Positions 1 through 64,000 of a stretch of DNA of 64,000 nt are shown piece after piece. The stretch is taken from positions 496,001-560,000 of the forward strand of contig NZ_FOCE01000002.1 of NCBI RefSeq assembly GCF_900110025.1, given 5' to 3'. The notes under the pieces were generated by a model. The model searched no databases. It saw only the letters and a program-made list of their open reading frames with translations, and was not told the DNA's origin. Origin of the DNA: Gemmobacter aquatilis (lineage in GTDB: Bacteria; Pseudomonadota; Alphaproteobacteria; Rhodobacterales; Rhodobacteraceae). Both the position numbers and the translations under genes were made by a program. Position 1 is the stretch's first letter, and each line of letters starts with the position of its first letter.

Positions 1-1
1 C

Positions 2-1528
2 GACGGCGCCTATAACCATGCCGAGCCGGTCTATCACTGCGCCACCGATTTGGCTGCCGTGGGTGAAAAGTTCATGGACGATCTGGCCGCGCTGCCCGCG
101 CCGCTGAACCATGCCCGCGTGGTGGAGGTGGCCGACCGCGCCGCCGCCGTCGAAACGCTGGCAAAGGCGCTGGCCGATTACGCCCTGACGCAAGACCCGA
201 CGCATCTCGTCTACCCGGTCTGGCGCGATGCCGATGTGCTGGACACGTGGTTCTCCTCGGGCCTCTGGCCGATCGGTACGCTGGGCTGGCCCGAAAACAC
301 CCCGGAACTGCAGAAATATTTCCCCACCTCGGTTCTGGTCACCGGCTTTGACATCATCTTCTTCTGGGTCGCCCGGATGATGATGATGCAGCTTGCCGTG
401 GTCGGGCAAAAACCGTTCGGCACCGTCTATGTCCATGCCCTCGTCCGCGACGAGAAGGGCAAGAAGATGTCGAAATCGCTGGGCAACGTGCTGGACCCGA
501 TCGACCTGATCGACGAATACGGCGCCGATGCCGTGCGTTTCACCCTGACCGCCATGGCGGCGATGGGCCGCGACCTGCGCCTGTCGAAAGACCGCATCGC
601 CGGCTATCGCAACTTCGGCACCAAACTGTGGAACGCCTGCCGCTTTGCCGAGATGAACAACGTCTGGGAAGGGCACGAAACCCAGGCCGCCCCGCCCGCC
701 GCCACCGCCACCGCCAACCGCTGGATCATCGGCGAAACCGCCAAGGCGCTGGCCGAGGTCGATGCGGCGCTGACCGAATACCGCTTCGATCAGGCGGCAG
801 ATGCGCTTTACAAGTTCGTCTGGGGCAAGGTCTGCGACTGGTATGTCGAATTTGCCAAACCGCTGTTCGACGGCGATCAGGCCGAGGAAACCCGCCAGAC
901 CATGGCCTGGGTGCTGGATCAGTGCATGATCCTCTTGCACCCGATCATGCCCTTCGTCACCGAAGAGCTTTGGGCCACCACCGGCCTGCGCAAGGGTCTG
1001 CTGGTGCATACCGACTGGCCCACCTATGGGCCCGATCTGATCGACGCCGAGGCCGACCGCGAAATGACCTGGGTCACCGGCCTGATCGATGAAATCCGCT
1101 CGGCCCGCGCGCAGATGCACGTTCCCGTAAGCCTGAAGCTCGACATGCTGGCCACCGCCATGGATGCCACGGCCGCCGCCGCGTGGGAACGCAACGAGAC
1201 GCTGATCAAGCGCCTCGCCCGCATCGAAAGCCTGACCGCCGCGGCGCAGGCTCCGAAAGGCGCGATCACCATCGCCGCCGAGGGCGCCAGCTTCGCCATC
1301 CCGCTGGAGGGCATCATCGACATCGGCGCCGAAAAGGCCCGCCTCGCCAAATCTCTGGAGAAGCTGGAAAAGGAAGCCGCCGCGTTGCGCGGTCGCCTCG
1401 CCAATCCCAAGTTCATCGAAAGCGCCAAGGAAGAGGTGGTGGACGAAGCCCGCACCAATCTGGAAGCCCGCGAGGACGAAGCCACCAAACTGCGCGCTGC
1501 CCTGACGCGGCTGGCCGAAATCGGCTGA
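2..1528 (+). CDS. valS: Valine--tRNA ligase, C-terminal part (5' end outside window)
   Basis: The reading frame is open at the window edge, so this is the 3' part of valS. The enzyme attaches valine to tRNA-Val in the cytoplasm (class I aminoacyl-tRNA synthetase). What is visible is the end of the catalytic core with the KMSKS signature at 464-478, followed by the helical anticodon-binding domain beginning around [11 protein letters not shown], and a C-terminal charged coiled-coil arm ([14 protein letters not shown] and following) that is typical of ValS and absent from IleS and LeuS. About 508 residues are seen of a protein that is usually 880-1000 residues long. The gene is followed by a repeat element rather than by a close operon partner. 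Confidence 0.96.
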
Positions 1529-1554
1529 CAGCCGAATTTTCTGCGAAAATTCGC

Positions 1555-1720
1555 CGGGGGGCTTTCCGCCCCCCGCGCGCCTGCGGCGCTCCCCCTGTGG
1601 GTATTTTTACAAAGAAGAAGGCAGATACGCACTTTGTCTTCTTCTTCTTTGTAAAAATACCCACAGGGGGTGAATTGGCCGCAGGCCAAGAGGGGGGCAG
1701 TCGCCCCCCTCTTTTATTTT
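1555..1720. repeat. Two head-to-head copies of modular intergenic repeat A; right half ends as a terminator
   Basis: The centre is a perfect 30-bp inverted repeat (1591-1620 and 1641-1670) separated by 20 bp; its arms carry the box GGGTATTTTTACAAAGAAG. Outward from each box comes a G/C run, then a small hairpin, then a larger G-rich hairpin. On the left these are GCGCC-tgc-GGCGC (1577-1589) and CGGGGGGC-tttcc-GCCCCCCG (1555-1575). On the right they are GGCC-gca-GGCC and GAGGGGGGC-agtc-GCCCCCCTC (1690-1711), followed by TTTTATTTT, which makes the right half a plausible intrinsic terminator. The same box-hairpin-hairpin plan recurs at other sites in the window. Confidence 0.85.
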
Positions 1721-1746
1721 CGGGTGATTTGCAGCAGGGTCGTGGC

Positions 1747-2079
1747 ATGGACTGGATCAACCGAGTCGCCGAACGGATGATGCTGCGCGCCCGGGCCGAG
1801 GGGAAACTCTCTGGCCTCAAGGGGGAAGGTAAGCCCTTGCCAGAACGGCCCGGCGATGCCTTCGTTTCGGCGGGTGATGCGGTGGGCTTTCGCATGATGG
1901 CCGAAGCCGGGGTCTTGCCGGAAGAGATCGTGCTGAAGAAACAGGTGATCGCGCAGCGCGCGCATCTGGCCACCCTCACCGATCCCGCGGCGCGCAAGGC
2001 CGCCATGGCCGAACTGGCCCGGCTGGAAATGCGGCAGGCGATTGCCGAGGAAAGCCGTCGCAGGTTCATGAAGGGCTGA
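1747..2079 (+). CDS. DUF1992 (DnaJ-homologue C28 conserved domain) protein
   Basis: A 110-residue cytoplasmic protein that resembles the DUF1992 family (conserved domain of DNAJC28-type proteins and bacterial YhdN). It opens with INRVAERMMLRARAEGK, then a short GEGKPLP turn, then helical charged segments, which is the usual order in the family. No enzymatic motif is visible and the molecular function is not established. The ATG at 1747 was chosen because the recognisable domain starts there; the open frame extends upstream only through repeat sequence. It sits between the repeat pair after valS and an aminotransferase gene 36 bp downstream. Confidence 0.8.
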   Translation: MDWINRVAERMMLRARAEGKLSGLKGEGKPLPERPGDAFVSAGDAVGFRMMAEAGVLPEEIVLKKQVIAQRAHLATLTDPAARKAAMAELARLEMRQAIAEESRRRFMKG

Positions 2080-2115
2080 CTTGCAGCCCCGCCCGTTTCC
2101 GGCTGATATGCACGC

Positions 2116-3225
2116 ATGGACCAGACGCCCCGTTACACCCCGCTCGCCGCCTCACTGCCCGCCTCTGTGCCCTTTGTCGGCCCGGAAACGCAGGAACGTG
2201 CCTCAGGCCGTGCCTTCACCGCGCGGCTTGGCGCCAATGAAAGCCTGTTCGGCCCCTCGCCCGCCGCGATTGCGGCCATGGCGCAGGCCGCGTCCGAGGT
2301 CTGGATGTATGGCGACCCGGAAAACCACGATCTGCGCGCCGCTTTGGCCGCGCATCACGGCGTGCGGCCCGACAATATCGTGGTGGGCGAAGGGATCGAC
2401 GGGTTGCTGGGCTATCTCGTCCGCCTGACGGTGGCGCCGGGGGATGCCGTTGTCACCTCGGACGGCGCCTATCCGACCTTCAACTTCCATGTCGCGGGCT
2501 TTGGCGGCGTGCTGCACAAGGTGCCCTATAACGGTAACCACGAAGACCCCGAGGCGTTGCTGTCTTGCGCCGCCGAGCGTCGCCCCAAGCTGGTCTACAT
2601 CGCCAATCCCGACAATCCGATGGGCTCGCATCATCCCGGCGCCACCATTGCCGCCATGCTGGACCACCTGCCCGAAGGCACGCTGCTGGTGCTGGACGAG
2701 GCCTATATCGACCTCGCGCCCCCTGGCACCGCGGCGGTGATCGCCGCCGATGACCCGCGCGTGATCCGCTTGCGCACCTTCTCCAAGGGGTATGGCATGG
2801 CCGGGCTGCGCGTGGGCTATGCCATCGCCGCGCCGGGGCTGATTTCGGCCTTCAACAAGGTGCGCAACCATTTCGGCATGGGCCGCATCGCGCAGGCCGG
2901 GGCGCTGGCCGCGCTGCGCGATCAGGTCTGGCTGGCCCATGTGCAGGCCGAGGTTGCCCGCGCCCGCGCCACGCTATCCCAGATCGCCACGGCAAACGGG
3001 CTGACGCCGCTGCCTTCAGCCACCAATTTCGTGACGATGGAGTGCGGGCGCGACGGCGATTTCGCCCGCGCCGTGCTGCGCGGGCTGATCGCACGCGGCA
3101 TCTTTGCCCGGATGCCCTTTGTCGCTCCGCATGACCGCTGCATCCGCGTCAGTTGCGGCGACGCGGCGGCCCTGGCAGCTTTTGCCGAAGCCCTGCCCGC
3201 AGCCTTGGCCGAGGCGCGGGGCTGA
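2116..3225 (+). CDS. PLP-dependent aminotransferase, HisC-like
   Basis: A 369-residue fold-type I aminotransferase close to histidinol-phosphate aminotransferases. Visible cofactor and substrate elements are NPDNPMGSHH (PLP-contacting Asn), DEAYIDLAP (Asp to the pyridine nitrogen and Tyr), TFSKGYGMAGLRVGY with the Schiff-base lysine, and the C-terminal CIRVSCGD arginine that binds a substrate carboxylate or phosphate. There are no his genes beside it, so it may be a paralogue with another amino-acid substrate; the reaction beyond transamination is inferred. It converges with a DUF4177 gene, with only 3 bp between the stop codons. Confidence 0.85.
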   Translation: MDQTPRYTPLAASLPASVPFVGPETQERASGRAFTARLGANESLFGPSPAAIAAMAQAASEVWMYGDPENHDLRAALAAHHGVRPDNIVVGEGIDGLLGYLVRLTVAPGDAVVTSDGAYPTFNFHVAGFGGVLHKVPYNGNHEDPEALLSCAAERRPKLVYIANPDNPMGSHHPGATIAAMLDHLPEGTLLVLDEAYIDLAPPGTAAVIAADDPRVIRLRTFSKGYGMAGLRVGYAIAAPGLISAFNKVRNHFGMGRIAQAGALAALRDQVWLAHVQAEVARARATLSQIATANGLTPLPSATNFVTMECGRDGDFARAVLRGLIARGIFARMPFVAPHDRCIRVSCGDAAALAAFAEALPAALAEARG

Positions 3226-3228
3226 GGC

Positions 3229-3585
3229 TCAGCCCTCGGTCGGCGCCGGGGCAGGCGCGGGCGTTGCGGGGGTCGTTTCCGGCGCTTTCACTTCGGGCGC
3301 CTTCACCGGCTCGGCGGTGCGGAACACGGCAACCGGCGGCGGCGCCACGGGCGCCAGCGCCCGGCGAAACACCAGCATGTTCTGGAACACCGTCGTCTTG
3401 CCGGTCAGCCCGGCGCGTTCCTCGCAGGGCAGCGTATCGGCGCGCAGATACTCCCACCCCTCGCGCCCCAATTCGTTCATCACCCGCATCAGCGCCTGGG
3501 CAAACCGCTCTTCCGCCGTTTTCAGCCCCTTGGCCTTCTCGCCCCGCTTCGGCGCAGGCACGACCCTGTATTCAAACTGTTGCAT
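3229..3585 (-). CDS. DUF4177 domain protein with proline-rich tail
   Basis: A 118-residue protein. The first 70 or so residues (FEYRVVPAPKRG ... GREGWEYLRADTLPCEER ... VFRR) match the pattern of DUF4177, a small beta-rich domain of unknown function whose hallmark is the GWEYLR segment. The last 40 residues are a low-complexity Pro/Ala/Glu/Thr tail, probably disordered. There is no signal peptide or membrane segment. It is transcribed against the aminotransferase gene. Confidence 0.7.
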   Translation of the reverse strand: MQQFEYRVVPAPKRGEKAKGLKTAEERFAQALMRVMNELGREGWEYLRADTLPCEERAGLTGKTTVFQNMLVFRRALAPVAPPPVAVFRTAEPVKAPEVKAPETTPATPAPAPAPTEG

Positions 3586-3733
3586 CTCAAAGCCTCCGGG
3601 CGAATCGCTGGCAGTCTAGTCGGATTTGCCGCCGCAGCGAGCCGCAGCCCGGCAGAAGCACAGGCCTGCGTCGCAGCGGCCACAGGCCCTGATTCTGGCC
3701 CCCGATCCGGGGGCGCCGCGAATCACCGGGGCC

Positions 3734-5245
3734 TCACAGCCCCAGCTTCGCCGCCACCATCGCATTCACCACCGCCGGATCGGCCTTGCCGCCCGTAGCT
3801 TTCAGCACCTGCCCGGTGAACCAGCCCGCCAGCTTGGCGTTGACCTTGGCCTTCTCCACCTGCGCCGGATTGCCCGCGATCAGCGCATCCAGCGCCGCCT
3901 CGATCGCCCCGGTATCGGTGACCGCCTTCATGCCGCGCGCCGCCGCCACTTCGGCCGGATCACCGCCCTCGGTCCACAGGATCTCGAACAGCTCTTTCGC
4001 CATCTTGCCGGTGATCTCGCCCTTGGAAAGCAGATCCAGCATCCCGCCCAATTGCGCGGCGGAAACCGGGCTGTCGCCGATCCCATGGCCTTCCTTGTTC
4101 AGCCGCCCGAACAGCTCGTTGATCACCCAGTTCGCCGCCGTCTTGCCATCGCGCCCCTGCGCCACCGCCTCGAAGAAGGCAGCACTTTCCAGATCGGCGG
4201 TCAGCACATTGGCGTCGTAATCGGTCAGCCCGAAATCGCCCATGAACCGCGCCTTCTTGGCATCCGGCAGTTCCGGCATCCGCGCGGCAATGTCATCGAC
4301 CCAGGCCTGCTCGATCTCCAGCGGCAGCAGATCCGGGCAGGGGAAATAGCGGTAGTCATGCGCCTCTTCCTTGCTGCGCATCGACCGGGTCTCGCCCTTG
4401 TCCGGGTCATAAAGCCGGGTCTCCTGCACGACCTGCCCGCCATCCTCGACAATGGCGATCTGGCGGCGCGCCTCGTAATCAATGGCCGCCTGAATGAACC
4501 GCATGGAGTTCATGTTCTTGATCTCGCAGCGCGTGCCCAGATGCGAAAAGTCCTGCGTTTCCTGATACTTCTCGTATTGCCCCACCCGGCAGACCGATAC
4601 GTTCACATCCGCCCGCAGATTGCCGTGCTGCATGTCGCCATCGCAGGTGCCAAGGTAGCGCAGGATCTGGCGCAGCTTCACCACATAGGCCGCCGCCTCC
4701 TCCGGCCCGCGAATATCGGGGCGGCTGACGATCTCCATCAGCGCCACGCCGGTGCGGTTGAAATCGACGAAGGACATCGCCGGGTCCATGTCATGGATCG
4801 ACTTGCCGGCGTCCTGTTCCAGATGGATCCGCTCGATCCGCACCAGCCGCGCCACACCCGGCGCCATCTCCACCAACACCTCGCCCTCGCCCACGATGGG
4901 ATGGTAAAGCTGGCTGATCTGATAGCCCTGCGGCAGGTCCGGGTAGAAGTAGTTCTTGCGGTCGAAGGCCGACCGCAGATGGATCTGCGCCTTCAGCCCC
5001 AGCCCGGTGCGCACCGCCTGTTCCACGCAGTACTCGTTGATCACCGGCAGCATCCCCGGCATCGCACAATCGACGAAGCTCACATTGCTGTTCGGCTCGG
5101 CGCCGACCGCGGTCGAGGCCCCCGAAAACAGCTTGGCGTTAGAGGAAACCTGGGCATGGATCTCCATGCCGATCACCAGTTCCCAGTCATGTTTCGCCCC
5201 GGCAATCACCTTGGGCTTGGGGGTTTCATAGGTCAGGTCGAGCAT
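3734..5245 (-). CDS. gatB: Aspartyl/glutamyl-tRNA(Asn/Gln) amidotransferase subunit B
   Basis: A 503-residue GatB, the kinase and tRNA-binding subunit of the GatCAB amidotransferase, which converts mischarged Glu-tRNA-Gln or Asp-tRNA-Asn to the correct amide form. The N-terminal catalytic cradle is clear: [28 protein letters not shown], the [17 protein letters not shown] segment, and [14 protein letters not shown]. The C-terminal third is the helical YqeY-like tail domain. The ATG at 5245 was chosen because it gives the usual family length; the same frame stays open for another 800 bp upstream, across and beyond the divergent lipoprotein gene, but that extension has no family character. Confidence 0.95.
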
Positions 5246-5425
5246 CGGTTTCCCCGGTAATATTGGGCGCAATCTTGGCCCCTTCATAGGCACCGCAGCC
5301 CCGCCCGGCAAGGCGCGACGGGCGGATTTTCGCCCATGCGGATTCTGCAGACTTGCCCCACCCGCCCCTTCGCAGGCAAAAAACCCGGGTCGCTCACGGA
5401 ACGCGTCGCCACCGCAGGACTGCAG

Positions 5426-6016
5426 ATGAAGCTGAAAGCCATGATGATCGCAAGTGCCCTCGCTGCCGCCCTCGCAGGCTGCACCACCGACAGCACCGAC
5501 ATCGTGAGCCGCGCAGCTCCCCCCTCCATGCGCTGGGACAGCCACCCCGAGGCTGCGGCCTGGACCGTGAACACCCTCATGGCCGTCGCCGAAGAAGATC
5601 AGGCGCTGGCCACCCGCGTCCCCGCCGACATCGCCACCTGGTGCCCCGGCTATACCGAAGCCAGCCTGATGGAACGCCGCGCCTTCTGGGTCGGCCTGAT
5701 CTCGGCGGTCGGCAAATATGAAAGCAGCTACAACCCGCGCGCGGCAGGCGGCGGGGGCAAGTATATCGGCGTGATGCAGATCTCGCCCCGCTCCGCCGCC
5801 AATTACGGCTGCGACGCGACCAGCGCCGCGGCGCTGAAAGACGGCAAGGCCAATCTCGCCTGCGCGGTGGAAATGGTCGCCCATCATGTCGAAAAAGACG
5901 GCGTCGCCGTCGGCAATGGCCGTCAGGGCATCGGGCGCGACTGGATGCCCTTCCGCAAGGCCAATCTGCGCAGCGACATGGCCAACTGGGTCAAATCGCA
6001 AAGCTACTGCCAGTAA
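5426..6016 (+). CDS. Lipoprotein with lytic transglycosylase (SLT-like) domain
   Basis: A 196-residue predicted lipoprotein. [19 protein letters not shown] is a signal peptide with lipobox LAGC, which places the protein on a membrane facing the periplasm. The central part carries the lysozyme-like SLT signature: [10 protein letters not shown] (the Glu is the likely catalytic acid) followed by [17 protein letters not shown]. This suggests cleavage of peptidoglycan glycan strands. The start was set at 5426 because the signal sequence begins there. It is divergent from gatB and converges on pepN across a repeat remnant. Confidence 0.8.
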
Positions 6017-6040
6017 CCGCGCGCCCGGCTGCCAAGCCCC

Positions 6041-6100
6041 CATTTTCTGTTTGAAAATATCCCCGCCGGAGGCACGCGCTTTTGCGGCGGCGCCAGCCGA
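6041..6100. repeat. Degenerate copy of repeat A between convergent genes
   Basis: Contains the repeat-A box CATTTTCTGTTTG...AAATATCC (6041-6062), followed by GC-rich sequence in which the two hairpins of other copies are no longer clear. It lies between the SLT lipoprotein gene and the 3' end of pepN, which converge here. Confidence 0.55.
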
Positions 6101-6143
6101 CGCAAAAGCTCATGACGTGCGCGCGCCAGCGCGCTCCTCAAGA

Positions 6144-8696
6144 TCACCCCGCCAGCATCCGCCCGGCCATCTCGCCCAGATCCCGGCTCAGCCCCGGCGC
6201 GGCCATGATCCGCTCCAGCTCTGCCCGGATCAGCGCCTGCCGGTCCGCATCATAGCGCGGCCAGGTCTCGAACGCGGTGGACATGCGCGCCGCCGTCTGC
6301 GGGTTCTTCGGGTCCAGCCGCAGCAACCAGTCCGCCAGCAGCCGATAGCCCGCCCCGCTTGCGTGGTGGAAGCCCGCGTGATTGGCCGCCAGCGCGCCGA
6401 TCACCGCACGGAAGCGGTTGGGGTTCTTCCAGTCGAAATCCGCCCGCGTGGTCAACCGTTCCACCACCGAAGCCAGATCCTGCGGCGCCGCGTGCAGCAC
6501 CTGCACCATGAACCACTTGTCCATCACCAGCCGCTCGCCCGCCCAGCGCGCCTCGAAACCCGCCAGTTCCGCCGCGCCGCGCCCGGCCTCCAGCAGCACG
6601 GCCAGCGCCGCCAGACTGTCGGTCATGTTGTCGGCCTGCGCATAGGCCGCTTCCGCCGCCGCCCCGCCATCCAGCCGTGACAGCAGCGCCAGACCGGCAT
6701 TGCGCAGCGCCCGCTTGCCCGCCTGTGCCGCATCCGGCGCAAACGGCCCCTGCACCGCCAGCCCCGCCATCAGCCCCGGCAGCGCCCCCGCCAGTTCCTG
6801 CGCCAGCGCCCCGGCCATCGCGCGCCGCGCCGCATGAATCCGCGCCGGATCGGGCACATGGCCCGCATCATGCAGCGTCGCCGCCATGTCATCCTCGCCC
6901 GGCAGCCGCAGCGCCAAGGCGCGGAAGGCCGGGTCCAGGCTCTCGTCCAGCGCCACCCGCGCCAGCGCCGCCAACCAGTCGCGGCTGACCTCGGCGCCCT
7001 CCACGATCATCCGCGCCAGCACGTCCTTGGCCAGGGCCCGCCCAGCCTCCCATTTGTTGAACGGGTCGGTGTCATGCGCCAGCAGGAAGGCCCGCTCCTG
7101 CGCGCTCACGTTGCGCTCCAGCACCACCGGCGCCGAAAACCCGCGCAGGATGGAGGCCACCGGCCGCGCCGCCAGCCCCTCGAAGCGAAAGCTCTGCACC
7201 GGCTCCACCAGTTCCAGCACCGTGGTCGGCACCACCTCGTCGCCATTGGGGTTCAGCAAGCCCACCGCCACCGGAATCACCTTCGCCCCCTTGTCAGGCT
7301 GGCCGGGCGTCGGCGGCAGCTCCTGTTGCAGCGTCAGCGTAAAGACCCCCTCGGCCCAATCCTCGGTCACCTTCACCCGGGGCGTGCCCGCCTCGGTATA
7401 CCAGCGCTTGAACTGCGTCAGATCGCGGCCCGTCGCATCCTCGAACACGCGCAGCCAATCCTCGATCGTCGCCGCCTGCCCGTCATGCCGGTCGAAATAC
7501 AGATCCAGCGCCGCCTTGTAGCCCGCCTCGCCGACCAGCGCCTTCAGCATCCCGATCACCTCGGCGCCTTTTTCATAGATCGTCGCGGTGTAGAAATTGT
7601 TGATCTCCACATAGGCATCAGGCCGCACCGCATGGGCCAGCGGCCCGCCATCCTCGCGGAACTGCCGCGCCCGCAGCGCCAGCACATCCTCGATCCGCTT
7701 CACCGCATGGCTGCGCATGTCGCCGCTGAACTGCTGGTCGCGGAACACCGTCAGCCCCTCTTTCAGGCAAAGCTGAAACCAGTCACGGCAGGTGATGCGG
7801 TTGCCGGTCCAGTTGTGGAAATATTCATGCGCGATCACCGCCTCGATCCGTTCGTAATCGGTATCCGTCGCGGTTTCCGGCGTGGCCAGCACGAGCTTGG
7901 AGTTGAAGATGTTCAGCCCCTTGTTCTCCATCGCGCCCATGTTGAAATCGTCAACCGCCACGATGTTGAACACATCCAGATCATATTCGCGCCCATACAC
8001 CTGTTCATCCCAGCGCATCGACCGGATCAGGCTGTCCATCGCATAGGCGCAGCGCCCCTCGTCGCCCTGCCGCACCCAGATGTTCAGCGCCACCTCCCGC
8101 CCCGAGGCGGTGGTGAAGCTGGCCGAATGCGCCACCAGATCGCCCGCCACCAGCGCGAACAGATAGGCGGGCTTCGGCCAGGGGTCGTGCCATTCCGCCC
8201 AGCCCGGCCCCGCCGCCACGGGATTGCCGTTCGACAGCAGCACCGGCATCTCGCTTTCGATCCGCACATCGAAGCGCGCCATCACATCGGGCCGGTCGGG
8301 GTAGAAGGTGATCTTGCGAAAGCCCTCGGCCTCGCATTGCGTGCAATACATGCCGCCCGACATATACAGCCCCTCCAGCGCGGTATTGCCTTCGGGCGCG
8401 ATCTCCACCTCGCTTTCCAGCACGAAGGGCGCGTCGGGCAGCGCTTGGGCCGCAATCGTCAGCCCCGTCGCATCGGGCGTGGCCTCCAGCGCAACCCCGT
8501 CCAGCGCCAGCGCGATCAGCCGCAACCCCTCGCCATCCAGCCGCAGATCGCCGCCCGGCCCTGCCGGATTCGGCGCCAGATGCAGCCGCGCCAACACCCG
8601 CGTCGCCTGCGGCGCCAGCCGGAAGGTCAGCTCCACCCGGTTCAGGACATGACTAAAGGGCTGATAATCAACAAGCTTGACGGGCGTCTGGGTCAT
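6144..8696 (-). CDS. pepN: Aminopeptidase N (M1 family)
   Basis: An 850-residue zinc aminopeptidase that removes N-terminal residues from peptides in the cytoplasm; the length is close to that of the E. coli enzyme. GAMEN at residues 254-258 is the exopeptidase signature, and HEYFHNWTGNRIT at 290-302 supplies the HExxH zinc ligands, with the third ligand Glu 19 residues on at 313. An N-terminal beta-saddle domain and a long C-terminal helical domain complete the family layout. There is no signal peptide. Confidence 0.96.
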   Translation of the reverse strand: MTQTPVKLVDYQPFSHVLNRVELTFRLAPQATRVLARLHLAPNPAGPGGDLRLDGEGLRLIALALDGVALEATPDATGLTIAAQALPDAPFVLESEVEIAPEGNTALEGLYMSGGMYCTQCEAEGFRKITFYPDRPDVMARFDVRIESEMPVLLSNGNPVAAGPGWAEWHDPWPKPAYLFALVAGDLVAHSASFTTASGREVALNIWVRQGDEGRCAYAMDSLIRSMRWDEQVYGREYDLDVFNIVAVDDFNMGAMENKGLNIFNSKLVLATPETATDTDYERIEAVIAHEYFHNWTGNRITCRDWFQLCLKEGLTVFRDQQFSGDMRSHAVKRIEDVLALRARQFREDGGPLAHAVRPDAYVEINNFYTATIYEKGAEVIGMLKALVGEAGYKAALDLYFDRHDGQAATIEDWLRVFEDATGRDLTQFKRWYTEAGTPRVKVTEDWAEGVFTLTLQQELPPTPGQPDKGAKVIPVAVGLLNPNGDEVVPTTVLELVEPVQSFRFEGLAARPVASILRGFSAPVVLERNVSAQERAFLLAHDTDPFNKWEAGRALAKDVLARMIVEGAEVSRDWLAALARVALDESLDPAFRALALRLPGEDDMAATLHDAGHVPDPARIHAARRAMAGALAQELAGALPGLMAGLAVQGPFAPDAAQAGKRALRNAGLALLSRLDGGAAAEAAYAQADNMTDSLAALAVLLEAGRGAAELAGFEARWAGERLVMDKWFMVQVLHAAPQDLASVVERLTTRADFDWKNPNRFRAVIGALAANHAGFHHASGAGYRLLADWLLRLDPKNPQTAARMSTAFETWPRYDADRQALIRAELERIMAAPGLSRDLGEMAGRMLAG

Positions 8697-8983
8697 GGCA
8701 ATCTCCTTGATGCGCCGAAGGCTAGCGCATGGATCGGCAGGCGCAACCCGCGAATGGCCCCTGCGCGCGCCTCCACCCCACCCGCCCTGCGTCCATGCGA
8801 CCCATCGACAAGCCGCCCCCGCCGCTGTGCTTTCGGCAGATCGACCGTCCCCCTGTTCATCCGCGCATCTCGCGCTACCCTGTCATCGCCAGACGCGCCC
8901 CGCCTCTGACCCGGCCGATAGAGCCCCCCGTGCCGCAGCGCCCTGCGCCCCACCCCCAGACCGAACCGCAGCAGGGCACAGCC

Positions 8984-10481
8984 ATGGCGGCACCCGGCAG
9001 CGTCGCCCGCGCATTGGCGGCGCAAGCCACGCTCGGGCGGCAGGCGGCGCTGCTGACCACCTTCGGCCGCGCCGCCGCGCGCTATGGCGAACGGCTGACC
9101 GGCCATGACGCCACGCTGCGCGCGCTCAACCTGCTGCGGGCGCAGGTGTTCCGCGTGGTCGCGACGCGCGGGGTGACGGCCCTGCTGCGCCTGCGCTCTG
9201 CCGACGGGCTCAACCGGCTGACGGCGGATCTGGATGCGCTCGAAGGCGTGCTGATCCGGCTGGCCTTTCCGGCACTGGCAACCGGGGCGGCGCTGCTGAC
9301 CGGCACGCTGGTCGTGGGCGCGCTGCTGGGGGCGGTGCCAGCCCTTGCGGTGCTGCTGTGTCATCTGGCCGGGCTGGGCACGGTCGTCGCCCTGTCCGGC
9401 AAGCCCTTGCGGCAAGCCGCCCGGCGGCACGAGGCGGCGCTGCAAGCCATCCGCGCCCGCAGCGCCGAGGCCGCCATCCTGCGCAGCGATGCGGCGATGC
9501 GCGGCGCGCTGGCCGACAGTGCCACCCATATTCTGGCCGCTGCCACCCGGCTGGATCAGGCCCGCGCGCAGATCGACCGGGCGGAACGCCGCGCCGGGGC
9601 AGTGCTGGCGCTGGCCGCCGCGCTGGCTGCAGTCGCCGTGCTGCTGCTGGCGCCCGCCGCCGCCGCCCCGTACAGGCTGGCCGCCCTTCTCGTGGCGCTG
9701 GCCATGGCCGAAGCGCCGCGCCTGCTGTGGCGCGGTCTGGCCGAACGCGGGCGGATGGAGCTTGCCGCCCGCCGCATCACCACCGAAACCGCCCCGGCAG
9801 ACCCCGCCCGGCCCCGCCCCCCGCCACAGGCGCGCTGCTGGAGCTGCGCGCCCTCAGCCTGCAGAGCGCCCCGATGGCGCGGGCCGCCCGCTGTTCGCCC
9901 CGGTCAACGCGCGCCTGCAGCCGGGGGACTGGCTGGCCCTCGTCGCCCCCTCGGGCCATGGCAAATCCACCCTGCTCCTCGCGCTGGCCGGGCTGGTGCT
10001 GGCGCAGTCAGGCCAGATCCTGCTGCAGGGCCACCCCTTGGCCGACTGGCCGGAAGGCGCCCTGCGCGGCACCGTGACGCTGGTGCCGCAACGCCCGGCG
10101 CTGATCGGCGGCAGCGTGGCCGACAACCTCGCCCTAGCCGCGCCAGAGGCGACCCCCGCCACGATGCAGGCCGCCTTGGAAGCGGTGGCGCTCTGGCCCG
10201 CGCTGCTGGGGCGCGGTGGGCTGGGCTGCCCGCTGGGCGCAGGCGGCGCGGGGCTTTCGGGCGGCGAGGCCCGCCGTCTGGCGCTGGCCCGCGCCCTGCT
10301 GCGCCGCCCCGCCCTGCTGCTGCTGGACGAACCGACCGAAGGGTTCGATGCCGCCACCGCCCGCGCCGTGCTGCATGGCATCGCCTCCGCGCTGCCCGAT
10401 ACCGCCGTCCTGCTCGCCTCACACCGCGCCGCCGATGCCATGGGCGCCGGGCAGATCCTCACCCTGCGCCGGACGGGCTGA
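8984..10481 (+). pseudogene. CydC-like ABC exporter, N-terminally truncated and twice frameshifted
   Basis: The product resembles CydC, half of the CydDC thiol/haem exporter needed for cytochrome bd assembly. ARYGERLTGHDATLR and NRLTADLDALEG match the CydC membrane domain from about its third helix onward; the first 70-80 residues of the family are absent and no cydD or cydAB lies beside it. The protein can be followed only by changing frame twice: the membrane domain to about 9810, the NBD opening ALLELRALSLQS between about 9820 and 9885, then GRPLFAPVNARL through the Walker A site APSGHGKST, signature LSGGEARRLALARALL and Walker B LLLLDEPTEGFD to the stop at 10481. Each change equals one missing base, in GC-rich runs. 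This is either a real pseudogene or a genuine fragment with sequencing indels. Confidence 0.65.
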
Positions 10482-10549
10482 CACACCCGGCCCGATATGG
10501 GTCGCATCGGGGCTTTACGAATCCCGGCCAGACGCTAGAAGTTTGTTCC

Positions 10550-11842
10550 ATGAATGTTCTCATCTGGTTCAAACGCGATCTGCGGCTGGAAGATCAGCCC
10601 GCGCTGGCGCTGGCTGCCGCAAAAGGCCCGGTGCTGCCGGTGCATGTGGTCGATCCCGAAGACTGGGCGCAGCCCGATCGCGCCGCCCGCCACTGGGCCT
10701 TCGCCGCCGAAAGCCTGACCGATCTGCGCGCGGCACTGGCCGCCCATGGCGTGCCCCTGGTGCTGCGCACCGGCGAGACGGTGGCGGTGCTGGATCGCCT
10801 CGTGCGCGCCCATGCCATCACCGAGATTGTCAGCCAGGCCGCGCCCGGTACCGGCTGGGCGCAGGCGCGCGACCGCCGCGTTGCCGCCTGGGCGCGCAGC
10901 ACCGGCCTGCGCTGGACGGAACTGCCGCCCGACGCCACACCCCCCGCCGATCTGCCCCCTCTCACCGCCACCGGCCCGGTGGAACCCGGCACCCTGCCCA
11001 GCGCCCGCGCGCTGCATCTGGCCGATGACCCCTGCCCCAACCGCCCGCCCGGCGGACGCCCCGCTGCCCTTGCCCTGCTGGACAGCTATCTGTCCACCCG
11101 TGCCGCCAGCCCGCGCGACTCCCGCCACCCGCCGCTGACCGCCGAGCGCGCCAGCGCCCGGCTGTCGGCGCATCTCGCCTTCGGCACGCTGGGCACAGCC
11201 GAGATCGCCACCGCCTGCGCCGCCCGTCTGGCCGAACGCCCCGGCCCCGCCATCGCCGCCGGGCTGCGCCACCTGCGCACCGGCCTCTCCTTACGCGCCG
11301 CCGCCCATGCCGCCGCCCTCTCGCCCCCCGCCCCGCGCCTGATCGGCGATGCCCGCCTGCGCCACGCGCTGGAACAGGGCGAAACCGGCCTGCCCTTCCT
11401 CGATGCCTGCCTGCGCTATCTGCGCGCCACCGGCTGGCTGAACCACCGCTGCCGCGCCCTTGTCGCCAGTGCCGCGCTGCATCACCTCGGGCTCGATCCC
11501 GCCGAAACCGGCACCTTCCTCGCCCGCCGCTGCCTTGATTACGACCCGGCGATCCATTGGCCGCAGATCGCCGCCCTTGCCGCCCCGCCGCGCAGCGCCG
11601 CCCACCCGGTGCGCGCCGGGCAGATGCTCGATCCGACTGGCGCCTTCACCCGCCGCTGGGTGCCGGAGCTTGCGCCGCTGCCCGACGCCCTGCTGCAAGA
11701 GCCGTGGAAATGGCCGGGCGCCAGAACCCTGCTGGGCCGCCGCTACCCCGAAACGCTGGCCAGCCTGACCCCCACGCCCCGCCCGGCGCTGCCCCAGCCC
11801 CGCCGCCCGGCCAGCGCCGCCCAACTGAGCCTCGATCTCTGA
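10550..11842 (+). CDS. Cryptochrome/photolyase family flavoprotein
   Basis: A 430-residue protein with the photolyase alpha/beta domain (NVLIWFKRDLRLEDQPAL) and the helical FAD domain (GLPFLDACLRYLRATGWLNHRCR). The segment LDYDPAIHWPQIA replaces the DGD-x-A-x-N-x-x-WQW pattern of classical CPD photolyases, and RRWVPELAPLPDALLQEPW follows. This places it in a less-characterised cryptochrome/photolyase branch; its repair substrate or signalling role cannot be read from sequence. The start at 10550 is fixed by homology and has no strong ribosome-binding site. The upstream open frame through the cydC remnant is spurious. Confidence 0.82.
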   Translation: MNVLIWFKRDLRLEDQPALALAAAKGPVLPVHVVDPEDWAQPDRAARHWAFAAESLTDLRAALAAHGVPLVLRTGETVAVLDRLVRAHAITEIVSQAAPGTGWAQARDRRVAAWARSTGLRWTELPPDATPPADLPPLTATGPVEPGTLPSARALHLADDPCPNRPPGGRPAALALLDSYLSTRAASPRDSRHPPLTAERASARLSAHLAFGTLGTAEIATACAARLAERPGPAIAAGLRHLRTGLSLRAAAHAAALSPPAPRLIGDARLRHALEQGETGLPFLDACLRYLRATGWLNHRCRALVASAALHHLGLDPAETGTFLARRCLDYDPAIHWPQIAALAAPPRSAAHPVRAGQMLDPTGAFTRRWVPELAPLPDALLQEPWKWPGARTLLGRRYPETLASLTPTPRPALPQPRRPASAAQLSLDL

Positions 11843-11849
11843 ACGGCGC

Positions 11850-12302
11850 TCAGCCCGCCGCCATCCCCTCGGCCAGCGCCGCGAGCTTCGCCAATGTGGT
11901 CTGCCCCAGCGCCTCGGCACCAAAAGCCTTCGCCGCCGCACAAGAGGCCGCATCGGGGAAGGTCATCACCTGGGTGATCCGCGTGCCGCCCGGCTCTGCC
12001 ACAAGCACCACCTGCACATGTTTGGCAGGCCCCGCATCGTCATCGGCATCCAGCCAGAATTCCAGTTTCTGCCCCGCGACCAGCCCGAAATAGCGGTGCC
12101 GGTTCGGCCAGACCCTGCCCTCCGGCCCGATCATGTCGAACCGCCAGATCCCGCCCTCGCCCAGCCGGATCTCTTTCGTCCGACATATGTAGCCCTCGGG
12201 GCCAAACCAGCGGGGCAGCAATTCCGGGTCCGTCCAGCAGCGCCACAGCGTTTCCGGCCGCACCGCGATCAACCGCGTCAGAGTGATTTGCCGCTCTTCC
12301 AT
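11850..12302 (-). CDS. SRPBCC (AHSA1-like) domain protein
   Basis: A 150-residue START/Bet v1-fold protein of the AHSA1 type. The opening ITLTRLIAVRPETLWRCWTDPELLPRWFGPEG is the typical beta1-alpha1-alpha2 start of the fold, and the C-terminal helix is present. Such proteins bind small hydrophobic ligands; the ligand here is unknown. It is the last gene of a three-gene unit ArsR-SRPBCC-SRPBCC, with 1 bp separating it from the upstream paralogue. Confidence 0.85.
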   Translation of the reverse strand: MEERQITLTRLIAVRPETLWRCWTDPELLPRWFGPEGYICRTKEIRLGEGGIWRFDMIGPEGRVWPNRHRYFGLVAGQKLEFWLDADDDAGPAKHVQVVLVAEPGGTRITQVMTFPDAASCAAAKAFGAEALGQTTLAKLAALAEGMAAG

Positions 12303-12303
12303 C

Positions 12304-12777
12304 TCACATCCCCAGCGCCAGCGCGTCCAGTTGCGTGATCACCGTGCCCCAGCCGTCATAGAACCCCATATCCGCATGCTGCTTGGCCACCTCGGGCTTG
12401 CGGTGCATCGCGCGGGCAACATAGCGGGTGCCGCTGCCCTCGGGCTCCATCGTGATCACTGCCGTAAAGCCGAAAAACTCCGCCCGCGCCGGGCGCCAGC
12501 CTTCCTCCATCATGTCGGTCCAGACCAGCCGCCGCTCCGGCACCACGTCCAGAAAGCAGCCCTCGCCCGCCATTTCGCCATGATCGGGCACATCCATCAC
12601 CGAATAGAACCGCCCGCCCGGCCGCAGGTCGATCACCACATCGCGGGTGATCACCGGCTTGGGCGCCCACCATTGTTCCAGCAACCGCGCATCGCTCCAG
12701 CAGCGCCAGATCTGCGCCGGGCTGGCCTGCAACAGCCGGTTGATCTCAAGATCGGTCGTCGGGTCGAACAGCGTCAT
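12304..12777 (-). CDS. SRPBCC (AHSA1-like) domain protein
   Basis: A 157-residue paralogue of the preceding SRPBCC protein: LEINRLLQASPAQIWRCWSDARLLEQWWAPKP corresponds to its N-terminus. It has the same ligand-binding helix-grip fold with no catalytic motif visible. Its start overlaps the end of the ArsR gene by 32 bp, so the two are translationally coupled. ArsR plus one or two AHSA1 proteins is a common bacterial pairing in which the regulator controls its own unit. Confidence 0.87.
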   Translation of the reverse strand: MTLFDPTTDLEINRLLQASPAQIWRCWSDARLLEQWWAPKPVITRDVVIDLRPGGRFYSVMDVPDHGEMAGEGCFLDVVPERRLVWTDMMEEGWRPARAEFFGFTAVITMEPEGSGTRYVARAMHRKPEVAKQHADMGFYDGWGTVITQLDALALGM

Positions 12778-13108
12778 CCTGCGCCTCCAGCGATAGGGCC
12801 AGCGCCTCCAGCCGGTCGGTCCTGCCCTCCCAGATGGCGCGCTGGCGGTTCAGCCAATGTTCCGTCGCCGCCAGCGCCCCCACCTGCACCGCGCAAAGCC
12901 GCGTGCGGCCGCGCTTTTCGCTGGCGATCAGCCCCGCCGCTTCCAGCACCGCCAGATGCCGCAGCACCGTGGGCAGCGCCATGCCGGTCGGCCCGGCCAG
13001 CACGGTCACGGGGGCCGGCCCTTCCAGCAGCCGCGCCAGCAGCGCCCGGCGCGTCGGGTCGCCCAGCGCCTGAAAGATGCGGTCCAGATCGGGGTCATGC
13101 AACGACAT
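12746..13108 (-). CDS. ArsR-family winged-helix repressor
   Basis: A 120-residue winged-helix regulator. DRIFQALGDPTRRALLARLLEGP is the family opening, followed by LPTVLRHLAVLEAAGLIASEKRGRTRLC (recognition helix and wing). No metal-binding CxC pair is present, so it belongs to the group that accompanies AHSA1 proteins rather than to arsenic or metal sensors. It is the first gene of the unit and lies 37 bp downstream of a strong palindrome that is its likely operator. It is divergent from glcB. Confidence 0.88.
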   Translation of the reverse strand: MSLHDPDLDRIFQALGDPTRRALLARLLEGPAPVTVLAGPTGMALPTVLRHLAVLEAAGLIASEKRGRTRLCAVQVGALAATEHWLNRQRAIWEGRTDRLEALALSLEAQDDAVRPDDRS

Positions 13109-13145
13109 GCCCCCAGCCTGCCACCGCGCCGCCCACCTCGCAACA

Positions 13146-13171
13146 AAAACTTAGCCAATTCGCTAAGTTTT
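13146..13171. promoter_or_regulatory. Palindrome, likely ArsR operator
   Basis: A perfect 10-bp inverted repeat AAAACTTAGC-caattc-GCTAAGTTTT. It lies 37 bp upstream of the ArsR start and 121 bp upstream of glcB. TTAGC-N6-GCTAA palindromes are typical targets of ArsR-type repressors of this group, so autoregulation is the simple reading; an effect on the divergent glcB promoter is possible but not shown. Confidence 0.75.
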
Positions 13172-13292
13172 AGATTATCTCGAAAACCCGCAAAGTGTTT
13201 TCGTCCCCACCCAGAAACTCTGCCCCCCTGCCTTATTGCCTCGCCTGTGCTTTTTCCCCATGCTGCACCGCATCACAGCGACAGGAGCCCCC

Positions 13293-15455
13293 ATGACCGC
13301 GCGCCTCACCAAACACGGATTGCAGATCGACGCCCGGCTGGTGGAGTTTGTCGAAACGCAGGCCCTGCCCGGCACCGGCCTCGCCGCCGATGCGTTCTGG
13401 GCCGGGCTGGCCGCAGGCGTGGCGCAATTCGGCCCGAAGAACCGCGCCCTGCTGGCCCAGCGCGAGTCGCTGCAAACCGCCATCGACACCTGGCACATCG
13501 CGCGCCGGGGCCAGCCCTTCGACGCCGAGGTCTACGAGGCGTTCCTGCGTGAAATCGGCTATCTGCTGCCCGAAGGCCCGGATTTCGCGGTGGAAACCGC
13601 AGGCGTGGACCCGGAAATCGCCACCATCCCCGGTCCGCAACTGGTGGTGCCAGTGATGAACGCCCGCTATGCGCTCAACGCCGCCAATGCCCGCTGGGGC
13701 AGCCTTTATGATGCGCTTTATGGCACCGATGCCCTGGGCGATCTGCCCAGCGGCAAGGGCTATGACGCCGCGCGCGGCGCCCGGGTGATCGACTGGGCGC
13801 GCGGCTTTCTGGATGACGCCGTGCCGCTGGCAGGCGCAAGCTGGCGCGCCGCGCGCGGCTTTGCCGTGACGGGCGGCGCCCTGATCGTGAAAACCGATCA
13901 GGGTGAAACTACCCTCGCCACCCCCGAAAGCTTCGCAGGCTTCAGCGGCGATGCCACCGCCCCCACCGCCTTCGTGCTGCGCCACAACGGCCTGCACATC
14001 GAAATCCGCATCGACGCCACCACGCCAACCGGCGCCACCGACCCGGCGCATATCTCGGATGTCCGCCTCGAATCCGCCATGTCCGCGATCATGGATTGCG
14101 AAGACAGCGTGGCGGCGGTGGATGCCGAGGACAAGGTGCTGGCCTATGGCAACTGGCTGGGCCTGATGAAGGGCGATCTGACAGAACAGGTCGCCAAAGG
14201 CACCACCACCTTCACCCGCCGCCTTGCCGCCGATGCCAGCTATACCGCCCCCGACGGCACCCCGCTGACCCTGAAAACCCGCGCGCTGATGCTGGTGCGC
14301 AATGTCGGCCACCTGATGACCAACCCCGCCATTCTGGACGCCGAAGGGCGCGAAATCGGCGAGGGTATCCTCGATGCCTATGTCACCACCCTCTGCGCCC
14401 TGCACGATCTGCAAAAAACCGGCGGCGCGCGCAATTCCGTCACCGGATCGGTCTATGTGGTGAAGCCCAAGATGCACGGCCCCGCCGAGGTCGCCTTCGC
14501 CTGTGAAATCTTCGATGCGGTCGAAGCCACCCTTGGCCTGCCCGCCCATACCGTGAAACTCGGCATCATGGACGAAGAGCGCCGGACCTCGGTCAACCTC
14601 AAGGAGTGCATCCGCGCCGCCCGCCACCGCGTGGCCTTCATCAATACCGGCTTCCTGGATCGCACCGGCGATGAAATCCACACCTCGATGGAGGCCGGGC
14701 CGATGATCCGCAAGGGCGACATGAAACACGCCGCCTGGATCAAAAGCTACGAAGATCGCAACGTCGATATCGGCCTCGCCTGCGGCCTGCGCGGCCGGGC
14801 GCAGATCGGCAAAGGCATGTGGGCGGCGCCCGATCTGATGGCCGCGATGCTGGATCAGAAGATCGCCCATCCTCGCGCGGGCGCCAACTGCGCCTGGGTG
14901 CCCTCGCCCACCGCCGCCACGCTGCACGCCACCCATTACCACCGCGTCGATGTGCTGGCCCGCCAGACCGAGATCGCCGCCGCCGGCCCGCGCGGCACGC
15001 TGCGCGACCTGCTGACGATCCCGCTGGCCGAGGGCCAGAACTGGTCCGAAGCCGAAGTGCAGGCCGAGGTGGAAAACAACGCCCAAGGCATCCTCGGCTA
15101 TGTGGTGCGCTGGGTCGATCAGGGCGTCGGCTGCTCCAAGGTGCCCGACATCCATGATGTCGGATTGATGGAAGACCGCGCCACCTGCCGCATTTCTTCG
15201 CAGGCGCTGGCCAACTGGCTGCATCACGGCATCATCACCGCCGATCAGGTGCAGGCCGCGCTGCGCAAGATGGCCGCCGTGGTCGATCGCCAGAACGCGG
15301 GCGACGCCGCCTATACGCCGATGGCCCCCGGCTTTGACGGCACCGCCTTCAAGGCCGCCTGCGATCTGGTGTTCGAAGGCCGGGTGCAGCCCTCGGGCTA
15401 TACCGAGCCGGTGCTGCACAAACGCCGGTTGGAGGTGAAGGCGGCGGCGCACTGA
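13293..15455 (+). CDS. glcB: Malate synthase G
   Basis: A 720-residue malate synthase G, which condenses glyoxylate with acetyl-CoA to malate; the length matches E. coli GlcB (723). [16 protein letters not shown] and [36 protein letters not shown] span conserved active-site regions, the Asp of [13 protein letters not shown] being the expected catalytic base. The ATG at 13293 has an AGGAG site 6-8 bp upstream; the frame is open 57 bp further but without family similarity. It is cytoplasmic and acts in glyoxylate or glycolate use. It is monocistronic and divergent from the ArsR unit. Confidence 0.95.
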
Positions 15456-15479
15456 CGCCCCCGCCCCGATGGCAAACAG

Positions 15480-15529
15480 AACGGGGGCAAGGCGCGTCGC
15501 CTGCCCCCTTCTTCTTTGCAAAAATACCC
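15480..15529. repeat. Partial copy of repeat A / convergent terminator
   Basis: The box CTTCTTCTTTGC...AAATACCC (15508-15529) is preceded by an imperfect GGGGGCAAGGCG...CGCCTGCCCCC hairpin. It lies between the convergent 3' ends of glcB and the aminopeptidase P gene and could terminate glcB. The two hairpins that normally follow the box are missing. Confidence 0.55.
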
Positions 15530-15566
15530 AAATCCCCGGCAGACGCCCCGCGCCGTCACGGCCGGT

Positions 15567-17366
15567 TCAGCCCAAAGGCGCGCAGGCCGCCGCCAGCCAG
15601 TCCCGCGCCGCCCCTTCCACCCGCGGCGCGATCTTGTCCCAGACCGTGGCATGATAGGCGTCCAGCCAGTCCCGCTCGCCGGGGCTCAGCATCGCCGAAA
15701 CGATCAGCCGCCGGTCGAACGGCACAAAGGTCAGCGTCTCGAAGCTGAACTGCGCGCGCTTGTCGCCCAAGGCCTCCGCCTCCTGCACCACGATCAGGTT
15801 TTCCAGCCGGATGCCAAAGGCCCCCTCGCGGTAATAGCCCGGCTCGTTCGACAGAATCATCCCCGGCGCCAGCGGCACCTCCGACAGGCGCGAAATCCGC
15901 TGCGGCCCCTCATGCACCGACAGGAAGGCCCCCACGCCATGCCCGGTGCCATGGTCGTAATCCAACCCCGCCAGCCACAGCGGCGCCCGCGCCAGCGCGT
16001 CAATGTCGCGCCCGGCGATGCCTTTCGGAAACCGCGCCCGCGACAGGGCAATCATCCCCTGCAACACGCGGGTGTAACAGGCCGCCGCCTCGGCCCCCGC
16101 ATCGCCCAGCGCCATCGTGCGGGTGATGTCGGTCGTGCCATCGGCATATTGCGCGCCACTGTCCACCAGCAGCAATTCGCCCTGCCGCAGCGGGCGGTTG
16201 GTCTCCTCGGTCACCCGGTAATGGATGATCGCCCCATTCGGCCCGGCGCCGCAGATCGTATCGAAGCTCAGATCATGCAGCGCATTGGTGGCGCGGCGAA
16301 ACCCTTCCAGCGCGCTCACCACGTCAATCTCGCTCAGGCCCCCCTTGGGCGCCTCGGTATCCAGCCAGCACAGGAACTGCACCATCGCCGCCCCGTCGCG
16401 CAGATGCGCCGCGCGCATCCCGTCCAGCTCTGCCGCAGTCTTGCAGGCCTTGGGCAGGCGGCACGGATCATCGCCCCACACCACCTCTACCCCGGCGGCC
16501 TGCAATTCCTGCGATACCGCCAGCGGCGCCGACCCGCGATCCACCCGCACCGGCCCCGGCAGCGCCCGCAGCCCCGGCACGAACGCTTCGGGCGCACACA
16601 GCCGCACGCCCGCATCCAGATGCGCCCGCAGCGCCGCGTCGATCTTCGGGCCGTCCACGAACAGCGCCACGTCGCCCGCATCGTCCAGCACGGCAAAGGC
16701 GTGCAGCACCGGGTTGCGCGGCACATCGGCGCCGCGGATGTTCAGCAGCCAGCAGATGCTGTCCGGCAGCGTCAGCACCGCCGCCTTCTGCCCCGCCGCC
16801 CGCAACCCCTCGGCCAGCCGCGCCCGTTTCGCCAGACTGCTTTCCCCGGCCAGCGCCAGCGGATGGGCGAAGGCCCGGCCCAGCGGCGGGCCGGGCTGAT
16901 CGGCCCAGATGGCATCCACCATGTTGGCACAGGCGCGCAGCGACACCGCCGATCCGGCCAGCGCCGCCTCCAGCCCCGCGATCTCCTCCGCCGTATGCAG
17001 CCAGGGATCGAACCCCACCACCCCTTCCGCCAGAGTGTCGCGAATCCACGGCCCCGGCTTCACCTCGGGCCAAGGGACCGGCGTGAACACCGCCAGATCC
17101 ACCTGCCCGCGCACCTGCACCCGGTAGCGCCCGTCGATGAACACCCCGGCCACGCCCGGCAGCACGATGGCAAAGCCCGCCGATCCGGTGAAGCCGGTCA
17201 GCCAGCTCAGCCGTTCATCCCGCGCCGCGACATATTCGCCCTGATGCGCATCCGAACGCGGCACCAGAAACCCGGCCAGCCCCTCGGCCCCCAGCCGCGC
17301 CCGCAAACTGGCCAGCCGCGCCGCGCCCTGCGTCGGGTCGGCTTGCGAGGTGAATGTCTGAAACAC
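15567..17366 (-). CDS. Xaa-Pro aminopeptidase (M24B, aminopeptidase P family)
   Basis: A 599-residue three-domain aminopeptidase P: two creatinase-like N-terminal domains (GFLVPRSDAHQGEYVAARDERLSWLTGFTGSAGFA) and a pita-bread catalytic domain with the dinuclear metal ligands (LLVDSGAQYADGTTDITRT, GTGHGVGAFLSVHEGP, LSNEPGYYREGAFGIRLEN). It releases N-terminal residues preceding proline. GTG at 17366 is preferred over the ATG at 17381, because AAGGGG lies 6 bp before it and the family opens with MFQTF. The gene is downstream of cobT, separated by a repeat. Confidence 0.92.
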   Translation of the reverse strand: MFQTFTSQADPTQGAARLASLRARLGAEGLAGFLVPRSDAHQGEYVAARDERLSWLTGFTGSAGFAIVLPGVAGVFIDGRYRVQVRGQVDLAVFTPVPWPEVKPGPWIRDTLAEGVVGFDPWLHTAEEIAGLEAALAGSAVSLRACANMVDAIWADQPGPPLGRAFAHPLALAGESSLAKRARLAEGLRAAGQKAAVLTLPDSICWLLNIRGADVPRNPVLHAFAVLDDAGDVALFVDGPKIDAALRAHLDAGVRLCAPEAFVPGLRALPGPVRVDRGSAPLAVSQELQAAGVEVVWGDDPCRLPKACKTAAELDGMRAAHLRDGAAMVQFLCWLDTEAPKGGLSEIDVVSALEGFRRATNALHDLSFDTICGAGPNGAIIHYRVTEETNRPLRQGELLLVDSGAQYADGTTDITRTMALGDAGAEAAACYTRVLQGMIALSRARFPKGIAGRDIDALARAPLWLAGLDYDHGTGHGVGAFLSVHEGPQRISRLSEVPLAPGMILSNEPGYYREGAFGIRLENLIVVQEAEALGDKRAQFSFETLTFVPFDRRLIVSAMLSPGERDWLDAYHATVWDKIAPRVEGAARDWLAAACAPLG

Positions 17367-17384
17367 CGCGATCCCCTTCATCCT

Positions 17385-17444
17385 GACAAAAATACTCTCG
17401 GGGTGAATGGGCGCCTTGGCGCCCAGAGGGGGGCGAGCCCCCCT
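17385..17444. repeat. Repeat A copy between cobT and the aminopeptidase P gene
   Basis: A shortened box (ACAAAAATACTCTCGGGGTGAA) is followed by hairpin 1 TGGGCGCC-tt-GGCGCCCA (17408-17425) and hairpin 2 AGGGGGGC-ga-GCCCCCCT (17427-17444). It ends 3 bp from the cobT stop codon, so on the minus strand it may act as a terminator or mRNA 3' stabiliser for cobT. Confidence 0.7.
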
Positions 17445-17447
17445 GCC

Positions 17448-19316
17448 TTACCCGAATTTCCGCTGCGCCAGGGCCCGCTTGCGCGGATCGGCATCGAACA
17501 GCCCGGCCAGTTGCTCCGTCATCGCCCCGGCCAACTGCTCCACATCGGTGATGGTGACCGCGCGGTTGTAATAGCGCGTCACGTCATGGCCGATGCCGAT
17601 GGCGATCAGTTCCACCTGCTTGCGCTTTTCCACCATGGCGATCACGTCGCGCAGATGCTTCTCAAGGAAACTCGCCGCATTCACGCTCAGCGTCGAATCA
17701 TCGACCGGCGCGCCGTCGGAAATCACCATCAGGATCTTGCGCGCCTCACGCCGCATCGCCAGCCGCCGATGCGCCCATTCCAGCGCCTCGCCGTCGATGT
17801 TTTCCTTCAGCAACCCTTCCTTCATCATCAGCCCGAGGTTCGACCGCGACCGCCGCCACGGCGCATCCGCCGATTTGTAAATGATGTGGCGCAGATCGTT
17901 CAGCCGCCCCGGCTGCTGCGTGCGCCCCGCCGCCAGCCATTTCTCGCGGCTCTGCCCGCCCTTCCATGCCCGCGTGGTAAAGCCCAGAATCTCCACCTTC
18001 ACCGAACAGCGCTCCAGCGTCCGCGCCAGCACATCGGCACAGATCGCCGCGATCGAGATCGGCCGCCCGCGCATCGACCCCGAATTGTCCAAGAGCAGCG
18101 TCACGCAGGTATCGCGGAACTCGGTGTCCTTCTCCTGCTTGAAGCTCAGCGGAGTCGTCGGGTTCGCCACCACCCGCGCCAGACGGCCCGCATCCAGCGT
18201 GCCCTCTTCCAGATCGAACAGCCAACTGCGGTTCTGCTGCGCCTGAAGGCGCCGCTGCAACTTGTTGGCCAGCCGGGACACAGCGCCCTTCAGCGGCTCC
18301 AGCTGCTGATCCAGATAGGCGCGCAACCGCTCCAGCTCCGCCGCCTCGGCCAGATCCTCGGCGCGGATTTCCTCATCGAATTCCGTGGTATAGACGGTAT
18401 AGTTCGGGTCCGCGTCGGAATAGGGCGCAGGTGGCGGCGGCTCCAGAGGGGCCTCGCCCTCCGGCATCTCCGCCTCGTCGCCCTGCTCCATGTCGGCGCT
18501 GTCCTCCATGGTGACCTGCGCCTGCGACTGATCGTCCTGCTCCTCCTGCGAGCGTTCGGGAGAGGCCTCGGCCTCCTCTTCCTGCTGCTGCTCGTCGCCG
18601 GCGCTTTCCGGGCTGTCCTCGTCCTCCTGCGCCTGATCGTCGGCGCTGTCATCCGGGTCGTCCATGTCCGGGTCATCGCCCAACTGGTCGCCATAGCCCA
18701 GATCGGCGATCACCTTGCGTGCAAGCCGGGCGAACGCCGCCTGATCGTCCAGCGCCCCGGCCACGTTTTCCAACGTGCCGCCCGCCTGTTCCTCGATGAA
18801 CCCACGCCACAGGTTCATCACGTTTTCCGCCGATTTCGGCAGATCGCGCCCCGTCGCCAGATGCCGCACCAGATAGCCCGCCGCCACCGGCAAAGGCGCA
18901 TCCGCCGCCGTGCTGATCTGGCCATAGCCCTTGCGATCCGCCTCGAAGCCGATCTTGTGGTCGATGTTCACCGCCGTGCCCGGCATGGCGCGCGCGCCCA
19001 AAGCCTCGGCCCGCGCCACCTCCATCGCCTCATAGATCTCGCGCGCCAGATTGCCGGTCGGCGCATATTTTGCCGCCACCGCATCGTTGTGATAGCGCCG
19101 CCGCAGCGCAAAGGCGTCGGCCGTGCCGCGCGCCAGCATCACCTCGTCGCGCGTCATCCGGCGGCTGACCTGCGGCAGGCGCACCCCGTCCTTGGTCATG
19201 CCCGCAGGGTCCACCGAATAGGTGACGGTCATCTCCGGGTCATCGGCCATGGTCTTGGTGGCCTCGGCCAAGGCCTTCTTGAACGGATCGGCGGGGTTGT
19301 CGGTGGATTTTGTCAT
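17448..19316 (-). CDS. cobT: Aerobic cobaltochelatase subunit CobT
   Basis: A 622-residue CobT, which with CobS and CobN inserts cobalt into hydrogenobyrinic acid a,c-diamide in aerobic cobalamin synthesis (ATP-dependent, AAA+ type chelatase). The N-terminal third is the conserved CobT domain. A very acidic low-complexity linker (about residues 211-287, rich in Asp/Glu/Gln) follows, then a C-terminal von Willebrand A domain with the MIDAS motif DNSGS near residue 410. The ATG at 19316 is preferred over the GTG at 19325, from spacing to an AGG. It lies downstream of cobS, with a double repeat in the gap. Confidence 0.95.
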
Positions 19317-19388
19317 GGAAGGCACCTGTCACCGGCCCTGAAACAGAGCAAGAGTATCCCCGACGACATCGCGGGGAGGAGAGGGCAG

Positions 19389-19548
19389 CGGGGGGCTGTC
19401 TGCCCCCCGGTCCGCCTGCGGCGGCCCTCCCCCCGAGGATATTTTTCAACAGAAAATGAGAGCCGTGCGGTCCTGTCCATTTTCTGTCCGGAAATATCCT
19501 CGGGGGTTGAGGCGCGGCTTGCGCCGAGGGGGGCAGACAGCCCCCCTC
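19389..19548. repeat. Two head-to-head copies of repeat A in the cobS-cobT gap
   Basis: Left copy, reading leftwards: box GGATATTTTTCAACAGAAAATG, hairpin CCGCC-tgc-GGCGG (19412-19424), hairpin CGGGGGGC-tgtct-GCCCCCCG (19389-19409). Right copy, reading rightwards: box CATTTTCTGTCC...AAATATCC, hairpin GGCGC-ggctt-GCGCC (19511-19525), hairpin GAGGGGGGC-agaca-GCCCCCCTC (19526-19548). The loops and stems differ between copies while pairing is kept. The arrangement is the same as at 1555-1720. Confidence 0.85.
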
Positions 19549-19562
19549 GGCGCAAGCCGCCG

Positions 19563-20549
19563 TTATTTCATCGCCATGCTGGCCGCACTCTCCGGCAGTT
19601 CTTCGCCGAAGCAGCGCTGATAGAACTCGGCCACCGTCTGGCGTTCCAGCTCATCGCATTTGTTCAGGAAGGTCAGCCGGAAGGCATAGCCCACATTGCG
19701 GAAGATCTCGGCATTCTGCGCCCAGGTGATCACCGTGCGCGGCGACATCACGGTAGACAGATCGCCATTCATGAACGCGGTCCGCGTGAGGTCAGCCACC
19801 GTCACCATCTGGTTGATGGTCTTGCGGCCTTTCTCGGTGTTGTAATGCGGGCTCTTCGCCAGCACGATGGCCGCTTCGGCATCATGGCTCAGATAGTTCA
19901 GCGTCGCCACCAGCGACCAACGGTCCATCTGCGCCTGGTTGATCTGCTGGGTGCCGTGATAGAGGCCCGTCGTATCGCCCAGACCCACGGTGTTCGCCGT
20001 GGCGAACAGCCGGAAATAGGGGTTCGGCGTGATGATCTCGTTCTGGTCCAGCAGGGTCAGCTTGCCGTCATGCTCCAGCACGCGCTGGATCACGAACATC
20101 ACATCGGCCCGACCCGCATCATATTCGTCGAACACGATCGCCACCGGATTGCGCAGCGCCCAGGGCAGGATACCCTCGTGGAACTCGGTCACCTGCTTGC
20201 CATCACGCAGCTTGATCGCATCCTTGCCGATCAGGTCGATCCGGCTGATGTGGCTGTCGAGGTTGACCCGCACGCAGGGCCAGTTCAGCCGCGCCGCCAC
20301 CTGTTCGATATGCGTCGATTTGCCCGTGCCGTGATAGCCCTGGATCATCACGCGGCGGTTATAGGCGAAGCCCGCCAGAATCGCCAAAGTGGTATCGGGA
20401 TCGAATTTATAGGTCGGGTCGATCTCCGGCACCCGGTCGGAGCGTTCGGCAAAGCCCTTGACCTTCATCTCGGTGTCGATCCCGAAGACCTCCCGGACAG
20501 AGATTTCTTCGGTGGGTTTTGCAATCTGGTCCAACATTCCGTCCGCCAT
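19563..20549 (-). CDS. cobS: Aerobic cobaltochelatase subunit CobS
   Basis: A 328-residue AAA+ ATPase, the motor subunit of the CobNST cobaltochelatase. The N-terminal segment [15 protein letters not shown] is family-specific; Walker A is GYHGTGKST near residues 71-79, Walker B is IVFDEYDAG, and [20 protein letters not shown] contains sensor 1. It acts with CobT (next gene) and with CobN, which is not in this window. It is divergent from msrB across about 210 bp. Confidence 0.95.
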
Positions 20550-20760
20550 ACCATCGGGCGCCCCCAGCGGGGCGCGGTTCTTTCACAGGTTTTGTGGATC
20601 ATAATGCAAGGGGCCGCAAGGGGAAGGCTGTCCCCGACACAATCGTCGCGAAATCAGCCCCGAAACCTGTCCCGCGCCTGCGCCCGGTCTCTTTTGCGTG
20701 ATCGGTGAAACGAAGCCGCCCGCCCGGCGTATAGACAGACAGACGGAACAGGAGGAAACC

Positions 20761-21219
20761 ATGAACCGCCGCACCCTGCTGACCAGTGCCCTCGCACTGC
20801 TTGCCGCCCGCCCCGCCTTTGCCGAAGGGCAATTTGAAATCACCCTGACCGAGGCCGAATGGCGCGCCCGCCTCTCGCCCGAGGCCTATGCCGTGCTGCG
20901 CGAGGAAGACACCGAACGCGCCTTCACCTCGCCGCTCAATGACGAAAAGCGCAAGGGCACCTTCCACTGCGCCGGCTGCGACCTGCCGCTGTATGCGTCG
21001 GAAACGAAATATGACAGCGGCACCGGCTGGCCCTCGTTCTGGCAGCCGCTGCCGAATGCCATCGGCACCAAAGAGGACAACACCTTCTTCAGCACCCGGA
21101 CCGAGGTGCATTGCCGCCGCTGCGGCGGCCATCTCGGCCATGTGTTCAACGACGGCCCGCAGCCGACCGGCTTGCGCTACTGCATGAACGGCGTGGCGCT
21201 CAGCTTCAAACCCGCCTGA
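20761..21219 (+). CDS. msrB: Peptide-methionine (R)-S-oxide reductase, exported
   Basis: A 152-residue MsrB that reduces methionine-R-sulfoxide in proteins. NRRTLLTSALALLAARPAFA is an export signal with a twin arginine, so a periplasmic location, perhaps by Tat, is likely. Zinc is held by two CxxC pairs (CAGC and CRRC), GTGWPSFW and GGHLGHVFNDG are family signatures, and RYCMNG carries the catalytic cysteine. AGGAGG sits just ahead of the ATG at 20761, which decides this start over an open frame 63 bp further upstream. No msrA or membrane partner is adjacent. Confidence 0.92.
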   Translation: MNRRTLLTSALALLAARPAFAEGQFEITLTEAEWRARLSPEAYAVLREEDTERAFTSPLNDEKRKGTFHCAGCDLPLYASETKYDSGTGWPSFWQPLPNAIGTKEDNTFFSTRTEVHCRRCGGHLGHVFNDGPQPTGLRYCMNGVALSFKPA

Positions 21220-21340
21220 GCCACGGCCCCCGGCCCCGGGCGGCATCATCAGATCGGGATCTTTGCGTCAGGTTGAACCGTCTGCTTGTGGCTTTCACCC
21301 TGGCTCAAATACTCATCCTTCCCGCCGAAAAGGCAGGACC

Positions 21341-21397
21341 AAAGCGGCACAGGGGGTGTACGGGCGGTGTACGCCTGTCACCCCCCCCCCGTTTTCG
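21341..21397. repeat. Repeat B copy 1 (GTGTAC / GTCACCCCC hairpin)
   Basis: GCGGCACAGGGGGTGTACGG is followed by a second GGTGTAC and by CGCCTGTCACCCCCCCCCC then GTTTTCG. The outer GGGGGTG...CACCCCC pair forms a stem. Compared with the copy at 56234-56275 it contains an internal duplication of the GGTGTAC segment. It lies between the convergent genes msrB and the J-domain gene and may act as a terminator for both. Confidence 0.65.
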
Positions 21398-21399
21398 AC

Positions 21400-22029
21400 T
21401 CAATCGCGGAAATAGCGGCTTTCGCGGATCTGCTCCCAGGCCCAGACCACCTCTTGCAGCCGCGCCTCGTCATCGCGGTTGCCGCCGTTCATGTCGGGAT
21501 GCAGGTCTTTCACCAGGCTCTTGTATTGCTTGCGGATCTCGGGGCGCGTCCAGGTGTCGCGGGCATCCAGAATCTCCAGCGCCTTGCGCTCGGTCGGGGG
21601 CAGTTTGCGGGTGACGTGGCTCACCACCTTGCCGGGGTTCTGCGTGCCCTTCTCGCCCAGGATCGCCATCGGGTCATCCACCCCCAACCGCGCCCAGGCC
21701 CGCCCGTCATCCTTCTGGCTGAACGGTTTGGTCTCCCGCTCCCAAACCCTTGCCTTGTCTAGGAATTTCTGGAATTCCTCATCGGATGTGCCGTTGAAGA
21801 AGTTCCATTTCAGGTTGTATTCGCGCACGTGATCCTTGCAGAACCAGAAGAATTCATCCAGCAGATCCGGCGATTTCGGCGCCCGGTACAGCCCGGATTC
21901 CGAACAGCCCGGATATTCGCACGCCTTCTGCGAGGTCTCGAACGCCCCCGACATGCCCCTCCGGCCCGTCTTGCGGCGCTTCTTGTCTGCCGACACGCGA
22001 AGGTCGAATTCAAAAGGGGGTTTCTGCAT
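21400..22029 (-). CDS. J-domain (DnaJ-like) protein with N-terminal Cys/His segment
   Basis: A 209-residue protein. The C-terminal 60 residues form a J domain with the HPD tripeptide (KSLVKDLHPDMNGG), so it should stimulate an Hsp70-type ATPase. The N-terminal part contains a Cys/His-rich pattern CEYPGC ... FWFCKDHVREYN that could bind zinc; this layout is usual for one alphaproteobacterial DnaJ-like family. The client is unknown. It is divergent from the BolA gene and converges with msrB. Confidence 0.85.
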   Translation of the reverse strand: MQKPPFEFDLRVSADKKRRKTGRRGMSGAFETSQKACEYPGCSESGLYRAPKSPDLLDEFFWFCKDHVREYNLKWNFFNGTSDEEFQKFLDKARVWERETKPFSQKDDGRAWARLGVDDPMAILGEKGTQNPGKVVSHVTRKLPPTERKALEILDARDTWTRPEIRKQYKSLVKDLHPDMNGGNRDDEARLQEVVWAWEQIRESRYFRD

Positions 22030-22093
22030 GGATAGGCCTTTCCGACTCGGAGGCGAGAGTTTAGGTCATTGCGCGCCGGATTGAAGGGGGTGA

Positions 22094-22354
22094 ATGCCGA
22101 AAATGACCGTGGCCGATGAAATTTCTGCGCGGCTTTCCGCCGCCTTCTCTCCCGAAGTCCTTGAAATTCAGGATGATAGTGAAAAACACCGCGGCCATGG
22201 CGGCTGGCAGGAAGGTGGCGAGACGCATTTCAGCATCCGCATCCGCGCCGCGAGTCTGGCACCGCTGGGCCGGGTGGCGCGTCACCGGGCGGTGCATCAG
22301 GCGCTGGGGGATCTGACCACCCGCATCCATGCCATCGCGCTGGACATCGGCTGA
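22094..22354 (+). CDS. BolA family protein
   Basis: An 86-residue BolA-like protein (class II KH-like fold), which usually acts with monothiol glutaredoxins in iron-sulfur handling or as a regulator. ADEISARLSAAFSPEVLEIQDDSEKHRGHGG is the family N-terminus with the His-containing loop, and HRAVHQALGDLTTRIHAIAL is the C-terminal helix. Facing it on the other strand is a SufE-type gene, which fits a link to Fe-S metabolism. Confidence 0.9.
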   Translation: MPKMTVADEISARLSAAFSPEVLEIQDDSEKHRGHGGWQEGGETHFSIRIRAASLAPLGRVARHRAVHQALGDLTTRIHAIALDIG

Positions 22355-22364
22355 ACCCGCGCGT

Positions 22365-22784
22365 TCAGGCCGCGGCGGCAACCTTGCGGATCCGCTCCAC
22401 CATGGCGCGCACCCCGTTGGAGCGTTGCGCCGACAGGTGCTCGTTCAGCCCCAGACGGCCCAGTTCCGCCACCGCATCAACCTGCCCCACCTCGGCAGAG
22501 GAAAGCCCCGCATACAGCGCGTGCAGGATGGCGATCAGCCCCTGCACGATCATCGCATCCGATGCGCCCTCGAAATCAAACCGCGCCGCAGCCCCCTGCC
22601 CCTCCAGCCTTGGCCGCAGCCAGACCTGGCTCGCGCAGCCCTCCACCTTGAAGGCAGGCACCTGAAAGGCTGGATCCAGCGGCGGGAAGGCCTTGCCCAG
22701 TTCGATCACATGGCGATAGCGGTCCTCCCAATCCTCCAGAAACTCGAAAGTCTCGACGATCTCTTCAAAGGCGGGGCTGGCCAT
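22365..22784 (-). CDS. SufE family sulfur-acceptor protein
   Basis: A 139-residue SufE-like protein. These accept persulfide sulfur from a cysteine desulfurase (SufS) for Fe-S cluster assembly. The segment VEGCASQVWLRPRL carries the persulfide-accepting cysteine, and the helical N-terminus DWEDRYRHVIELGKAFPPLD is typical. No suf operon is present here. It converges with the BolA gene with 10 bp between the stop codons. Confidence 0.9.
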   Translation of the reverse strand: MASPAFEEIVETFEFLEDWEDRYRHVIELGKAFPPLDPAFQVPAFKVEGCASQVWLRPRLEGQGAAARFDFEGASDAMIVQGLIAILHALYAGLSSAEVGQVDAVAELGRLGLNEHLSAQRSNGVRAMVERIRKVAAAA

Positions 22785-22910
22785 GGCTGTCTCCTGTGCG
22801 TGGCCCAGAGCTAGGCTTTGCGCAGCAAAAGGTCCAGAGGGGCGCTTTTCAAAAGCCGCGTCATGCGCTAGCCAAGGACAGGCGCCAAAAGCGGCGCGAA
22901 AGGGTGAGGC

Positions 22911-23366
22911 ATGAGAAAACCGCTGCTGGCCGCGCTGTCGCTGGTGATGTTCGTTTCCGCCTGCGGGTCTTTTCAGGATTCGCGTCTGAACCCGTTCAAC
23001 TGGTTCGGCGGGGCAGAACCTGCCGCCCCGGCCCTGCCTGCGGCGAAACCCGCCGATCCGCGCCCGCTGGCCGCACGCATCATCGAGCTGAAGGTGGAAC
23101 CGATGCCCGGCGGCGCCATCGTGCGCGCCACCGCCCTGCCGCCGACGCAGGGCTATTGGGATGCCGAACTGGTGGCGCTGGATCTGGGCGAAGACGGCGT
23201 GCAGATCTACGAATTCCGCCTCATCCCGCCGATCGAACCACTACCCGCCGCCACCCCGCGCTCGCGTCAGGTGACCGCCGCCGCCTATCTCTCGTCTGTC
23301 GCCTTGGGCCCGATCCGCGCGATCACCGTGCAAGGCGCCGAAAACGGGCTGAGCAGCCGCCGCTGA
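22911..23366 (+). CDS. Predicted lipoprotein of unknown function
   Basis: A 151-residue protein with an N-terminal signal peptide ending in lipobox VSAC, followed by DSRLNPFNWFGG. The rest is a soluble beta-rich stretch with a repeated Pro/Ala segment and no catalytic motif I recognise. Short lipoproteins with the DSRLNPFNWFG start are common in Rhodobacterales, as far as I recall. It stands alone: the sufE-type gene diverges upstream and gntK converges downstream. Confidence 0.75.
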   Translation: MRKPLLAALSLVMFVSACGSFQDSRLNPFNWFGGAEPAAPALPAAKPADPRPLAARIIELKVEPMPGGAIVRATALPPTQGYWDAELVALDLGEDGVQIYEFRLIPPIEPLPAATPRSRQVTAAAYLSSVALGPIRAITVQGAENGLSSRR

Positions 23367-23390
23367 CGCCTTCCCCGGCAGGCGTGGCGA

Positions 23391-23409
23391 CGGGGGCTCG
23401 ATGCCCCCG
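23391..23409. terminator. Hairpin between convergent genes
   Basis: CGGGGGC-tcgat-GCCCCCG stem in the gap between the lipoprotein gene and gntK. There is no long T-run, so efficiency is uncertain; it may serve either strand. Confidence 0.4.
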
Positions 23410-23430
23410 GCGGCGCGGCCCCCGGCTGGA

Positions 23431-23910
23431 TCAGACGAGCGCGCGCAAGGCAGTGGCGAGCTGCGCTTCGAGCGGTGCCATGGCGTCCAGCACCAGGGCC
23501 CCCTCGCCGTCCGGCACTTCCAGCGCGGCAAACTGGCTGGCCAGCAGCCCGGCGGGCATGAAATGCCCGGTGCGCGCCACCAACCGCCCTGCCAGAAGCG
23601 TCTGAGGGGCCGCCAGATGGATCAGCCGCAAATCCGGCGCGGCCACGCGCAGCCGATCCCGGTAGCGCCGCTTCAGTGCCGAACAGGCCAGCACCACCGG
23701 CCCCGCCGCCAATGCCGCCGCACAGCGATCCAGCCAAGGCACGCGATCCGCATCATCCAACGGCTGGCCTGCGGCCATTTTCGCAATGTTTTCCGCCGGA
23801 TGCAGATCGTCGGCATCCACGAACCGCGCGCCCAGCGCCGAAGCGAGCACCCGGCCCAGCGTGGATTTGCCGCAGCCGGAAACGCCCATCACCACGACGC
23901 GCAGGCTCAC
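23431..23910 (-). CDS. gntK: Gluconokinase
   Basis: A 159-residue P-loop kinase that phosphorylates gluconate to 6-phosphogluconate. Walker A is GVSGCGKST; DADDLHPAENIAKMAAGQPLDDADRVPWL and CSALKRRYRDRLR are gluconokinase signatures. The start is GTG at 23910, overlapping the rnd stop as GTGA, which implies translational coupling to the ribonuclease D gene. No other gnt or Entner-Doudoroff gene is nearby. Confidence 0.93.
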   Translation of the reverse strand: MSLRVVVMGVSGCGKSTLGRVLASALGARFVDADDLHPAENIAKMAAGQPLDDADRVPWLDRCAAALAAGPVVLACSALKRRYRDRLRVAAPDLRLIHLAAPQTLLAGRLVARTGHFMPAGLLASQFAALEVPDGEGALVLDAMAPLEAQLATALRALV

Positions 23911-25070
23911 GCCAGCCGCACCACCCGCACGTCATTGCCCTTGGCCGACAGCGCGATCTCGCCCCGGCACAGCCGCAGCGCATCTTCGCCGAACGCCTCG
24001 TTCCGCCAGCCTTTCAGCGCGGGCAGATCGCGTTCACCGGCGGCAATCGCGTCCAGTTCCGCCGCCGAGGCGATCAGTTTGGCCGCCACGCCAAGGCTTT
24101 CGGATTTCGCCTTCAGCAACACGCGCAGCAGATCGGCCAGCGCCGGATTGACCTGCAACTGTTCGCGCGACAGGTCCGGCTTGGGCATGTCTTCGGGCTT
24201 CATCTCCAGCCCCGCCTTCACGGCGGCGATGATCCCGTCGGCAATATCGCCCCGCCGCCCCTCGCGCAGCAACAGGCGCGAGCGCCCCAGTTCCTCGTGA
24301 TTGGTGGGCCGGGTGGAGGCGATCTCCAGCAGTGCATCATCCTTCATCACACGGGACCGTGGCACGTTGTTCTTCTGCGCATATTCCTCGCGGAACTGCG
24401 CCAGCGCCTTCACCAGCGCCAGAAACCGCCCCGAGGTGGTGCGGGTCTTCACCCGCTCCCATGCGTCTTGCGGGCGGATCGTATAGGTTTCCGGGTCGGT
24501 CAGGATCGCAAGTTCCTGCTGCACCCAATGTTCGCGCCCCGATTTGCGGATTTGCGCATCAAGGCTTTCGTAAACCACGCGCAGATGCGTCACATCGGCC
24601 AGCGCATATTCCTTTTGCGCATCCGACAGCGGGCGGCGCGACCAGTCGGTGAAGCGCGAGGTCTTGTCGAGGCTTTCCTTGGCGATCTTCTTCACCAGCG
24701 TCTCGTAGCCGACCTGTTCGCCATAGCCACAGACCATGGCGGCGATCTGCGTATCGAACAGCGGCACCGGGAAGCAGTTGCCTTCGACGAAGAAAATTTC
24801 CAGATCCTGCCGCGCGGCGTGGAACACCTTCACCGTCGCCTCGTGGCGGAACAGATCGTAAAGCGGTTCCATCGACAGGGCCTCGCCCCCTTCGATCGGG
24901 TCCACCAGAACCGCCTCGCCGGTTTTGCCGGGCAGCGCCATCTGGATCAGGCAAAGCTTCGACCAATAGGTCCGCTCGCGCAGGAATTCGGTGTCGATGG
25001 TAACATAGGGCTGGCTTTTGGCCGCCTCGCAAAAGGCGGCAAGCTCTTCGGTCGTTGTGATGGTGCGCAT
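23907..25070 (-). CDS. rnd: Ribonuclease D
   Basis: A 387-residue 3'-5' exoribonuclease of the DEDD family that trims tRNA precursors. The DEDDy motifs are visible: TIDTEFLRE (Exo I), VFHAARQDLEIFF (Exo II) and YALADVTHLRVVYESL (Exo III with Tyr). A helical HRDC-type region follows (about residues 210-290). It is the first gene of a two-gene unit with gntK, overlapping by 4 bp. Confidence 0.94.
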   Translation of the reverse strand: MRTITTTEELAAFCEAAKSQPYVTIDTEFLRERTYWSKLCLIQMALPGKTGEAVLVDPIEGGEALSMEPLYDLFRHEATVKVFHAARQDLEIFFVEGNCFPVPLFDTQIAAMVCGYGEQVGYETLVKKIAKESLDKTSRFTDWSRRPLSDAQKEYALADVTHLRVVYESLDAQIRKSGREHWVQQELAILTDPETYTIRPQDAWERVKTRTTSGRFLALVKALAQFREEYAQKNNVPRSRVMKDDALLEIASTRPTNHEELGRSRLLLREGRRGDIADGIIAAVKAGLEMKPEDMPKPDLSREQLQVNPALADLLRVLLKAKSESLGVAAKLIASAAELDAIAAGERDLPALKGWRNEAFGEDALRLCRGEIALSAKGNDVRVVRLA

Positions 25071-25201
25071 CGGCGTCTTTCGGGTCTGGGCTCGGGCAGA
25101 GCGTCACGGGGGCATCCCGTTCTTCCGCTATAGGCGGCAGGCGCCACCTTGTGAACCCTTTTTGGCCAACGGGCGCGGATCTTCGCCCGTTGGCCGGCTT
25201 T

Positions 25202-25243
25202 TCAGGCCAGTTTGGCCAGATCTCAGGCCAATTCGGCCAGATC
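25202..25243. repeat. 21-bp tandem duplication across the stop codon of the flavin oxidoreductase gene
   Basis: TCAGGCCAGTTTGGCCAGATC (25202-25222) is followed directly by TCAGGCCAATTCGGCCAGATC (25223-25243), with 19 of 21 positions equal. The second unit holds the stop and last codons of the oxidoreductase gene; the first unit is a copy just beyond the stop, so a readthrough would add a near-repeat of its last six residues. Confidence 0.75.
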
Positions 25244-26332
25244 CTTGGCATCAAAGCCCTTCAGATCCGTCATCGCGCCCTCGCGCACATGGCGCACCCA
25301 GCCCGGATCGCTGATCAGCGCGCGGCCCACGGCGACCAGATCGAACTCGTCCCGCTCCATCCGCTGCACCAGCTTGTCCAGCGGCGTCACCTGCGCGCCT
25401 TGCCCGCCGAAGGCGCCAAAGAAATCACCGCCAAGCCCGACCGAGCCCACGCTGATCGTGGCCGCCCCGGTCAGCTTCTTGGCCCAGCCTGCGAAGTTCA
25501 GGCCCTCTTCGCCGTCCAGTTCCGGGAATTCCGCTTCCCAGAAGCGGCGCTGCGAGCAGTGCAGGATATCAACCCCCGCCTCGACCAGCGGCAGCAGCCA
25601 GTCGGTCATCTCGGCCGGGGTCGTGGCCAGACGGGCGGCGTAGTCCTGCTGTTTCCACTGGCTGACCCGCAGGATCAGCGGGAAATCGGGGCCAAGGGCC
25701 GCGCGGGTGGCCTTGACGATCTCGGTGGCAAAGCGTGCGCGTTCCTTGATCGTGGCGCCGCCCCAGAGATCGCTGCGCAGATTGGTGCCCTGCCAGAAGA
25801 ACTGGTCGATCAGATAGCCATGGGCGCCGTGCAACTCGACCACATCGAAGCCCAGCCGCTTGGCATCCACCGCCGCCTGCGCGAAAGCGGCAATCGTGTC
25901 GGCAATATCCTCTTCCGTCATCGCCACACCGCGCGGATCGGCGGGGCCGACCAGCCCCGACGGGCTTTCCACCGGCGCAACCGGCTGCCATTCCCCGGCC
26001 CGGGTCGAGCCGGTGTGCCAGATCTGCGGGCCCATCTTGCCGCCCGCCTCATGCACCGCGTCGATCACCCCTTGCCAGCCCGCCAGTGCCGCTTCGCCAT
26101 GGAAGAACGGAATCCCCGGCAGATTGCGCGAGGCCGGGCGGTTGATCACCGTGCCTTCGGACAGGATCAACCCCACGCCACCTTCGGCGCGGCGGCGATA
26201 GTAATCGGCATTCTTTGCCGCCGGCACGCCTTCGGGTGCCATGCCCCGCGTCATCGGGGCCATCACGATACGGTTTTTCAGCTCCAGCCCTTTGAGCGCA
26301 AAGGGGCGAAACAGGGTTTCGGTTCCGGTCAT
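25223..26332 (-). CDS. NADH:flavin oxidoreductase, old yellow enzyme family
   Basis: A 369-residue TIM-barrel flavoprotein of the old yellow enzyme family: LFRPFALKGLELKNRIVMAPMTR at the N-terminus, GPQIWHTGSTR, then FDVVELHGAHGYLIDQFFWQGTNLRSD with the FMN-site His. Such enzymes reduce activated double bonds in enals, enones and nitro compounds with NAD(P)H. ATG at 26332 is chosen over the two upstream ATGs (26338, 26350) because AGGAG lies 7 bp before it. It is divergent from an HxlR regulator, its likely controller. Confidence 0.9.
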   Translation of the reverse strand: MTGTETLFRPFALKGLELKNRIVMAPMTRGMAPEGVPAAKNADYYRRRAEGGVGLILSEGTVINRPASRNLPGIPFFHGEAALAGWQGVIDAVHEAGGKMGPQIWHTGSTRAGEWQPVAPVESPSGLVGPADPRGVAMTEEDIADTIAAFAQAAVDAKRLGFDVVELHGAHGYLIDQFFWQGTNLRSDLWGGATIKERARFATEIVKATRAALGPDFPLILRVSQWKQQDYAARLATTPAEMTDWLLPLVEAGVDILHCSQRRFWEAEFPELDGEEGLNFAGWAKKLTGAATISVGSVGLGGDFFGAFGGQGAQVTPLDKLVQRMERDEFDLVAVGRALISDPGWVRHVREGAMTDLKGFDAKDLAELA

Positions 26333-26431
26333 CAACATGCTCCTGTTCAAACCTCGGCCTCTTAGGTATATTTTAGAGACTTGGTGTCAATGAGGCACCT
26401 TCAGATCACAAAGTCACCTCGGGGTAACCGC

Positions 26432-26845
26432 ATGAACGACATGACTGTTTCCACAGCCGAATCCCAAGGCTGGAACACCGCCTGCATGGCGCATTTTCAC
26501 GCGGAATGCCCGACGCGGGCGCTGTTCGACCAGATCGCCGACAAATGGTCGATCATGATCCTTGCGGTGCTGGAACAGGGGCCGCAGCGGTTCAACACCA
26601 TTCGCCGCGCGCTGGAGGGGGTGTCGCAGAAATCGCTGACCCAGACGCTGCGGCGGCTGGAGCGCAACGGCCTTGTCACCCGCCGGGTTCTGGCCACCTC
26701 GCCCGTGGCAGTGGAATATGCGCTCAGCCCTTTGGGCGAAACGCTGATCCCGCCCTTCCGGGCGCTCTATCACTGGGTCAAGACCAGCATCCCCGCCGTC
26801 AATGCCGCAAGGGCGGCCTTTGATGCGCGGCAGGCCGAGGGCTGA
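26432..26845 (+). CDS. HxlR-family transcriptional regulator
   Basis: A 137-residue winged-helix regulator of the HxlR type: FDQIADKWSIMILAVLEQGPQRFNTIRRALEGVSQKSLTQTLRRLERNGLV. A cysteine just before the helix-turn-helix (HAECPTRALFDQ) is where redox- or electrophile-sensing HxlR proteins such as HypR and QsrR keep their sensor residue. Divergence from an old yellow enzyme gene supports a role as an electrophile-responsive controller of that gene. Start at 26432 or 26441 is not decided by a strong ribosome-binding site. The AT-rich gap 26350-26400 probably holds both promoters. Confidence 0.85.
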   Translation: MNDMTVSTAESQGWNTACMAHFHAECPTRALFDQIADKWSIMILAVLEQGPQRFNTIRRALEGVSQKSLTQTLRRLERNGLVTRRVLATSPVAVEYALSPLGETLIPPFRALYHWVKTSIPAVNAARAAFDARQAEG

Positions 26846-27433
26846 TTACAGCAGCACCGGCGTCCGGTCGCCTGCCGCATAGCGGCGCAGCACGGCGGGG
26901 TAGAGCTTGTGCTCCTGCACCAGCACCCGCGCGGCAAGATCGTCGGCGCTGTCGCCCGGCAGCACCGGCACCCGGGCTTGCCCCAGGATCGGCCCGTCAT
27001 CCAGAACCGCCGTTACCTCATGCACGGTACAGCCCGCCTGCGTATCGCCCGCGTCAATGGCGCGCTGATGGGTGTGCAGGCCGGGGTATTTCGGCAGCAG
27101 CGACGGGTGGATGTTCAGCATCCGCCCCTCGAACCGCGCCACGAAAGCCGGGGTCAGCACGCGCATGAAACCGGCAAGGCACAGGATATCCGGCGCCGCC
27201 GCTTCGATATGGCGCAGCAATTCCGCCTCGAACGCCGCGCGGTCCTTGCCGAAGGCGCGATGATCCACCGCCGCCGTCGCAATCCCCGCCGCCTGCGCCT
27301 TGACCAGCCCCGAGGCGGCAGGATCGTTGGAGGCCACCAGCACCGCGCGGCCTTGATGGTCGCCGGTCATCGAATTGACCAGCGCCACCATGTTGGAGCC
27401 ACCCCCCGAAATCAGGATGGCGACGCGCTTCAC
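26846..27433 (-). CDS. purN: Phosphoribosylglycinamide formyltransferase
   Basis: A 195-residue GAR transformylase (formyl-tetrahydrofolate dependent), third step of purine synthesis. [10 protein letters not shown] is the phosphate-binding loop; [20 protein letters not shown] contains the catalytic Asn and His, and [11 protein letters not shown] the catalytic Asp. It overlaps the end of purM by 4 bp, the usual purMN operon. Confidence 0.96.
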
Positions 27434-28476
27434 AGCAGTTTGCCCGAATAGATCACACCCTCGCCCGGCACCACCGTGCCCAGCCGGGTGACGGTTTCGC
27501 CCTCGTCCCGCAGCAGCGCTTCGATGGCATCGGCCCGGTCCGCCGCGACCACGGCAATCATGCCGATGCCGCAGTTGAAGGTTTTCAGCAGTTCCGGCTC
27601 GGTCATCCCGGCAGTTTCCGCCAGCCAGCGGAACACCGGCGGCAGTTGCCAGCTCGACAGATCAATGGCGCAGGCCAGCCCTTCGGGGATCACGCGCGGC
27701 GGGTTCTCGGTCAGCCCGCCGCCGGTGATATGGGCCAGCGCATGCACGCCGCCCGCCCGCACCGCCGCCAGCGCCTGTTTCACATAAAGCCGCGTCGGCG
27801 CCAGCAGCGCCGCCCCCAGCGTGCCGTCGCCGAACGGCGAAGCCGCATCCCAGCCCAGCCCCGAAAGCTCCACCACCTTGCGCACGAAGCTGTAGCCGTT
27901 GGAATGCACCCCGTTGGAGCCGAGGCCCAACAGAACGTCGCCCGCCTGCACGCCCGCAGGCATCTCGGTGCCACGCTCCATCGCGCCGACCGCAAAGCCC
28001 GCAAGGTCGAAATCGCCCTTGTGATACATGCCCGGCATCTCGGCGGTTTCACCACCGATCAGCGCGCAGCCCGATTGCACGCAGCCTTCGGCGATGCCGT
28101 TGATGATCCGCGTCGCCTCTTCGACATCCAGCTTGCCGGTGGCGAAATAATCGAGGAAGAACAGCGGCTCAGCGCCTTGACAGACCAGATCGTTGACGCA
28201 CATCGCCACAAGGTCGATGCCGATCGTATCCACATTGCCGGTGTCAATGGCGATGCGCAGCTTGGTGCCCACGCCATCCGTCGCCGCCACCAGCACCGGA
28301 TCGACATAGCCCGCGCCCTTCAGATCGAACAGCGCGCCAAAGCCGCCCAGGCCCGACATGGTGCCGCTGCGCGCGGTGCGCTTGGCGGCTGGCTTGATCC
28401 GCTCCACCAGCGCATTGCCGGCGTCGATATCCACGCCCGCATCGGCATAGGTCAATCCGTTCTTCGGCGTGGTCAT
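27430..28476 (-). CDS. purM: Phosphoribosylformylglycinamidine cyclo-ligase
   Basis: A 348-residue AIR synthetase of the PurM/ThiL fold. The N-terminus [23 protein letters not shown], the [14 protein letters not shown] loop, [23 protein letters not shown] and [11 protein letters not shown] are characteristic. It makes aminoimidazole ribonucleotide in purine synthesis. It is the first gene of the purM-purN operon and is divergent from the tRNA gene at 28616. Confidence 0.96.
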
Positions 28477-28615
28477 GGCTGGCGGCTCCCGTTCGGCGAT
28501 TCACATGCGCCTGCGCTTAGCGCAAGGCAGCCAGCGGAGCCAGTGGATTCCTGCCCCGCCCCGCGCGGCACAGCGACTTGACCCGCTGCCGCCATCTGCT
28601 AAACGGCAGAAGGCC

Positions 28616-28691
28616 GGGCCTGTAGCTCAATGGTCAGAGCAGGGCGCTCATAACGCCTTGGTTGGGGGTTCGAGTCCCTCCGGGCCTACCA
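28616..28691 (+). tRNA. tRNA with CAT anticodon, probably tRNA-Ile2 (tools may call it tRNA-Met)
   Basis: A 76-nt cloverleaf with encoded CCA: acceptor GGGCCTG/CGGGCCT, D arm GCTC...GAGC, anticodon arm GGGCG-CTCATAA-CGCCT (anticodon CAT), T arm GGGGG-TTCGAGT-CCCTC. The anticodon stem and the variable loop TTGGTTG look more like the lysidine-modified tRNA-Ile2 than elongator tRNA-Met, but this is a judgement by eye. Its 3' end borders an integrase remnant, so it is a likely integration site. Confidence 0.9.
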
Positions 28692-29017
28692 ACCCCCATA
28701 TATTTCTCCTTTTCTTTCAGGTTGTTAGCTGAATTCTTGGCGAACCTTGCGGGGTGGTTCGCCAAATTTTGTTCCATCTTCGCCCCATGAGGCAGACGCG
28801 CAATAGCCGAGTCGGCAAGGCCCTTGCGCCCGAAATCGTCACAGTAACGCTGCGCCTCGGCCAAGGTGATGTGGCCGCTTACCGACATAATTTCGTGCGG
28901 CGACGCGCCCGCCTCGGCAATGCGGCGGCAGATTGCCTTGCGCAAGGCCTTGTCGCACCATTCGCGCATGTCATTGCCGAGGCTATCAGAAGGTCGTGGC
29001 GAAATAGTGTTCCCCAC
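28634..29017 (-). pseudogene. Tyrosine recombinase (integrase) C-terminal remnant 1
   Basis: The recognisable part (about 28700-28984) is the catalytic C-terminus of a tyrosine recombinase: ALRKAICRRIAEAGASPHEIMSVSGHITLAEAQRYCDD carries the box II Arg, the conserved His of SGH and the nucleophile Tyr of QRY. Between EWCD and KALRKA about ten residues usual in relatives, including the His of HxxR, are missing, and everything upstream is absent. The frame runs on into the tRNA gene and stops in its D arm, as expected when an integrase gene abuts its attachment site. Non-functional. Confidence 0.7.
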
Positions 29018-29326
29018 CTTTGCGCCCGGTGCGGTTCGGCCAATGTCAGAAAACGCGATGCTTTATACCCTGTATAACGCCGGGCTACAGGCCGGGCCAC
29101 GGTCCACGGCTTCCGGCATACTGCCTCGACATGGCTCAAAGAACAGGAGTTCAATCGAGATTGGATCGAAACGCAATTGGCTCATGTCGATGGGGGAGTC
29201 CGTGGAGTATACAACTCGGCGGAATACCTGCGGCAACGTCGCACCATGATACAGGTTTGGGCCGACTTTCTGGCCGCGTTGCCCCGTCCAGATATGTCTG
29301 AAATGTTCAGCGACCTCCTAGGGTGA
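28998..29326 (+). pseudogene. P4-type integrase C-terminal remnant 2, frameshifted
   Basis: Read in two frames, this is the end of a P4-type integrase. First IVFPTFAPGAVRPMSENAM (from 28998 to about 29077), then after a frameshift HGFRHTASTWLKEQ (HxxR motif) followed by DWIETQLAHVDGGVRGVYN and YLRQRRTMIQVWADF, ending at TGA 29324-29326. The QLAH...VYN-x-A-x-YL-x-x-RR...WADF pattern is the family hallmark. The 5' two thirds are missing. It lies back to back with remnant 1, only about 14 bp apart at their broken 5' ends. Confidence 0.72.
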
Positions 29327-29329
29327 ATA

Positions 29330-29357
29330 GGCCCGGCGCACTTTCGCACGCCGGGCC
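29330..29357. terminator. Hairpin after integrase remnant 2
   Basis: GGCCCGGCG-cactttcgca-CGCCGGGCC (9-bp stem) directly after the stop of the integrase remnant. There is no T-run; it may be the old terminator of that gene. Confidence 0.45.
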
Positions 29358-29428
29358 CGGCAGCCAAACAGACACCCTTTGCAGGACCAGGTGAGTGCAT
29401 CGCTGCATCATTGTGGGCACAGGTTTAC

Positions 29429-30802
29429 CTAAGAGAAAAAAGGAGGGGACCACATATCTTCATATAGTACATCAAAGTCAAAGTTGATGCTGTACTTTAT
29501 GCCAATAATTAGGATCTCCGATCCATCATCCATTTCGACAAGTAAAGAACTTTGGCCTCCAGATTTATATCCCTTCACTTCCACAGCACCATCATCAATA
29601 GCTATTTTGTCAATTCCCACCAGAAAGTCAGCGATAGTATCGCGCGAGCCTGCTGCGCTTTTTCCAAAGTGAAATGTGTCAGCACCAGTGCCGCCAAACA
29701 GCATATCAGAACCATGGCCACCGTATATCTGATCCGCCCCAATACCTCCATATATTACATCAGATCCACTGTCACCCTGCAGGTGATCCCAGTCGTTGCC
29801 ACCAAATAATGTATCTGAATTTGAGCCCCCATGTATTATGTCGCCTTGGCCTTCCCCATAGAGGATGTCTGATGATCCGCCTCCTGTTATTGTATCAAAG
29901 CCGTCCCCTCCCCAGACAGTATCACTACCATGACTAGAGAACATCATGTCGTCACCTGATCCGCCGTATATGTTATCCAAGCCGGCAGAGCTTGATATGA
30001 AATCATTATCGCCGCCGCCATACACCGTGTCGTCCCCTAGGCCCGTGGTTATCAAGTCATTGCCAATGTCTGCTTGCACTGTGACTGACTGATTGTCAGT
30101 AACAATATAGTCAGACTGATTGCCGCGCCCAGTGGTAGATATCTGAGTGGAGTCTAACGGTACAAAGATTGCAAAATCAAATTCAGATGGCGGGGGTACA
30201 TATCCACCTCCTTGACCTGCATTCAACCTTAGAAATTCCCTAAGCTCAAACTCGAATACTTCCTTCGAAAAGTTAATTCTATCAACACCAAAGCTACCGA
30301 CTCCGGTGTAGGCTCCCCTCGGGATATCGTCTAAGGTCTCAATTTCCGCCAAGACGGAGTTGGTTATTCTAACTGTATTCCCCATCAAGTCAAAGCCATT
30401 TCCCGTACCTAGGTTGTCAATATCTCCTCCGTTGTGAACTTTGTCTCTAATACCAAAAACATGCAGCATTTCATGCGCTATGATATGCGTTAGCGAGTAC
30501 CCACTGACTTCCCCATTCAACCCGAGATAGGCCCTATTCTCATTATTTGGATTTATGTAGACATGTGGTGTGCGAACAAGAAACTCAGAAATTGGTCTCT
30601 CGTATATGAAGAAGCTATCTTGCTTTGTGGTGAAAGAGAATAGAATATCCGTTAGCGTGATTTTTGAAAGATATTTACCAGCCAGGGATGAGAATGTATC
30701 TGATTCGCATAACATACTGATGATGCCCTTGACCTTGCCTACTTGCGCAGCAGTCATGTTTTTAAATGAAATCTCAGCAATGAGATCATCCGCAAGTGTC
30801 AT
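29429..30802 (-). CDS. RTX-repeat protein with metzincin-like zinc protease motif
   Basis: A 457-residue protein with an N-terminal domain containing HEMLHVFGIRD (residues 110-120), which fits HExxHxxGxxD of metzincin proteases, and a possible Met-turn at Met140. Calcium-binding RTX nonapeptides (GGxGxDx(L/I/V)) run from about 246 to 378 (for example GGSGDDMMF, GGTGADTFHFG), followed by an 80-residue tail that would hold a type I secretion signal. There is no N-terminal signal peptide. The M10/serralysin order (protease, RTX, secretion tail) is kept, but the sequence is distant. Base composition is far more AT-rich than its neighbours, which suggests transfer. No type I exporter gene is nearby. 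Confidence 0.78.
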   Translation of the reverse strand: MTLADDLIAEISFKNMTAAQVGKVKGIISMLCESDTFSSLAGKYLSKITLTDILFSFTTKQDSFFIYERPISEFLVRTPHVYINPNNENRAYLGLNGEVSGYSLTHIIAHEMLHVFGIRDKVHNGGDIDNLGTGNGFDLMGNTVRITNSVLAEIETLDDIPRGAYTGVGSFGVDRINFSKEVFEFELREFLRLNAGQGGGYVPPPSEFDFAIFVPLDSTQISTTGRGNQSDYIVTDNQSVTVQADIGNDLITTGLGDDTVYGGGDNDFISSSAGLDNIYGGSGDDMMFSSHGSDTVWGGDGFDTITGGGSSDILYGEGQGDIIHGGSNSDTLFGGNDWDHLQGDSGSDVIYGGIGADQIYGGHGSDMLFGGTGADTFHFGKSAAGSRDTIADFLVGIDKIAIDDGAVEVKGYKSGGQSSLLVEMDDGSEILIIGIKYSINFDFDVLYEDMWSPPFFS

Positions 30803-31218
30803 ATTTTTTACTCCTGGCTAAGTGCCGTTAAATATTTTGGTGGGAAGGCGAGTCGATTATCTATATGGCCTATTGGTTGCAGCCCCCTCCCCCGTCCATG
30901 TGTTCCGCGGCATTTAAGAGGCTGTAAGTGCTAAGCGATGGCCTGCCTTGCGTAAACCATATCTCTTGGATCTTGGCCTTACAGATCTGATGCGAGTGTT
31001 TGCTCACCAGACCTCATAGTTTCGATGATTTTTGCGAAGCGTTCGATTAGGGATAGTTAGTGTGGCGGAAGGGGTGGCCGACAGCAGCATCATAGAAAAT
31101 AAGAGCGCAACATGCGTCAAATCTTCCCTCATCGTATGGGGCATTATTTCACGAGCGGATACCGAAACAAGCTGATTCGTACGGCCTTCTGTCGAGGCTA
31201 GGCTCCAGGCATTGAACG
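30803..31218. other. Non-coding gap between the RTX gene and the IS remnant
   Basis: About 416 bp, AT-rich next to the RTX gene and mixed further right. Short reading frames exist but none has a recognisable product. It should hold the RTX promoter near 30803-30860. No terminal inverted repeat of the neighbouring IS could be identified by eye. Confidence 0.4.
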
Positions 31219-31763
31219 TCAAAGCCAGAGCATGATGGTAGCGGCGAGGGCGAGGGCGGAGAGGAAGGTCTTTGTGCACCTGTCGTAACGTGTGGCGACG
31301 CGGCGCCAATCCTTGAGGCAGTCGAACATGATCTCGATCCGGTTGCGGCGGCGATAGCAGCCCTTGGCGACGGCGTGCAGCTTGGCGTACAGCCCGCCCT
31401 TCGTGCGCCCGCACTGATCGCCCCCCTTTTTCGCCCACAGGCTCGAAGCTGTGCGGTGCGCTTTCAGTTGGGTCGCGTCGATCATCACCATCTTCTGCTC
31501 GGTGCCCTCGAAGGCCAACCCCGCCATCATCCTGGCAAAGACCCCCATGTCGCCCCACCGCTTCCATAGTTTGTAGAGCGTCTTCGGCGGGCCATGCTCT
31601 CGAGGTGCTTCGTACGACCCCATCGCATCGCTATTTATGAATATTATTCCGATCAGCAATCGTCGGTCATCGATGCACAGCCTGCCATGGCTCTTCGGGA
31701 AAACGGCCGGAGCCAGTCCATCGGCTCGTCGGTCAGCCAGAAAAGGTTCAGGGGGCGGGTCAT
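31219..31763 (-). mobile_element. IS5-family transposase remnant, frameshifted and internally deleted
   Basis: The transposase begins MTRPLNLFWLTDEPMDWLRPF at 31763, shifts frame at a TTTTCC run near 31704 (one T lost), and continues with GIIFINSDAMGSY, LYKLWKRWGDMGVFARMM, MIDATQLKAHRTASS (first catalytic Asp) and RRRNRIEIMFDCLKDWRRVATRYDR (catalytic Glu). Between KLHAVA and KGCYRRR about 80 residues found in relatives, including the second Asp of the DDE triad, are deleted. It cannot transpose. Ends and target duplication were not found. Confidence 0.82.
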
Positions 31764-31894
31764 TTCAACATTCCTTTCTCGGGTCATCAACTTCTGTGGC
31801 CCAACGCCGCGCAGCATGTGGTCGGGCAGATCGGAATGAACGATGCTGCGCACGCCCCGCGCGCACTATCCAGATCGGGAAAGCCAGCCAGAAA

Positions 31895-31910
31895 TTCGCG
31901 TTTCGGATAG
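31895..31910 (+). promoter_or_regulatory. Motif TTCGCGTTTCGGATAG, site 1
   Basis: A 16-bp sequence 76 bp upstream of the start of the secreted-protein gene at 31987, in the same orientation. An identical copy lies in reverse at 36158-36173 and a 15/16 copy at 36197-36212, each upstream of another gene of this region. A shared regulator or promoter element is inferred. Confidence 0.5.
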
Positions 31911-31986
31911 CGGCAAAATCAGGCTTGCGGGAACATGACGCCATAGCGACAGGCAGAAAGCTGCCCCAACCGGAATGGAGAACGCC

Positions 31987-32496
31987 ATGAACACGACGGT
32001 ATTGCTGCGCCTTGCGCTGGCCACGGCTTGCGCGGTCGGAGCTGCGGCAGCGGCTCAGGCGAAGATCGTGGCCGAACCCGAGATGGCCGCCTTCTGCACC
32101 GGCGAGGCTGCGGCCAAGCTGGGCACCCGCCCGCGCAACATTCTCACGCTGCCGGTCGAGAAGTCCGGCGGAAAATACATCGTCTATGGCCAGAGCCCCG
32201 CCGAGGGTGCGGACGTGACAACCTTTGAATGCAAGTTCGGGTCAGACCGGAAATACCAGGGCATCAAGATCACCAGCCGCCCGGCGGGTGGCGCTTCGGC
32301 AGACAATGGCGGTGCGCCGCCTGCGGCCATGACGCGGTGCCGGGACATGGTCGGCGTTCCGGCCAAGGTCGAGACCGTCAGCCCGCTGCGCCCTGGTTTC
32401 ACCGAGATCATCCTGCGCGAGAATGCCAGTGGCCGCCGCATTGCCTGCACCGCCTCGGATGCGGGCGAGATCACGGACTGGGTGGAGCTGAACTGA
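31987..32496 (+). CDS. Secreted protein of unknown function with four cysteines
   Basis: A 169-residue protein with a signal peptide cleaved after AQA (MNTTVLLRLALATACAVGAAAAAQA). The mature part has four cysteines (FCTGE, FECKF, TRCRD, IACTA), which could form two disulfides in the periplasm, and no catalytic motif. I do not recognise a family. GGAG 6 bp before the ATG at 31987 sets the start. It lies 76 bp after motif site 1 and converges with the ClpP-like gene. Confidence 0.7.
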   Translation: MNTTVLLRLALATACAVGAAAAAQAKIVAEPEMAAFCTGEAAAKLGTRPRNILTLPVEKSGGKYIVYGQSPAEGADVTTFECKFGSDRKYQGIKITSRPAGGASADNGGAPPAAMTRCRDMVGVPAKVETVSPLRPGFTEIILRENASGRRIACTASDAGEITDWVELN

Positions 32497-32567
32497 CCAC
32501 GGATTTTTCGTAGCAGGTAGCCTTGGAAAACGGGGCGGCCCTGATCAGTGCCGCCCCGACCATGTTC

Positions 32568-33359
32568 TCAGGGCTGGCAATCCTCGGGCGTCAGATGGAT
32601 CAGCCAATGCGTGAAGGCCGGGCTGTCCTCATAGGCGCCCGGGCCTTCGTAGCGAACCGGCGGCAGGCCAAGCCGCGCCATGTCGGCGATGGAGAACCCC
32701 CAGCCAAGCTGTTCACCGCTGAGGCGGTCGTTGAACCGGTCGCCCACGCCACAGATGGCGAATGTGTCGTTGGCCAAGCCGATCCGGTCATAAAGTGCCT
32801 TCTCCTCGACGATCAGCGCCTCGAGCGTGGCCACCGCCTCGTCGAGCCAGGCCTCGAGGTCCATGGGGTTGCCAGCATCGTCCTTCATGTCCTTCGCCTG
32901 GTTTCCGACCACCTCGCGCATGTAGTCGCGCAGGCTCAGCCCCTTCTGATCGGCCGTGATCAGGAACCCCCGGTCGTTGCCATGCCAGCCGAGGAAGGCG
33001 TTTTCGCGGATGGTGATGCTGTTGGCACCGGGGGCAATGAAGTCGGCACAGGAAGAGAAGCAGCCAACCTCGATGGTCAGGTCGGGTTTCAGATCAGCGA
33101 TGATCGAGCCTATGAAGATGCCGGGCTTGGTATCGCCACCGCCGGAATTGACGACCATTTTGGTGACCTGCCCGCCTGGCAGGTCGCGCACGGCATCGCT
33201 GAGTGCAGTCAGGCCTGCCGCGTTGATGCCGCCGATATAGGTCAGCGTATCCCCCTCGATCTTCACGATGGGGTTCGGATCGGTCGAGGGCTTCACGGGG
33301 GCCCAATCGGCGAAGGCGGGGCTGGCGGCCAGCAGGGCGGCAATGGCAAGGGCGCGCAT
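32568..33359 (-). CDS. Periplasmic ClpP/crotonase-like serine protease (COG3904-like)
   Basis: A 263-residue protein with a signal peptide ending SPAFA. MVVNSGGGDTKPGIFIG, then CFSSCADFIAPGANS (residues 100-114), then LGWHG (His126) fit the ClpP/crotonase-like fold, in which a Ser in the SxxC region and the His form the active site; these proteins resemble the COG3904 group of predicted periplasmic proteases. The substrate is unknown. It is the last gene of a three-gene unit, and its ATG overlaps the CPBP stop as TGATG. Confidence 0.7.
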   Translation of the reverse strand: MRALAIAALLAASPAFADWAPVKPSTDPNPIVKIEGDTLTYIGGINAAGLTALSDAVRDLPGGQVTKMVVNSGGGDTKPGIFIGSIIADLKPDLTIEVGCFSSCADFIAPGANSITIRENAFLGWHGNDRGFLITADQKGLSLRDYMREVVGNQAKDMKDDAGNPMDLEAWLDEAVATLEALIVEEKALYDRIGLANDTFAICGVGDRFNDRLSGEQLGWGFSIADMARLGLPPVRYEGPGAYEDSPAFTHWLIHLTPEDCQP

Positions 33360-34132
33360 CAGACATACTCCTTTCCGTAGTCGCGCCCGGTATCCCGCAG
33401 GAAGAACAGGCCAAGAAGAAGCAAGGGCAGGCTCATTACGATGCTGCCATAGTCGCCAAGGGCCGTGGGGGCCGCCGCCGCCCCCGCGCCTGCCGCTGCC
33501 GTGTCTCCCGCGGCCACAAGGAAGGTGCCCGCATCCCACAGCCCGTGCAGCACGATCCCGGTCCAGAGTGACCCAGTCCGCAGCCGCACGGCGGCAAGGA
33601 AGACCCCCGACAGGAAGGCCGCAACTGCCTGCAGCACCGCCCCGCGCAGATCGCCCGTCAGGAACACGTTCAGCACATGCATCGCCCCGAACAGGACCGA
33701 CGAGCCAAGGATCGCCACCCAGATGCCATAGCTGCGGAACATCCCGCGCAGCCAGATACCTCGGAACATCACTTCTTCGGACCAGCCTACCATCATCGTA
33801 TTGGCCAGGATGAACAGGGTGACACTTGCGGGTGGAAGCCCGGCGTTCAGCGCGCTGGCCGCGAACAGCGCCAAGAATAGAAGCCAAGGCCAGATCACCT
33901 TCAGCGTGCCGCGCTGCGGACCTTGCGTCAGACCAACGTCACGCCACCAGCGGAACAGGACCACAACCACCAGCAGGAACAGGCTTGCCGCGGCGAGGGA
34001 CGGCGACAGCCCATGCTTCACAAGGTCGAGAAGGTCGATCCCCTCGGGTCCGGTACCTGCGATCTGGATACCGGAATTGATCGCCTGCCAGAGCAGATAG
34101 ACACCAAGGGCGACAAGGGCTGTCAGTTTCAT
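33359..34132 (-). CDS. CPBP family intramembrane metalloprotease
   Basis: A 257-residue membrane protein with about six to seven hydrophobic segments. The CPBP (Abi/CAAX protease-like) motifs are complete: SEEVMFRG (Glu119-Glu120, Arg124), FGAMH (His152) and VLHGLWDAG (His196, Asp200). It should cleave or modify substrates inside or at the membrane. The ATG at 34132 overlaps the upstream stop as ATGA; an ATG 9 bp further upstream is possible. It is coupled on both sides to the other hydrolase genes. Confidence 0.85.
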   Translation of the reverse strand: MKLTALVALGVYLLWQAINSGIQIAGTGPEGIDLLDLVKHGLSPSLAAASLFLLVVVVLFRWWRDVGLTQGPQRGTLKVIWPWLLFLALFAASALNAGLPPASVTLFILANTMMVGWSEEVMFRGIWLRGMFRSYGIWVAILGSSVLFGAMHVLNVFLTGDLRGAVLQAVAAFLSGVFLAAVRLRTGSLWTGIVLHGLWDAGTFLVAAGDTAAAGAGAAAAPTALGDYGSIVMSLPLLLLGLFFLRDTGRDYGKEYV

Positions 34133-36105
34133 TTCGACCATGTCCCGTCAGGCAAAAGGAAAGCAGACGTCAGGGCTTGCGCGCAAGCATCGTTGATCGG
34201 CGCTTCGGGGTTCTCCAGGAAGGCCGCGCCGATATCCTTGGCGCATTGCGAAAAGGCCAGCGTGCCGTGGCCGGATTCGGGGAAGAACACCAGCCGCCCC
34301 TTCGGTAGCGACGAGACCATCCAGGCGCCCCAGCTTGGCGCGGTTTGGGTGTCGAAGGCGCCCTGCATGACAAGGGTCGGGATCGCTGCTGTCACCGGAT
34401 CATGGAAGCCGGGGCGCGGTTGCGGCACGAACTCCTTGCACAAGTCGAAGAAGGTCGTATCCACAAGGCTTTCGAACATGCCCGCCAAGCTTGCCGGCCA
34501 GCCGAACTCGGTCTGCAGGCGCAGGCTGACGGCGGCCGCACCCTCGGGCGAGTTGATGTCCATGTCTTCCTGACAGGCGAACATCTGGGTCTGGAAGCCT
34601 TCCAGCAGCACCCGGTCAAGGGCCGCGTTGTCGGCCCCGACCCGGGCGAAGACCTGCGCAAGCTGTCCATCGCCTAGCATCCCCGCGAGCGTCTCCAGCC
34701 TTGCCAGCGTCTCGCCGGTGAACTGGCGCGATAGCATGTCCGCCAGCGCCGCCCGCGTGGGCGCCCCGGTCCGTAGGCGCAGGTAATCGGCGGCAAAGCT
34801 CACGCGGGCAAGCTGGTCGGGCAGATCCAATGCGGCTGCCTTCAGCGCGGCCTCGAACTCGTCCACCAGTCCGGCACCGCTGGCGGCGGCGGCACGATCA
34901 GCCTCCAGCCGCGACAGCATCGCCTCAACTGCTTTGTCGTTTTCGCGCCCCACCATCGCCAGCCGCAGCGCGGTTTCGGCAAAGGCCATCGCATCAGCAT
35001 CAAGGCCGGTCAGCCCGGCAAGGGCGCTTTCCGGCGTCGGGTGGAGGGCGATCTTTTCGCTGGTCAGCGCGGTCAAGGTCGTGGCATCGCCGACCTCAAG
35101 CTCGGCCACCACTTTCGGGATGTATCCCGTCAGCCCCTGCAGCTTCGCCTTCCAGTTGTTGCGGCCATCGACCAATGTGAACAGTGCATCGGCGTTGATC
35201 TCGCCCTGGGGTGTCGCGATCGGCTGCGTCTCCAGCTTGGTGAACAGCGCCCAGAAACGGGTCTTCAGGTCGGGATAGGCGGCCGTGCATTTCGCATCCG
35301 CCGTGCATGCGTCAAAGATGCCCTGGATTGCCTCGGCATGGGGTAAGGCCAGCGTGTCGTAGATCGGCGCCTGCACGGGGGCGACCGAGTCCAGCACCAC
35401 TGACCGAAGGCCTTCGGGGGCGGCGCGCATCACCTCTTGCCCCAGCTTGGTGCCGTAGGAAATGCCGTAGATGTTGTAGGTCGGATAGCCCAGCGTGTGC
35501 ATCACCGCCTGCACATCCTGCGCGTTCTGCCAGGTGTTGATCTTGGTGATGTCCGCGCCCGAGGCGGCAATCTCGTCCAGACAGGCACGGGTCATCTTGC
35601 GCGTCAGCGCCACCGTGTCGCCCATGCCTTTCGTCGCCTGCACCAGCGCTTCGGGATCGGACGCGAGTGTGTCAAAGCACCGGGTCTCGGCAGACGCCGA
35701 CTGATCCACCCCGCGCTGGTCAAAGGCCACCACATCGCGCCGGGTGCGCAGATGTTCAAAGAAAGTAGTGGTCAGCGAGGCGCGCGCCACGATCCCTACG
35801 CCGGGGCCACCGTGCAGATGCACCACTGCATCGGGAGCGGGCGCGAGGGACCGCGACTTGAAGATCATGAAGGCAAGGTCGATCTGGCGACCTTCGGGGT
35901 TTTCATGATCCTCGGGCACAGAAATCTTGCCGCAGGCCACGGTGCGGCCCTCGATCTCGAACGGGGCCAAGGGACGCGGGCAGGCCGTGGCCACCACTGG
36001 ATAGCGCGGATCAGCGCCGCCAGCGGCGATCAACGGCAACAGCGGGTCCACCGGGGCGGGCGACGTTAGCGCAAGCACGAAGGCAACGATCTGGTCGGGG
36101 GTCAT
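34129..36105 (-). CDS. Alpha/beta hydrolase, tripeptidyl-aminopeptidase (TAP)-like
   Basis: A 658-residue alpha/beta hydrolase. HGGPG (98-102) forms the oxyanion hole, GISYG (214-218) carries the nucleophile Ser216, and the TAP-like C-terminal part has MQGAFDTQTAPSWG (Asp) and SGHGTLAFSQC (His). An inserted helical cap of about 250 residues makes it longer than usual family members. The N-terminus is hydrophobic but has no positive charges, so export is uncertain. It leads the unit with the CPBP and ClpP-like genes; AGGAA stands upstream of the ATG and motif site 2 lies 53 bp before it. Confidence 0.82.
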   Translation of the reverse strand: MTPDQIVAFVLALTSPAPVDPLLPLIAAGGADPRYPVVATACPRPLAPFEIEGRTVACGKISVPEDHENPEGRQIDLAFMIFKSRSLAPAPDAVVHLHGGPGVGIVARASLTTTFFEHLRTRRDVVAFDQRGVDQSASAETRCFDTLASDPEALVQATKGMGDTVALTRKMTRACLDEIAASGADITKINTWQNAQDVQAVMHTLGYPTYNIYGISYGTKLGQEVMRAAPEGLRSVVLDSVAPVQAPIYDTLALPHAEAIQGIFDACTADAKCTAAYPDLKTRFWALFTKLETQPIATPQGEINADALFTLVDGRNNWKAKLQGLTGYIPKVVAELEVGDATTLTALTSEKIALHPTPESALAGLTGLDADAMAFAETALRLAMVGRENDKAVEAMLSRLEADRAAAASGAGLVDEFEAALKAAALDLPDQLARVSFAADYLRLRTGAPTRAALADMLSRQFTGETLARLETLAGMLGDGQLAQVFARVGADNAALDRVLLEGFQTQMFACQEDMDINSPEGAAAVSLRLQTEFGWPASLAGMFESLVDTTFFDLCKEFVPQPRPGFHDPVTAAIPTLVMQGAFDTQTAPSWGAWMVSSLPKGRLVFFPESGHGTLAFSQCAKDIGAAFLENPEAPINDACAQALTSAFLLPDGTWSK

Positions 36106-36157
36106 GTCCAGCTTTCCTGTTCGATTTTCCGACTGTCACGCTTTTGCTGCCCTGCGC

Positions 36158-36173
36158 CTATCCGAAACGCGAA
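36158..36173 (-). promoter_or_regulatory. Motif TTCGCGTTTCGGATAG, site 2
   Basis: Exact match to site 1, on the minus strand, 53 bp upstream of the alpha/beta hydrolase start. With site 3 it forms an inverted pair (15 of 16 bp) separated by 23 bp in the divergent gap, so it could also fold as a cruciform or hairpin. Confidence 0.5.
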
Positions 36174-36196
36174 ATCCGGCTGCTGCAGGGCAGTTC

Positions 36197-36212
36197 TTCG
36201 CGTTGCGGATAG
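36197..36212 (+). promoter_or_regulatory. Motif TTCGCGTTGCGGATAG, site 3
   Basis: One mismatch to sites 1 and 2, plus strand, about 150 bp upstream of the secreted-protein gene at 36363. Sites 1 and 3 share the following bases too (CGGATAGCGGC then an AATC stretch), so the similarity extends beyond the 16-bp core. Confidence 0.45.
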
Positions 36213-36362
36213 CGGCGAATCTGGTGGCAGCTACAAATCTGCGAAGACTGAATGTGGAGGCTTTCACCCGGCCGACCTGCCGGGTGTGATGTGCTATACG
36301 CGGGCGCGCCAGTGCTATTTCAGGGGCCACTATTCCGCCGCCGCAACGAAGGATGTGTTCCA

Positions 36363-36995
36363 ATGAAACCAATCGTGTTCCATGCCATTTCGCTCCTTGC
36401 GTGCTCCATGCTTCCGGTTGCGGCCTGGGCCGAGGATGTCCCGCCATCCGTCACGATGGATGGGGCGGTGGCCATACAGGCTGCAACTTTGGCCGAAGGC
36501 ACCCTGAACGAAGCTCAGGTCCAGGTGCTGAAGGATGTCGCGCACCAGAAAGCGGTCGTGCTGACCTGCGAAGGCTTTGCCATCGACGACGCCCGCTTTG
36601 CAGGCGTCTTCGAGACAGCCTATCCGACTGACGCCGAGTTTGAAGCGATGAACGAGGCAGGACAGGTTCACCTGCGATCGGTGATGATGCTGGTGTTGGG
36701 CACCTTCCTCGGAGGCAATGTAGACGCGGGTGGTTTCGGACCAGAGCCGCGCGTCGCCGAAGTCGGTGACAGCATCGGCACGCCGGGCGACGACGCGTAC
36801 AAGAACGGGCGCGCCGCCGTCGGCGATGTAGACCGCGTCCCGCCCCATGTTCAGATCGGCGAAGGCGCCCATCAGAACGCGCCGTTCAGCCGCACCCGGC
36901 CGATCAGGTCTGTGGCCCCGCCTGCGACAGCCTCGGTCGCCACGCCGAACAGGGTGTTCGAGGTCGGGGTCTTGGCGGTCTGCTTGGCGGTGTAG
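36363..36995 (+). pseudogene. Secreted protein gene truncated by prophage DNA (chimeric frame)
   Basis: It begins with a signal peptide (MKPIVFHAISLLACSMLPVAAWA) and a soluble domain (VLTCEGFAIDDARFAGVF) up to about 36719, ending VLGTFLGGN. From there the frame reads antisense through prophage-derived sequence (DUF2190 and a head-type protein on the other strand), so the last 90 or so residues are meaningless. I do not recognise the N-terminal domain. The gene follows motif site 3 and was probably cut by an insertion or deletion. Confidence 0.6.
36720..36872 (-). pseudogene. Prophage head/tail-joining-like protein, 5' fragment
   Basis: Starts at ATG 36872, overlapping the DUF2190 stop as TGATG: MGAFADLNMGRDAVYIADGG, then VRVVARRADAVTDFGDARLWSETTRVYIA, after which similarity ends at about 36720. 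The layout (gene right after DUF2190, short beta-rich start) fits small phage head-tail proteins, but the family is not certain. It is broken at the junction with the secreted-protein gene. Confidence 0.5.
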
Positions 36996-37201
36996 TCCCA
37001 ATAGATCTTGTCACCTGCGGCCCATGCCTGCGAGGCGACTTTTTTCAGATCATAGACGCCGACGAGCGCGGTTTCGACCGCTTCGCTGAGGGCGGCGGTA
37101 CCAGCGGCAACGCCGAAGACTGAGCCCACGAGCAGGCCATCGCCGGAAGTGACGGCATTCCGCTGTGCAAACTGTCCTTCGTCAGGCCGAAGCGCTCTCA
37201 T
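36872..37201 (-). CDS. Phage DUF2190 (capsid decoration-like) protein, prophage remnant
   Basis: A 109-residue DUF2190-type protein: VTSGDGLLVGSVFGVAAGTA, LVGVYDLKKVASQAW, GDKIYWDYTAKQT, NTLFGVATEAVAGG, GRVRLNGAF. Such proteins decorate or stabilise phage capsids. The first 20 residues differ from the usual start, so the 5' end may be rearranged. It is followed by a truncated phage gene, and no other phage gene is found, so this is a relic. Confidence 0.75.
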   Translation of the reverse strand: MRALRPDEGQFAQRNAVTSGDGLLVGSVFGVAAGTAALSEAVETALVGVYDLKKVASQAWAAGDKIYWDYTAKQTAKTPTSNTLFGVATEAVAGGATDLIGRVRLNGAF

Positions 37202-37504
37202 CGCAGTGGGCAATCTGAATCCGTTCATTGGCTCAGGACATTTCGATGGTGGTTCCGATCGGCACCCAGTTGAACTGTTCGAAAGCAACAGCTTGCTTCG
37301 AAGTATAAAGTGTTACTTTTCATCGCCTTGCGAAAAATTCACCAAAACGGCGAAGGCAACAGGTCTGGAGAATATCGACCCAGAGAGAACGATTTCTGAC
37401 CATCTGGGGAATGTGCCGGTTAACAGCCACACCCGCATAACCCCCGAAAACAACGGAAAAATCCGGCCTCAGCCGGATCGGGAGAACGCTTTCTTGAGGG
37501 CAAG
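37202..37504. other. Gap between the prophage relic and tRNA-Ser
   Basis: About 300 bp with no recognisable gene. It is more AT-rich than the flanking core DNA and contains the hairpin ATCCGGC-ctca-GCCGGAT at 37461-37478, which could terminate tRNA-Ser transcription. No copy of the 3' end of the tRNA at 28616 was seen here by eye. Confidence 0.45.
37461..37478. terminator. Hairpin downstream of tRNA-Ser
   Basis: ATCCGGC-ctca-GCCGGAT, 7-bp stem, with AAAAA on its left side (T-run on the minus strand), so it suits termination of the minus-strand tRNA-Ser transcript. Confidence 0.55.
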
Positions 37505-37594
37505 TGGCGGAAGCGGTGGGATTCGAACCCACGGTACGGTTCCCCGCACGCTAGTTTTCAAGACTAGAGCCTTAAACCACTCGGCCACACTTCC
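37505..37594 (-). tRNA. tRNA-Ser (anticodon TGA)
   Basis: A 90-nt class II tRNA with encoded CCA: acceptor GGAAGTG/CGCTTCC, anticodon loop CTTGAAA (anticodon TGA), a long variable arm, T arm GTGGG-TTCGAAT-CCCAC. It marks the right boundary of the accessory region. Confidence 0.95.
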
Positions 37595-37855
37595 GACGCA
37601 CCGGGCTTACATCCCCGCCCCCGGCTTCGCAAGACCCCGGTGCCCATCCAGACGCCCCATCCAGACCCCCGCCCCTCTTCTCGCCGCCCCCGCCGCCATG
37701 GCCGAATTTTGCCGAACCCGGCCTGCACCCTTTTCTCGCCGCCGCGCAGCGCGTATGATGCGGTGTGGTGTGCAGGCACCAAAGGCAGGGCCGCCCGCAA
37801 AGGCGGCGGTTGAATAGCGCGGCACGACAGAAGGCGCGCATCACGGGGGCTGAAA

Positions 37856-38746
37856 ATGGCAGGAGCAGGGATCAGGCAGCTGATCTGGGCAGCAATGGCG
37901 GCAGGCGCGCTTTCGGCCTGTCAGGACGGGGGCAACCCCTTCACCGCGAAACCGGAACCCGGCGCGGATGCGCAGGAACCGGCGGCGAAGGCTGCGACCT
38001 CGGTCAAGCTGGTGGACCGCGATGTCGAGGCGCCCGAGGTGTTCCAGACCACCGACATGGCGCTGTGGGACGGGCGGCCCTCGCTGGGCGGCGTCTGGGT
38101 CGCCTCGCCCGATGCGAAAGACCCGGAACGGGTGATCCTGCGCAATACCGCCAATGGCAAATTCGTCATCGGCGCGCTGTTCCGCCGCGAGCGTGACAAT
38201 CCCGGCCCGAAGCTGCAACTCTCGTCGGATGCCGCCGAGGCGCTGGGCCTGCTGGCCGGGGCGCCCGGCAAGGTGTCGGTCACCGCGCTGCGCCGCGAAG
38301 AGGCACCGGCCGTCACCGATGCCCGCAAGCCGCTGCTCGATGCGCCCGAAACCGCACAGGGCGAAACGCCTGCGGCCCCCGCCCAGTCCGGCGCAGCCCC
38401 GGCACCGATTGCGGCAGGCCCGGTCAACGGCCCCGCCGTGAAGGCCACGCCGGTCGCTCCCGCCGCCGGGGCCAAGCCCACGCCCGCCAAACCCGCCGCC
38501 CCTGCCCCCGCCAAACCGGCGGCCAGCGGTGCCTATACGCTGCAGATCGGCATCTTCTCGGTCGAGGCCAATGCCGAACGCGCCGTTGCCACGCTGAAGA
38601 AGGCCGGGGTTTCCGCCGCCATCCGCTCGGGCCAGACGCAGGGCAAGCCGCATTGGTCGGTCACCGCCACCGGCAATGACAAGACAGCCCTTCTCGCCAA
38701 AGTGAAGTCACTCGGCTTTACCGATGCCTATTTCCTGAAAAAATGA
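37856..38746 (+). CDS. SPOR-domain lipoprotein
   Basis: A 296-residue protein with a signal and lipobox LSAC near residue 22, a middle beta domain, a long Pro/Ala/Lys-rich linker (about residues 150-220), and a C-terminal SPOR domain (YTLQIGIFSVEANAERAVATLKKAG ... YFLKK) that binds denuded peptidoglycan at division sites. It stands at the head of a cell-wall/replication gene run, followed by a carboxypeptidase gene that works on the same wall. Confidence 0.87.
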   Translation: MAGAGIRQLIWAAMAAGALSACQDGGNPFTAKPEPGADAQEPAAKAATSVKLVDRDVEAPEVFQTTDMALWDGRPSLGGVWVASPDAKDPERVILRNTANGKFVIGALFRRERDNPGPKLQLSSDAAEALGLLAGAPGKVSVTALRREEAPAVTDARKPLLDAPETAQGETPAAPAQSGAAPAPIAAGPVNGPAVKATPVAPAAGAKPTPAKPAAPAPAKPAASGAYTLQIGIFSVEANAERAVATLKKAGVSAAIRSGQTQGKPHWSVTATGNDKTALLAKVKSLGFTDAYFLKK

Positions 38747-38753
38747 CCCTGAC

Positions 38754-38774
38754 GGGCCGCCCCTCCGGCGGCCC
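38754..38774. terminator. Hairpin between the SPOR gene and the carboxypeptidase gene
   Basis: GGGCCGCC-cctcc-GGCGGCCC, 8-bp stem in a 47-bp gap, no T-run. It may attenuate or stabilise rather than terminate the transcript. Confidence 0.4.
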
Positions 38775-38793
38775 CCCAAGGACGGATACGCCC

Positions 38794-39960
38794 ATGTTCA
38801 AGCGCCTCGCCTTCGCCTTCGCCCTGCTTTCCTCCACCGCCACCGCCGCACTGGCCTTCGAGACGCAGGCGCAGGCCGCCTGGGTCTATGACCTGACGAC
38901 CCAGACCGTGCTGATGGACAAGAACGCCGACGTGCCCCGCCCGCCCGCCTCGATGTCCAAGCTGATGACGCTGAACCTGCTGTTCGAAGCGCTGCGCGAT
39001 GGCCGCTATTCCAAGGACACCACCTTTGGCGTGTCGGAAAAGGCGTGGCGCATGGGCGGCTCGAAGATGTTCGTCAAGCCCGACGACCGGCCCACGGTCG
39101 AAGAGCTGATCCATGGCATCATCATCAATTCCGGCAATGACGCCTGCGTTGTGGTGGCCGAAGGGATGGACGGGTCGGAGGATGAATTTGCCAAGACGAT
39201 GACCGCCCGCGCGCAGGCGCTGGGAATGACCCACGCGCATTTCGCCAATTCCTCGGGCTGGCCCGACCCGGCCCAGGTGATGAGCGCGTCGGATCTTGGC
39301 CTGCTGGCGGTGCGGCTGATCACCGAATTCCCGGAATATTACCCGTATTTCGCGATGACCACCTACAGCTACAAGGACCGCGTGCCCGCCAACAGCCAGA
39401 ACCGCAACCCGCTGCTGAAGATCGAGGGTGGCGACTGGAAGGCCGACGGGCTGAAAACCGGCCATACCGAAGAGGCGGGCTATGGCCTTGTCGGCTCGGC
39501 GGTGCAATCGGGCGGGCGGCGCATCGTCTTTGTCATCATGGGCCTGCCCACCGACAAGGCCCGCGCGGAAGAGGCTGAACGTATCGCCAACTGGGCCTTC
39601 CGCGAATTTTCGATGAAAACCCTCGCCAAGGCCGGCACCCGCATCGCCGAGGCCGATGTATTTCTGGGCGATGCGCCGAAGGTTGGCCTCGTGCCGGCGC
39701 AGGACATCGAACGCCTGCTGCCCGCCGCCGCCGTCAACGGCATGACGGCCGAAGTGGTCTACAAGGGCCCGATCATGGCGCCGGTCACCGCTGGCACGCC
39801 AATTGCCGAACTGGTGGTGCATATCCCCGAAATGGCCGAGGCCCGCATCCCGCTGGTCGCCGAAACCGATGTGCCCAAGGGCGGCTTCGTCAAGCAATTG
39901 TCCACGGCGGCGCAGGTGCTGATCAAGCGCTTCCTGCCTGCGGACGCTGCGGCAAGCTGA
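38794..39960 (+). CDS. D-alanyl-D-alanine carboxypeptidase (DacC/PBP5-6 type)
   Basis: A 388-residue penicillin-binding protein that trims the terminal D-Ala of peptidoglycan stem peptides. A signal peptide ends at ALA; the three active-site motifs are SMSK (Ser53, Lys56), SGN (113-115) and KTG (221-223), followed by the beta-rich PBP5 C-terminal domain and a C-terminal helix (KQLSTAAQVLIKRFL) suited to membrane anchoring. The start at 38794 is set by the signal peptide. Its stop is immediately followed by the tmk ATG. Confidence 0.93.
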   Translation: MFKRLAFAFALLSSTATAALAFETQAQAAWVYDLTTQTVLMDKNADVPRPPASMSKLMTLNLLFEALRDGRYSKDTTFGVSEKAWRMGGSKMFVKPDDRPTVEELIHGIIINSGNDACVVVAEGMDGSEDEFAKTMTARAQALGMTHAHFANSSGWPDPAQVMSASDLGLLAVRLITEFPEYYPYFAMTTYSYKDRVPANSQNRNPLLKIEGGDWKADGLKTGHTEEAGYGLVGSAVQSGGRRIVFVIMGLPTDKARAEEAERIANWAFREFSMKTLAKAGTRIAEADVFLGDAPKVGLVPAQDIERLLPAAAVNGMTAEVVYKGPIMAPVTAGTPIAELVVHIPEMAEARIPLVAETDVPKGGFVKQLSTAAQVLIKRFLPADAAAS

Positions 39961-40587
39961 ATGGCGCAAGGGCGGTTTCTCAGCTTTGAAGGCATCGACG
40001 GCTCGGGCAAAAGCACGCAGGCGCGCCTGCTGGCCAGCGCCCTGCGCGATCTGGGGGCCGAGGTCGTGCTGACGCGCGAACCCGGCGGCAGCCCCGGCGC
40101 CGAGGAAATCCGCCGTCTGGTGCTGGAAGGCGACCCCGACCGCTGGTCGGCGGAAACCGAACTGCTGCTGTTCACCGCCGCCCGGCGCGACCATCTGGAA
40201 AAGACCATCCGCCCGGCGCTGGCGCGCGGCGCCGTGGTGATCACCGACCGCTTCGCCGACAGCTCGCGCATGTATCAGGGCATCTCGCGCGGCGATCTGG
40301 CCGCCACCGTCGATGCGCTGCACGCGCTGATGATCGGGGTGGAACCCGATCTGACCCTGCTGATCGACATCGACCCCGAAACCGGCCTGTCCCGCGCCGT
40401 GGCCCGTCAGGGCGTCGAACAGCGGTTCGAGGATATGGGCCTTGATCTGCAACGCAAGATGCGCGGCGGCTTCCTGTCGCTGGCCGCCGCCCACCCGGCC
40501 CGCTTTCGTGTGATCGACGGCGCCCGCCCGCCCGAAGCCGTGGCCGCCGATGTGCTGGCCACCGCCCGCGCGCATCTGGGGCTGTAA
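39961..40587 (+). CDS. tmk: Thymidylate kinase
   Basis: A 208-residue dTMP kinase. FEGIDGSGKSTQ is the P-loop, TREPGGSPGAEEIR the DR-like signature region, and VITDRFADSSRMYQG the substrate loop. It phosphorylates dTMP to dTDP. It starts on the base after the carboxypeptidase stop and is followed 2 bp later by holB, the usual order in Rhodobacterales. Confidence 0.96.
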   Translation: MAQGRFLSFEGIDGSGKSTQARLLASALRDLGAEVVLTREPGGSPGAEEIRRLVLEGDPDRWSAETELLLFTAARRDHLEKTIRPALARGAVVITDRFADSSRMYQGISRGDLAATVDALHALMIGVEPDLTLLIDIDPETGLSRAVARQGVEQRFEDMGLDLQRKMRGGFLSLAAAHPARFRVIDGARPPEAVAADVLATARAHLGL

Positions 40588-40589
40588 CC

Positions 40590-41720
40590 ATGCCCTCCGT
40601 CTATCTGGGCGATTTCCCCGAACCCGACCGCATCGAGGGCGCCCCGCATCCGCGCGAAACCGCGCATCTGATCGGGCACGAGGCCGCACAGGCCGAATTC
40701 CTGTCGGCCTTCACCGCAGGCCGCCTGCATCACGGCTGGCTGATCACCGGCCCGCGCGGGCTGGGCAAGGCCACCCTTGCGTGGAAACTCGCCCGCTTCC
40801 TGCTCGCCACGCCCGATGATGACGGCGGCATGTTCGCCCCGCCGCCGCCCACCACGCTCGACATCCCCGACAGCCACCCCGTCGCGCGCCGCCTCGCCGC
40901 CCTGTCGGAACCGCGCTGCTACCTGCTGCGCCGGGGCCTGAACGAAACGGAAAAGAACGTGGCGCAAGAGATTCTGGTCAAGGAAGTCCGCAAGCTGAAG
41001 GATTTCTTCGCACTCTCCGCCGCCGATGGGGGCCGCCGCGTCGCCATCGTCGATGCGGCAGACGAGATGAACACCGCCGCCGCCAATGCCCTGCTGAAAC
41101 TGCTGGAAGAACCGCCCGCAGGTGTCACCTTCTTCCTGATCTCGCACCAGCCCTTCCGCCTGCTGCCCACCATCCGTTCGCGCTGCCGCGAATTGCGCCT
41201 GCACCCGCTGCCCGCCCCGCAGATGGCCGCGGCACTGGCACAGGCTGGCGCGGCGATCGACGCTCCCGATGCCATGGCGCAACTCGCCGGTGGCTCGGTG
41301 GGCGAGGCGATGCGCATCGCCAATCTCGACGGCATGGCGCTCTATCGCAACCTCATCAGCCTCCTCTCCGGCCTGCCCCGGATGGATCGCCCCAAAGCGC
41401 TGGCGCTGGCCGATACCGGCACCGGCAAGGGCAACGAGCCGCGCTTCGATCTGGCGGTGACGCTGATCGACCTGGCCCTCGCCCGCCTCGCCCGCACCGG
41501 CACGCTGGGCGCCCCCCCGCCCGAGGCGACCCCGGGCGAAGCGCAGCTTCTCGCCCGTCTTGCGCCCGACGCTTGGGCAGGCCGCGCCTGGGCCGACCTC
41601 GCCGAACACCTTTCCGCGCGCGCGCGCCGGGGCAAGGCCGTCAACCTTGACCCTGCCGCCCTTCTCATGGATATGTTCCTGCGGATCGAAGAGACGGCGG
41701 GCCAACTCGCCTCAAGGTGA
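40590..41720 (+). CDS. holB: DNA polymerase III subunit delta'
   Basis: A 376-residue clamp-loader subunit with AAA+ fold: LIGHEAAQAEFLSAF, HHGWLITGPRGLGKATLAWKLARFLL (Walker A-like), VAIVDAADEMNTAAANALLKLLEEPP, and FFLISHQPFRLLPTIRSRCRELRL. It lacks the zinc-binding cysteine cluster found in some delta' proteins. It helps load the beta clamp at replication forks. It sits between tmk and tatD with gaps of 2-3 bp, so co-transcription is very likely. Confidence 0.93.
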   Translation: MPSVYLGDFPEPDRIEGAPHPRETAHLIGHEAAQAEFLSAFTAGRLHHGWLITGPRGLGKATLAWKLARFLLATPDDDGGMFAPPPPTTLDIPDSHPVARRLAALSEPRCYLLRRGLNETEKNVAQEILVKEVRKLKDFFALSAADGGRRVAIVDAADEMNTAAANALLKLLEEPPAGVTFFLISHQPFRLLPTIRSRCRELRLHPLPAPQMAAALAQAGAAIDAPDAMAQLAGGSVGEAMRIANLDGMALYRNLISLLSGLPRMDRPKALALADTGTGKGNEPRFDLAVTLIDLALARLARTGTLGAPPPEATPGEAQLLARLAPDAWAGRAWADLAEHLSARARRGKAVNLDPAALLMDMFLRIEETAGQLASR

Positions 41721-41723
41721 TAC

Positions 41724-42539
41724 ATGACCCCGCCTGACATCGTTGACAGCCACTGCCATCTCGACTTCCCGGATTTCGAGCCCGACCTGCCCGCCATCAT
41801 CGCCGCCGCCCGCGCGGCCGGGGTGCGCCGCATGGTCACCATCTGCACCCGGCTGAAACACGAACCCCGCGTCCGCGCCATTGCCGAGGCCTATGACGGC
41901 GTGTTCTACGCCGCAGGCACCCACCCGATGAGCGCCGCCGAAGAACCGCTCGCCACGGTGGACCAGCTTGTCCAACTGGCGCGGCACCCGAAATTCGTCG
42001 GCATCGGCGAAACCGGGCTCGATTACCATTACACCGCCGAAAGCGCCGCGATCCAGCAAACCTCGCTGCGCCTGCATATCGAAGCCGCGCAGGAAACCGG
42101 CCTGCCGCTCATCATCCATGCCCGCGCGGCGGATGACGACATGGCGCGCATCCTTGCGGAAGGCTACCGCGCGCAGCCCTATGGCTGCGTCATGCACTGC
42201 TTCTCGTCCTCCGCCGAACTGGGCCGCGCCGCGCTCGACCTCGGCTTCTACCTCTCGATGTCCGGCATCACCACCTTCCCCAAGTCACAGGAGCTGCGCG
42301 ACATCTTCGCCGCCGCCCCGCTGGATCGCATCCTGCTGGAAACCGACAGCCCCTATCTCGCCCCGGTCCCCTATCGCGGCAAACGCAACCAGCCCGCCTA
42401 TACCGCCTTCACCGCCAAGACCGGCGCGCAGATCTTCGGCCTGTCCGAGGCCGAATTTGCCGCCGCCACAACCGCCAATTTCGACCGGCTGTTCCCCAAA
42501 GCCGCCGCCCCTGCGGCGCTGGAAACCGGGGCCGCCTGA
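41724..42539 (+). CDS. TatD family metal-dependent hydrolase/DNase
   Basis: A 271-residue TIM-barrel hydrolase: VDSHCHLDFPDF holds the HxH metal pair, AGTHPMSA and GIGETGLDYHY follow, and LLETDSPYLAPVPYRGKRNQPAY is the family signature. TatD proteins act as 3'-5' DNases or D-aminoacyl-type hydrolases. It lies within the tmk-holB operon and overlaps the next gene by one base (TGATG). Confidence 0.93.
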   Translation: MTPPDIVDSHCHLDFPDFEPDLPAIIAAARAAGVRRMVTICTRLKHEPRVRAIAEAYDGVFYAAGTHPMSAAEEPLATVDQLVQLARHPKFVGIGETGLDYHYTAESAAIQQTSLRLHIEAAQETGLPLIIHARAADDDMARILAEGYRAQPYGCVMHCFSSSAELGRAALDLGFYLSMSGITTFPKSQELRDIFAAAPLDRILLETDSPYLAPVPYRGKRNQPAYTAFTAKTGAQIFGLSEAEFAAATTANFDRLFPKAAAPAALETGAA

Positions 42540-43336
42540 TGTATCGCTTCACCATCCTCGGCTGCGGCTCCTCCGGCGGTGTGCCCCGCCTCGGCGGCGA
42601 TTGGGGCGATTGCGACCCGACCAACCGCAAGAACCGCCGCCGCCGCTGCTCTCTGCTGGTGGAACGCATCGGCGCCGAAGGCATCACCCGCGTGCTGATC
42701 GACACCTCGCCCGACATGCGCGACCAGTTGCTCGATGCGGGCGTGGGCACGCTGGATGCCGTCGCCTACACCCATTCTCATGCCGATCATGTGCATGGCA
42801 TCGACGATCTGCGCCAGATCGTCTTCAACCTGCGCCGCCGCCTGCCGGTCTGGGCCGATGGCCCGACGCAAGGGGCGCTGCTGGATCGCTTCGCCTATGC
42901 CTTCGTGCAGCCCGAAGGCTCGCCCTATCCGCCGATCCTCGATCTGCACACCATCAACGGCCCCTTCACCATCCAGGGCGCCGGTGGCCCGCTGACGCTG
43001 ACCCCCTTTGTCGCCGATCACGGCTCCATTGATGCCTTGGGCTTCCGCGTGGGCGGCCTCGCCTATCTGCCCGACGCGGTGCAGATCCCCGAGGAAAGCT
43101 GGCCCCATCTGACCGGCCTGCAAGTCTGGATCATCGACGCGCTGCGCCGCAAACCGCACCCGACCCATGCCCATCTGGCGCTGGCGCTGGACTGGCTGGC
43201 CCGCGCCGCCCCCGAACGCGGCGTGCTGACCAACATGCATCTCGACCTCGATTATGCCAGCCTCGCCGCCGAACTGCCCGCCCACATCACCCCCGCCTTC
43301 GACGGCATGGTGATCGAACTGCCCGCCGCGCCATGA
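42539..43336 (+). CDS. MBL-fold metallo-hydrolase (PhnP/RNase Z-like)
   Basis: A 265-residue metallo-beta-lactamase fold hydrolase. CGSSGGVPRLGGDWGDCDP opens the family, THSHADHVHGIDDLR is the HxHxDH zinc motif, and a further His is in FVADHGSIDALGF. It resembles PhnP-like phosphodiesterases; the substrate is not evident, and no phn gene is near. Close coupling with tatD suggests a nucleic-acid or nucleotide substrate, as inference only. Confidence 0.87.
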   Translation: MYRFTILGCGSSGGVPRLGGDWGDCDPTNRKNRRRRCSLLVERIGAEGITRVLIDTSPDMRDQLLDAGVGTLDAVAYTHSHADHVHGIDDLRQIVFNLRRRLPVWADGPTQGALLDRFAYAFVQPEGSPYPPILDLHTINGPFTIQGAGGPLTLTPFVADHGSIDALGFRVGGLAYLPDAVQIPEESWPHLTGLQVWIIDALRRKPHPTHAHLALALDWLARAAPERGVLTNMHLDLDYASLAAELPAHITPAFDGMVIELPAAP

Positions 43337-44268
43337 GCGCATTGCTCGACGTCATCCTGCCGGTCTTTCTGGTGATCGGCGCAGGCTGGCTGGCGGCACA
43401 CAGACAGATCATCAGCGCCGAGGGTGTAGACAGCCTGATGCGCTTTGCCCAAAGCATCGCCGTGCCGGTGCTGCTGGCGCAATCCATCGGCAAACTGAAC
43501 CTTGGCGCCAGCTACGACCCGGCGCTGTTCATCAGCTTCTACGCCGGGGCCTTTTCGGGCTTCGGCCTGGGCTTTCTCGGCGCCCGACTGCTGGGCCGCC
43601 CCGCCACCGATGCCGTGGCCATCGGCTTTGCCGCGATGTTCTCCAACTCGCTGCTGCTTGGCGTGCCGATCACCGAACGCGCCTATGGCGCCGAGGCGCT
43701 GTCGGCCAATTTCGCCATCATCTCGATCCACTCGCCGCTGCTCTACGCCGTCGGCATCCTCGTGATGGAACTGACGATCAGCCATGGACGGGGCCTGCCC
43801 GCCCATCGCGTGGCACGGCAGGTGCTGCGCGCCATCGCCACGCAACCGATGGTGCTGGGCATCGCCGCCGGCCTCACGATCAATCTGTCGGGCCTGCCCC
43901 TGCCCGGCTTCCTGTGGGATGCGATGAAGATCATCTCCGGCGCCGCCATCCCCTGCGCCCTGTTCGGGCTGGGGGGCGTGCTGCTGCGCTACCGCCCCGA
44001 AGGCGACGGACGGGCCATCGCGCTGGTGGTCGCGCTCTCGCTGGTGCTGCACCCGCTGGTCACCTGGACACTGGGCACCCAGGTCTTCGCCCTGACCACC
44101 GACCAGCTCCGCTCTGCCGTGCTGACCGGCGCCATGGCCCCCGGGGTCAACGCCTATCTCTTCGCCCACAGCTACGGCGTGGCCAAGCGCGTCGCCGCCT
44201 CCGCCGTGCTGCTCGCCACACTCAGCTCCATCGCCACCATCTGGCTCTGGCTGCAGATCCTGCCCTGA
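43333..44268 (+). CDS. AEC family transporter
   Basis: A 311-residue membrane protein with about ten hydrophobic segments in two five-helix halves, matching the auxin efflux carrier (AEC) family: VILPVFLVIGAGWLAAHRQI at the N-terminus and GAMAPGVNAYLFAHSYGVAK near the C-terminus. Members export or exchange small organic acids such as malonate or malate; the substrate here is unknown. It overlaps the preceding stop by 4 bp and ends the long operon. Confidence 0.85.
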   Translation: MSALLDVILPVFLVIGAGWLAAHRQIISAEGVDSLMRFAQSIAVPVLLAQSIGKLNLGASYDPALFISFYAGAFSGFGLGFLGARLLGRPATDAVAIGFAAMFSNSLLLGVPITERAYGAEALSANFAIISIHSPLLYAVGILVMELTISHGRGLPAHRVARQVLRAIATQPMVLGIAAGLTINLSGLPLPGFLWDAMKIISGAAIPCALFGLGGVLLRYRPEGDGRAIALVVALSLVLHPLVTWTLGTQVFALTTDQLRSAVLTGAMAPGVNAYLFAHSYGVAKRVAASAVLLATLSSIATIWLWLQILP

Positions 44269-44309
44269 CCCCAGGATCCTGTCCTGACCCAGAATCGGCT
44301 CTCCTCCCG

Positions 44310-44395
44310 CTTTCATCTTGGCCCAAATATCCCGGGGGAGTCGCGCACAGCGCGACGGGGGCAGCGCCCCCGCGCACAGGCTCCGCCTGTGCTCC
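44310..44395. repeat. Repeat A copy after the AEC gene
   Basis: The box CTTTCATCTTGG...AAATATCC (44310-44332) is followed by GGGGGAG, then the hairpins GTCGCGC-aca-GCGCGAC and GGGGGC-agc-GCCCCC, then an extra GCACAGGC-tcc-GCCTGTGC. The 23-bp box is present as an exact inverted copy at 45452-45474, on the other side of the first permease gene. Confidence 0.8.
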
Positions 44396-44400
44396 CAGTC

Positions 44401-44440
44401 CTGAAAAAGCCGGGGGCCTTTCGGCCCCCGGCTTTTTCAG
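44401..44440. terminator. Strong bidirectional terminator
   Basis: An 18-bp perfect stem with a TTTC loop: CTGAAAAAGCCGGGGGCC and its complement. A and T runs on the two sides of the stem allow intrinsic termination in both directions, serving the AEC gene on the plus strand and the ABC transporter operon on the minus strand. Confidence 0.92.
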
Positions 44441-44459
44441 GACATCAAAGTGACCCCGC

Positions 44460-45398
44460 TTATTGCGGTGTCACCCCCCGGATCCGCTCCGAGCGGCGGC
44501 GCAGCAATTCCACCGTGGCCAGCAGTGCGATTGAGATCAGCACGAGGATCGTTGCCACCGACAGGATCGCCGGCGAGATCTGTTCGCGGATCCCGTTCCA
44601 CATCTGGCGCGGAATGGTCTGCTGCTCGGGGCCGGCGATGAACAGCACGGCCACCACTTCGTCGAACGAGGTGACGAAGGCGAACAGCGCGCCCGACACA
44701 ACACCCGGCAGGATCAGCGGCAGCACCACCTTGAAGAAGGTCCGGCTGGGCGAGGCCCCAAGGCTGGCCGCAGCCCGGCTCAACGACTGGTCGAACCCGA
44801 TCAGCGTCGCGGTGACGGTGATGATCACGAAGGGGATCCCCAGCGTGGCATGGGCCATCACGACGCCGGTATAGGTGGAGGTCAGCCGCCCGCAATCCAT
44901 CCCCACGATGCCGCAGGGGCTGGAATAGAAGAAGAACAGCCCGGTGGCGATGATGATGATCGGCACGATCATCGGCGAGATCAGAACCGCCATGATCAGA
45001 CGGCGATACGGCATCTCGGGGCGCGCCAGCCCCAGCGCCGCCAGCGTGCCCAGCGAGGTCGCCAGAATGGTGGACCAGAAGCCGATGATCACCGAATTCT
45101 TCGCAGCCCGCACCCAGGTTGCATTCTGCCAGACATCGGCCCACCAGCTCGAATCCCGCGCGGCATCGGGGGCAACCATGCCGAAGGTCAGCAGCAGGTC
45201 ATACCAGCGCAGCGAATAGCCGCTGGGATCGAAGGTCAGCATCTTCGTGGTGAAGGTGAAATAGGGCTCGGCGTTGAAGCTGAGTGGCATCACGATCAGG
45301 ATCGGCGCGATCAGGAAGACGAAGATCGCCACACAGATCGCGTGATAGGTGTAATACCAGACGCGCTCCAGCGGATCGGCATAGACGGGAAGAGCCAT
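44460..45398 (-). CDS. ABC transporter permease, polyamine (PotC) type
   Basis: A 312-residue inner-membrane permease with about six hydrophobic segments. The cytoplasmic EAA-like loop ASLGASPSRTFFKVVLPLILPGVVSGALFAF contacts the ATPase. It belongs to the PotC-like group in spermidine/putrescine-type importers. ATG at 45398 has AGGAG upstream; the frame is open 48 bp further. It is the last gene of the operon ATPase - binding protein - permease B - permease C, separated from permease B by a repeat. Confidence 0.9.
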   Translation of the reverse strand: MALPVYADPLERVWYYTYHAICVAIFVFLIAPILIVMPLSFNAEPYFTFTTKMLTFDPSGYSLRWYDLLLTFGMVAPDAARDSSWWADVWQNATWVRAAKNSVIIGFWSTILATSLGTLAALGLARPEMPYRRLIMAVLISPMIVPIIIIATGLFFFYSSPCGIVGMDCGRLTSTYTGVVMAHATLGIPFVIITVTATLIGFDQSLSRAAASLGASPSRTFFKVVLPLILPGVVSGALFAFVTSFDEVVAVLFIAGPEQQTIPRQMWNGIREQISPAILSVATILVLISIALLATVELLRRRSERIRGVTPQ

Positions 45399-45427
45399 CG
45401 CTCGGGTCTCCTGACTGAGAGGTCGGT

Positions 45428-45474
45428 GGGGGCCTTGCCCCCACACCCCCAGGATATTTGGGCCAAGATGAAAG
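45428..45474. repeat. Repeat A copy between the two permease genes (inverted)
   Basis: Hairpin GTGGGGGC-ctt-GCCCCCAC (45428-45446 area) is followed by the box GGATATTTGGGCC...GATGAAAG (45452-45474), which is the exact reverse complement of the box at 44310-44332. Hairpin 1 of the full element is missing. Confidence 0.75.
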
Positions 45475-45494
45475 GGGAAAGGCGCGGTCGCGCC

Positions 45495-46742
45495 TCAGCC
45501 CAGTTTCAGTTTGTCGATGCCGACAAGCCGGTCATAGAGCCAGTAGAGCAGCAGAACCCCCACCAGCAGCATCCCCGACAGCGCGGCAGCCAGCGACCAG
45601 TTGGATTTGCTCATGTGGAACTGGATCAGGTTCGAGATCAGCTGCCCGTCCGCCCCACCGACCAGCGCCGGGGTGATGTAGTAGCCGACGGCCAGGATGA
45701 AGACGAGCAGGGCGCCCGCGCCGATCCCCGGCAGGGTTTGCGGCAGATAGATCCGGCGGAAGGTGGTCCAGCTCGTGGCGCCAAGGCTGCGCGCGGCACG
45801 GGCATAGCTCGGCTTGATCGTGCGCATCACCGAATAGAGCGGCAGCACCATGAAGGGCAGCAGGATATGCGTCATCACGATGATCGTGCCGGTCTGGTTG
45901 TAGATCATGGTGATCCGCCCATCCTCGCCGATCATCCCCAGCGACACGAGGATGTTGTTCACCACCCCCTGCCCCTGCAACAGCACGATCCACGAGGTGG
46001 TGCGCACCAGAAGCGATGTCCAGAACGGCAGCAGCACCAGGATCATCAGCAGGTTCGATTTCGCCATCGGCAGCGTCGCCAGCAGATGGGCGATCGGGAA
46101 GGCGAGGATCAGGCAGATGAAGGTGATCAGCCCCGACAGGATGAAGGTCTTGCCGAACAGCCACAGATAGATCCGCTCGTTTTCCGGCACCTGTTCGATG
46201 CCGCCATCGGCGCCACGGGCGCGGTCGGTGGCGATCAGATAGAAATCGGTGGTATAGGGGTTCGACGCGGCGCGCATCGCCTGCCAGATCACCGGCTCGC
46301 CCCATTTGGCATCCTCGGCCAGCAGGGCCTCCTTGAACGGCGGCTGCAGCTTGTCGGCTTTGCGCGCGGTCGCGGTGAACAGCGAGCGCGTGGCCGACAC
46401 GGTGTAGTTGATCCGCGTTGCCGCCTCGCCTGCGGTCTTGTTCTTCTTCATTTCGGCCAGATCGGCGGCCAGCGCGGCAAAGGCCGCCTCATCAGGCTCG
46501 GTGCCCGAGGGATTGGCGGCAAACCAGGCCGACAGATTGGGCGCGGTGCTGGAAAAACCGTCGTGATAGATGGATCGGTGCAGCATCTGCCCGATGGGCA
46601 GGATGAAGCTGAACACCACGAACAGCAGCAGCGGCGCCACAAGGTAAAAGGCCTTGCGCCGGGCACGGCCTTGTGCGGATGCCAGCGCCGCTTTCAGCGG
46701 GCGGCCATCGGCAGTGGTCAAAAGCGGGGGAACGTCAGTCAT
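45495..46742 (-). CDS. ABC transporter permease, polyamine (PotB) type
   Basis: A 415-residue permease, longer than E. coli PotB because a periplasmic domain of about 150 residues is inserted between the first membrane helix (FYLVAPLLLFVVFSFILPIG) and the permease core. The core has about five helices and the EAA-like loop ARSLGATSWTTFRRIYLPQTLPGI. It pairs with the PotC-type permease downstream. The insert is typical of one alphaproteobacterial branch of this family, as far as I recall. Confidence 0.88.
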   Translation of the reverse strand: MTDVPPLLTTADGRPLKAALASAQGRARRKAFYLVAPLLLFVVFSFILPIGQMLHRSIYHDGFSSTAPNLSAWFAANPSGTEPDEAAFAALAADLAEMKKNKTAGEAATRINYTVSATRSLFTATARKADKLQPPFKEALLAEDAKWGEPVIWQAMRAASNPYTTDFYLIATDRARGADGGIEQVPENERIYLWLFGKTFILSGLITFICLILAFPIAHLLATLPMAKSNLLMILVLLPFWTSLLVRTTSWIVLLQGQGVVNNILVSLGMIGEDGRITMIYNQTGTIIVMTHILLPFMVLPLYSVMRTIKPSYARAARSLGATSWTTFRRIYLPQTLPGIGAGALLVFILAVGYYITPALVGGADGQLISNLIQFHMSKSNWSLAAALSGMLLVGVLLLYWLYDRLVGIDKLKLG

Positions 46743-46792
46743 CGTCAGTCCTTGTGCAAGGCTGAAGCGCGGCAGGATCTGCGGCAGGAAGC

Positions 46793-46818
46793 GCGGGCCG
46801 GGAGCGATCCCGGCCCGC
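46793..46818 (-). terminator. Hairpin between binding-protein and permease genes
   Basis: GCGGGCCGGGA-gcga-TCCCGGCCCGC, an 11-bp perfect stem starting 10 bp after the binding-protein stop codon. Such hairpins usually protect the binding-protein message and reduce downstream permease expression, giving an excess of binding protein; no T-run is present, so full termination is unlikely. Confidence 0.65.
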
Positions 46819-46827
46819 AGGGGGCCA

Positions 46828-47898
46828 TCAGTTGGCGGCGAGCCAGGCGTTGAAACGCTCGTTCAGCTCGGAATCGCGGTCCACCCAGAACTCGTAGGAC
46901 GAGGGCAGCGCATTGGTCAGGTTTTCAGCCGAGGTCGGCATATGCGGCCCCATCTCGGTCTTGCCATCCTGATACAGGCCGACCAGCGGACCCGAGGATT
47001 TGCGCGCCGGGCCGTAAGAGATCCACTTGGCCTGATCGGCAAGGCGCTGGGTGTCGGTCGCGAAAGCCACGAATTTCTTGGCTTCTTCCAGGTTCGGGGC
47101 GCCCTTCGGGATCACGAACAGATCGTATTCCAGAACCTGGCCATCCCAGACCACCTGGAACGGCTTGTTCTCGGCCACGGCGGCGGCAAAGATCCGGCCG
47201 TTATAGGCGGTGGTCATCGCCACTTCGCCATCGGCAAGCAGTTGCGGCGGCTGCGCGCCGGCTTCCCACCAGATGGTGTCCTTCTTGATCTTGTCCAGCA
47301 TCGCGAAAGCGCGGTCCAGCCCTTCCGGGGTTTCCAGCGTCGCATAGACATCCGCCGCCGGCACGCCATCTGCCATCAGCGCCATTTCGAGGTTGGCCTT
47401 GGCGCCCTTGCGCATCGCGCGCTTGCCCGGGAATTTCTCCAGATCGAAGAAATCGGCAATCGACTTCGGGCCTTCCGGGAATTTGGAGGTGTCATAGGCG
47501 AAGACGGTCGAGAACACGATGGTCGAAACCGCGCAATCGGTCAGCGCGCCCGGCAGGAAGTCTTCGGTGGCCGGGGTGCCATCGGGGGCGGCGGGCAGCA
47601 TCGCCGGGTCGATCGTTTCCAGCATCCCTTCGTCGCACAGACGGATCGCATCGGCATATTCCACGTCGGCCACGTCAACGGTGACGTTGCTGGCTTCGAC
47701 CATGGCCTTCACCGGGGTCGCCGGGTTGTCGGCGTCCACCATGTTCACCTTCACGCCGGTCTGCGCGGTATAGGGCTTGGCATAGGCTTCGAGCTGGCTC
47801 TGCGAATAGGCGCCGCCCCAGGACATCACGGTCACATCGGCCTGCGCGGCAAAGGCGACCGCCGTCAGGGCGGTGGAAAGGGTCAGAATTTTTTTCAT
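46828..47898 (-). CDS. Periplasmic polyamine-type substrate-binding protein
   Basis: A 356-residue extracellular solute-binding protein of the PotD/PotF group. The signal peptide MKKILTLSTALTAVAFAAQA is cleaved before DVTVMSWGGAYSQSQ; DVADVEYADAIRLCDEGML and WWEAGAQPPQLLADGEVAM are typical binding-cleft regions. It delivers substrate, probably a polyamine or related amine, to the permease pair. It is second in the operon, after the ATPase gene. Confidence 0.92.
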   Translation of the reverse strand: MKKILTLSTALTAVAFAAQADVTVMSWGGAYSQSQLEAYAKPYTAQTGVKVNMVDADNPATPVKAMVEASNVTVDVADVEYADAIRLCDEGMLETIDPAMLPAAPDGTPATEDFLPGALTDCAVSTIVFSTVFAYDTSKFPEGPKSIADFFDLEKFPGKRAMRKGAKANLEMALMADGVPAADVYATLETPEGLDRAFAMLDKIKKDTIWWEAGAQPPQLLADGEVAMTTAYNGRIFAAAVAENKPFQVVWDGQVLEYDLFVIPKGAPNLEEAKKFVAFATDTQRLADQAKWISYGPARKSSGPLVGLYQDGKTEMGPHMPTSAENLTNALPSSYEFWVDRDSELNERFNAWLAAN

Positions 47899-47983
47899 AT
47901 TTGGCTCCCAGGTTGTTGGACTTGTCTTTGCGCCGCGTCCTTACGGCTTGTCCGGGCAGGGCGTGGCAGCCCCGCCCGCAATC

Positions 47984-49087
47984 TTACATCGGTTCCAGCG
48001 CGCGGGCGTCCTGCGGATGCCAGCCGATCCTGATGGTTTCGCCCGGGCTCAGCTTGGTCTGGCCCAGCGTGTTGCGCATCTTCATCACGAAATCATCCGA
48101 CCCCGCGACCTTCAGCCGGGCGCGCAGGATGTCGCCCATATAGATCACCTCGATCACCTCGGCGCCGATCATATGGGCACCGGGCGGCATCATCTCGGGC
48201 TTGAACTCCACCCGTTCCGGGCGGATCGAGACGAGGGTCTTCTGCCCCTTGGCCGTCACGTTCACCGGGGTCGCGTCGATCAGCTCGCCCGTGGCCAGCC
48301 GCACCAGCGCCTTGCCTTCCGAAAGCTCCTCGATCACGCCGGGCAGCTTGTTGTTCTCGCCGATGAACTGCGCAACGAAGCTGTTTTCGGGGCGTTCATA
48401 CAGATCGGCGGGCGGCGCAAGCTGCTGGATCTTGCCATCGTTGAACACCGCCACGCGGTCGCTCATCGTCAGCGCCTCGCCCTGGTCATGGGTCACATAG
48501 ACGACCGTGATGCCCAGACTTTCATGCAGGTGCTTGATCTCGAACTGCATGTGTTCGCGCAACTGCTTGTCCAGCGCGCCCAGCGGCTCGTCCATCAGCA
48601 CCAGTGACGGGTCGAACACCAGCGCCCGGGCAAGCGCGATCCGCTGCTGCTGGCCGCCCGAAAGCTGCGCCGGGCGGCGGTTGATGAAGGAATACATCTG
48701 AACCATGTCCAGCGCCCGCTTCACCTTGGCTTCGCGCTCGTCCTTGCCCATGCCGCGCACTTCCAGCGGGAAGGACAGGTTTTCCCCCACCGTCATATGC
48801 GGGAACAGCGCGTAGTTCTGGAACACCATGCCGATGCCGCGCTTGTGCGGCGGCACGAGGTTGATGTTGCGCCCGTCCAGCCGGATTTCGCCGTTGGTCG
48901 CGGTCTCGAACCCCGCCAGCATCATCAGGCAGGTTGTCTTGCCAGAGCCGGACGGCCCGAGCATCGTCAGGAATTCGCCTTTCGCAATGGTAAGGTTCAG
49001 ATCCTTCACGACCAGCGAAACGCCATCGTAACTTTTCTGAACATGGTCAAAAACGACAAAGTCGTTCGCGCGGGTCTCTGTGGCCAC
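47984..49087 (-). CDS. ABC transporter ATP-binding protein, polyamine (PotA) type
   Basis: A 367-residue ATPase: Walker A GPSGSGKTT, Q-loop QNYALFPH, signature LSGGQQQRIALARAL, Walker B LVLMDEPLGALD, H-loop THD, and a C-terminal TOBE regulatory domain. It energises the polyamine-type importer. GTG at 49087 is chosen because GGGGAG lies 6 bp before it and the family sequence starts there; an ATG at 49162 in the same frame is the alternative. A small GCAGG-tttt-CCTGC hairpin (49108-49121) lies in the presumed leader. Confidence 0.9.
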   Translation of the reverse strand: MATETRANDFVVFDHVQKSYDGVSLVVKDLNLTIAKGEFLTMLGPSGSGKTTCLMMLAGFETATNGEIRLDGRNINLVPPHKRGIGMVFQNYALFPHMTVGENLSFPLEVRGMGKDEREAKVKRALDMVQMYSFINRRPAQLSGGQQQRIALARALVFDPSLVLMDEPLGALDKQLREHMQFEIKHLHESLGITVVYVTHDQGEALTMSDRVAVFNDGKIQQLAPPADLYERPENSFVAQFIGENNKLPGVIEELSEGKALVRLATGELIDATPVNVTAKGQKTLVSIRPERVEFKPEMMPPGAHMIGAEVIEVIYMGDILRARLKVAGSDDFVMKMRNTLGQTKLSPGETIRIGWHPQDARALEPM

Positions 49088-49662
49088 CCCGTTCTCCCCA
49101 TGTAGCGGCAGGTTTTCCTGCACGTTCTCTTTGAATTGACTTAAGCGGAAGCCATGCCGCATTGCAACGGCCTTTTCTTCGCCCTTACTCTCACGGCTTG
49201 CGCGCCACAAAACGGGGAATAAAACGACACTTGAGCGGTTCTGAACGGCGTTTGTTCAGGCATTTCCCGCAGATCCGCCCCGCCGCAGCCGTCGCATTCA
49301 GTCCAGAAATCGACATTTGCGACGGATCTTTCCCCTTTCCTGACAGCGACTCGCCCAGAAATGGGGCGGTGCCACTTGTTTGCGCAGGGATATTGGGCAC
49401 CCCGCACCAGATAAAAAGAATCAACTGTCAGGAAAGCGCCCACCCCCGCAAGACGCCACGCGCCGCAGCCACGCGCCAACCCGCACGGGCCGACACGCGG
49501 CGCATGGCCGGTGTGCCACGGCATACCGACACAGCCCCGCCCCATGCCCCGACCGGGCAAATTACGACATTGCGGTACAGCCCGGCCCACCCGCACGGCC
49601 CCCCAAACGGCAAGAGCGCCGGAGCCTTTCGGCCCGGCGCTCTTTGCGTATTCCCGAAGGAA
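49088..49662. other. Gap between the transporter operon and tRNA-Leu
   Basis: About 575 bp without a recognisable gene; reading frames here are low in family character. It should contain the promoter of the minus-strand transporter operon near 49100-49200 and, at its right end, the tRNA-Leu terminator. Confidence 0.5.
49612..49644 (-). terminator. Terminator of tRNA-Leu
   Basis: AAGAGCGCCGGAGCC-tttc-GGCCCGGCGCTCTT, a stem of about 14 bp with one bulge, located 19 bp beyond the 3' end of the tRNA on the minus strand. Confidence 0.7.
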
Positions 49663-49749
49663 TGGTGCGGATGAAAGGACTCGAACCTTCACGGGTGTTA
49701 CCCCACAGCGACCTCAACGCTGCGCGTCTACCAATTCCGCCACATCCGC
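49663..49749 (-). tRNA. tRNA-Leu (anticodon GAG)
   Basis: An 87-nt class II tRNA with encoded CCA: acceptor GCGGATG/CATCCGC, anticodon stem CAGCG with loop TTGAGGT (anticodon GAG), long variable arm TGTGGGGTAACACCC, T arm AAGG-TTCGAGT-CCTT. Confidence 0.95.
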
Positions 49750-49894
49750 ATAGATTGGCTTGGTGGCCGCTGTTTAGCGAAGCGTTCCCGGGAAGAAAAG
49801 GGGGATTTCGCCGGGCCGCAAAAATTTTCCCCCGCCCAGGCTTCCCCCGCCCCGGCACCGGCAGGCGGGGCGCCGCAGCGCCCCTGCTCCCGTC

Positions 49895-51409
49895 TCAATT
49901 CCCCAGCACCAGCCGCGGCAGCGCCGTGGCGAAGGACACCGCCTGCCCGGCGGTGATCCCGCCCGAAGGCTGCACCGCAGCCTCGGTCACCGGCACAGGC
50001 TGCGGCACGGGCGCCACTGGCACAGATTGTGGCGCAGTTGCCACTGGCACAGATTGTGGCGCGGGTGCCACCGGCACGGCGGCCTCGATCACCGGCACAG
50101 GTGCGGGCGCAGGCACAGGCGCCACCAGCACCGGCAGGGCCGCTGCCGGGGCCTCGCTGCGCCCGTTCAACTGGAACACCGCCTTGCGGATCATCTCGCC
50201 CCGCTCCGGCGCCGATCCGGCCAGCGCGGGCGCCCCCGATCCCAGCGCCATCTCGTACCAGCCCTGCGCCAGATCCGGGCGCCGCGTGGCGCCGATCCCT
50301 TCGGCAAGATGGTGCCCGGCCAGTTCGGCATAGCCCGCCTCGCCCAACGCCGTCAGCACCAGCGCCGACCCCAACGCCACATCCATGTCATCCATCGCAT
50401 AACCCGCCCCAAGGCAGATCTTCGACGTGCCCGAAAGCTGCGCCGGCGATTGCCCCGACACCGCGATGAACCCCGACACGCCCGGGATCACCTCGGTCGC
50501 GGGTTTCAGCGACACCGCATTGACATGCTCTTTCAGCACCGGCCCGAAGGCCTTGCACTGTTCGGCAATCTGCTGCGGCGTCACCCCGGCCAGCCCCTGC
50601 GTCAGCGTCTCGCCCTGCTGGATCGCCACGGCCCGGCTCAGACAGAACTGCTCCGACAGTGCCTGCGCCGGGTCGCTCAGCGTCGCCAGCGTCGCAAAGC
50701 CGCCATTGGCCGAGGTTTTCAGCGCGACCTGATTGCAATGCGAACTCAGCGACACCAAGGTCGCCCCGCCGAAAGACGGCAGTTGCGGCGCGGCGGGCGG
50801 CGCGACCGGCGCAGGTTCCGCCACCAGCGCGGGCAGCGCCGCAGGCGCCGCCCCCACAGCAGCGCCCACCGCCGCCCCGGCAGAGGTCACCGCCAGATTG
50901 CCCTGTTGCGACGGAATCCCCGCCATCTCGTCACGCTGCACCAGCAGCAGCCCCTTCATCCCCATCGGATGCGTGCCCGCAACCTGCATCACCTGCGGCC
51001 CGCCCGCCACGGCGCGGTGATAGGCCGTCACCAGGATCGTGCGCTCGTAATCCGTCAGCTGCCCGCTGGGCGGATAGCCCAGCATCGCCTGATAGGATGA
51101 AATCGCCCCCCGGCTTTTCGACCCCAGCACCCCGTCCGGTGCCCCCACCGGAAAACCGAAATGATTCAGCGCCGTCTGCACCTCGCGGTTCTGCTCGCGC
51201 TGCGCGCTGGACATCGTGGGCTTCTTCGGCGCGACGTAGGTCTTCTGCTGCGCCTTGCGCTTCTGCTGGTCTTTCACGATCGCCCCGCCGATCAGCCCGC
51301 CGACAATGGCCCCCGCAATCGCATCGCCCATATCCGCCCGCACAGGTTCGGCATGACCCAAGGCCAGCGCCGCCACGACGACAGTGGTTGCAACCCCCCT
51401 GACTTTCAT
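49895..51409 (-). CDS. Exported peptidoglycan-binding-domain protein with glycine zipper and repeat tail
   Basis: A 504-residue protein. A signal peptide (ending near EPVRA) is followed by a glycine zipper [17 protein letters not shown], then a PG-binding-1-like domain ([35 protein letters not shown], about residues 78-115). The middle domain (residues 215-400) has paired cysteines and no motif I recognise. The C-terminal tail is Pro/Val-rich with short repeats such as PQSVPVA and PQPVPV. Probably a periplasmic or outer-membrane wall-associated protein. It stands alone, divergent from lipB. Confidence 0.75.
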
Positions 51410-51501
51410 CGCAAGACTCCTTCCAAAGAAACTGGATCAATGGGTCAAGCCTAGCACGCCCCCCCAAATCCGCAGCAAGTTTTTCAAGCGGAGCACGCGC
51501 C

Positions 51502-52173
51502 ATGGTCGAATGGAGCCACCTGCCGGGCCTCAGCCCCTATGCCGAAACCCTCGCCGCGATGGAGGCCCGCGCCACCGCCATTTCCCGGGGCGAGGCGCCC
51601 GAGGCGATCTGGCTGCTGGAACATCCGCCGCTCTATACCGCAGGCACCTCGGCGCGGGCCGAAGATCTGGTCGATCCTGATCGGTTCCCGGTCTTTCCCG
51701 TGGGGCGCGGCGGGCAATATACCTATCACGGGCCGGGGCAGCGCGTGGTCTATGTCATGCTCGATGTGTCGAAACGCGGGCAGGATGTGCGCTGCTTCGT
51801 GCGCGCGCTGGAAAACTGGGTGATCGACACGCTGGCCGAATTCAACGTGAAGGGCGAAATCCGCCCCGGCCGCGTCGGCGTCTGGGTGCAGCGCCCCGAC
51901 AAGGGGCTGGCCCCCGACGGATCGGTGCGCGAGGACAAGATCGCCGCCATCGGCATCAAGCTGCGCCGCTGGGTCAGCTTTCACGGCATCTCGATCAATG
52001 TCGAACCGGATCTGGGCCATTTTTCCGGCATCGTCCCCTGCGGTATCCGCGACCATGGAGTGACCAGCCTTGTCGATCTGGGCCTGCCCGTCACGCTGGC
52101 CGATCTCGATGCCGCGCTGATCCGCTGTTTCGATCCCGCCATGGCCCGCCTCGGCACCGCCTGCCCGACCTGA
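51502..52173 (+). CDS. lipB: Lipoyl(octanoyl) transferase
   Basis: A 223-residue LipB that transfers octanoate from acyl carrier protein to lipoyl domains of 2-oxoacid dehydrogenases and Gcv[18 protein letters not shown], the [20 protein letters not shown] lysine region, and [14 protein letters not shown] with the catalytic cysteine are all present. It is divergent from the peptidoglycan-binding gene; no lipA in view. Confidence 0.94.
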
Positions 52174-52317
52174 TCGCCGCCCTGCGGCAACCGGCAAGGC
52201 GCGACACCCTGCCTCATGGCAAGACGGGGAGTCTGCACTTACGTCCCTCTTGAAATCAGGCCGGTCCCCGGGAACTCTCGGGGCGCTAGCGACCGCTCGC
52301 CAACTGGAGGAACCCGT

Positions 52318-52728
52318 ATGAAACTTCTGACGACTCTCGCCCTCACCGCCCTGACGCTTGCCGCCCCCGCCTTTGCCGGTGATGCCGCCAAGGGCGAGGC
52401 CGATTTCAAGAAATGCAAAGCCTGCCACTCGATCATCAACGCCGCAGGCGAAGCCGTGGTGAAGGGCGGCAAGACCGGCCCGAACCTGTTCGGCGTGATC
52501 GGTCGCCCGGTCGCCTCGGTGGCGGATTTCAAATATGGCGAATCGATCCTCGCCGTCGGCGCCAAGGGCGTTGTCTGGGACGAGGCGATGCTGGCCACCT
52601 ATGTCGCCGACCCCACTGCCTGGCTGGAATCGCAGCTCGGCCCGGATTCGGCCGCCAAGTCGAAGATGACCTTCAAGCTCGCCAAAGGCGGTGAAGACAT
52701 GGCGGCCTACCTCGCCACGCTGAAATAA
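52318..52728 (+). CDS. Periplasmic c-type cytochrome (cytochrome c2/c550-like)
   Basis: A 136-residue class I cytochrome c: signal peptide ending APAFA, heme motif CKACH, conserved KTGPNLFGVIGRPVAS, and the distal Met in SKMTFKLAKG. It would carry electrons in the periplasm, for example from cytochrome bc1 to an oxidase; the aa3 oxidase subunit I gene follows 169 bp downstream. ATG at 52318 has AGGAGG just upstream, which decides against the longer open frame. Confidence 0.93.
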   Translation: MKLLTTLALTALTLAAPAFAGDAAKGEADFKKCKACHSIINAAGEAVVKGGKTGPNLFGVIGRPVASVADFKYGESILAVGAKGVVWDEAMLATYVADPTAWLESQLGPDSAAKSKMTFKLAKGGEDMAAYLATLK

Positions 52729-52735
52729 GCCCAAC

Positions 52736-52758
52736 CCCTGCGACAAGCTGTCGCAGGG
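52736..52758. terminator. Hairpin after the cytochrome c gene
   Basis: CCCTGCGACA-agc-TGTCGCAGGG, a 10-bp perfect stem 7 bp after the stop codon. A T-run (TTTTTT) is only present about 20 bp later, so it may be a weak terminator or a 3' stabiliser. Confidence 0.6.
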
Positions 52759-52782
52759 CACTTGCAATACCCTGCAGGTTTT

Positions 52783-52796
52783 TTGATCTGGATCAA
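52783..52796. promoter_or_regulatory. FNR-type box upstream of ctaD
   Basis: TTGATctggATCAA is a perfect match to the FNR consensus TTGAT-N4-ATCAA. It lies 102 bp upstream of the ctaD start. In Rhodobacteraceae an FnrL protein binds such boxes under low oxygen; the position leaves open whether it represses or activates ctaD. Confidence 0.8.
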
Positions 52797-52897
52797 AGTC
52801 TGCATTGCCGCCGTTGGATCGCCGCTCTAGAAATGGCGCATCCGGCGGCGGGATTCCCTTCCCGACCGCCTATTTAGGCAACAAACGGGAGGTGCCA

Positions 52898-54568
52898 ATG
52901 GCCGACGCAGCCATTCATGGCCACGACCATGACACCCGCGGGTTCTTCACCCGCTGGTTCATGTCGACGAACCACAAGGACATCGGGATCCTTTATCTGT
53001 TCACCGGGGGCATCGTAGGCCTGATCTCGGTGCTGTTCACCGTCTTCATGCGCTACGAGCTGATGGAGCCGGGCGTGCAATACATGTGCCTCGAAGGCAC
53101 CCGCTTCATCGCCGATGCAGCGCAGGCCTGCACGCCGAACGGGCACCTCTGGAACGTGACGATCACCGCGCATGGCATCCTGATGATGTTCTTCGTGGTC
53201 ATCCCCGCGCTGTTCGGCGGCTTCGGCAACTACTTCATGCCGCTGCAGATCGGTGCGCCGGACATGGCCTTCCCGCGGCTGAACAACCTCAGCTACTGGC
53301 TCTATGTCGCGGGCACCTCGCTCGCCGTGGCCTCGGTGTTCTCGCCGGGCGGCAACGACCAGATGGGCTCGGGCGTGGGCTGGGTGCTCTACCCGCCGCT
53401 CTCCACCAATGAAGGCGGCTATTCGATGGACCTCGCGATCTTCGCGGTGCACCTGTCGGGTGCCTCGTCGATCCTCGGCGCCATCAACATCATCACCACC
53501 TTCCTGAACATGCGCGCCCCTGGCATGACCATGCACAAGGTGCCGCTGTTCGCCTGGTCGGTGTTCGTCACCGCCTGGCTGATCCTGCTGTCGCTGCCCG
53601 TTCTGGCCGGCGCCATCACCATGCTGCTGACCGACCGCAACTTCGGCACCACCTTCTTCCAGCCCTCGGGCGGCGGTGACCCGATCCTGTATCAGCACAT
53701 CCTGTGGTTCTTCGGCCACCCGGAAGTGTATATCGTGATCGTGCCGGGCTTCGGCATCGCAAGCCAGGTGATCGCCACCTTCTCGCGCAAGCCGATCTTC
53801 GGTTACCTGCCGATGGTCTATGCGATGGTCGGCATCGGTGTTCTGGGCTTCGTCGTCTGGGCGCACCACATGTACACCGTCGGCATGTCGCTGACGCAGC
53901 AGGCCTATTTCATGACCGCCACCATGGTGATCGCGGTGCCCACCGGCATCAAGATCTTCTCGTGGATCGCGACCATGTGGGGCGGCTCGATCGAGTTCAA
54001 GACGCCGATGCTGTTCTCGCTCGGCTTCCTGTTCCTGTTCACCATCGGCGGCGTGACCGGCATCGTCCTGTCGCAGGCCGGGATCGACCGCGCCTATCAC
54101 GACACCTACTATGTCGTGGCGCACTTCCACTACACCATGTCGCTGGGCGCCGCCTTCTGCATCTTCTCGGGCATCTATTTCTGGATCGGCAAGATGTCGG
54201 GCCGCCAGTACCCCGAATGGGCCGGCAAGCTGCACTTCTGGATGATGTTCATCGGCGCGAACCTCACCTTCTTCCCGCAGCACTTCCTGGGTCGTCAGGG
54301 CATGCCGCGCCGCTACATCGACTACCCGGAGGCGTTTGCCTACTTCAACAAGATCTCCAGCTACGGCGCCTTCCTGGCCTTCGCCTCCTTCGTGTTCTTC
54401 ATCGGCATCGTGTTCTACACGCTGTTCTTCGGCAAACGCATCACCGAGAAGAACTACTGGAACGAATACGCCGACACCCTGGAATGGACGCTGCCCTGCC
54501 CGCCCCCGGAACACACCTTCGAGCAACTGCCGAAGCGTGAAGACTGGGACAAGGGTCACGCGCACTGA
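52898..54568 (+). CDS. ctaD: Cytochrome c oxidase subunit I (aa3 type)
   Basis: A 556-residue 12-helix haem-copper oxidase subunit. The haem a ligand is in [15 protein letters not shown], the CuB site in [17 protein letters not shown] (with the cross-linked His-Tyr), [13 protein letters not shown] provides two more CuB histidines, and [12 protein letters not shown] holds the remaining haem ligands. It reduces oxygen to water and pumps protons. ATG at 52898 with GGGAGG upstream fits the family start. It is followed directly by a strong terminator, so subunit II, III and assembly genes are elsewhere, as in other Rhodobacteraceae. Confidence 0.97.
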
Positions 54569-54590
54569 TCCTGCCACCAGCGGAAACGAG

Positions 54591-54619
54591 AAAGGCCCCG
54601 GGGAAACCCGGGGCCTTTT
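54591..54619 (+). terminator. Terminator of ctaD
   Basis: AAAGGCCCCGGG-gaaa-CCCGGGGCCTTTT: 12-bp stem, GNRA-type loop and T-run, 22 bp after the ctaD stop codon. Confidence 0.93.
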
Positions 54620-54809
54620 GCCATGATCCCGCACCAACTCAGATCAGCGCGCCGGGGCCGTCAGATCAACCTCGCCCCTGCCGCACCAAGGCCAGCCCAA
54701 AGGCGACCAGAGTCAGGCCGGGGCAGTGCCTCATGCCCCCTCTCCGCCCGAACAGGGGCGCCGGACGATCCACCTGCCCCGCGCTCCGCACCGCGCAAAT
54801 CCGCCGCCG

Positions 54810-55133
54810 TCACAGCGCCCCTTCGCTGCCCGTATACATGACCTGCTGCACCACCCCGTCATTGCTGGTCAGGCAAGACCACGGCGCCTCGGCCCCGGCG
54901 ACCGTCGCGCGCACCTGCGTCCCCGCCTCCGACATCACGAAATCAAAGATCGCCACATCCGAAGCCTTGACCCCCACCTGCCGTGCAATCGCCGCCCGGC
55001 AGGCCTGATAGGCGGGCGAGGCCTTGTCCATCTCCGTCGGCGCAAGAACGATCTCCGGCGCGGGGCCGGTTTCAACGCATCCCGCCAGCAACAGCACCGC
55101 AAGCCCTGCGGTCAGGGAAAAAGCATACGTCAC
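54810..55133 (-). CDS. Small predicted lipoprotein
   Basis: A 107-residue protein with signal peptide and lipobox LAGC (residues 16-19). The mature part has ACRAAIARQVGVKASDVAIFDFVMSEAGTQVRATVAGAEAPWSC, a compact domain with two cysteines resembling small alphaproteobacterial lipoproteins of unknown function. Envelope location is likely. It is in the same orientation as the next secreted-protein gene but 96 bp downstream of its end. Confidence 0.72.
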   Translation of the reverse strand: MTYAFSLTAGLAVLLLAGCVETGPAPEIVLAPTEMDKASPAYQACRAAIARQVGVKASDVAIFDFVMSEAGTQVRATVAGAEAPWSCLTSNDGVVQQVMYTGSEGAL

Positions 55134-55229
55134 GTCACATCTCCTTATCGCCCCGACACCCGCTGTCGGCCCGCTCAGGCTGCCCGAACCGCCTCGCCCG
55201 CACTATCCACTATGCGCAAACCCGCCGCC

Positions 55230-55535
55230 TCACTCCTCGCAAGGATGCAGGATCTCCACCCGATAGGTGGTCTTGCCCGGCCCCGGGGGCGCTTCGGCAA
55301 TCACGCTCACCAGCAGATCGCAATCCTGCACCCGTACCAGCCATTCATCATGGCCCTGCGCCGTGGTGCCGGTGTTCATCACCGCCCCGATCGGCGCCTG
55401 CCGCAGTTCCTCGGCCACCTCCGCACTTTGCAGGATCGCCGCGATCTTCTCGCCGCTGTCATAGAACCCCGACAGCGCCGCACAGGCCGGTCCCGCCGCC
55501 AGCAGCGCCCCGATCAGCACCCCCCGTTTCAGCAT
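55230..55535 (-). CDS. Small secreted protein of unknown function
   Basis: A 101-residue protein: signal peptide MLKRGVLIGALLAAGPACA, then a soluble domain with two cysteines (VQDCDLL and LHPCEE). No known family recognised. AAGGAGG 6 bp before the ATG at 55535 fixes the start; the very long frame upstream is spurious. It is divergent from the DUF2244 gene across a repeat. Confidence 0.7.
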   Translation of the reverse strand: MLKRGVLIGALLAAGPACAALSGFYDSGEKIAAILQSAEVAEELRQAPIGAVMNTGTTAQGHDEWLVRVQDCDLLVSVIAEAPPGPGKTTYRVEILHPCEE

Positions 55536-55595
55536 ATCGCCCTCCTTGCCATGCCCGCCGACCTCACATCTCTCATGCCTATCCGCAATTTCCTT

Positions 55596-55670
55596 CATTT
55601 TCTGTTTCCAAATATCCTCAGGGGGTGAATGGGCGCGCAGCGCCCAGAGGGGGCGCGAGCGCCCCCTTTT
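55596..55670. repeat. Repeat A copy in a divergent gap
   Basis: The box CATTTTCTGTTTCC...AATATCC (55596-55617) is followed by GGGGGTGAAT, hairpin GGGCGC-gca-GCGCCC (55631-55645), hairpin AGGGGGCGC-ga-GCGCCCCCT (55648-55667) and a T-rich tail. It is a complete single copy, here between two divergent start codons, so it must be transcribed as leader or lie between promoters. Confidence 0.8.
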
Positions 55671-55700
55671 CTTTCCGCCCGGCCCCGCTATCCTCGCCCC

Positions 55701-56198
55701 ATGCCCTATGAATGGCTCCCCCCCTCCGCCGATGGCCCCACGGCACGGCTGCACCTCTGGCCCTACCGCTCGCTGCCGCGACGCGGCTTCGTCTGGTTCA
55801 TCGGCGGCACCGCCGTGCTGATCGCCGTGCCGCTGCTTTCGGTGCTGGGGTCGCCGGTGCTCTGGGGGTTGCTGCCCTTCCTGCTTGCCACCATCGGCGG
55901 CATCTGGTGGGCGTTGGAGCGGTCTTACCGCGATGGCGAGATTGTCGAGGATCTGGCGCTCTGGCCCGACCGCATCACGCTGGTCCGGCATGGCCCGCAC
56001 GGCCGGCGGCAGGACTGGCAGGCGAACCCCTATTGGGTCCGCGTCATCCGGCATGAACAGGGCGGGCCGGTGCCGCAGTATCTGACGCTGAAAGGTGGCA
56101 CGCGCGAGGTGGAGATCGGCAGTTTCCTCGCCGAGGAGGAGCGCGTCACTCTGGCCGCCGAACTGACCGACCGCCTGACCCGCCTCCCCCCGGCCTGA
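55701..56198 (+). CDS. DUF2244 domain membrane protein
   Basis: A 165-residue protein with two adjacent hydrophobic segments (GFVWFIGGTAVLIAVPLLSVLG and WGLLPFLLATIGGIWWALE) followed by a soluble beta-rich part containing the SYRDGEIVEDLALWPDRITLVR pattern of DUF2244 integral membrane proteins. This family often lies near cytochrome oxidase genes in alphaproteobacteria; ctaD is about 1.1 kb upstream. Start at 55701 chosen because the domain begins there and the upstream frame is repeat DNA. Confidence 0.8.
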   Translation: MPYEWLPPSADGPTARLHLWPYRSLPRRGFVWFIGGTAVLIAVPLLSVLGSPVLWGLLPFLLATIGGIWWALERSYRDGEIVEDLALWPDRITLVRHGPHGRRQDWQANPYWVRVIRHEQGGPVPQYLTLKGGTREVEIGSFLAEEERVTLAAELTDRLTRLPPA

Positions 56199-56233
56199 GC
56201 CGCCTGCGCAAAAAGGCACAACGGCTGCGGCAC

Positions 56234-56275
56234 CTTTGCGGTACAGGGGGTGTACACATGTCACCCCCCCTTTTC
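56234..56275. repeat. Repeat B copy 2 (GTGTAC / GTCACCCCC hairpin)
   Basis: CTTTGCGGTACAGGGGGTGT and ACACATGTCACCCCCCCTTTTCG. GGGGGTG pairs with CACCCCC around a TACACATGT centre, and a T-run follows. The same flanks (GCGG, ACAGGGGGTGTAC, TGTCACCCCCCC, TTTTCG) occur at 21341-21397. Both copies lie between convergent genes; here between the DUF2244 and yqeY genes. Confidence 0.7.
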
Positions 56276-56308
56276 GGCCCGGCCCGCAGGTTCAGGCCCG
56301 CCGCAGGT

Positions 56309-56767
56309 TCAGGCAAGTTTATCTTTCACCATCGGACCGACCGCACCGAAATCCATCTGCCCGGTATATTTGCCCTTCAGCACCGCCATGACCTTGCCCA
56401 TGTCACGAATCGAGCTCGCCCCCGCCTCGGCAATCGCCGCCGCAATGGCCGCGTCCACCTCATCCCCGGCAAGCTGCCGCGGCAGGAATTCGGAAATCAC
56501 CGCAATTTCAGCGAGTTCCTTCTCCGCCAGTTCCAGCCGCCCGCCCTCTTCATAGGCGCGCGCGCTTTCCTGGCGCTGTTTGACCATGCGGCCCAGGATC
56601 GACAGGATCGCGGCCTCATCCACCTCGCCCGCCTCGCCCTCGCCCCGCAACGCGATTTCACGGTCCTTGATGGCCGCATTGATCAGGCGCAGCGTCGAAA
56701 GACGATCCGCCGCCTTCGCCTTCATCGCCTCTTTCAACCCCGTCTGAAGCAGATCGCGCAAGCTCAT
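56309..56767 (-). CDS. GatB/YqeY domain protein
   Basis: A 152-residue YqeY-type protein related to the C-terminal tail domain of GatB: DLLQTGLKEAMKAKAADRLSTLRLINAAIKDREIA, then AYEEGGRLELAEKELAEIAVISEFLPRQL. It may recognise tRNA, but its role is not established. It is divergent from carA; this yqeY-carA neighbourhood is common in alphaproteobacteria. Confidence 0.9.
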   Translation of the reverse strand: MSLRDLLQTGLKEAMKAKAADRLSTLRLINAAIKDREIALRGEGEAGEVDEAAILSILGRMVKQRQESARAYEEGGRLELAEKELAEIAVISEFLPRQLAGDEVDAAIAAAIAEAGASSIRDMGKVMAVLKGKYTGQMDFGAVGPMVKDKLA

Positions 56768-56956
56768 GGAACATCCATCCCCAGGTTTCTGTGGCGCAGA
56801 CTCTACCCGCTCACGCGCTGTAACACAACCGGGGTAAATTCCCTCAAGTAATTGAAATCATTACACAAGACTTTTGCAGTTTCTGCACTTGCAATAGGCT
56901 TGACCCCGGGCGCCCCTGCCCTTAGGTTCCGCCCGGTTTACCCGGAGAGTCGCACC

Positions 56957-58111
56957 ATGCCCAGCCATGCCATCCCCACCGCCTGCCTTGCCCTCGCAGA
57001 CGGCACGATCTTCTACGGCAAGGGCTTCGGCGCAGTGGGCGAAACGGTGGCAGAGCTGGTGTTCAACACCGCGATGACCGGGTATCAGGAAATCATGACC
57101 GATCCCTCCTATGCCAGCCAGATCGTCACCTTCACCTTCCCCCATATCGGCAATACCGGCGTCACCGCCGAAGATGACGAAACGACCGAGCCGGTTGCCG
57201 CCGGCATGGTGGTGAAATGGGATCCGACCGAGCCGTCGAACTGGCGCGCCACCGCCGATCTGCAGACCTGGATGAAATCCAAGGGCCGCATCGGCATCGG
57301 TGGTCTGGATACGCGTCGCCTGACCCGTGCGATCCGCCAGCAAGGGGCGCCGCATGTGGCGCTTGCCTTTGATCCCGAAGGGAAATTCGACATCGAGGCG
57401 CTGGTCGCCAAGGCCCGCGCCTGGAAGGGCCTTGTCGGGCTTGATCTGGCGAAAGATGTGTCCTGCACCCAATCCTACCGCTGGGACGAGATGCGTTGGG
57501 CCTGGCCGGAAGGCTATACCAAGCGCGAAGGTGCGGGGCTGCGCGTCGTGGCCATCGACTATGGCGCCAAGCGCAACATCCTGCGCTGTCTTGCCTCGGC
57601 CGGGTGCGAAGTCACCGTTCTGCCCGCAACCGCCACCGCCGAAGACGTGCTGGCGCTGAACCCCGAAGGCGTGTTCCTGTCGAACGGCCCCGGCGATCCG
57701 GCAGCAACCGGGGAATATGCCGTGCCGATGATTCAGGGTGTGCTGAAAGCCGATCTGCCGGTGTTCGGAATTTGCCTTGGGCATCAAATGCTTGCACTGG
57801 CTCTGGGCGCCAAGACCGTCAAGATGGGCCACGGCCACCACGGCGCCAACCACCCGGTGAAAGAGGTTGGCACCGGCAAGGTCGAGATCACCTCGATGAA
57901 CCACGGCTTCACCGTCGATGCGCAAACCCTGCCCGCAGGCGTGGTTGAAACGCATGTGTCGCTGTTCGACGGCACGAATTGCGGCATCGCGCTGGCCGGC
58001 AAGCCGGTCTTTTCGGTGCAGCACCACCCCGAAGCCAGCCCCGGCCCGCAAGACAGCTTCTATCTGTTCGAGCGTTTCGCCGAAGCGATGCGCGCCCGCC
58101 GCGCCGCCTGA
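56957..58111 (+). CDS. carA: Carbamoyl-phosphate synthase small subunit
   Basis: A 384-residue glutaminase subunit that supplies ammonia to CarB for carbamoyl phosphate (arginine and pyrimidine synthesis). The N-terminal domain has GTIFYGKGFGAVGETVAELVFNTAMTGYQEI; the class I amidotransferase domain has SNGPGDP, FGICLGHQML with the catalytic cysteine, and QHHPEASPGPQD. ATG at 56957 with GGAGAG upstream sets the start. carB is not in the window. Confidence 0.96.
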   Translation: MPSHAIPTACLALADGTIFYGKGFGAVGETVAELVFNTAMTGYQEIMTDPSYASQIVTFTFPHIGNTGVTAEDDETTEPVAAGMVVKWDPTEPSNWRATADLQTWMKSKGRIGIGGLDTRRLTRAIRQQGAPHVALAFDPEGKFDIEALVAKARAWKGLVGLDLAKDVSCTQSYRWDEMRWAWPEGYTKREGAGLRVVAIDYGAKRNILRCLASAGCEVTVLPATATAEDVLALNPEGVFLSNGPGDPAATGEYAVPMIQGVLKADLPVFGICLGHQMLALALGAKTVKMGHGHHGANHPVKEVGTGKVEITSMNHGFTVDAQTLPAGVVETHVSLFDGTNCGIALAGKPVFSVQHHPEASPGPQDSFYLFERFAEAMRARRAA

Positions 58112-58133
58112 TCTTGTTCACGGCCTTGTCGGT

Positions 58134-58159
58134 AAGGCCGCGTTTGTTAACGCGGCCTT
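58134..58159 (+). terminator. Hairpin after carA
   Basis: AAGGCCGCG-tttgttaa-CGCGGCCTT, a 9-bp perfect stem 22 bp after the carA stop. There is no T-run after it. Confidence 0.5.
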
Positions 58160-58207
58160 AACCCATCGTGCCGAAAACTGCCCCGGTCACAGATGAGGTG
58201 AGCCGGG

Positions 58208-60082
58208 GTGATCGAAGGGCGCCAGATCAAACCTACCGCAGAACGCGCAGCGGTGCTGCGCCCGCAGGTTCCCCTGCCGGATCAAGGGCTTGCCGCACTT
58301 CTGTTGCAAAGCAATGTGGTCACGGGGGATGATCTGCTGCGCGCGCTGGCCATCCAGCGCTCAACCGGCGCGCGGCTGGCCGATATCCTGATTCGCCGCC
58401 GGATGGTCAATGACCAGCAACTGTATCGCGCGCATGCGCGCTATTGGGGCACGGAATCAGTGGATCTGACCACAGATCCGCCCGACCTGCGGCTGATGGA
58501 CCAGTTGGGTACCACCACCTGTCTGCGTGGCACCCTGCTGCCGTGGCGCAGGATTGGCGACATGACTGTCGTTGTCGCCTCCCATCCCGATGATTATACA
58601 GCGGAAAAATCTGCTCTCACCGCCTGTTTCGGCCAGACCACCCTCGCCCTCGCGCCCGCCCCGCAGATCGACGCACAACTTCTGGCCTTGCGCGGCGCCC
58701 ATATGAACCGCGACGCGCTGCTGCAGGTGCCCGAGGCGGAAAGCTGCCGCGGTTGGGGCAGCGAACGGCAGATGCTGCTGGGCTGGCTGGTGGTGGTGTT
58801 GACCGCCCTTTGGCTGATGCTCGCCCCGATTTCGCTGGCACTGGTGCTGACCGGATGGACGATGACCACACTGGCCATAGCGGTCACGATGAAGTTGGCC
58901 GCTACATGTGCCGCGCTGCGCCCGCCCCCTTGCGAAGGGCCGCCGGTGCTGATCCCGCGCCTGCCGACCGTCTCGATCATGGTAGCGCTATACCGAGAGG
59001 CGGGCATCGCGCAGCGGCTGGTGCAAAGGCTTGGTGAATTGGACTATCCGCGCGATCTGCTCGACATCCTGCTGGTGGTGGAGGAGGAAGACCGGCTGAC
59101 CCGCAACGCGCTGGCCGCCGCCGATCTGCCCGCCTGGATGCGCATCATCGTGGTGCCGGATGGCAAGCTGAAAACCAAGCCGCGCGCGCTCAACCACGGG
59201 CTGCGCGCCTGTCGCGGGTCGATCATCGGGGTCTATGATGCCGAAGATGCCCCCGACCCCGACCAGATCCGCAAGGTGGTGGAACGGTTTCACAATCGCG
59301 GCGCACAGGTGGCCTGCCTGCAGGGCGTTCTGGATTTCTACAACCCCCGCACAAACTGGCTAAGCCGTTGCTTTACCATGGAATACGCCACATGGTTCCG
59401 CCTGATCCTGCCGGGGATGGCGCGGCTGGGCTTCCCCATTCCGCTGGGCGGCACGACCCTGTTCTTCCGCCGTGCCGCGCTGGAGGAACTGGGCGCCTGG
59501 GATGCGTTCAACGTGACCGAGGATGCCGATCTGGGGATGCGCCTCGCCCGCCACGGCTATCGGACCGAGCTGATCGCCACCACCACGATGGAAGAGGCCA
59601 ATTGCCGCGCCCTGCCCTGGATCAAGCAGCGCTCGCGCTGGCTGAAGGGTTATATGATGACCTATGTGGTGCATATGCGGCAGCCGCTCCTGCTGTGGCG
59701 CCAGCTTGGACCGCGGCAGTTTCTGGGCTTTCAGTGCATTTTCGTCACCACGCTGACCCAGTTCCTGTTGGCCCCGCTGTTGTGGAGCTTCTGGATTCTG
59801 CCTTTTGGCCTGCCACACCCGCTGATCGGGGTGCTGCCGCCTTGGGCGGCGCTGGCGATCAGCGTGATCTTCGCCCTGTCAGAGGCGCTGCAATTCGCCA
59901 CAAGCTGGATCGCGCTGCGCCTGACGCCGAACCGGATGAACCCGCTTTGGGCCTTGATGCTGCATTTCTATTTCCCGCTGGGCTCGCTCGCCTCCTACAA
60001 GGCCGCGTGGGAAATGGTCACCCGGCCCTTCTGGTGGGACAAGACGAGCCACGGCCATTTCGAAGGATCGGGCCCCGCCTAG
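58208..60082 (+). CDS. Glycosyltransferase family 2 membrane protein with N-terminal GspE-N (MshEN-like) domain
   Basis: A 624-residue fusion. Residues 25-165 resemble the type II secretion ATPase N-domain (LLQSNVVTGDDLLRALAIQRSTGARLADILI). Helices follow at about 190-235, then a processive GT2 domain with DAED (344-347), TED (437-439) and the QRSRW motif (474-478) as in cellulose/hyaluronan-type synthases, then four or so helices (505-595). It probably makes or exports a surface polysaccharide, with the N-domain possibly binding a cyclic dinucleotide. The start is GTG at 58208. It converges with the GntR gene, stops overlapping by 4 bp. Confidence 0.85.
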   Translation: MIEGRQIKPTAERAAVLRPQVPLPDQGLAALLLQSNVVTGDDLLRALAIQRSTGARLADILIRRRMVNDQQLYRAHARYWGTESVDLTTDPPDLRLMDQLGTTTCLRGTLLPWRRIGDMTVVVASHPDDYTAEKSALTACFGQTTLALAPAPQIDAQLLALRGAHMNRDALLQVPEAESCRGWGSERQMLLGWLVVVLTALWLMLAPISLALVLTGWTMTTLAIAVTMKLAATCAALRPPPCEGPPVLIPRLPTVSIMVALYREAGIAQRLVQRLGELDYPRDLLDILLVVEEEDRLTRNALAAADLPAWMRIIVVPDGKLKTKPRALNHGLRACRGSIIGVYDAEDAPDPDQIRKVVERFHNRGAQVACLQGVLDFYNPRTNWLSRCFTMEYATWFRLILPGMARLGFPIPLGGTTLFFRRAALEELGAWDAFNVTEDADLGMRLARHGYRTELIATTTMEEANCRALPWIKQRSRWLKGYMMTYVVHMRQPLLLWRQLGPRQFLGFQCIFVTTLTQFLLAPLLWSFWILPFGLPHPLIGVLPPWAALAISVIFALSEALQFATSWIALRLTPNRMNPLWALMLHFYFPLGSLASYKAAWEMVTRPFWWDKTSHGHFEGSGPA

Positions 60083-60744
60083 CGCAGGCGCAACTCGCCC
60101 GCATCGACACGCAGCCGCGTCTCGAACGCCTTGGAAATATGGGCTTTCAACGCGGCATAGGCGGCATCGCCATCGCGCGCCGCAATCGCCTTCACGATGT
60201 CGGCATGTTCGGCCATCGCCACCTCGTCGCGCCCTTCGGCGGCGAAGGAGGTATTGGCCATCAGCGCCATGGAGCGATGCACCAGATCCAGTTGCTGCAC
60301 CAGAAAGCGGTTGTGCGAGGCCAGATGAATCTGCTTGTGGAACCGTTTGTTGGCCCGGCTTAGCGCGCGCGGATCGCCGCCCAGCAGCGCCCGGTCCTCC
60401 TCGACCATCGAACGGAGGACGCGAATCTCTTCATCCGTCGCGTGGCGGGCGGCAAGGCGCGCGGCCAACCCCTCCAGCTCGGTGCGCACGGCGTAAAGCT
60501 CGGCCAGCTGGTTGTGATCCAGCGTTGCCACGATCAGGCTGCGCCCGTCGCGCGTCAGCATCGACTGGGTTTCCAGACGCTGCAACGCCTCGCGCACCGG
60601 GGTGCGCGACACGCCCAGCCGCTCGGCCAGTTCCGATTCCACCAGCCGGTCGCCGGGCTTGTAGACCCCGGCTTCGATGGCTTCGAGGATCAGGGTATAG
60701 GCGTCTTTCTGCACGGGCCGCTCCTCCTTCGCGTCCGGCGACAC
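60079..60744 (-). CDS. GntR-family regulator, FadR/FCD type
   Basis: A 221-residue regulator: winged helix (LILEAIEAGVYKPGDRLVESELAERLGVSRTPVREALQRLETQ) and an all-helical FCD ligand domain with the metal-coordinating pattern (NKRFHKQIHLASHN and EHADIVKAI). Such proteins respond to organic acids. No adjacent catabolic operon points to the ligand. It is divergent from the HAD gene. Confidence 0.9.
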   Translation of the reverse strand: MSPDAKEERPVQKDAYTLILEAIEAGVYKPGDRLVESELAERLGVSRTPVREALQRLETQSMLTRDGRSLIVATLDHNQLAELYAVRTELEGLAARLAARHATDEEIRVLRSMVEEDRALLGGDPRALSRANKRFHKQIHLASHNRFLVQQLDLVHRSMALMANTSFAAEGRDEVAMAEHADIVKAIAARDGDAAYAALKAHISKAFETRLRVDAGELRLR

Positions 60745-60830
60745 TAAGCGCGGCCATGGCGCAGTTTCAACCCCACCATTCGGTCAGCCCTGCCATTGTC
60801 GCGCGGGGCACTTTGCGCTAGCTCTGCCCC

Positions 60831-61475
60831 ATGATCGCACAAGCTTTCTCTCATGTCCGCCACTGGGTCTTTGACCTGGACAATACGCTGTATCCACCAG
60901 AAGCCCGCCTCTTTGATCAGATCGAGGTGAAGATGACCGCCTGGGTGATGCAGGCGCTGCAGGTGCAGAAGGCCGAGGCCGACCGGCTGCGCCGCCATTA
61001 CTGGCAGCTTTACGGCACCACGCTGGCCGGGCTGATGGCCGAACACAACATGGACCCCGAGGGTTATCTGCACGCGGTGCATGACATCCGCTTTGACGCG
61101 CTGCAGCCCGACCCGGATCTGGCCGCCCAGATCAGCGCCCTTCCAGGGCGGCGGATCGTCTATACCAACGGGTCTGCCCCCTATGCCGAAAAAGTACTGG
61201 CGGCGCGCGGGCTTACCGGCTGTTTCCACGCGATTTACGGGGTGGAGCACGCCGGTTTCCGCCCGAAACCCGAACGCGCGGCGTTCGAGACGGTCTTTGC
61301 CCGCGATGGCGTCGATCCCGCCCGCGCCGCGATGTTCGAGGATGATCCGCGCAACCTCGCCGCGCCCCATGCGATGGGGATGCGCACCGTCCATGTCGCG
61401 CCCGAGCCGCATGAGGCGCCGCATATCGAACATCACACCGACGATCTGGGCGGGTTTCTGGCGCGGCTGCGCTGA
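60831..61475 (+). CDS. HAD hydrolase, pyrimidine 5'-nucleotidase type
   Basis: A 214-residue HAD phosphatase: WVFDLDNTLYPPEARLF (motif I with the nucleophile Asp), VYTNGS (motif II), RPKPERAAF (motif III Lys) and MFEDDPRNLAAPHAMGM (motif IV). The DNTLYP signature marks the Sdt1/pyrimidine 5'-nucleotidase branch acting on UMP/CMP or pyridoxal phosphate. Cytoplasmic. It starts 87 bp from the divergent GntR gene. Confidence 0.9.
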   Translation: MIAQAFSHVRHWVFDLDNTLYPPEARLFDQIEVKMTAWVMQALQVQKAEADRLRRHYWQLYGTTLAGLMAEHNMDPEGYLHAVHDIRFDALQPDPDLAAQISALPGRRIVYTNGSAPYAEKVLAARGLTGCFHAIYGVEHAGFRPKPERAAFETVFARDGVDPARAAMFEDDPRNLAAPHAMGMRTVHVAPEPHEAPHIEHHTDDLGGFLARLR

Positions 61476-61548
61476 CCTGCGACAAGGTGTATCGTGGATT
61501 CACGTTTGCGCTGCGGCGATAACCGCCCCACGCAAACAGGAGATTCCC

Positions 61549-61779
61549 ATGACCGCCCTCCCCTCGGCCCAGCCCGGCCTGCTCTCCCGCCTGCCCTTGG
61601 TGGGCTTCATCGCCCGTGACATCGGGCGCGACATCAATATTGTATTTTACCTGCTGACCATCCTCGTCACCGCGCTGGTGCTGGCGATCAAGACCTGGGG
61701 TCTGGTCGCGCTGGCGATGACTGCGCTGGCGGTGGTGCCGGTTTATTTCGTGCTGCTGATCCTGATCACCCGCGGCTGA
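61549..61779 (+). CDS. Small membrane protein
   Basis: A 76-residue protein with two hydrophobic segments (INIVFYLLTILVTALVLAI and LVALAMTALAVVPVYFVLLILI) after a short N-terminal region SRLPLVGFIARDIGRD. ACAGGAG 7 bp before the ATG supports translation. The family is not recognised. It lies between the HAD and UbiH-type genes in the same direction. Confidence 0.7.
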   Translation: MTALPSAQPGLLSRLPLVGFIARDIGRDINIVFYLLTILVTALVLAIKTWGLVALAMTALAVVPVYFVLLILITRG

Positions 61780-61842
61780 CGCCGTGTCGCGTGGACGGGT
61801 CGGCGCTTCTGCCCTATCTAAGGGCAAACGAAGGGGCGAGCC

Positions 61843-63039
61843 ATGCGCGAGATGACCGATATCCTGATTTCCGGCGGAGGGGTTGCAGGCCTTGCCGCCG
61901 CCTGTGCCTTCGGCGCCGCCGGGTTCCGGGTGATCTGTGTCGAGCCGAACCCGCCCGTCACCGCCGCCGAGGCCGAAGGCTCTGACCTGCGCACCACGGC
62001 GTTTCTGCACCCCTCGATCCCGGTGCTGCAGGCGGCGGGGCTGTGGCAGCGGCTGGAACCCCATGCGGCGGCCTTGCAGATCATGCGCATTGTCGATGCC
62101 GGTGGGCCGGTGGCCGAACCCCGCGTGGTGAAGGATTTCGACGCCGCCGACCTTTCGGACAAACCCTTTGGCTGGAACCTGCCCAACTGGCTGCTGCGGC
62201 GCGAGATGCTGGCGCGCATGGCCGAGTTGCCCGGCATCACCTTCCTGCCGGGCGTGGCGACCGCACGGGTGCTGACGCGCGAGTCGGAGGCGCTGGTCAC
62301 CCTGTCTGACGGGCGGCGGATCGCAGCGCGGCTGTTGATCGGCGCCGACGGGCGCGGCAGTCTGGTACGCGAGGCGCTGGGGATCGGGGTGAAGACCCTG
62401 CGCTATGGCCAGAAGGCGCTGGCCTTCGCGGTGCGCCACCCGATCCCGCATCAGAACATCTCGACCGAGATCCACCGCGCGGGAGGCCCCTTTACCTTCG
62501 TGCCCCTGCCCGACCGTGACGGCCAGCCTTGTTCGGCGGTGGTCTGGATGGATCACGCGGCAGAGATCGACCGGCGCATGGCCCTGCCGGTGGCGGCGTT
62601 CGAGGCCGAGATGATGGAACGCTCTTGCGGGCTGCTGGGGCCGCTGAGCCTTGTGTCGCGGCTGACAAGCTGGCCGATCATCGCGCAGATTGCGGAGAGT
62701 ATGGCGGGGGAACGGGCGGCGCTGATGGCCGAGGCGGCGCATGTGATGCCGCCAATCGGCGCGCAGGGGCTGAACATGAGCCTTGCCGACCTGACGGCGC
62801 TGCTGGATCTGGCGCAGGCCGATCCCGAGGGTCTGGGCGGGGCCAAGATGCTGGCGGCCTATCACCGCAAACGGCATGGCGATGTGCAGGCGCGGGTGCT
62901 GGGGATCGACCTCTTGAACCGCGCCTCGATGCTGGGGGCGCAGCCGCTGCGCGACCTGCGGGCCGGGGCGCTGAACGCGCTCTATTCGGTGGCGCCGGTG
63001 CGGCGGACGCTGATGCGCGCCGGGATCGGCGTGCGCTGA
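61843..63039 (+). CDS. UbiH/UbiF/COQ6-type FAD monooxygenase
   Basis: A 398-residue flavoprotein hydroxylase: ILISGGGVAGLAAACAFGAAGFRVICVE (dinucleotide fold), LLIGADGRGSLVREALGI (DG motif), and HVMPPIGAQGLNMSLADLTALLDL (GD-like motif). These place it among ubiquinone-ring hydroxylases, with the exact ring position unknown. It may start at 61843 or 61852. It converges with the Lrp pair 14 bp downstream. Confidence 0.9.
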   Translation: MREMTDILISGGGVAGLAAACAFGAAGFRVICVEPNPPVTAAEAEGSDLRTTAFLHPSIPVLQAAGLWQRLEPHAAALQIMRIVDAGGPVAEPRVVKDFDAADLSDKPFGWNLPNWLLRREMLARMAELPGITFLPGVATARVLTRESEALVTLSDGRRIAARLLIGADGRGSLVREALGIGVKTLRYGQKALAFAVRHPIPHQNISTEIHRAGGPFTFVPLPDRDGQPCSAVVWMDHAAEIDRRMALPVAAFEAEMMERSCGLLGPLSLVSRLTSWPIIAQIAESMAGERAALMAEAAHVMPPIGAQGLNMSLADLTALLDLAQADPEGLGGAKMLAAYHRKRHGDVQARVLGIDLLNRASMLGAQPLRDLRAGALNALYSVAPVRRTLMRAGIGVR

Positions 63040-63053
63040 GCGCTCAGCCGGGG

Positions 63054-63512
63054 TCAGCCCAGCGGGCCGGGGCGCGGTTCTTCGGTCAGCAGGACATTCG
63101 CCTCCACCTGCCCCACCCCCGGCAGGGTCATGATCCGGCGGCGCAGCACGCGTTCGAAATCGGCAATATCGCGGGCGACCACGCGCAGGCGGTAATCGAA
63201 CAGGCCCAGAACGTGCTGAACAACCTGCACTTCAGGGATGGCCGCCACGGCGCGCTCGAAATCCTCAAGGCTGACACGGCCCTTGGTGGCCAGCTTGATG
63301 CCCAGAAACACCGTGACCCCAAACCCAAGCGCCGCGCGATCCACCGTGACGCGCTGCCCGGCGAGGATGCCCGCCTCCTCCATCCGGCGCACGCGGCGCC
63401 AGGCGGAAGGCTGGCTGAGGCCATGGCGGCGGCCCAACTCGCCAGCGGAAAGCGTGCCGTCGCGGGCCAGATCGCGCAGAAAGGCGCGGTCGGTATCATC
63501 CAGGTCGATCAC
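63054..63512 (-). CDS. Lrp/AsnC-family regulator
   Basis: A 152-residue regulator: N-terminal helix-turn-helix (LDDTDRAFLRDLARDGTLSAGELGRRHGLSQPSAWRRVRRMEEAGIL) and a C-terminal RAM ligand-binding domain (VVQHVLGLFDYRLRVVARDIADFERVL). It is likely to respond to an amino acid. Its start overlaps the stop of the upstream paralogue by 4 bp, so the two are translationally coupled and may form hetero-oligomers. Confidence 0.92.
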   Translation of the reverse strand: MIDLDDTDRAFLRDLARDGTLSAGELGRRHGLSQPSAWRRVRRMEEAGILAGQRVTVDRAALGFGVTVFLGIKLATKGRVSLEDFERAVAAIPEVQVVQHVLGLFDYRLRVVARDIADFERVLRRRIMTLPGVGQVEANVLLTEEPRPGPLG

Positions 63513-63973
63513 AGCGGCAACCCCGCGGAATCCTTGATGGTCGAGATCAGCATCAGCGCCTCGATATCGGTGATATGCGGCAGGGTCAGGATGCGTTCGC
63601 GGTAGAGCTGCTGATATTGCGCCATGTCGCGGGCAAGGATGTTGAGCCGGACATCGACACGGCCAAGGAAAGTTTCGATGGCGATCACCTCGGGCACCGC
63701 CCGGGCGGCGGCGAGAAATTCATCGAAGGCACGCGGTTCGGTCTTGTCGAGCGAGAAGCGCAGCGAAACCTCGACCTCGTATCCCAGCGCGCGCCAGTCG
63801 ATGCGCGCCTGCCGAGCGGTGATGATGCCCGCCTCGGTCAACCGCTCCAGCCGCCGCCAGCAGGTCGCTTGCGTGACCCCGGCGCGGCTGGCCAGTTCGG
63901 CGGTGGGCAAGGCCGGTTCGGCCAGAAGATGGCGCAGGATCCGCCGATCCGTATCGTCGATTTGAATGGACAT
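63509..63973 (-). CDS. Lrp/AsnC-family regulator
   Basis: A 154-residue paralogue of the following Lrp protein: IDDTDRRILRHLLAEPALPTAELASRAGVTQATCWRRLERLTEAGII and VIAIETFLGRVDVRLNILARDMAQYQQLYRERIL. It is first in the two-gene unit; a target operon is not in the window, which ends 27 bp upstream of its start. Confidence 0.92.
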   Translation of the reverse strand: MSIQIDDTDRRILRHLLAEPALPTAELASRAGVTQATCWRRLERLTEAGIITARQARIDWRALGYEVEVSLRFSLDKTEPRAFDEFLAAARAVPEVIAIETFLGRVDVRLNILARDMAQYQQLYRERILTLPHITDIEALMLISTIKDSAGLPL

Positions 63974-64000
63974 TTCATCAGGCTTTCATTCGGCGCATGA

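Follow-up and report, generated by a model that had tools for sequence, protein, structure and literature searches.

A family of short intergenic repeats in Gemmobacter aquatilis and other Rhodobacteraceae combines two features newly brought out by sequence comparison: genomes use their own dialects of a box word, while the places and orientation of the boxes are often inherited. The first-pass annotation of the window, i.e., the whole 64-kb stretch of G. aquatilis DNA analysed, had described the repeat as such and could not see this combination, its main feature. The usual explanations for intergenic repeats scattered through a genome are debris of mobile elements and terminators, and inherited place and direction combined with a species-differing word is a pattern otherwise described for uptake sequences. 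Many Rhodobacteraceae carry up to nearly two hundred such marks, often kept in place and direction but with species-specific words, which suggests a factor that reads them.

Repeat anatomy and copies in the window

The repeat unit consists of a bipartite 22-bp box followed by a G-run and one or two GC hairpins (HP1 and HP2). The box consensus is Y-H-T-Y-W-T-C-Y-K-K-K, three free bases and AAATA-Y-Y-C, with a variable left half and a right half made of AAATA, two variable bases and C, so that boxes in G. aquatilis (genome G000) end in TATCC, TACTC or TACCC. The left half is linked to the ending, and 110 copies from G000 fall into four linked types, in which TTGG pairs with TATCC (28/29), TGTT, TGTC or TGTA likewise with TATCC (40/41), CTGG or CTGA with TACTC (25/25) and TTTG with TACCC (14/15). 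The module after the box comprises HP1 and HP2 in 57 of these copies, one hairpin in 38, CGGAGG in five and other sequence in ten; identical single-hairpin modules recur. Among the boxes listed for G000, G151 and G157, 31 of the 32 pairs within 70 bp are inverted with the hairpins on the outer sides, as counted by eye. The free bases (N) of the box differ between the arms in many of the listed pairs, so arm-to-arm pairing is not what is kept.

A scan of the window at ≤2 mismatches found 11 boxes versus none in controls (Table 1). The pair at the start of the window includes a perfect inverted repeat of 30 bp (1591-1620/1641-1670), and on each strand, two of the window's units have folds that beat those of shuffled sequences (z −2.1 to −3.7). 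All eight places named in the first-pass annotation do hold copies, three of which are reduced (6041-6062, 15508-15529 and 45426-45473). Its list had missed the box at 21293-21314.

Table 1. Positions of the repeat copies in the window. Gene names are our own reading of the translations, made without a family search.
Feature	Position	Strand	Details
Complete unit, left arm of inverted pair	1556-1620	-	box 1599-1620 = CTTCTTCTTTG-N3-AAATACCC, G-run, HP1, HP2
Complete unit, right arm of the same pair	1641-1709	+	box 1641-1662, G-run 1666-1670, HP1 1675-1689, HP2 1692-1709
Reduced copy, CATTTTCTGTT-type box	6041-6062	+	followed by CCGCCGGAGGC module, without G-run and hairpins
Reduced copy, CTTCTTTG-type box	15508-15529	+	without hairpin module; between malate synthase G and pepP
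Complete unit	17376-17443	+	between pepP and cobT
Complete unit, left arm of inverted pair	19390-19458	-	cobT-cobS gap
Complete unit, right arm of inverted pair	19478-19546	+	cobT-cobS gap
Box with one mismatch	21293-21314	+	TTTCACCCTGG-N3-AAATACTC
Complete unit, TTTCATCTTGG type	44311-44371	+	3' of an ABC-transporter permease gene
Reduced copy	45426-45473	-	box 45452-45473, G-run, single hairpin; 5' of the same permease gene
Complete unit, CATTTTCTGTT type	55596-55666	+	

Rfam 15 gave three tRNAs and no other family at gathering score in the window; at 1500-1760 its matches were sub-threshold only, mostly microRNA-type hairpins on the inverted pair. The open PubMed Central literature, as represented by titles and the starts of abstracts, holds no named description of the family either, in agreement with the first reading, which knew of no named family. 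A second repeat of about 60 nt, with GGTGTAC and GTACRCMTGTCACCCCCC, lies on the plus strand at 21328-21387 and 56211-56270 and has 21 matches in the genome at ≤2 mismatches versus none in controls.

Genome-wide counts and spread among bacteria

The repeat family is real and not a product of chance, and it is genome-wide rather than limited to the window, as had been proposed from the window alone. Across the whole G000 genome, a strict motif matched 74 copies and its reversed pattern none, while a general box pattern matched 189 times and its reversed pattern not once (3.96 Mb in 33 contigs), i.e., about one box per 21 kb. A 36-column profile built from the 74 copies scored above 12 bits at 109 places in 676 kb versus none in the reversed sequence; these 676 kb (overlaps counted) were taken mostly around copies, and the density is valid only from the whole-genome searches.

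The mention in the first-pass annotation of similar boxes in other Rhodobacteraceae proved right: exact boxes occur in 67 of 149 genomes of the family (one per genus), as counted with a pattern that admits many words, not all, and misses those outside it, and the reversed pattern gave a single match overall. At least 70 boxes were found in three of the 149 besides G000, whose 189 copies are the maximum among the genomes counted, and all 11 genomes of the genus carry between 29 and 189. Outside the family, one or two matches were present in 26 of 237 genomes of the same class (reversed control in five); no amplified word was seen in these 237, though single matches exceed the control. A looser pattern, run with no control and with some chance-like hits, placed boxes in loci of Rhodobacter, Ruegeria, Sedimentitalea, Jhaorihella and Thalassovita. 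Part of the unit is matched by 30 plasmid records, including plasmids of Leisingera, Phaeobacter and Cereibacter, and the box itself was observed in the Leisingera and Phaeobacter stretches; none of the phage records matches the unit.

Hairpin pairing

As the first reading had noticed, the hairpins vary in sequence while pairing is kept. HP1 sequences are nearly unique to each copy (47 distinct among 57), and stems of at least 5 bp form in 51 of the 57 copies versus 6% of shuffles. RNAalifold on a MAFFT alignment called six pairs, none changed on both sides, and missed HP1, whose copies are not alignable by sequence; pairs were therefore counted in HP1 regions anchored on their flanks. Among 37 distinct interiors of 56 from G000 and other genomes, at the best of nine offsets, 139 of 156 cells were Watson-Crick (shuffled mean 107, maximum 128), with several pair types at each position. 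Across 98 stems (of 104 distinct regions), the HP1 cells comprised 594 Watson-Crick, seven G-T, no A-C and four other combinations. HP1 pairing thus survives sequence change.

A pairing between the HP2 loop and the three bases preceding the G-run is not established: it occurred in 26 of 95 copies (permuted mean 16, maximum 27), with 19/38 in the single-hairpin class (9.5 expected, maximum 16) and 7/57 in the two-hairpin class, below the chance value of 11.

Gene context and orientation

Our own gene finder places 100 of the 110 copies between genes: 34 lie in convergent and 9 in divergent gaps, and the two tandem orientations account for 26 and 31. In this count, the ten copies inside gene calls were taken as called, and the stretches were mostly chosen around copies. 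This variety of contexts bears out the earlier view that the repeat is not just a terminator. Copy-bearing gaps were convergent in 28 of 81 cases versus 80 of 563 other gaps (p 2e-5) and divergent in 8/81 versus 99/563 (p 0.11). Tandem gaps with a single copy numbered 14 and 19 in the two orientations. Since the tandem orientations are similar, both among copies and among single-copy gaps, a strand-specific mRNA element, one of the roles first suggested for the repeat, is disfavoured. Split by module, two-hairpin copies favoured one tandem orientation 18 to 8 and single-hairpin copies the opposite one (9 to 16, p 0.025). Among the copies in the analysed stretches, six genes read by eye have boxes on both sides (hemC, purC, argF, pepP, cobT and the ABC permease). 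No replication polarity was apparent by eye along the longest G151 contigs, where orientations look mixed.

Box dialects at orthologous addresses

Genomes differ in how many words they hold. Among words that the search pattern can see, all 100 listed boxes of G151 (of 115) read TCATCTGTT-N3-AAATATCC and all 29 boxes of G149 read TCTTCTTTT-N3-AAATATCC, apart from variation in the initial one or two bases of both. There are four words in G000 and three or more in G157, and other genera use other words.

Orthologous gaps were compared between G000 (window positions 2-21.9 kb and further stretches of 18 and 19.9 kb) and ten congeners, mostly at 70-89% DNA identity; two of the three regions had been picked for being box-rich in G000. 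A box was held by some genome in 14 of 47 gaps, and a control of 42 kb of reversed gaps gave one box at ≤3 mismatches and none at ≤2. The congener had a box in 38 of the 72 comparisons in which G000 has one versus 2 of the 219 in which G000 has none (odds ratio 121, or 86 when gaps shorter than 40 nt are left out), the address being unshared in the other 34 of 72, nearly half. Single boxes at shared addresses had the same orientation in 23 of 23 cases. Their words are often not the same: left half-boxes differ between orthologues in 37 of 45 comparisons, in nine of the 37 by one letter. An exhaustive mismatch scan left the orthology counts unchanged, and a stricter scan (exact boxes in G000, ≤1 mismatch in congeners) gave 18/53 versus 13/238, with five boxes in the same and three in the opposite orientation, partly because one arm of some pairs drops out.

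Individual sites illustrate the pattern. One site is boxed in 10 of 11 genomes. At 17376-17443, a box in the same orientation (≤3 mismatches) is present in seven of the eight congeners with a gap below 700 nt; no box was seen by eye in the 0.97-kb pepP-cobT gap of the ninth, G157. In this gap of G157 (locus L085), roughly 0.97 kb of additional, apparently coding sequence stands in place of the element or short gap of the congeners. The inverted pair of the cobT-cobS gap is present, with differing words, in six of seven congeners that have the orthologous gap. Here, G150, G151 and G154 share an identical right flank, which runs from AAATATCC to the cobS stop, next to left half-boxes that read ATTTTCTGTC in G150 and G154 and TTCATCTGTT in G151; the left arm of the pair differs more, and G151 is without its HP1 there. 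At another orthologous site, conserved flanks enclose a box and a hairpin module that are both different between genomes. G150 and G154 are a close pair, with aligned blocks 89-95% identical; each of the seven G154 boxes corresponds to one of the eight in G150, whose remaining box lies near an alignment break.

Boxes within a genome resemble each other more than under label permutation (11 of 2000 permutations reach the observed value, with G154 left out). Overall, similarity is higher among orthologous boxes (0.71) than among paralogues within one genome (0.66), an order that reverses when G000 and G154 are left out (orthologous 0.68, paralogous 0.76). The within-genome excess and the likeness of orthologues together indicate that descent and genome-wide convergence both act on the words.

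Transposase, terminator and gene transfer agent searches

The suggestion of a REP-like family in its classical form was not supported. The Y1/RAYT transposase (PF01797) has no match in G000 and is present in one of the 11 genomes of the genus, and neither a column table covering box and G-run of the 74 copies nor the alignment of 46 complete units, in which the box is non-palindromic, contains a conserved GTAG-like head. A RAYT-driven REP was rejected on these grounds. The five Y1 transposase matches in the genus all lie on contig C2 of G150, the other ten genomes having none. By eye, the cobS-cobT gap of Frigidibacter sp. SD6-1 (locus L103) appears to hold a RAYT-like gene between palindromes of the TAGGATGGGCAATA type, seemingly a genuine REP/RAYT locus that is unrelated to the 22-bp-box family.

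A terminator detector was positive at 24 of 41 gene ends that meet the element HP2 first versus 36 of 272 gene ends without the element, and also at 15/24 ends with pairs and 8/37 box-first ends. By our own count, 17 of the 24 hits rest on the element's own UAUUU, and the hairpin adjoining it barely beats shuffled sequence (mean −13.1 versus −11.6; 64 of 110 copies beat their own shuffled mean). Within 6 nt after HP2, four or more T occur in 8 of 87 copies. With so few U-tracts after HP2 and an opposite strand barely better than shuffled, a plain intrinsic terminator is unsupported as an account of the whole family.

The marker TIGR02217, which we take to be a gene transfer agent gene, was found in 36 of 44 genomes with at least five boxes versus 79 of 105 others (p 0.52), G104, G114 and G141 being counted as lacking it since they are absent among the matches listed. 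A link between the boxes and gene transfer agents was therefore rejected.

Explanations for dialects at inherited addresses

We tentatively prefer, with somewhat less than even confidence, an explanation in which gene-border marks co-evolve with a putative DNA reader. The repeats would form a Rhodobacteraceae family of marks, many of which have stayed at fixed addresses through vertical inheritance, and a trans-acting factor, probably a DNA-binding protein, would read the 22-bp word. As the specificity of the reader shifts over evolution, the words would follow, so that each genome would end up with a single dialect or a small number of them without loss of place and orientation; the repeats might mark gene borders, possibly to restrict traffic from one gene to the next. 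The dialects, the shared addresses with agreeing orientation, the likeness of boxes within genomes, the linked box halves, the convergent enrichment, the kept HP1 pairing and the matching boxes of G150 and G154 fit this reading. The word change beside an unchanged flank at cobT-cobS, the free N bases and the distinct HP1 sequences suggest that reading, and not merely copying, preserves the word, and action on DNA rather than as a strand-specific RNA is suggested by the similar tandem orientations. Of the roles first suggested, a nucleoid-protein site, or another kind of site read on DNA, may therefore apply. The four words of G000 and the three or more of G157 would require several readers or one tolerant reader. 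Counting against a reader are the nearly half of addresses that are unshared, the left-half differences of a single letter, the weaker contrast and mixed orientation in the stricter scan and the overall likeness of orthologous above paralogous boxes, as do the differing other arm at cobT-cobS and the site where box and module differ together. Moreover, rewriting about a hundred sites through selection alone is demanding.

A REP-like mobile family, i.e., small non-autonomous elements moved by a putative transposase, with the linked-half subfamilies as successive copying waves, is unlikely in our estimate. It would account for co-existing subfamilies with linked halves, recurring identical single-hairpin modules, inverted pairs, the unshared addresses (34/72), the blockwise difference of box and module at one orthologous site and the divergent-gap proportion (8/81 versus 99/563). 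Against it speak the lack of a RAYT match in G000 and in nine of the other ten genomes of the genus, the lack of a transposase (read by eye) among the six genes boxed on both sides, addresses and orientation common to genomes mostly 70-89% identical in DNA, a word change that adjoins an unchanged flank and an HP1 nearly unique to each copy. Gene conversion of whole units is disfavoured by the distinct HP1 sequences and the cobT-cobS flank, and is kept possible by the site of joint box and module change. An RNA 3'-end element, whose hairpins would act in mRNA as terminators or in processing and stability, appears distinctly unlikely. GC hairpins at gene ends with pairing kept, the enrichment in convergent gaps, the detector hits at HP2-first ends and the small G-T excess in the stems fit such a role, whereas the dependence of most of these hits on UAUUU, its weak adjoining hairpin, the rarity of T-runs after HP2 and the similar tandem orientations do not. 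The 7-to-0 excess of G-T over A-C, the orientation bias by module type and the terminator-like hits may leave room for some RNA role.

We consider it quite improbable that the word is an uptake-sequence-like watermark that biases DNA exchange, through transformation or gene transfer agents, and so converts alleles to the current dialect. Such a process would bring with it a drive able to rewrite words where they stand, and PMC3630211 describes DNA uptake sequences that have species dialects, sometimes two dialects in a genome, and inverted pairs between genes. A density of about one box per 21 kb compares poorly with the 943 to 5918 copies per genome given there for Neisseriaceae, and the intergenic position of 100 of 110 copies, the fixed hairpin module and the unassociated gene transfer agent marker also argue against it. 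A bolder form of the preferred reading would be a word-and-reader system outside the known uptake lineages, in which a fast-changing reader and a drive rewrite inherited gene-border addresses genome-wide in Rhodobacteraceae species and the words are a lineage watermark tied to structured gene ends; we regard this as speculative and somewhat unlikely. Genomes with one dominant word, such as G151, open the putative reader to a direct test by DNA pull-down. Because the family is abundant, its words could also be useful as markers of lineage in DNA exchange.

Comparison with known systems

Intrinsic terminators have a GC hairpin near gene ends with a U-tract directly after it. The repeats share the GC hairpin near gene ends and differ in having no regular U-tract after HP2, in standing in both orientations and in carrying a 22-bp word. 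REPIN elements are likewise intergenic, present in many copies and arranged in inverted pairs. For the Pasteurellaceae uptake signal sequences, we know of no tie to a fixed GC hairpin module.

REP/RAYT systems resemble the repeats in being intergenic, numerous and inverted in pairs (100/110 copies intergenic and 31/32 close pairs inverted here), whereas theirs, as described in PMC2817692, is a GTAG/GTGG-headed palindrome with a Y1 transposase, and the present repeats have no such head and no RAYT match in G000. Repeated words with lineage variants are shared with the Pasteurellaceae uptake signal sequences, which are 9 bp long (PMC1626085; variants according to PMC3630211). The DNA uptake sequence of the Neisseriaceae is a 10-mer that is commonly intragenic and read by ComP, according to PMC3630211. 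It is unlike the present repeats in that these have a bipartite word of 22 bp, at most 189 copies (in 3.96 Mb, far from the very high copy number of uptake sequences), a nearly always intergenic position where tested and a hairpin module. It is like them in its dialects, with one word taking species-specific forms and a genome sometimes holding two of these, and in its inverted pairs between genes.
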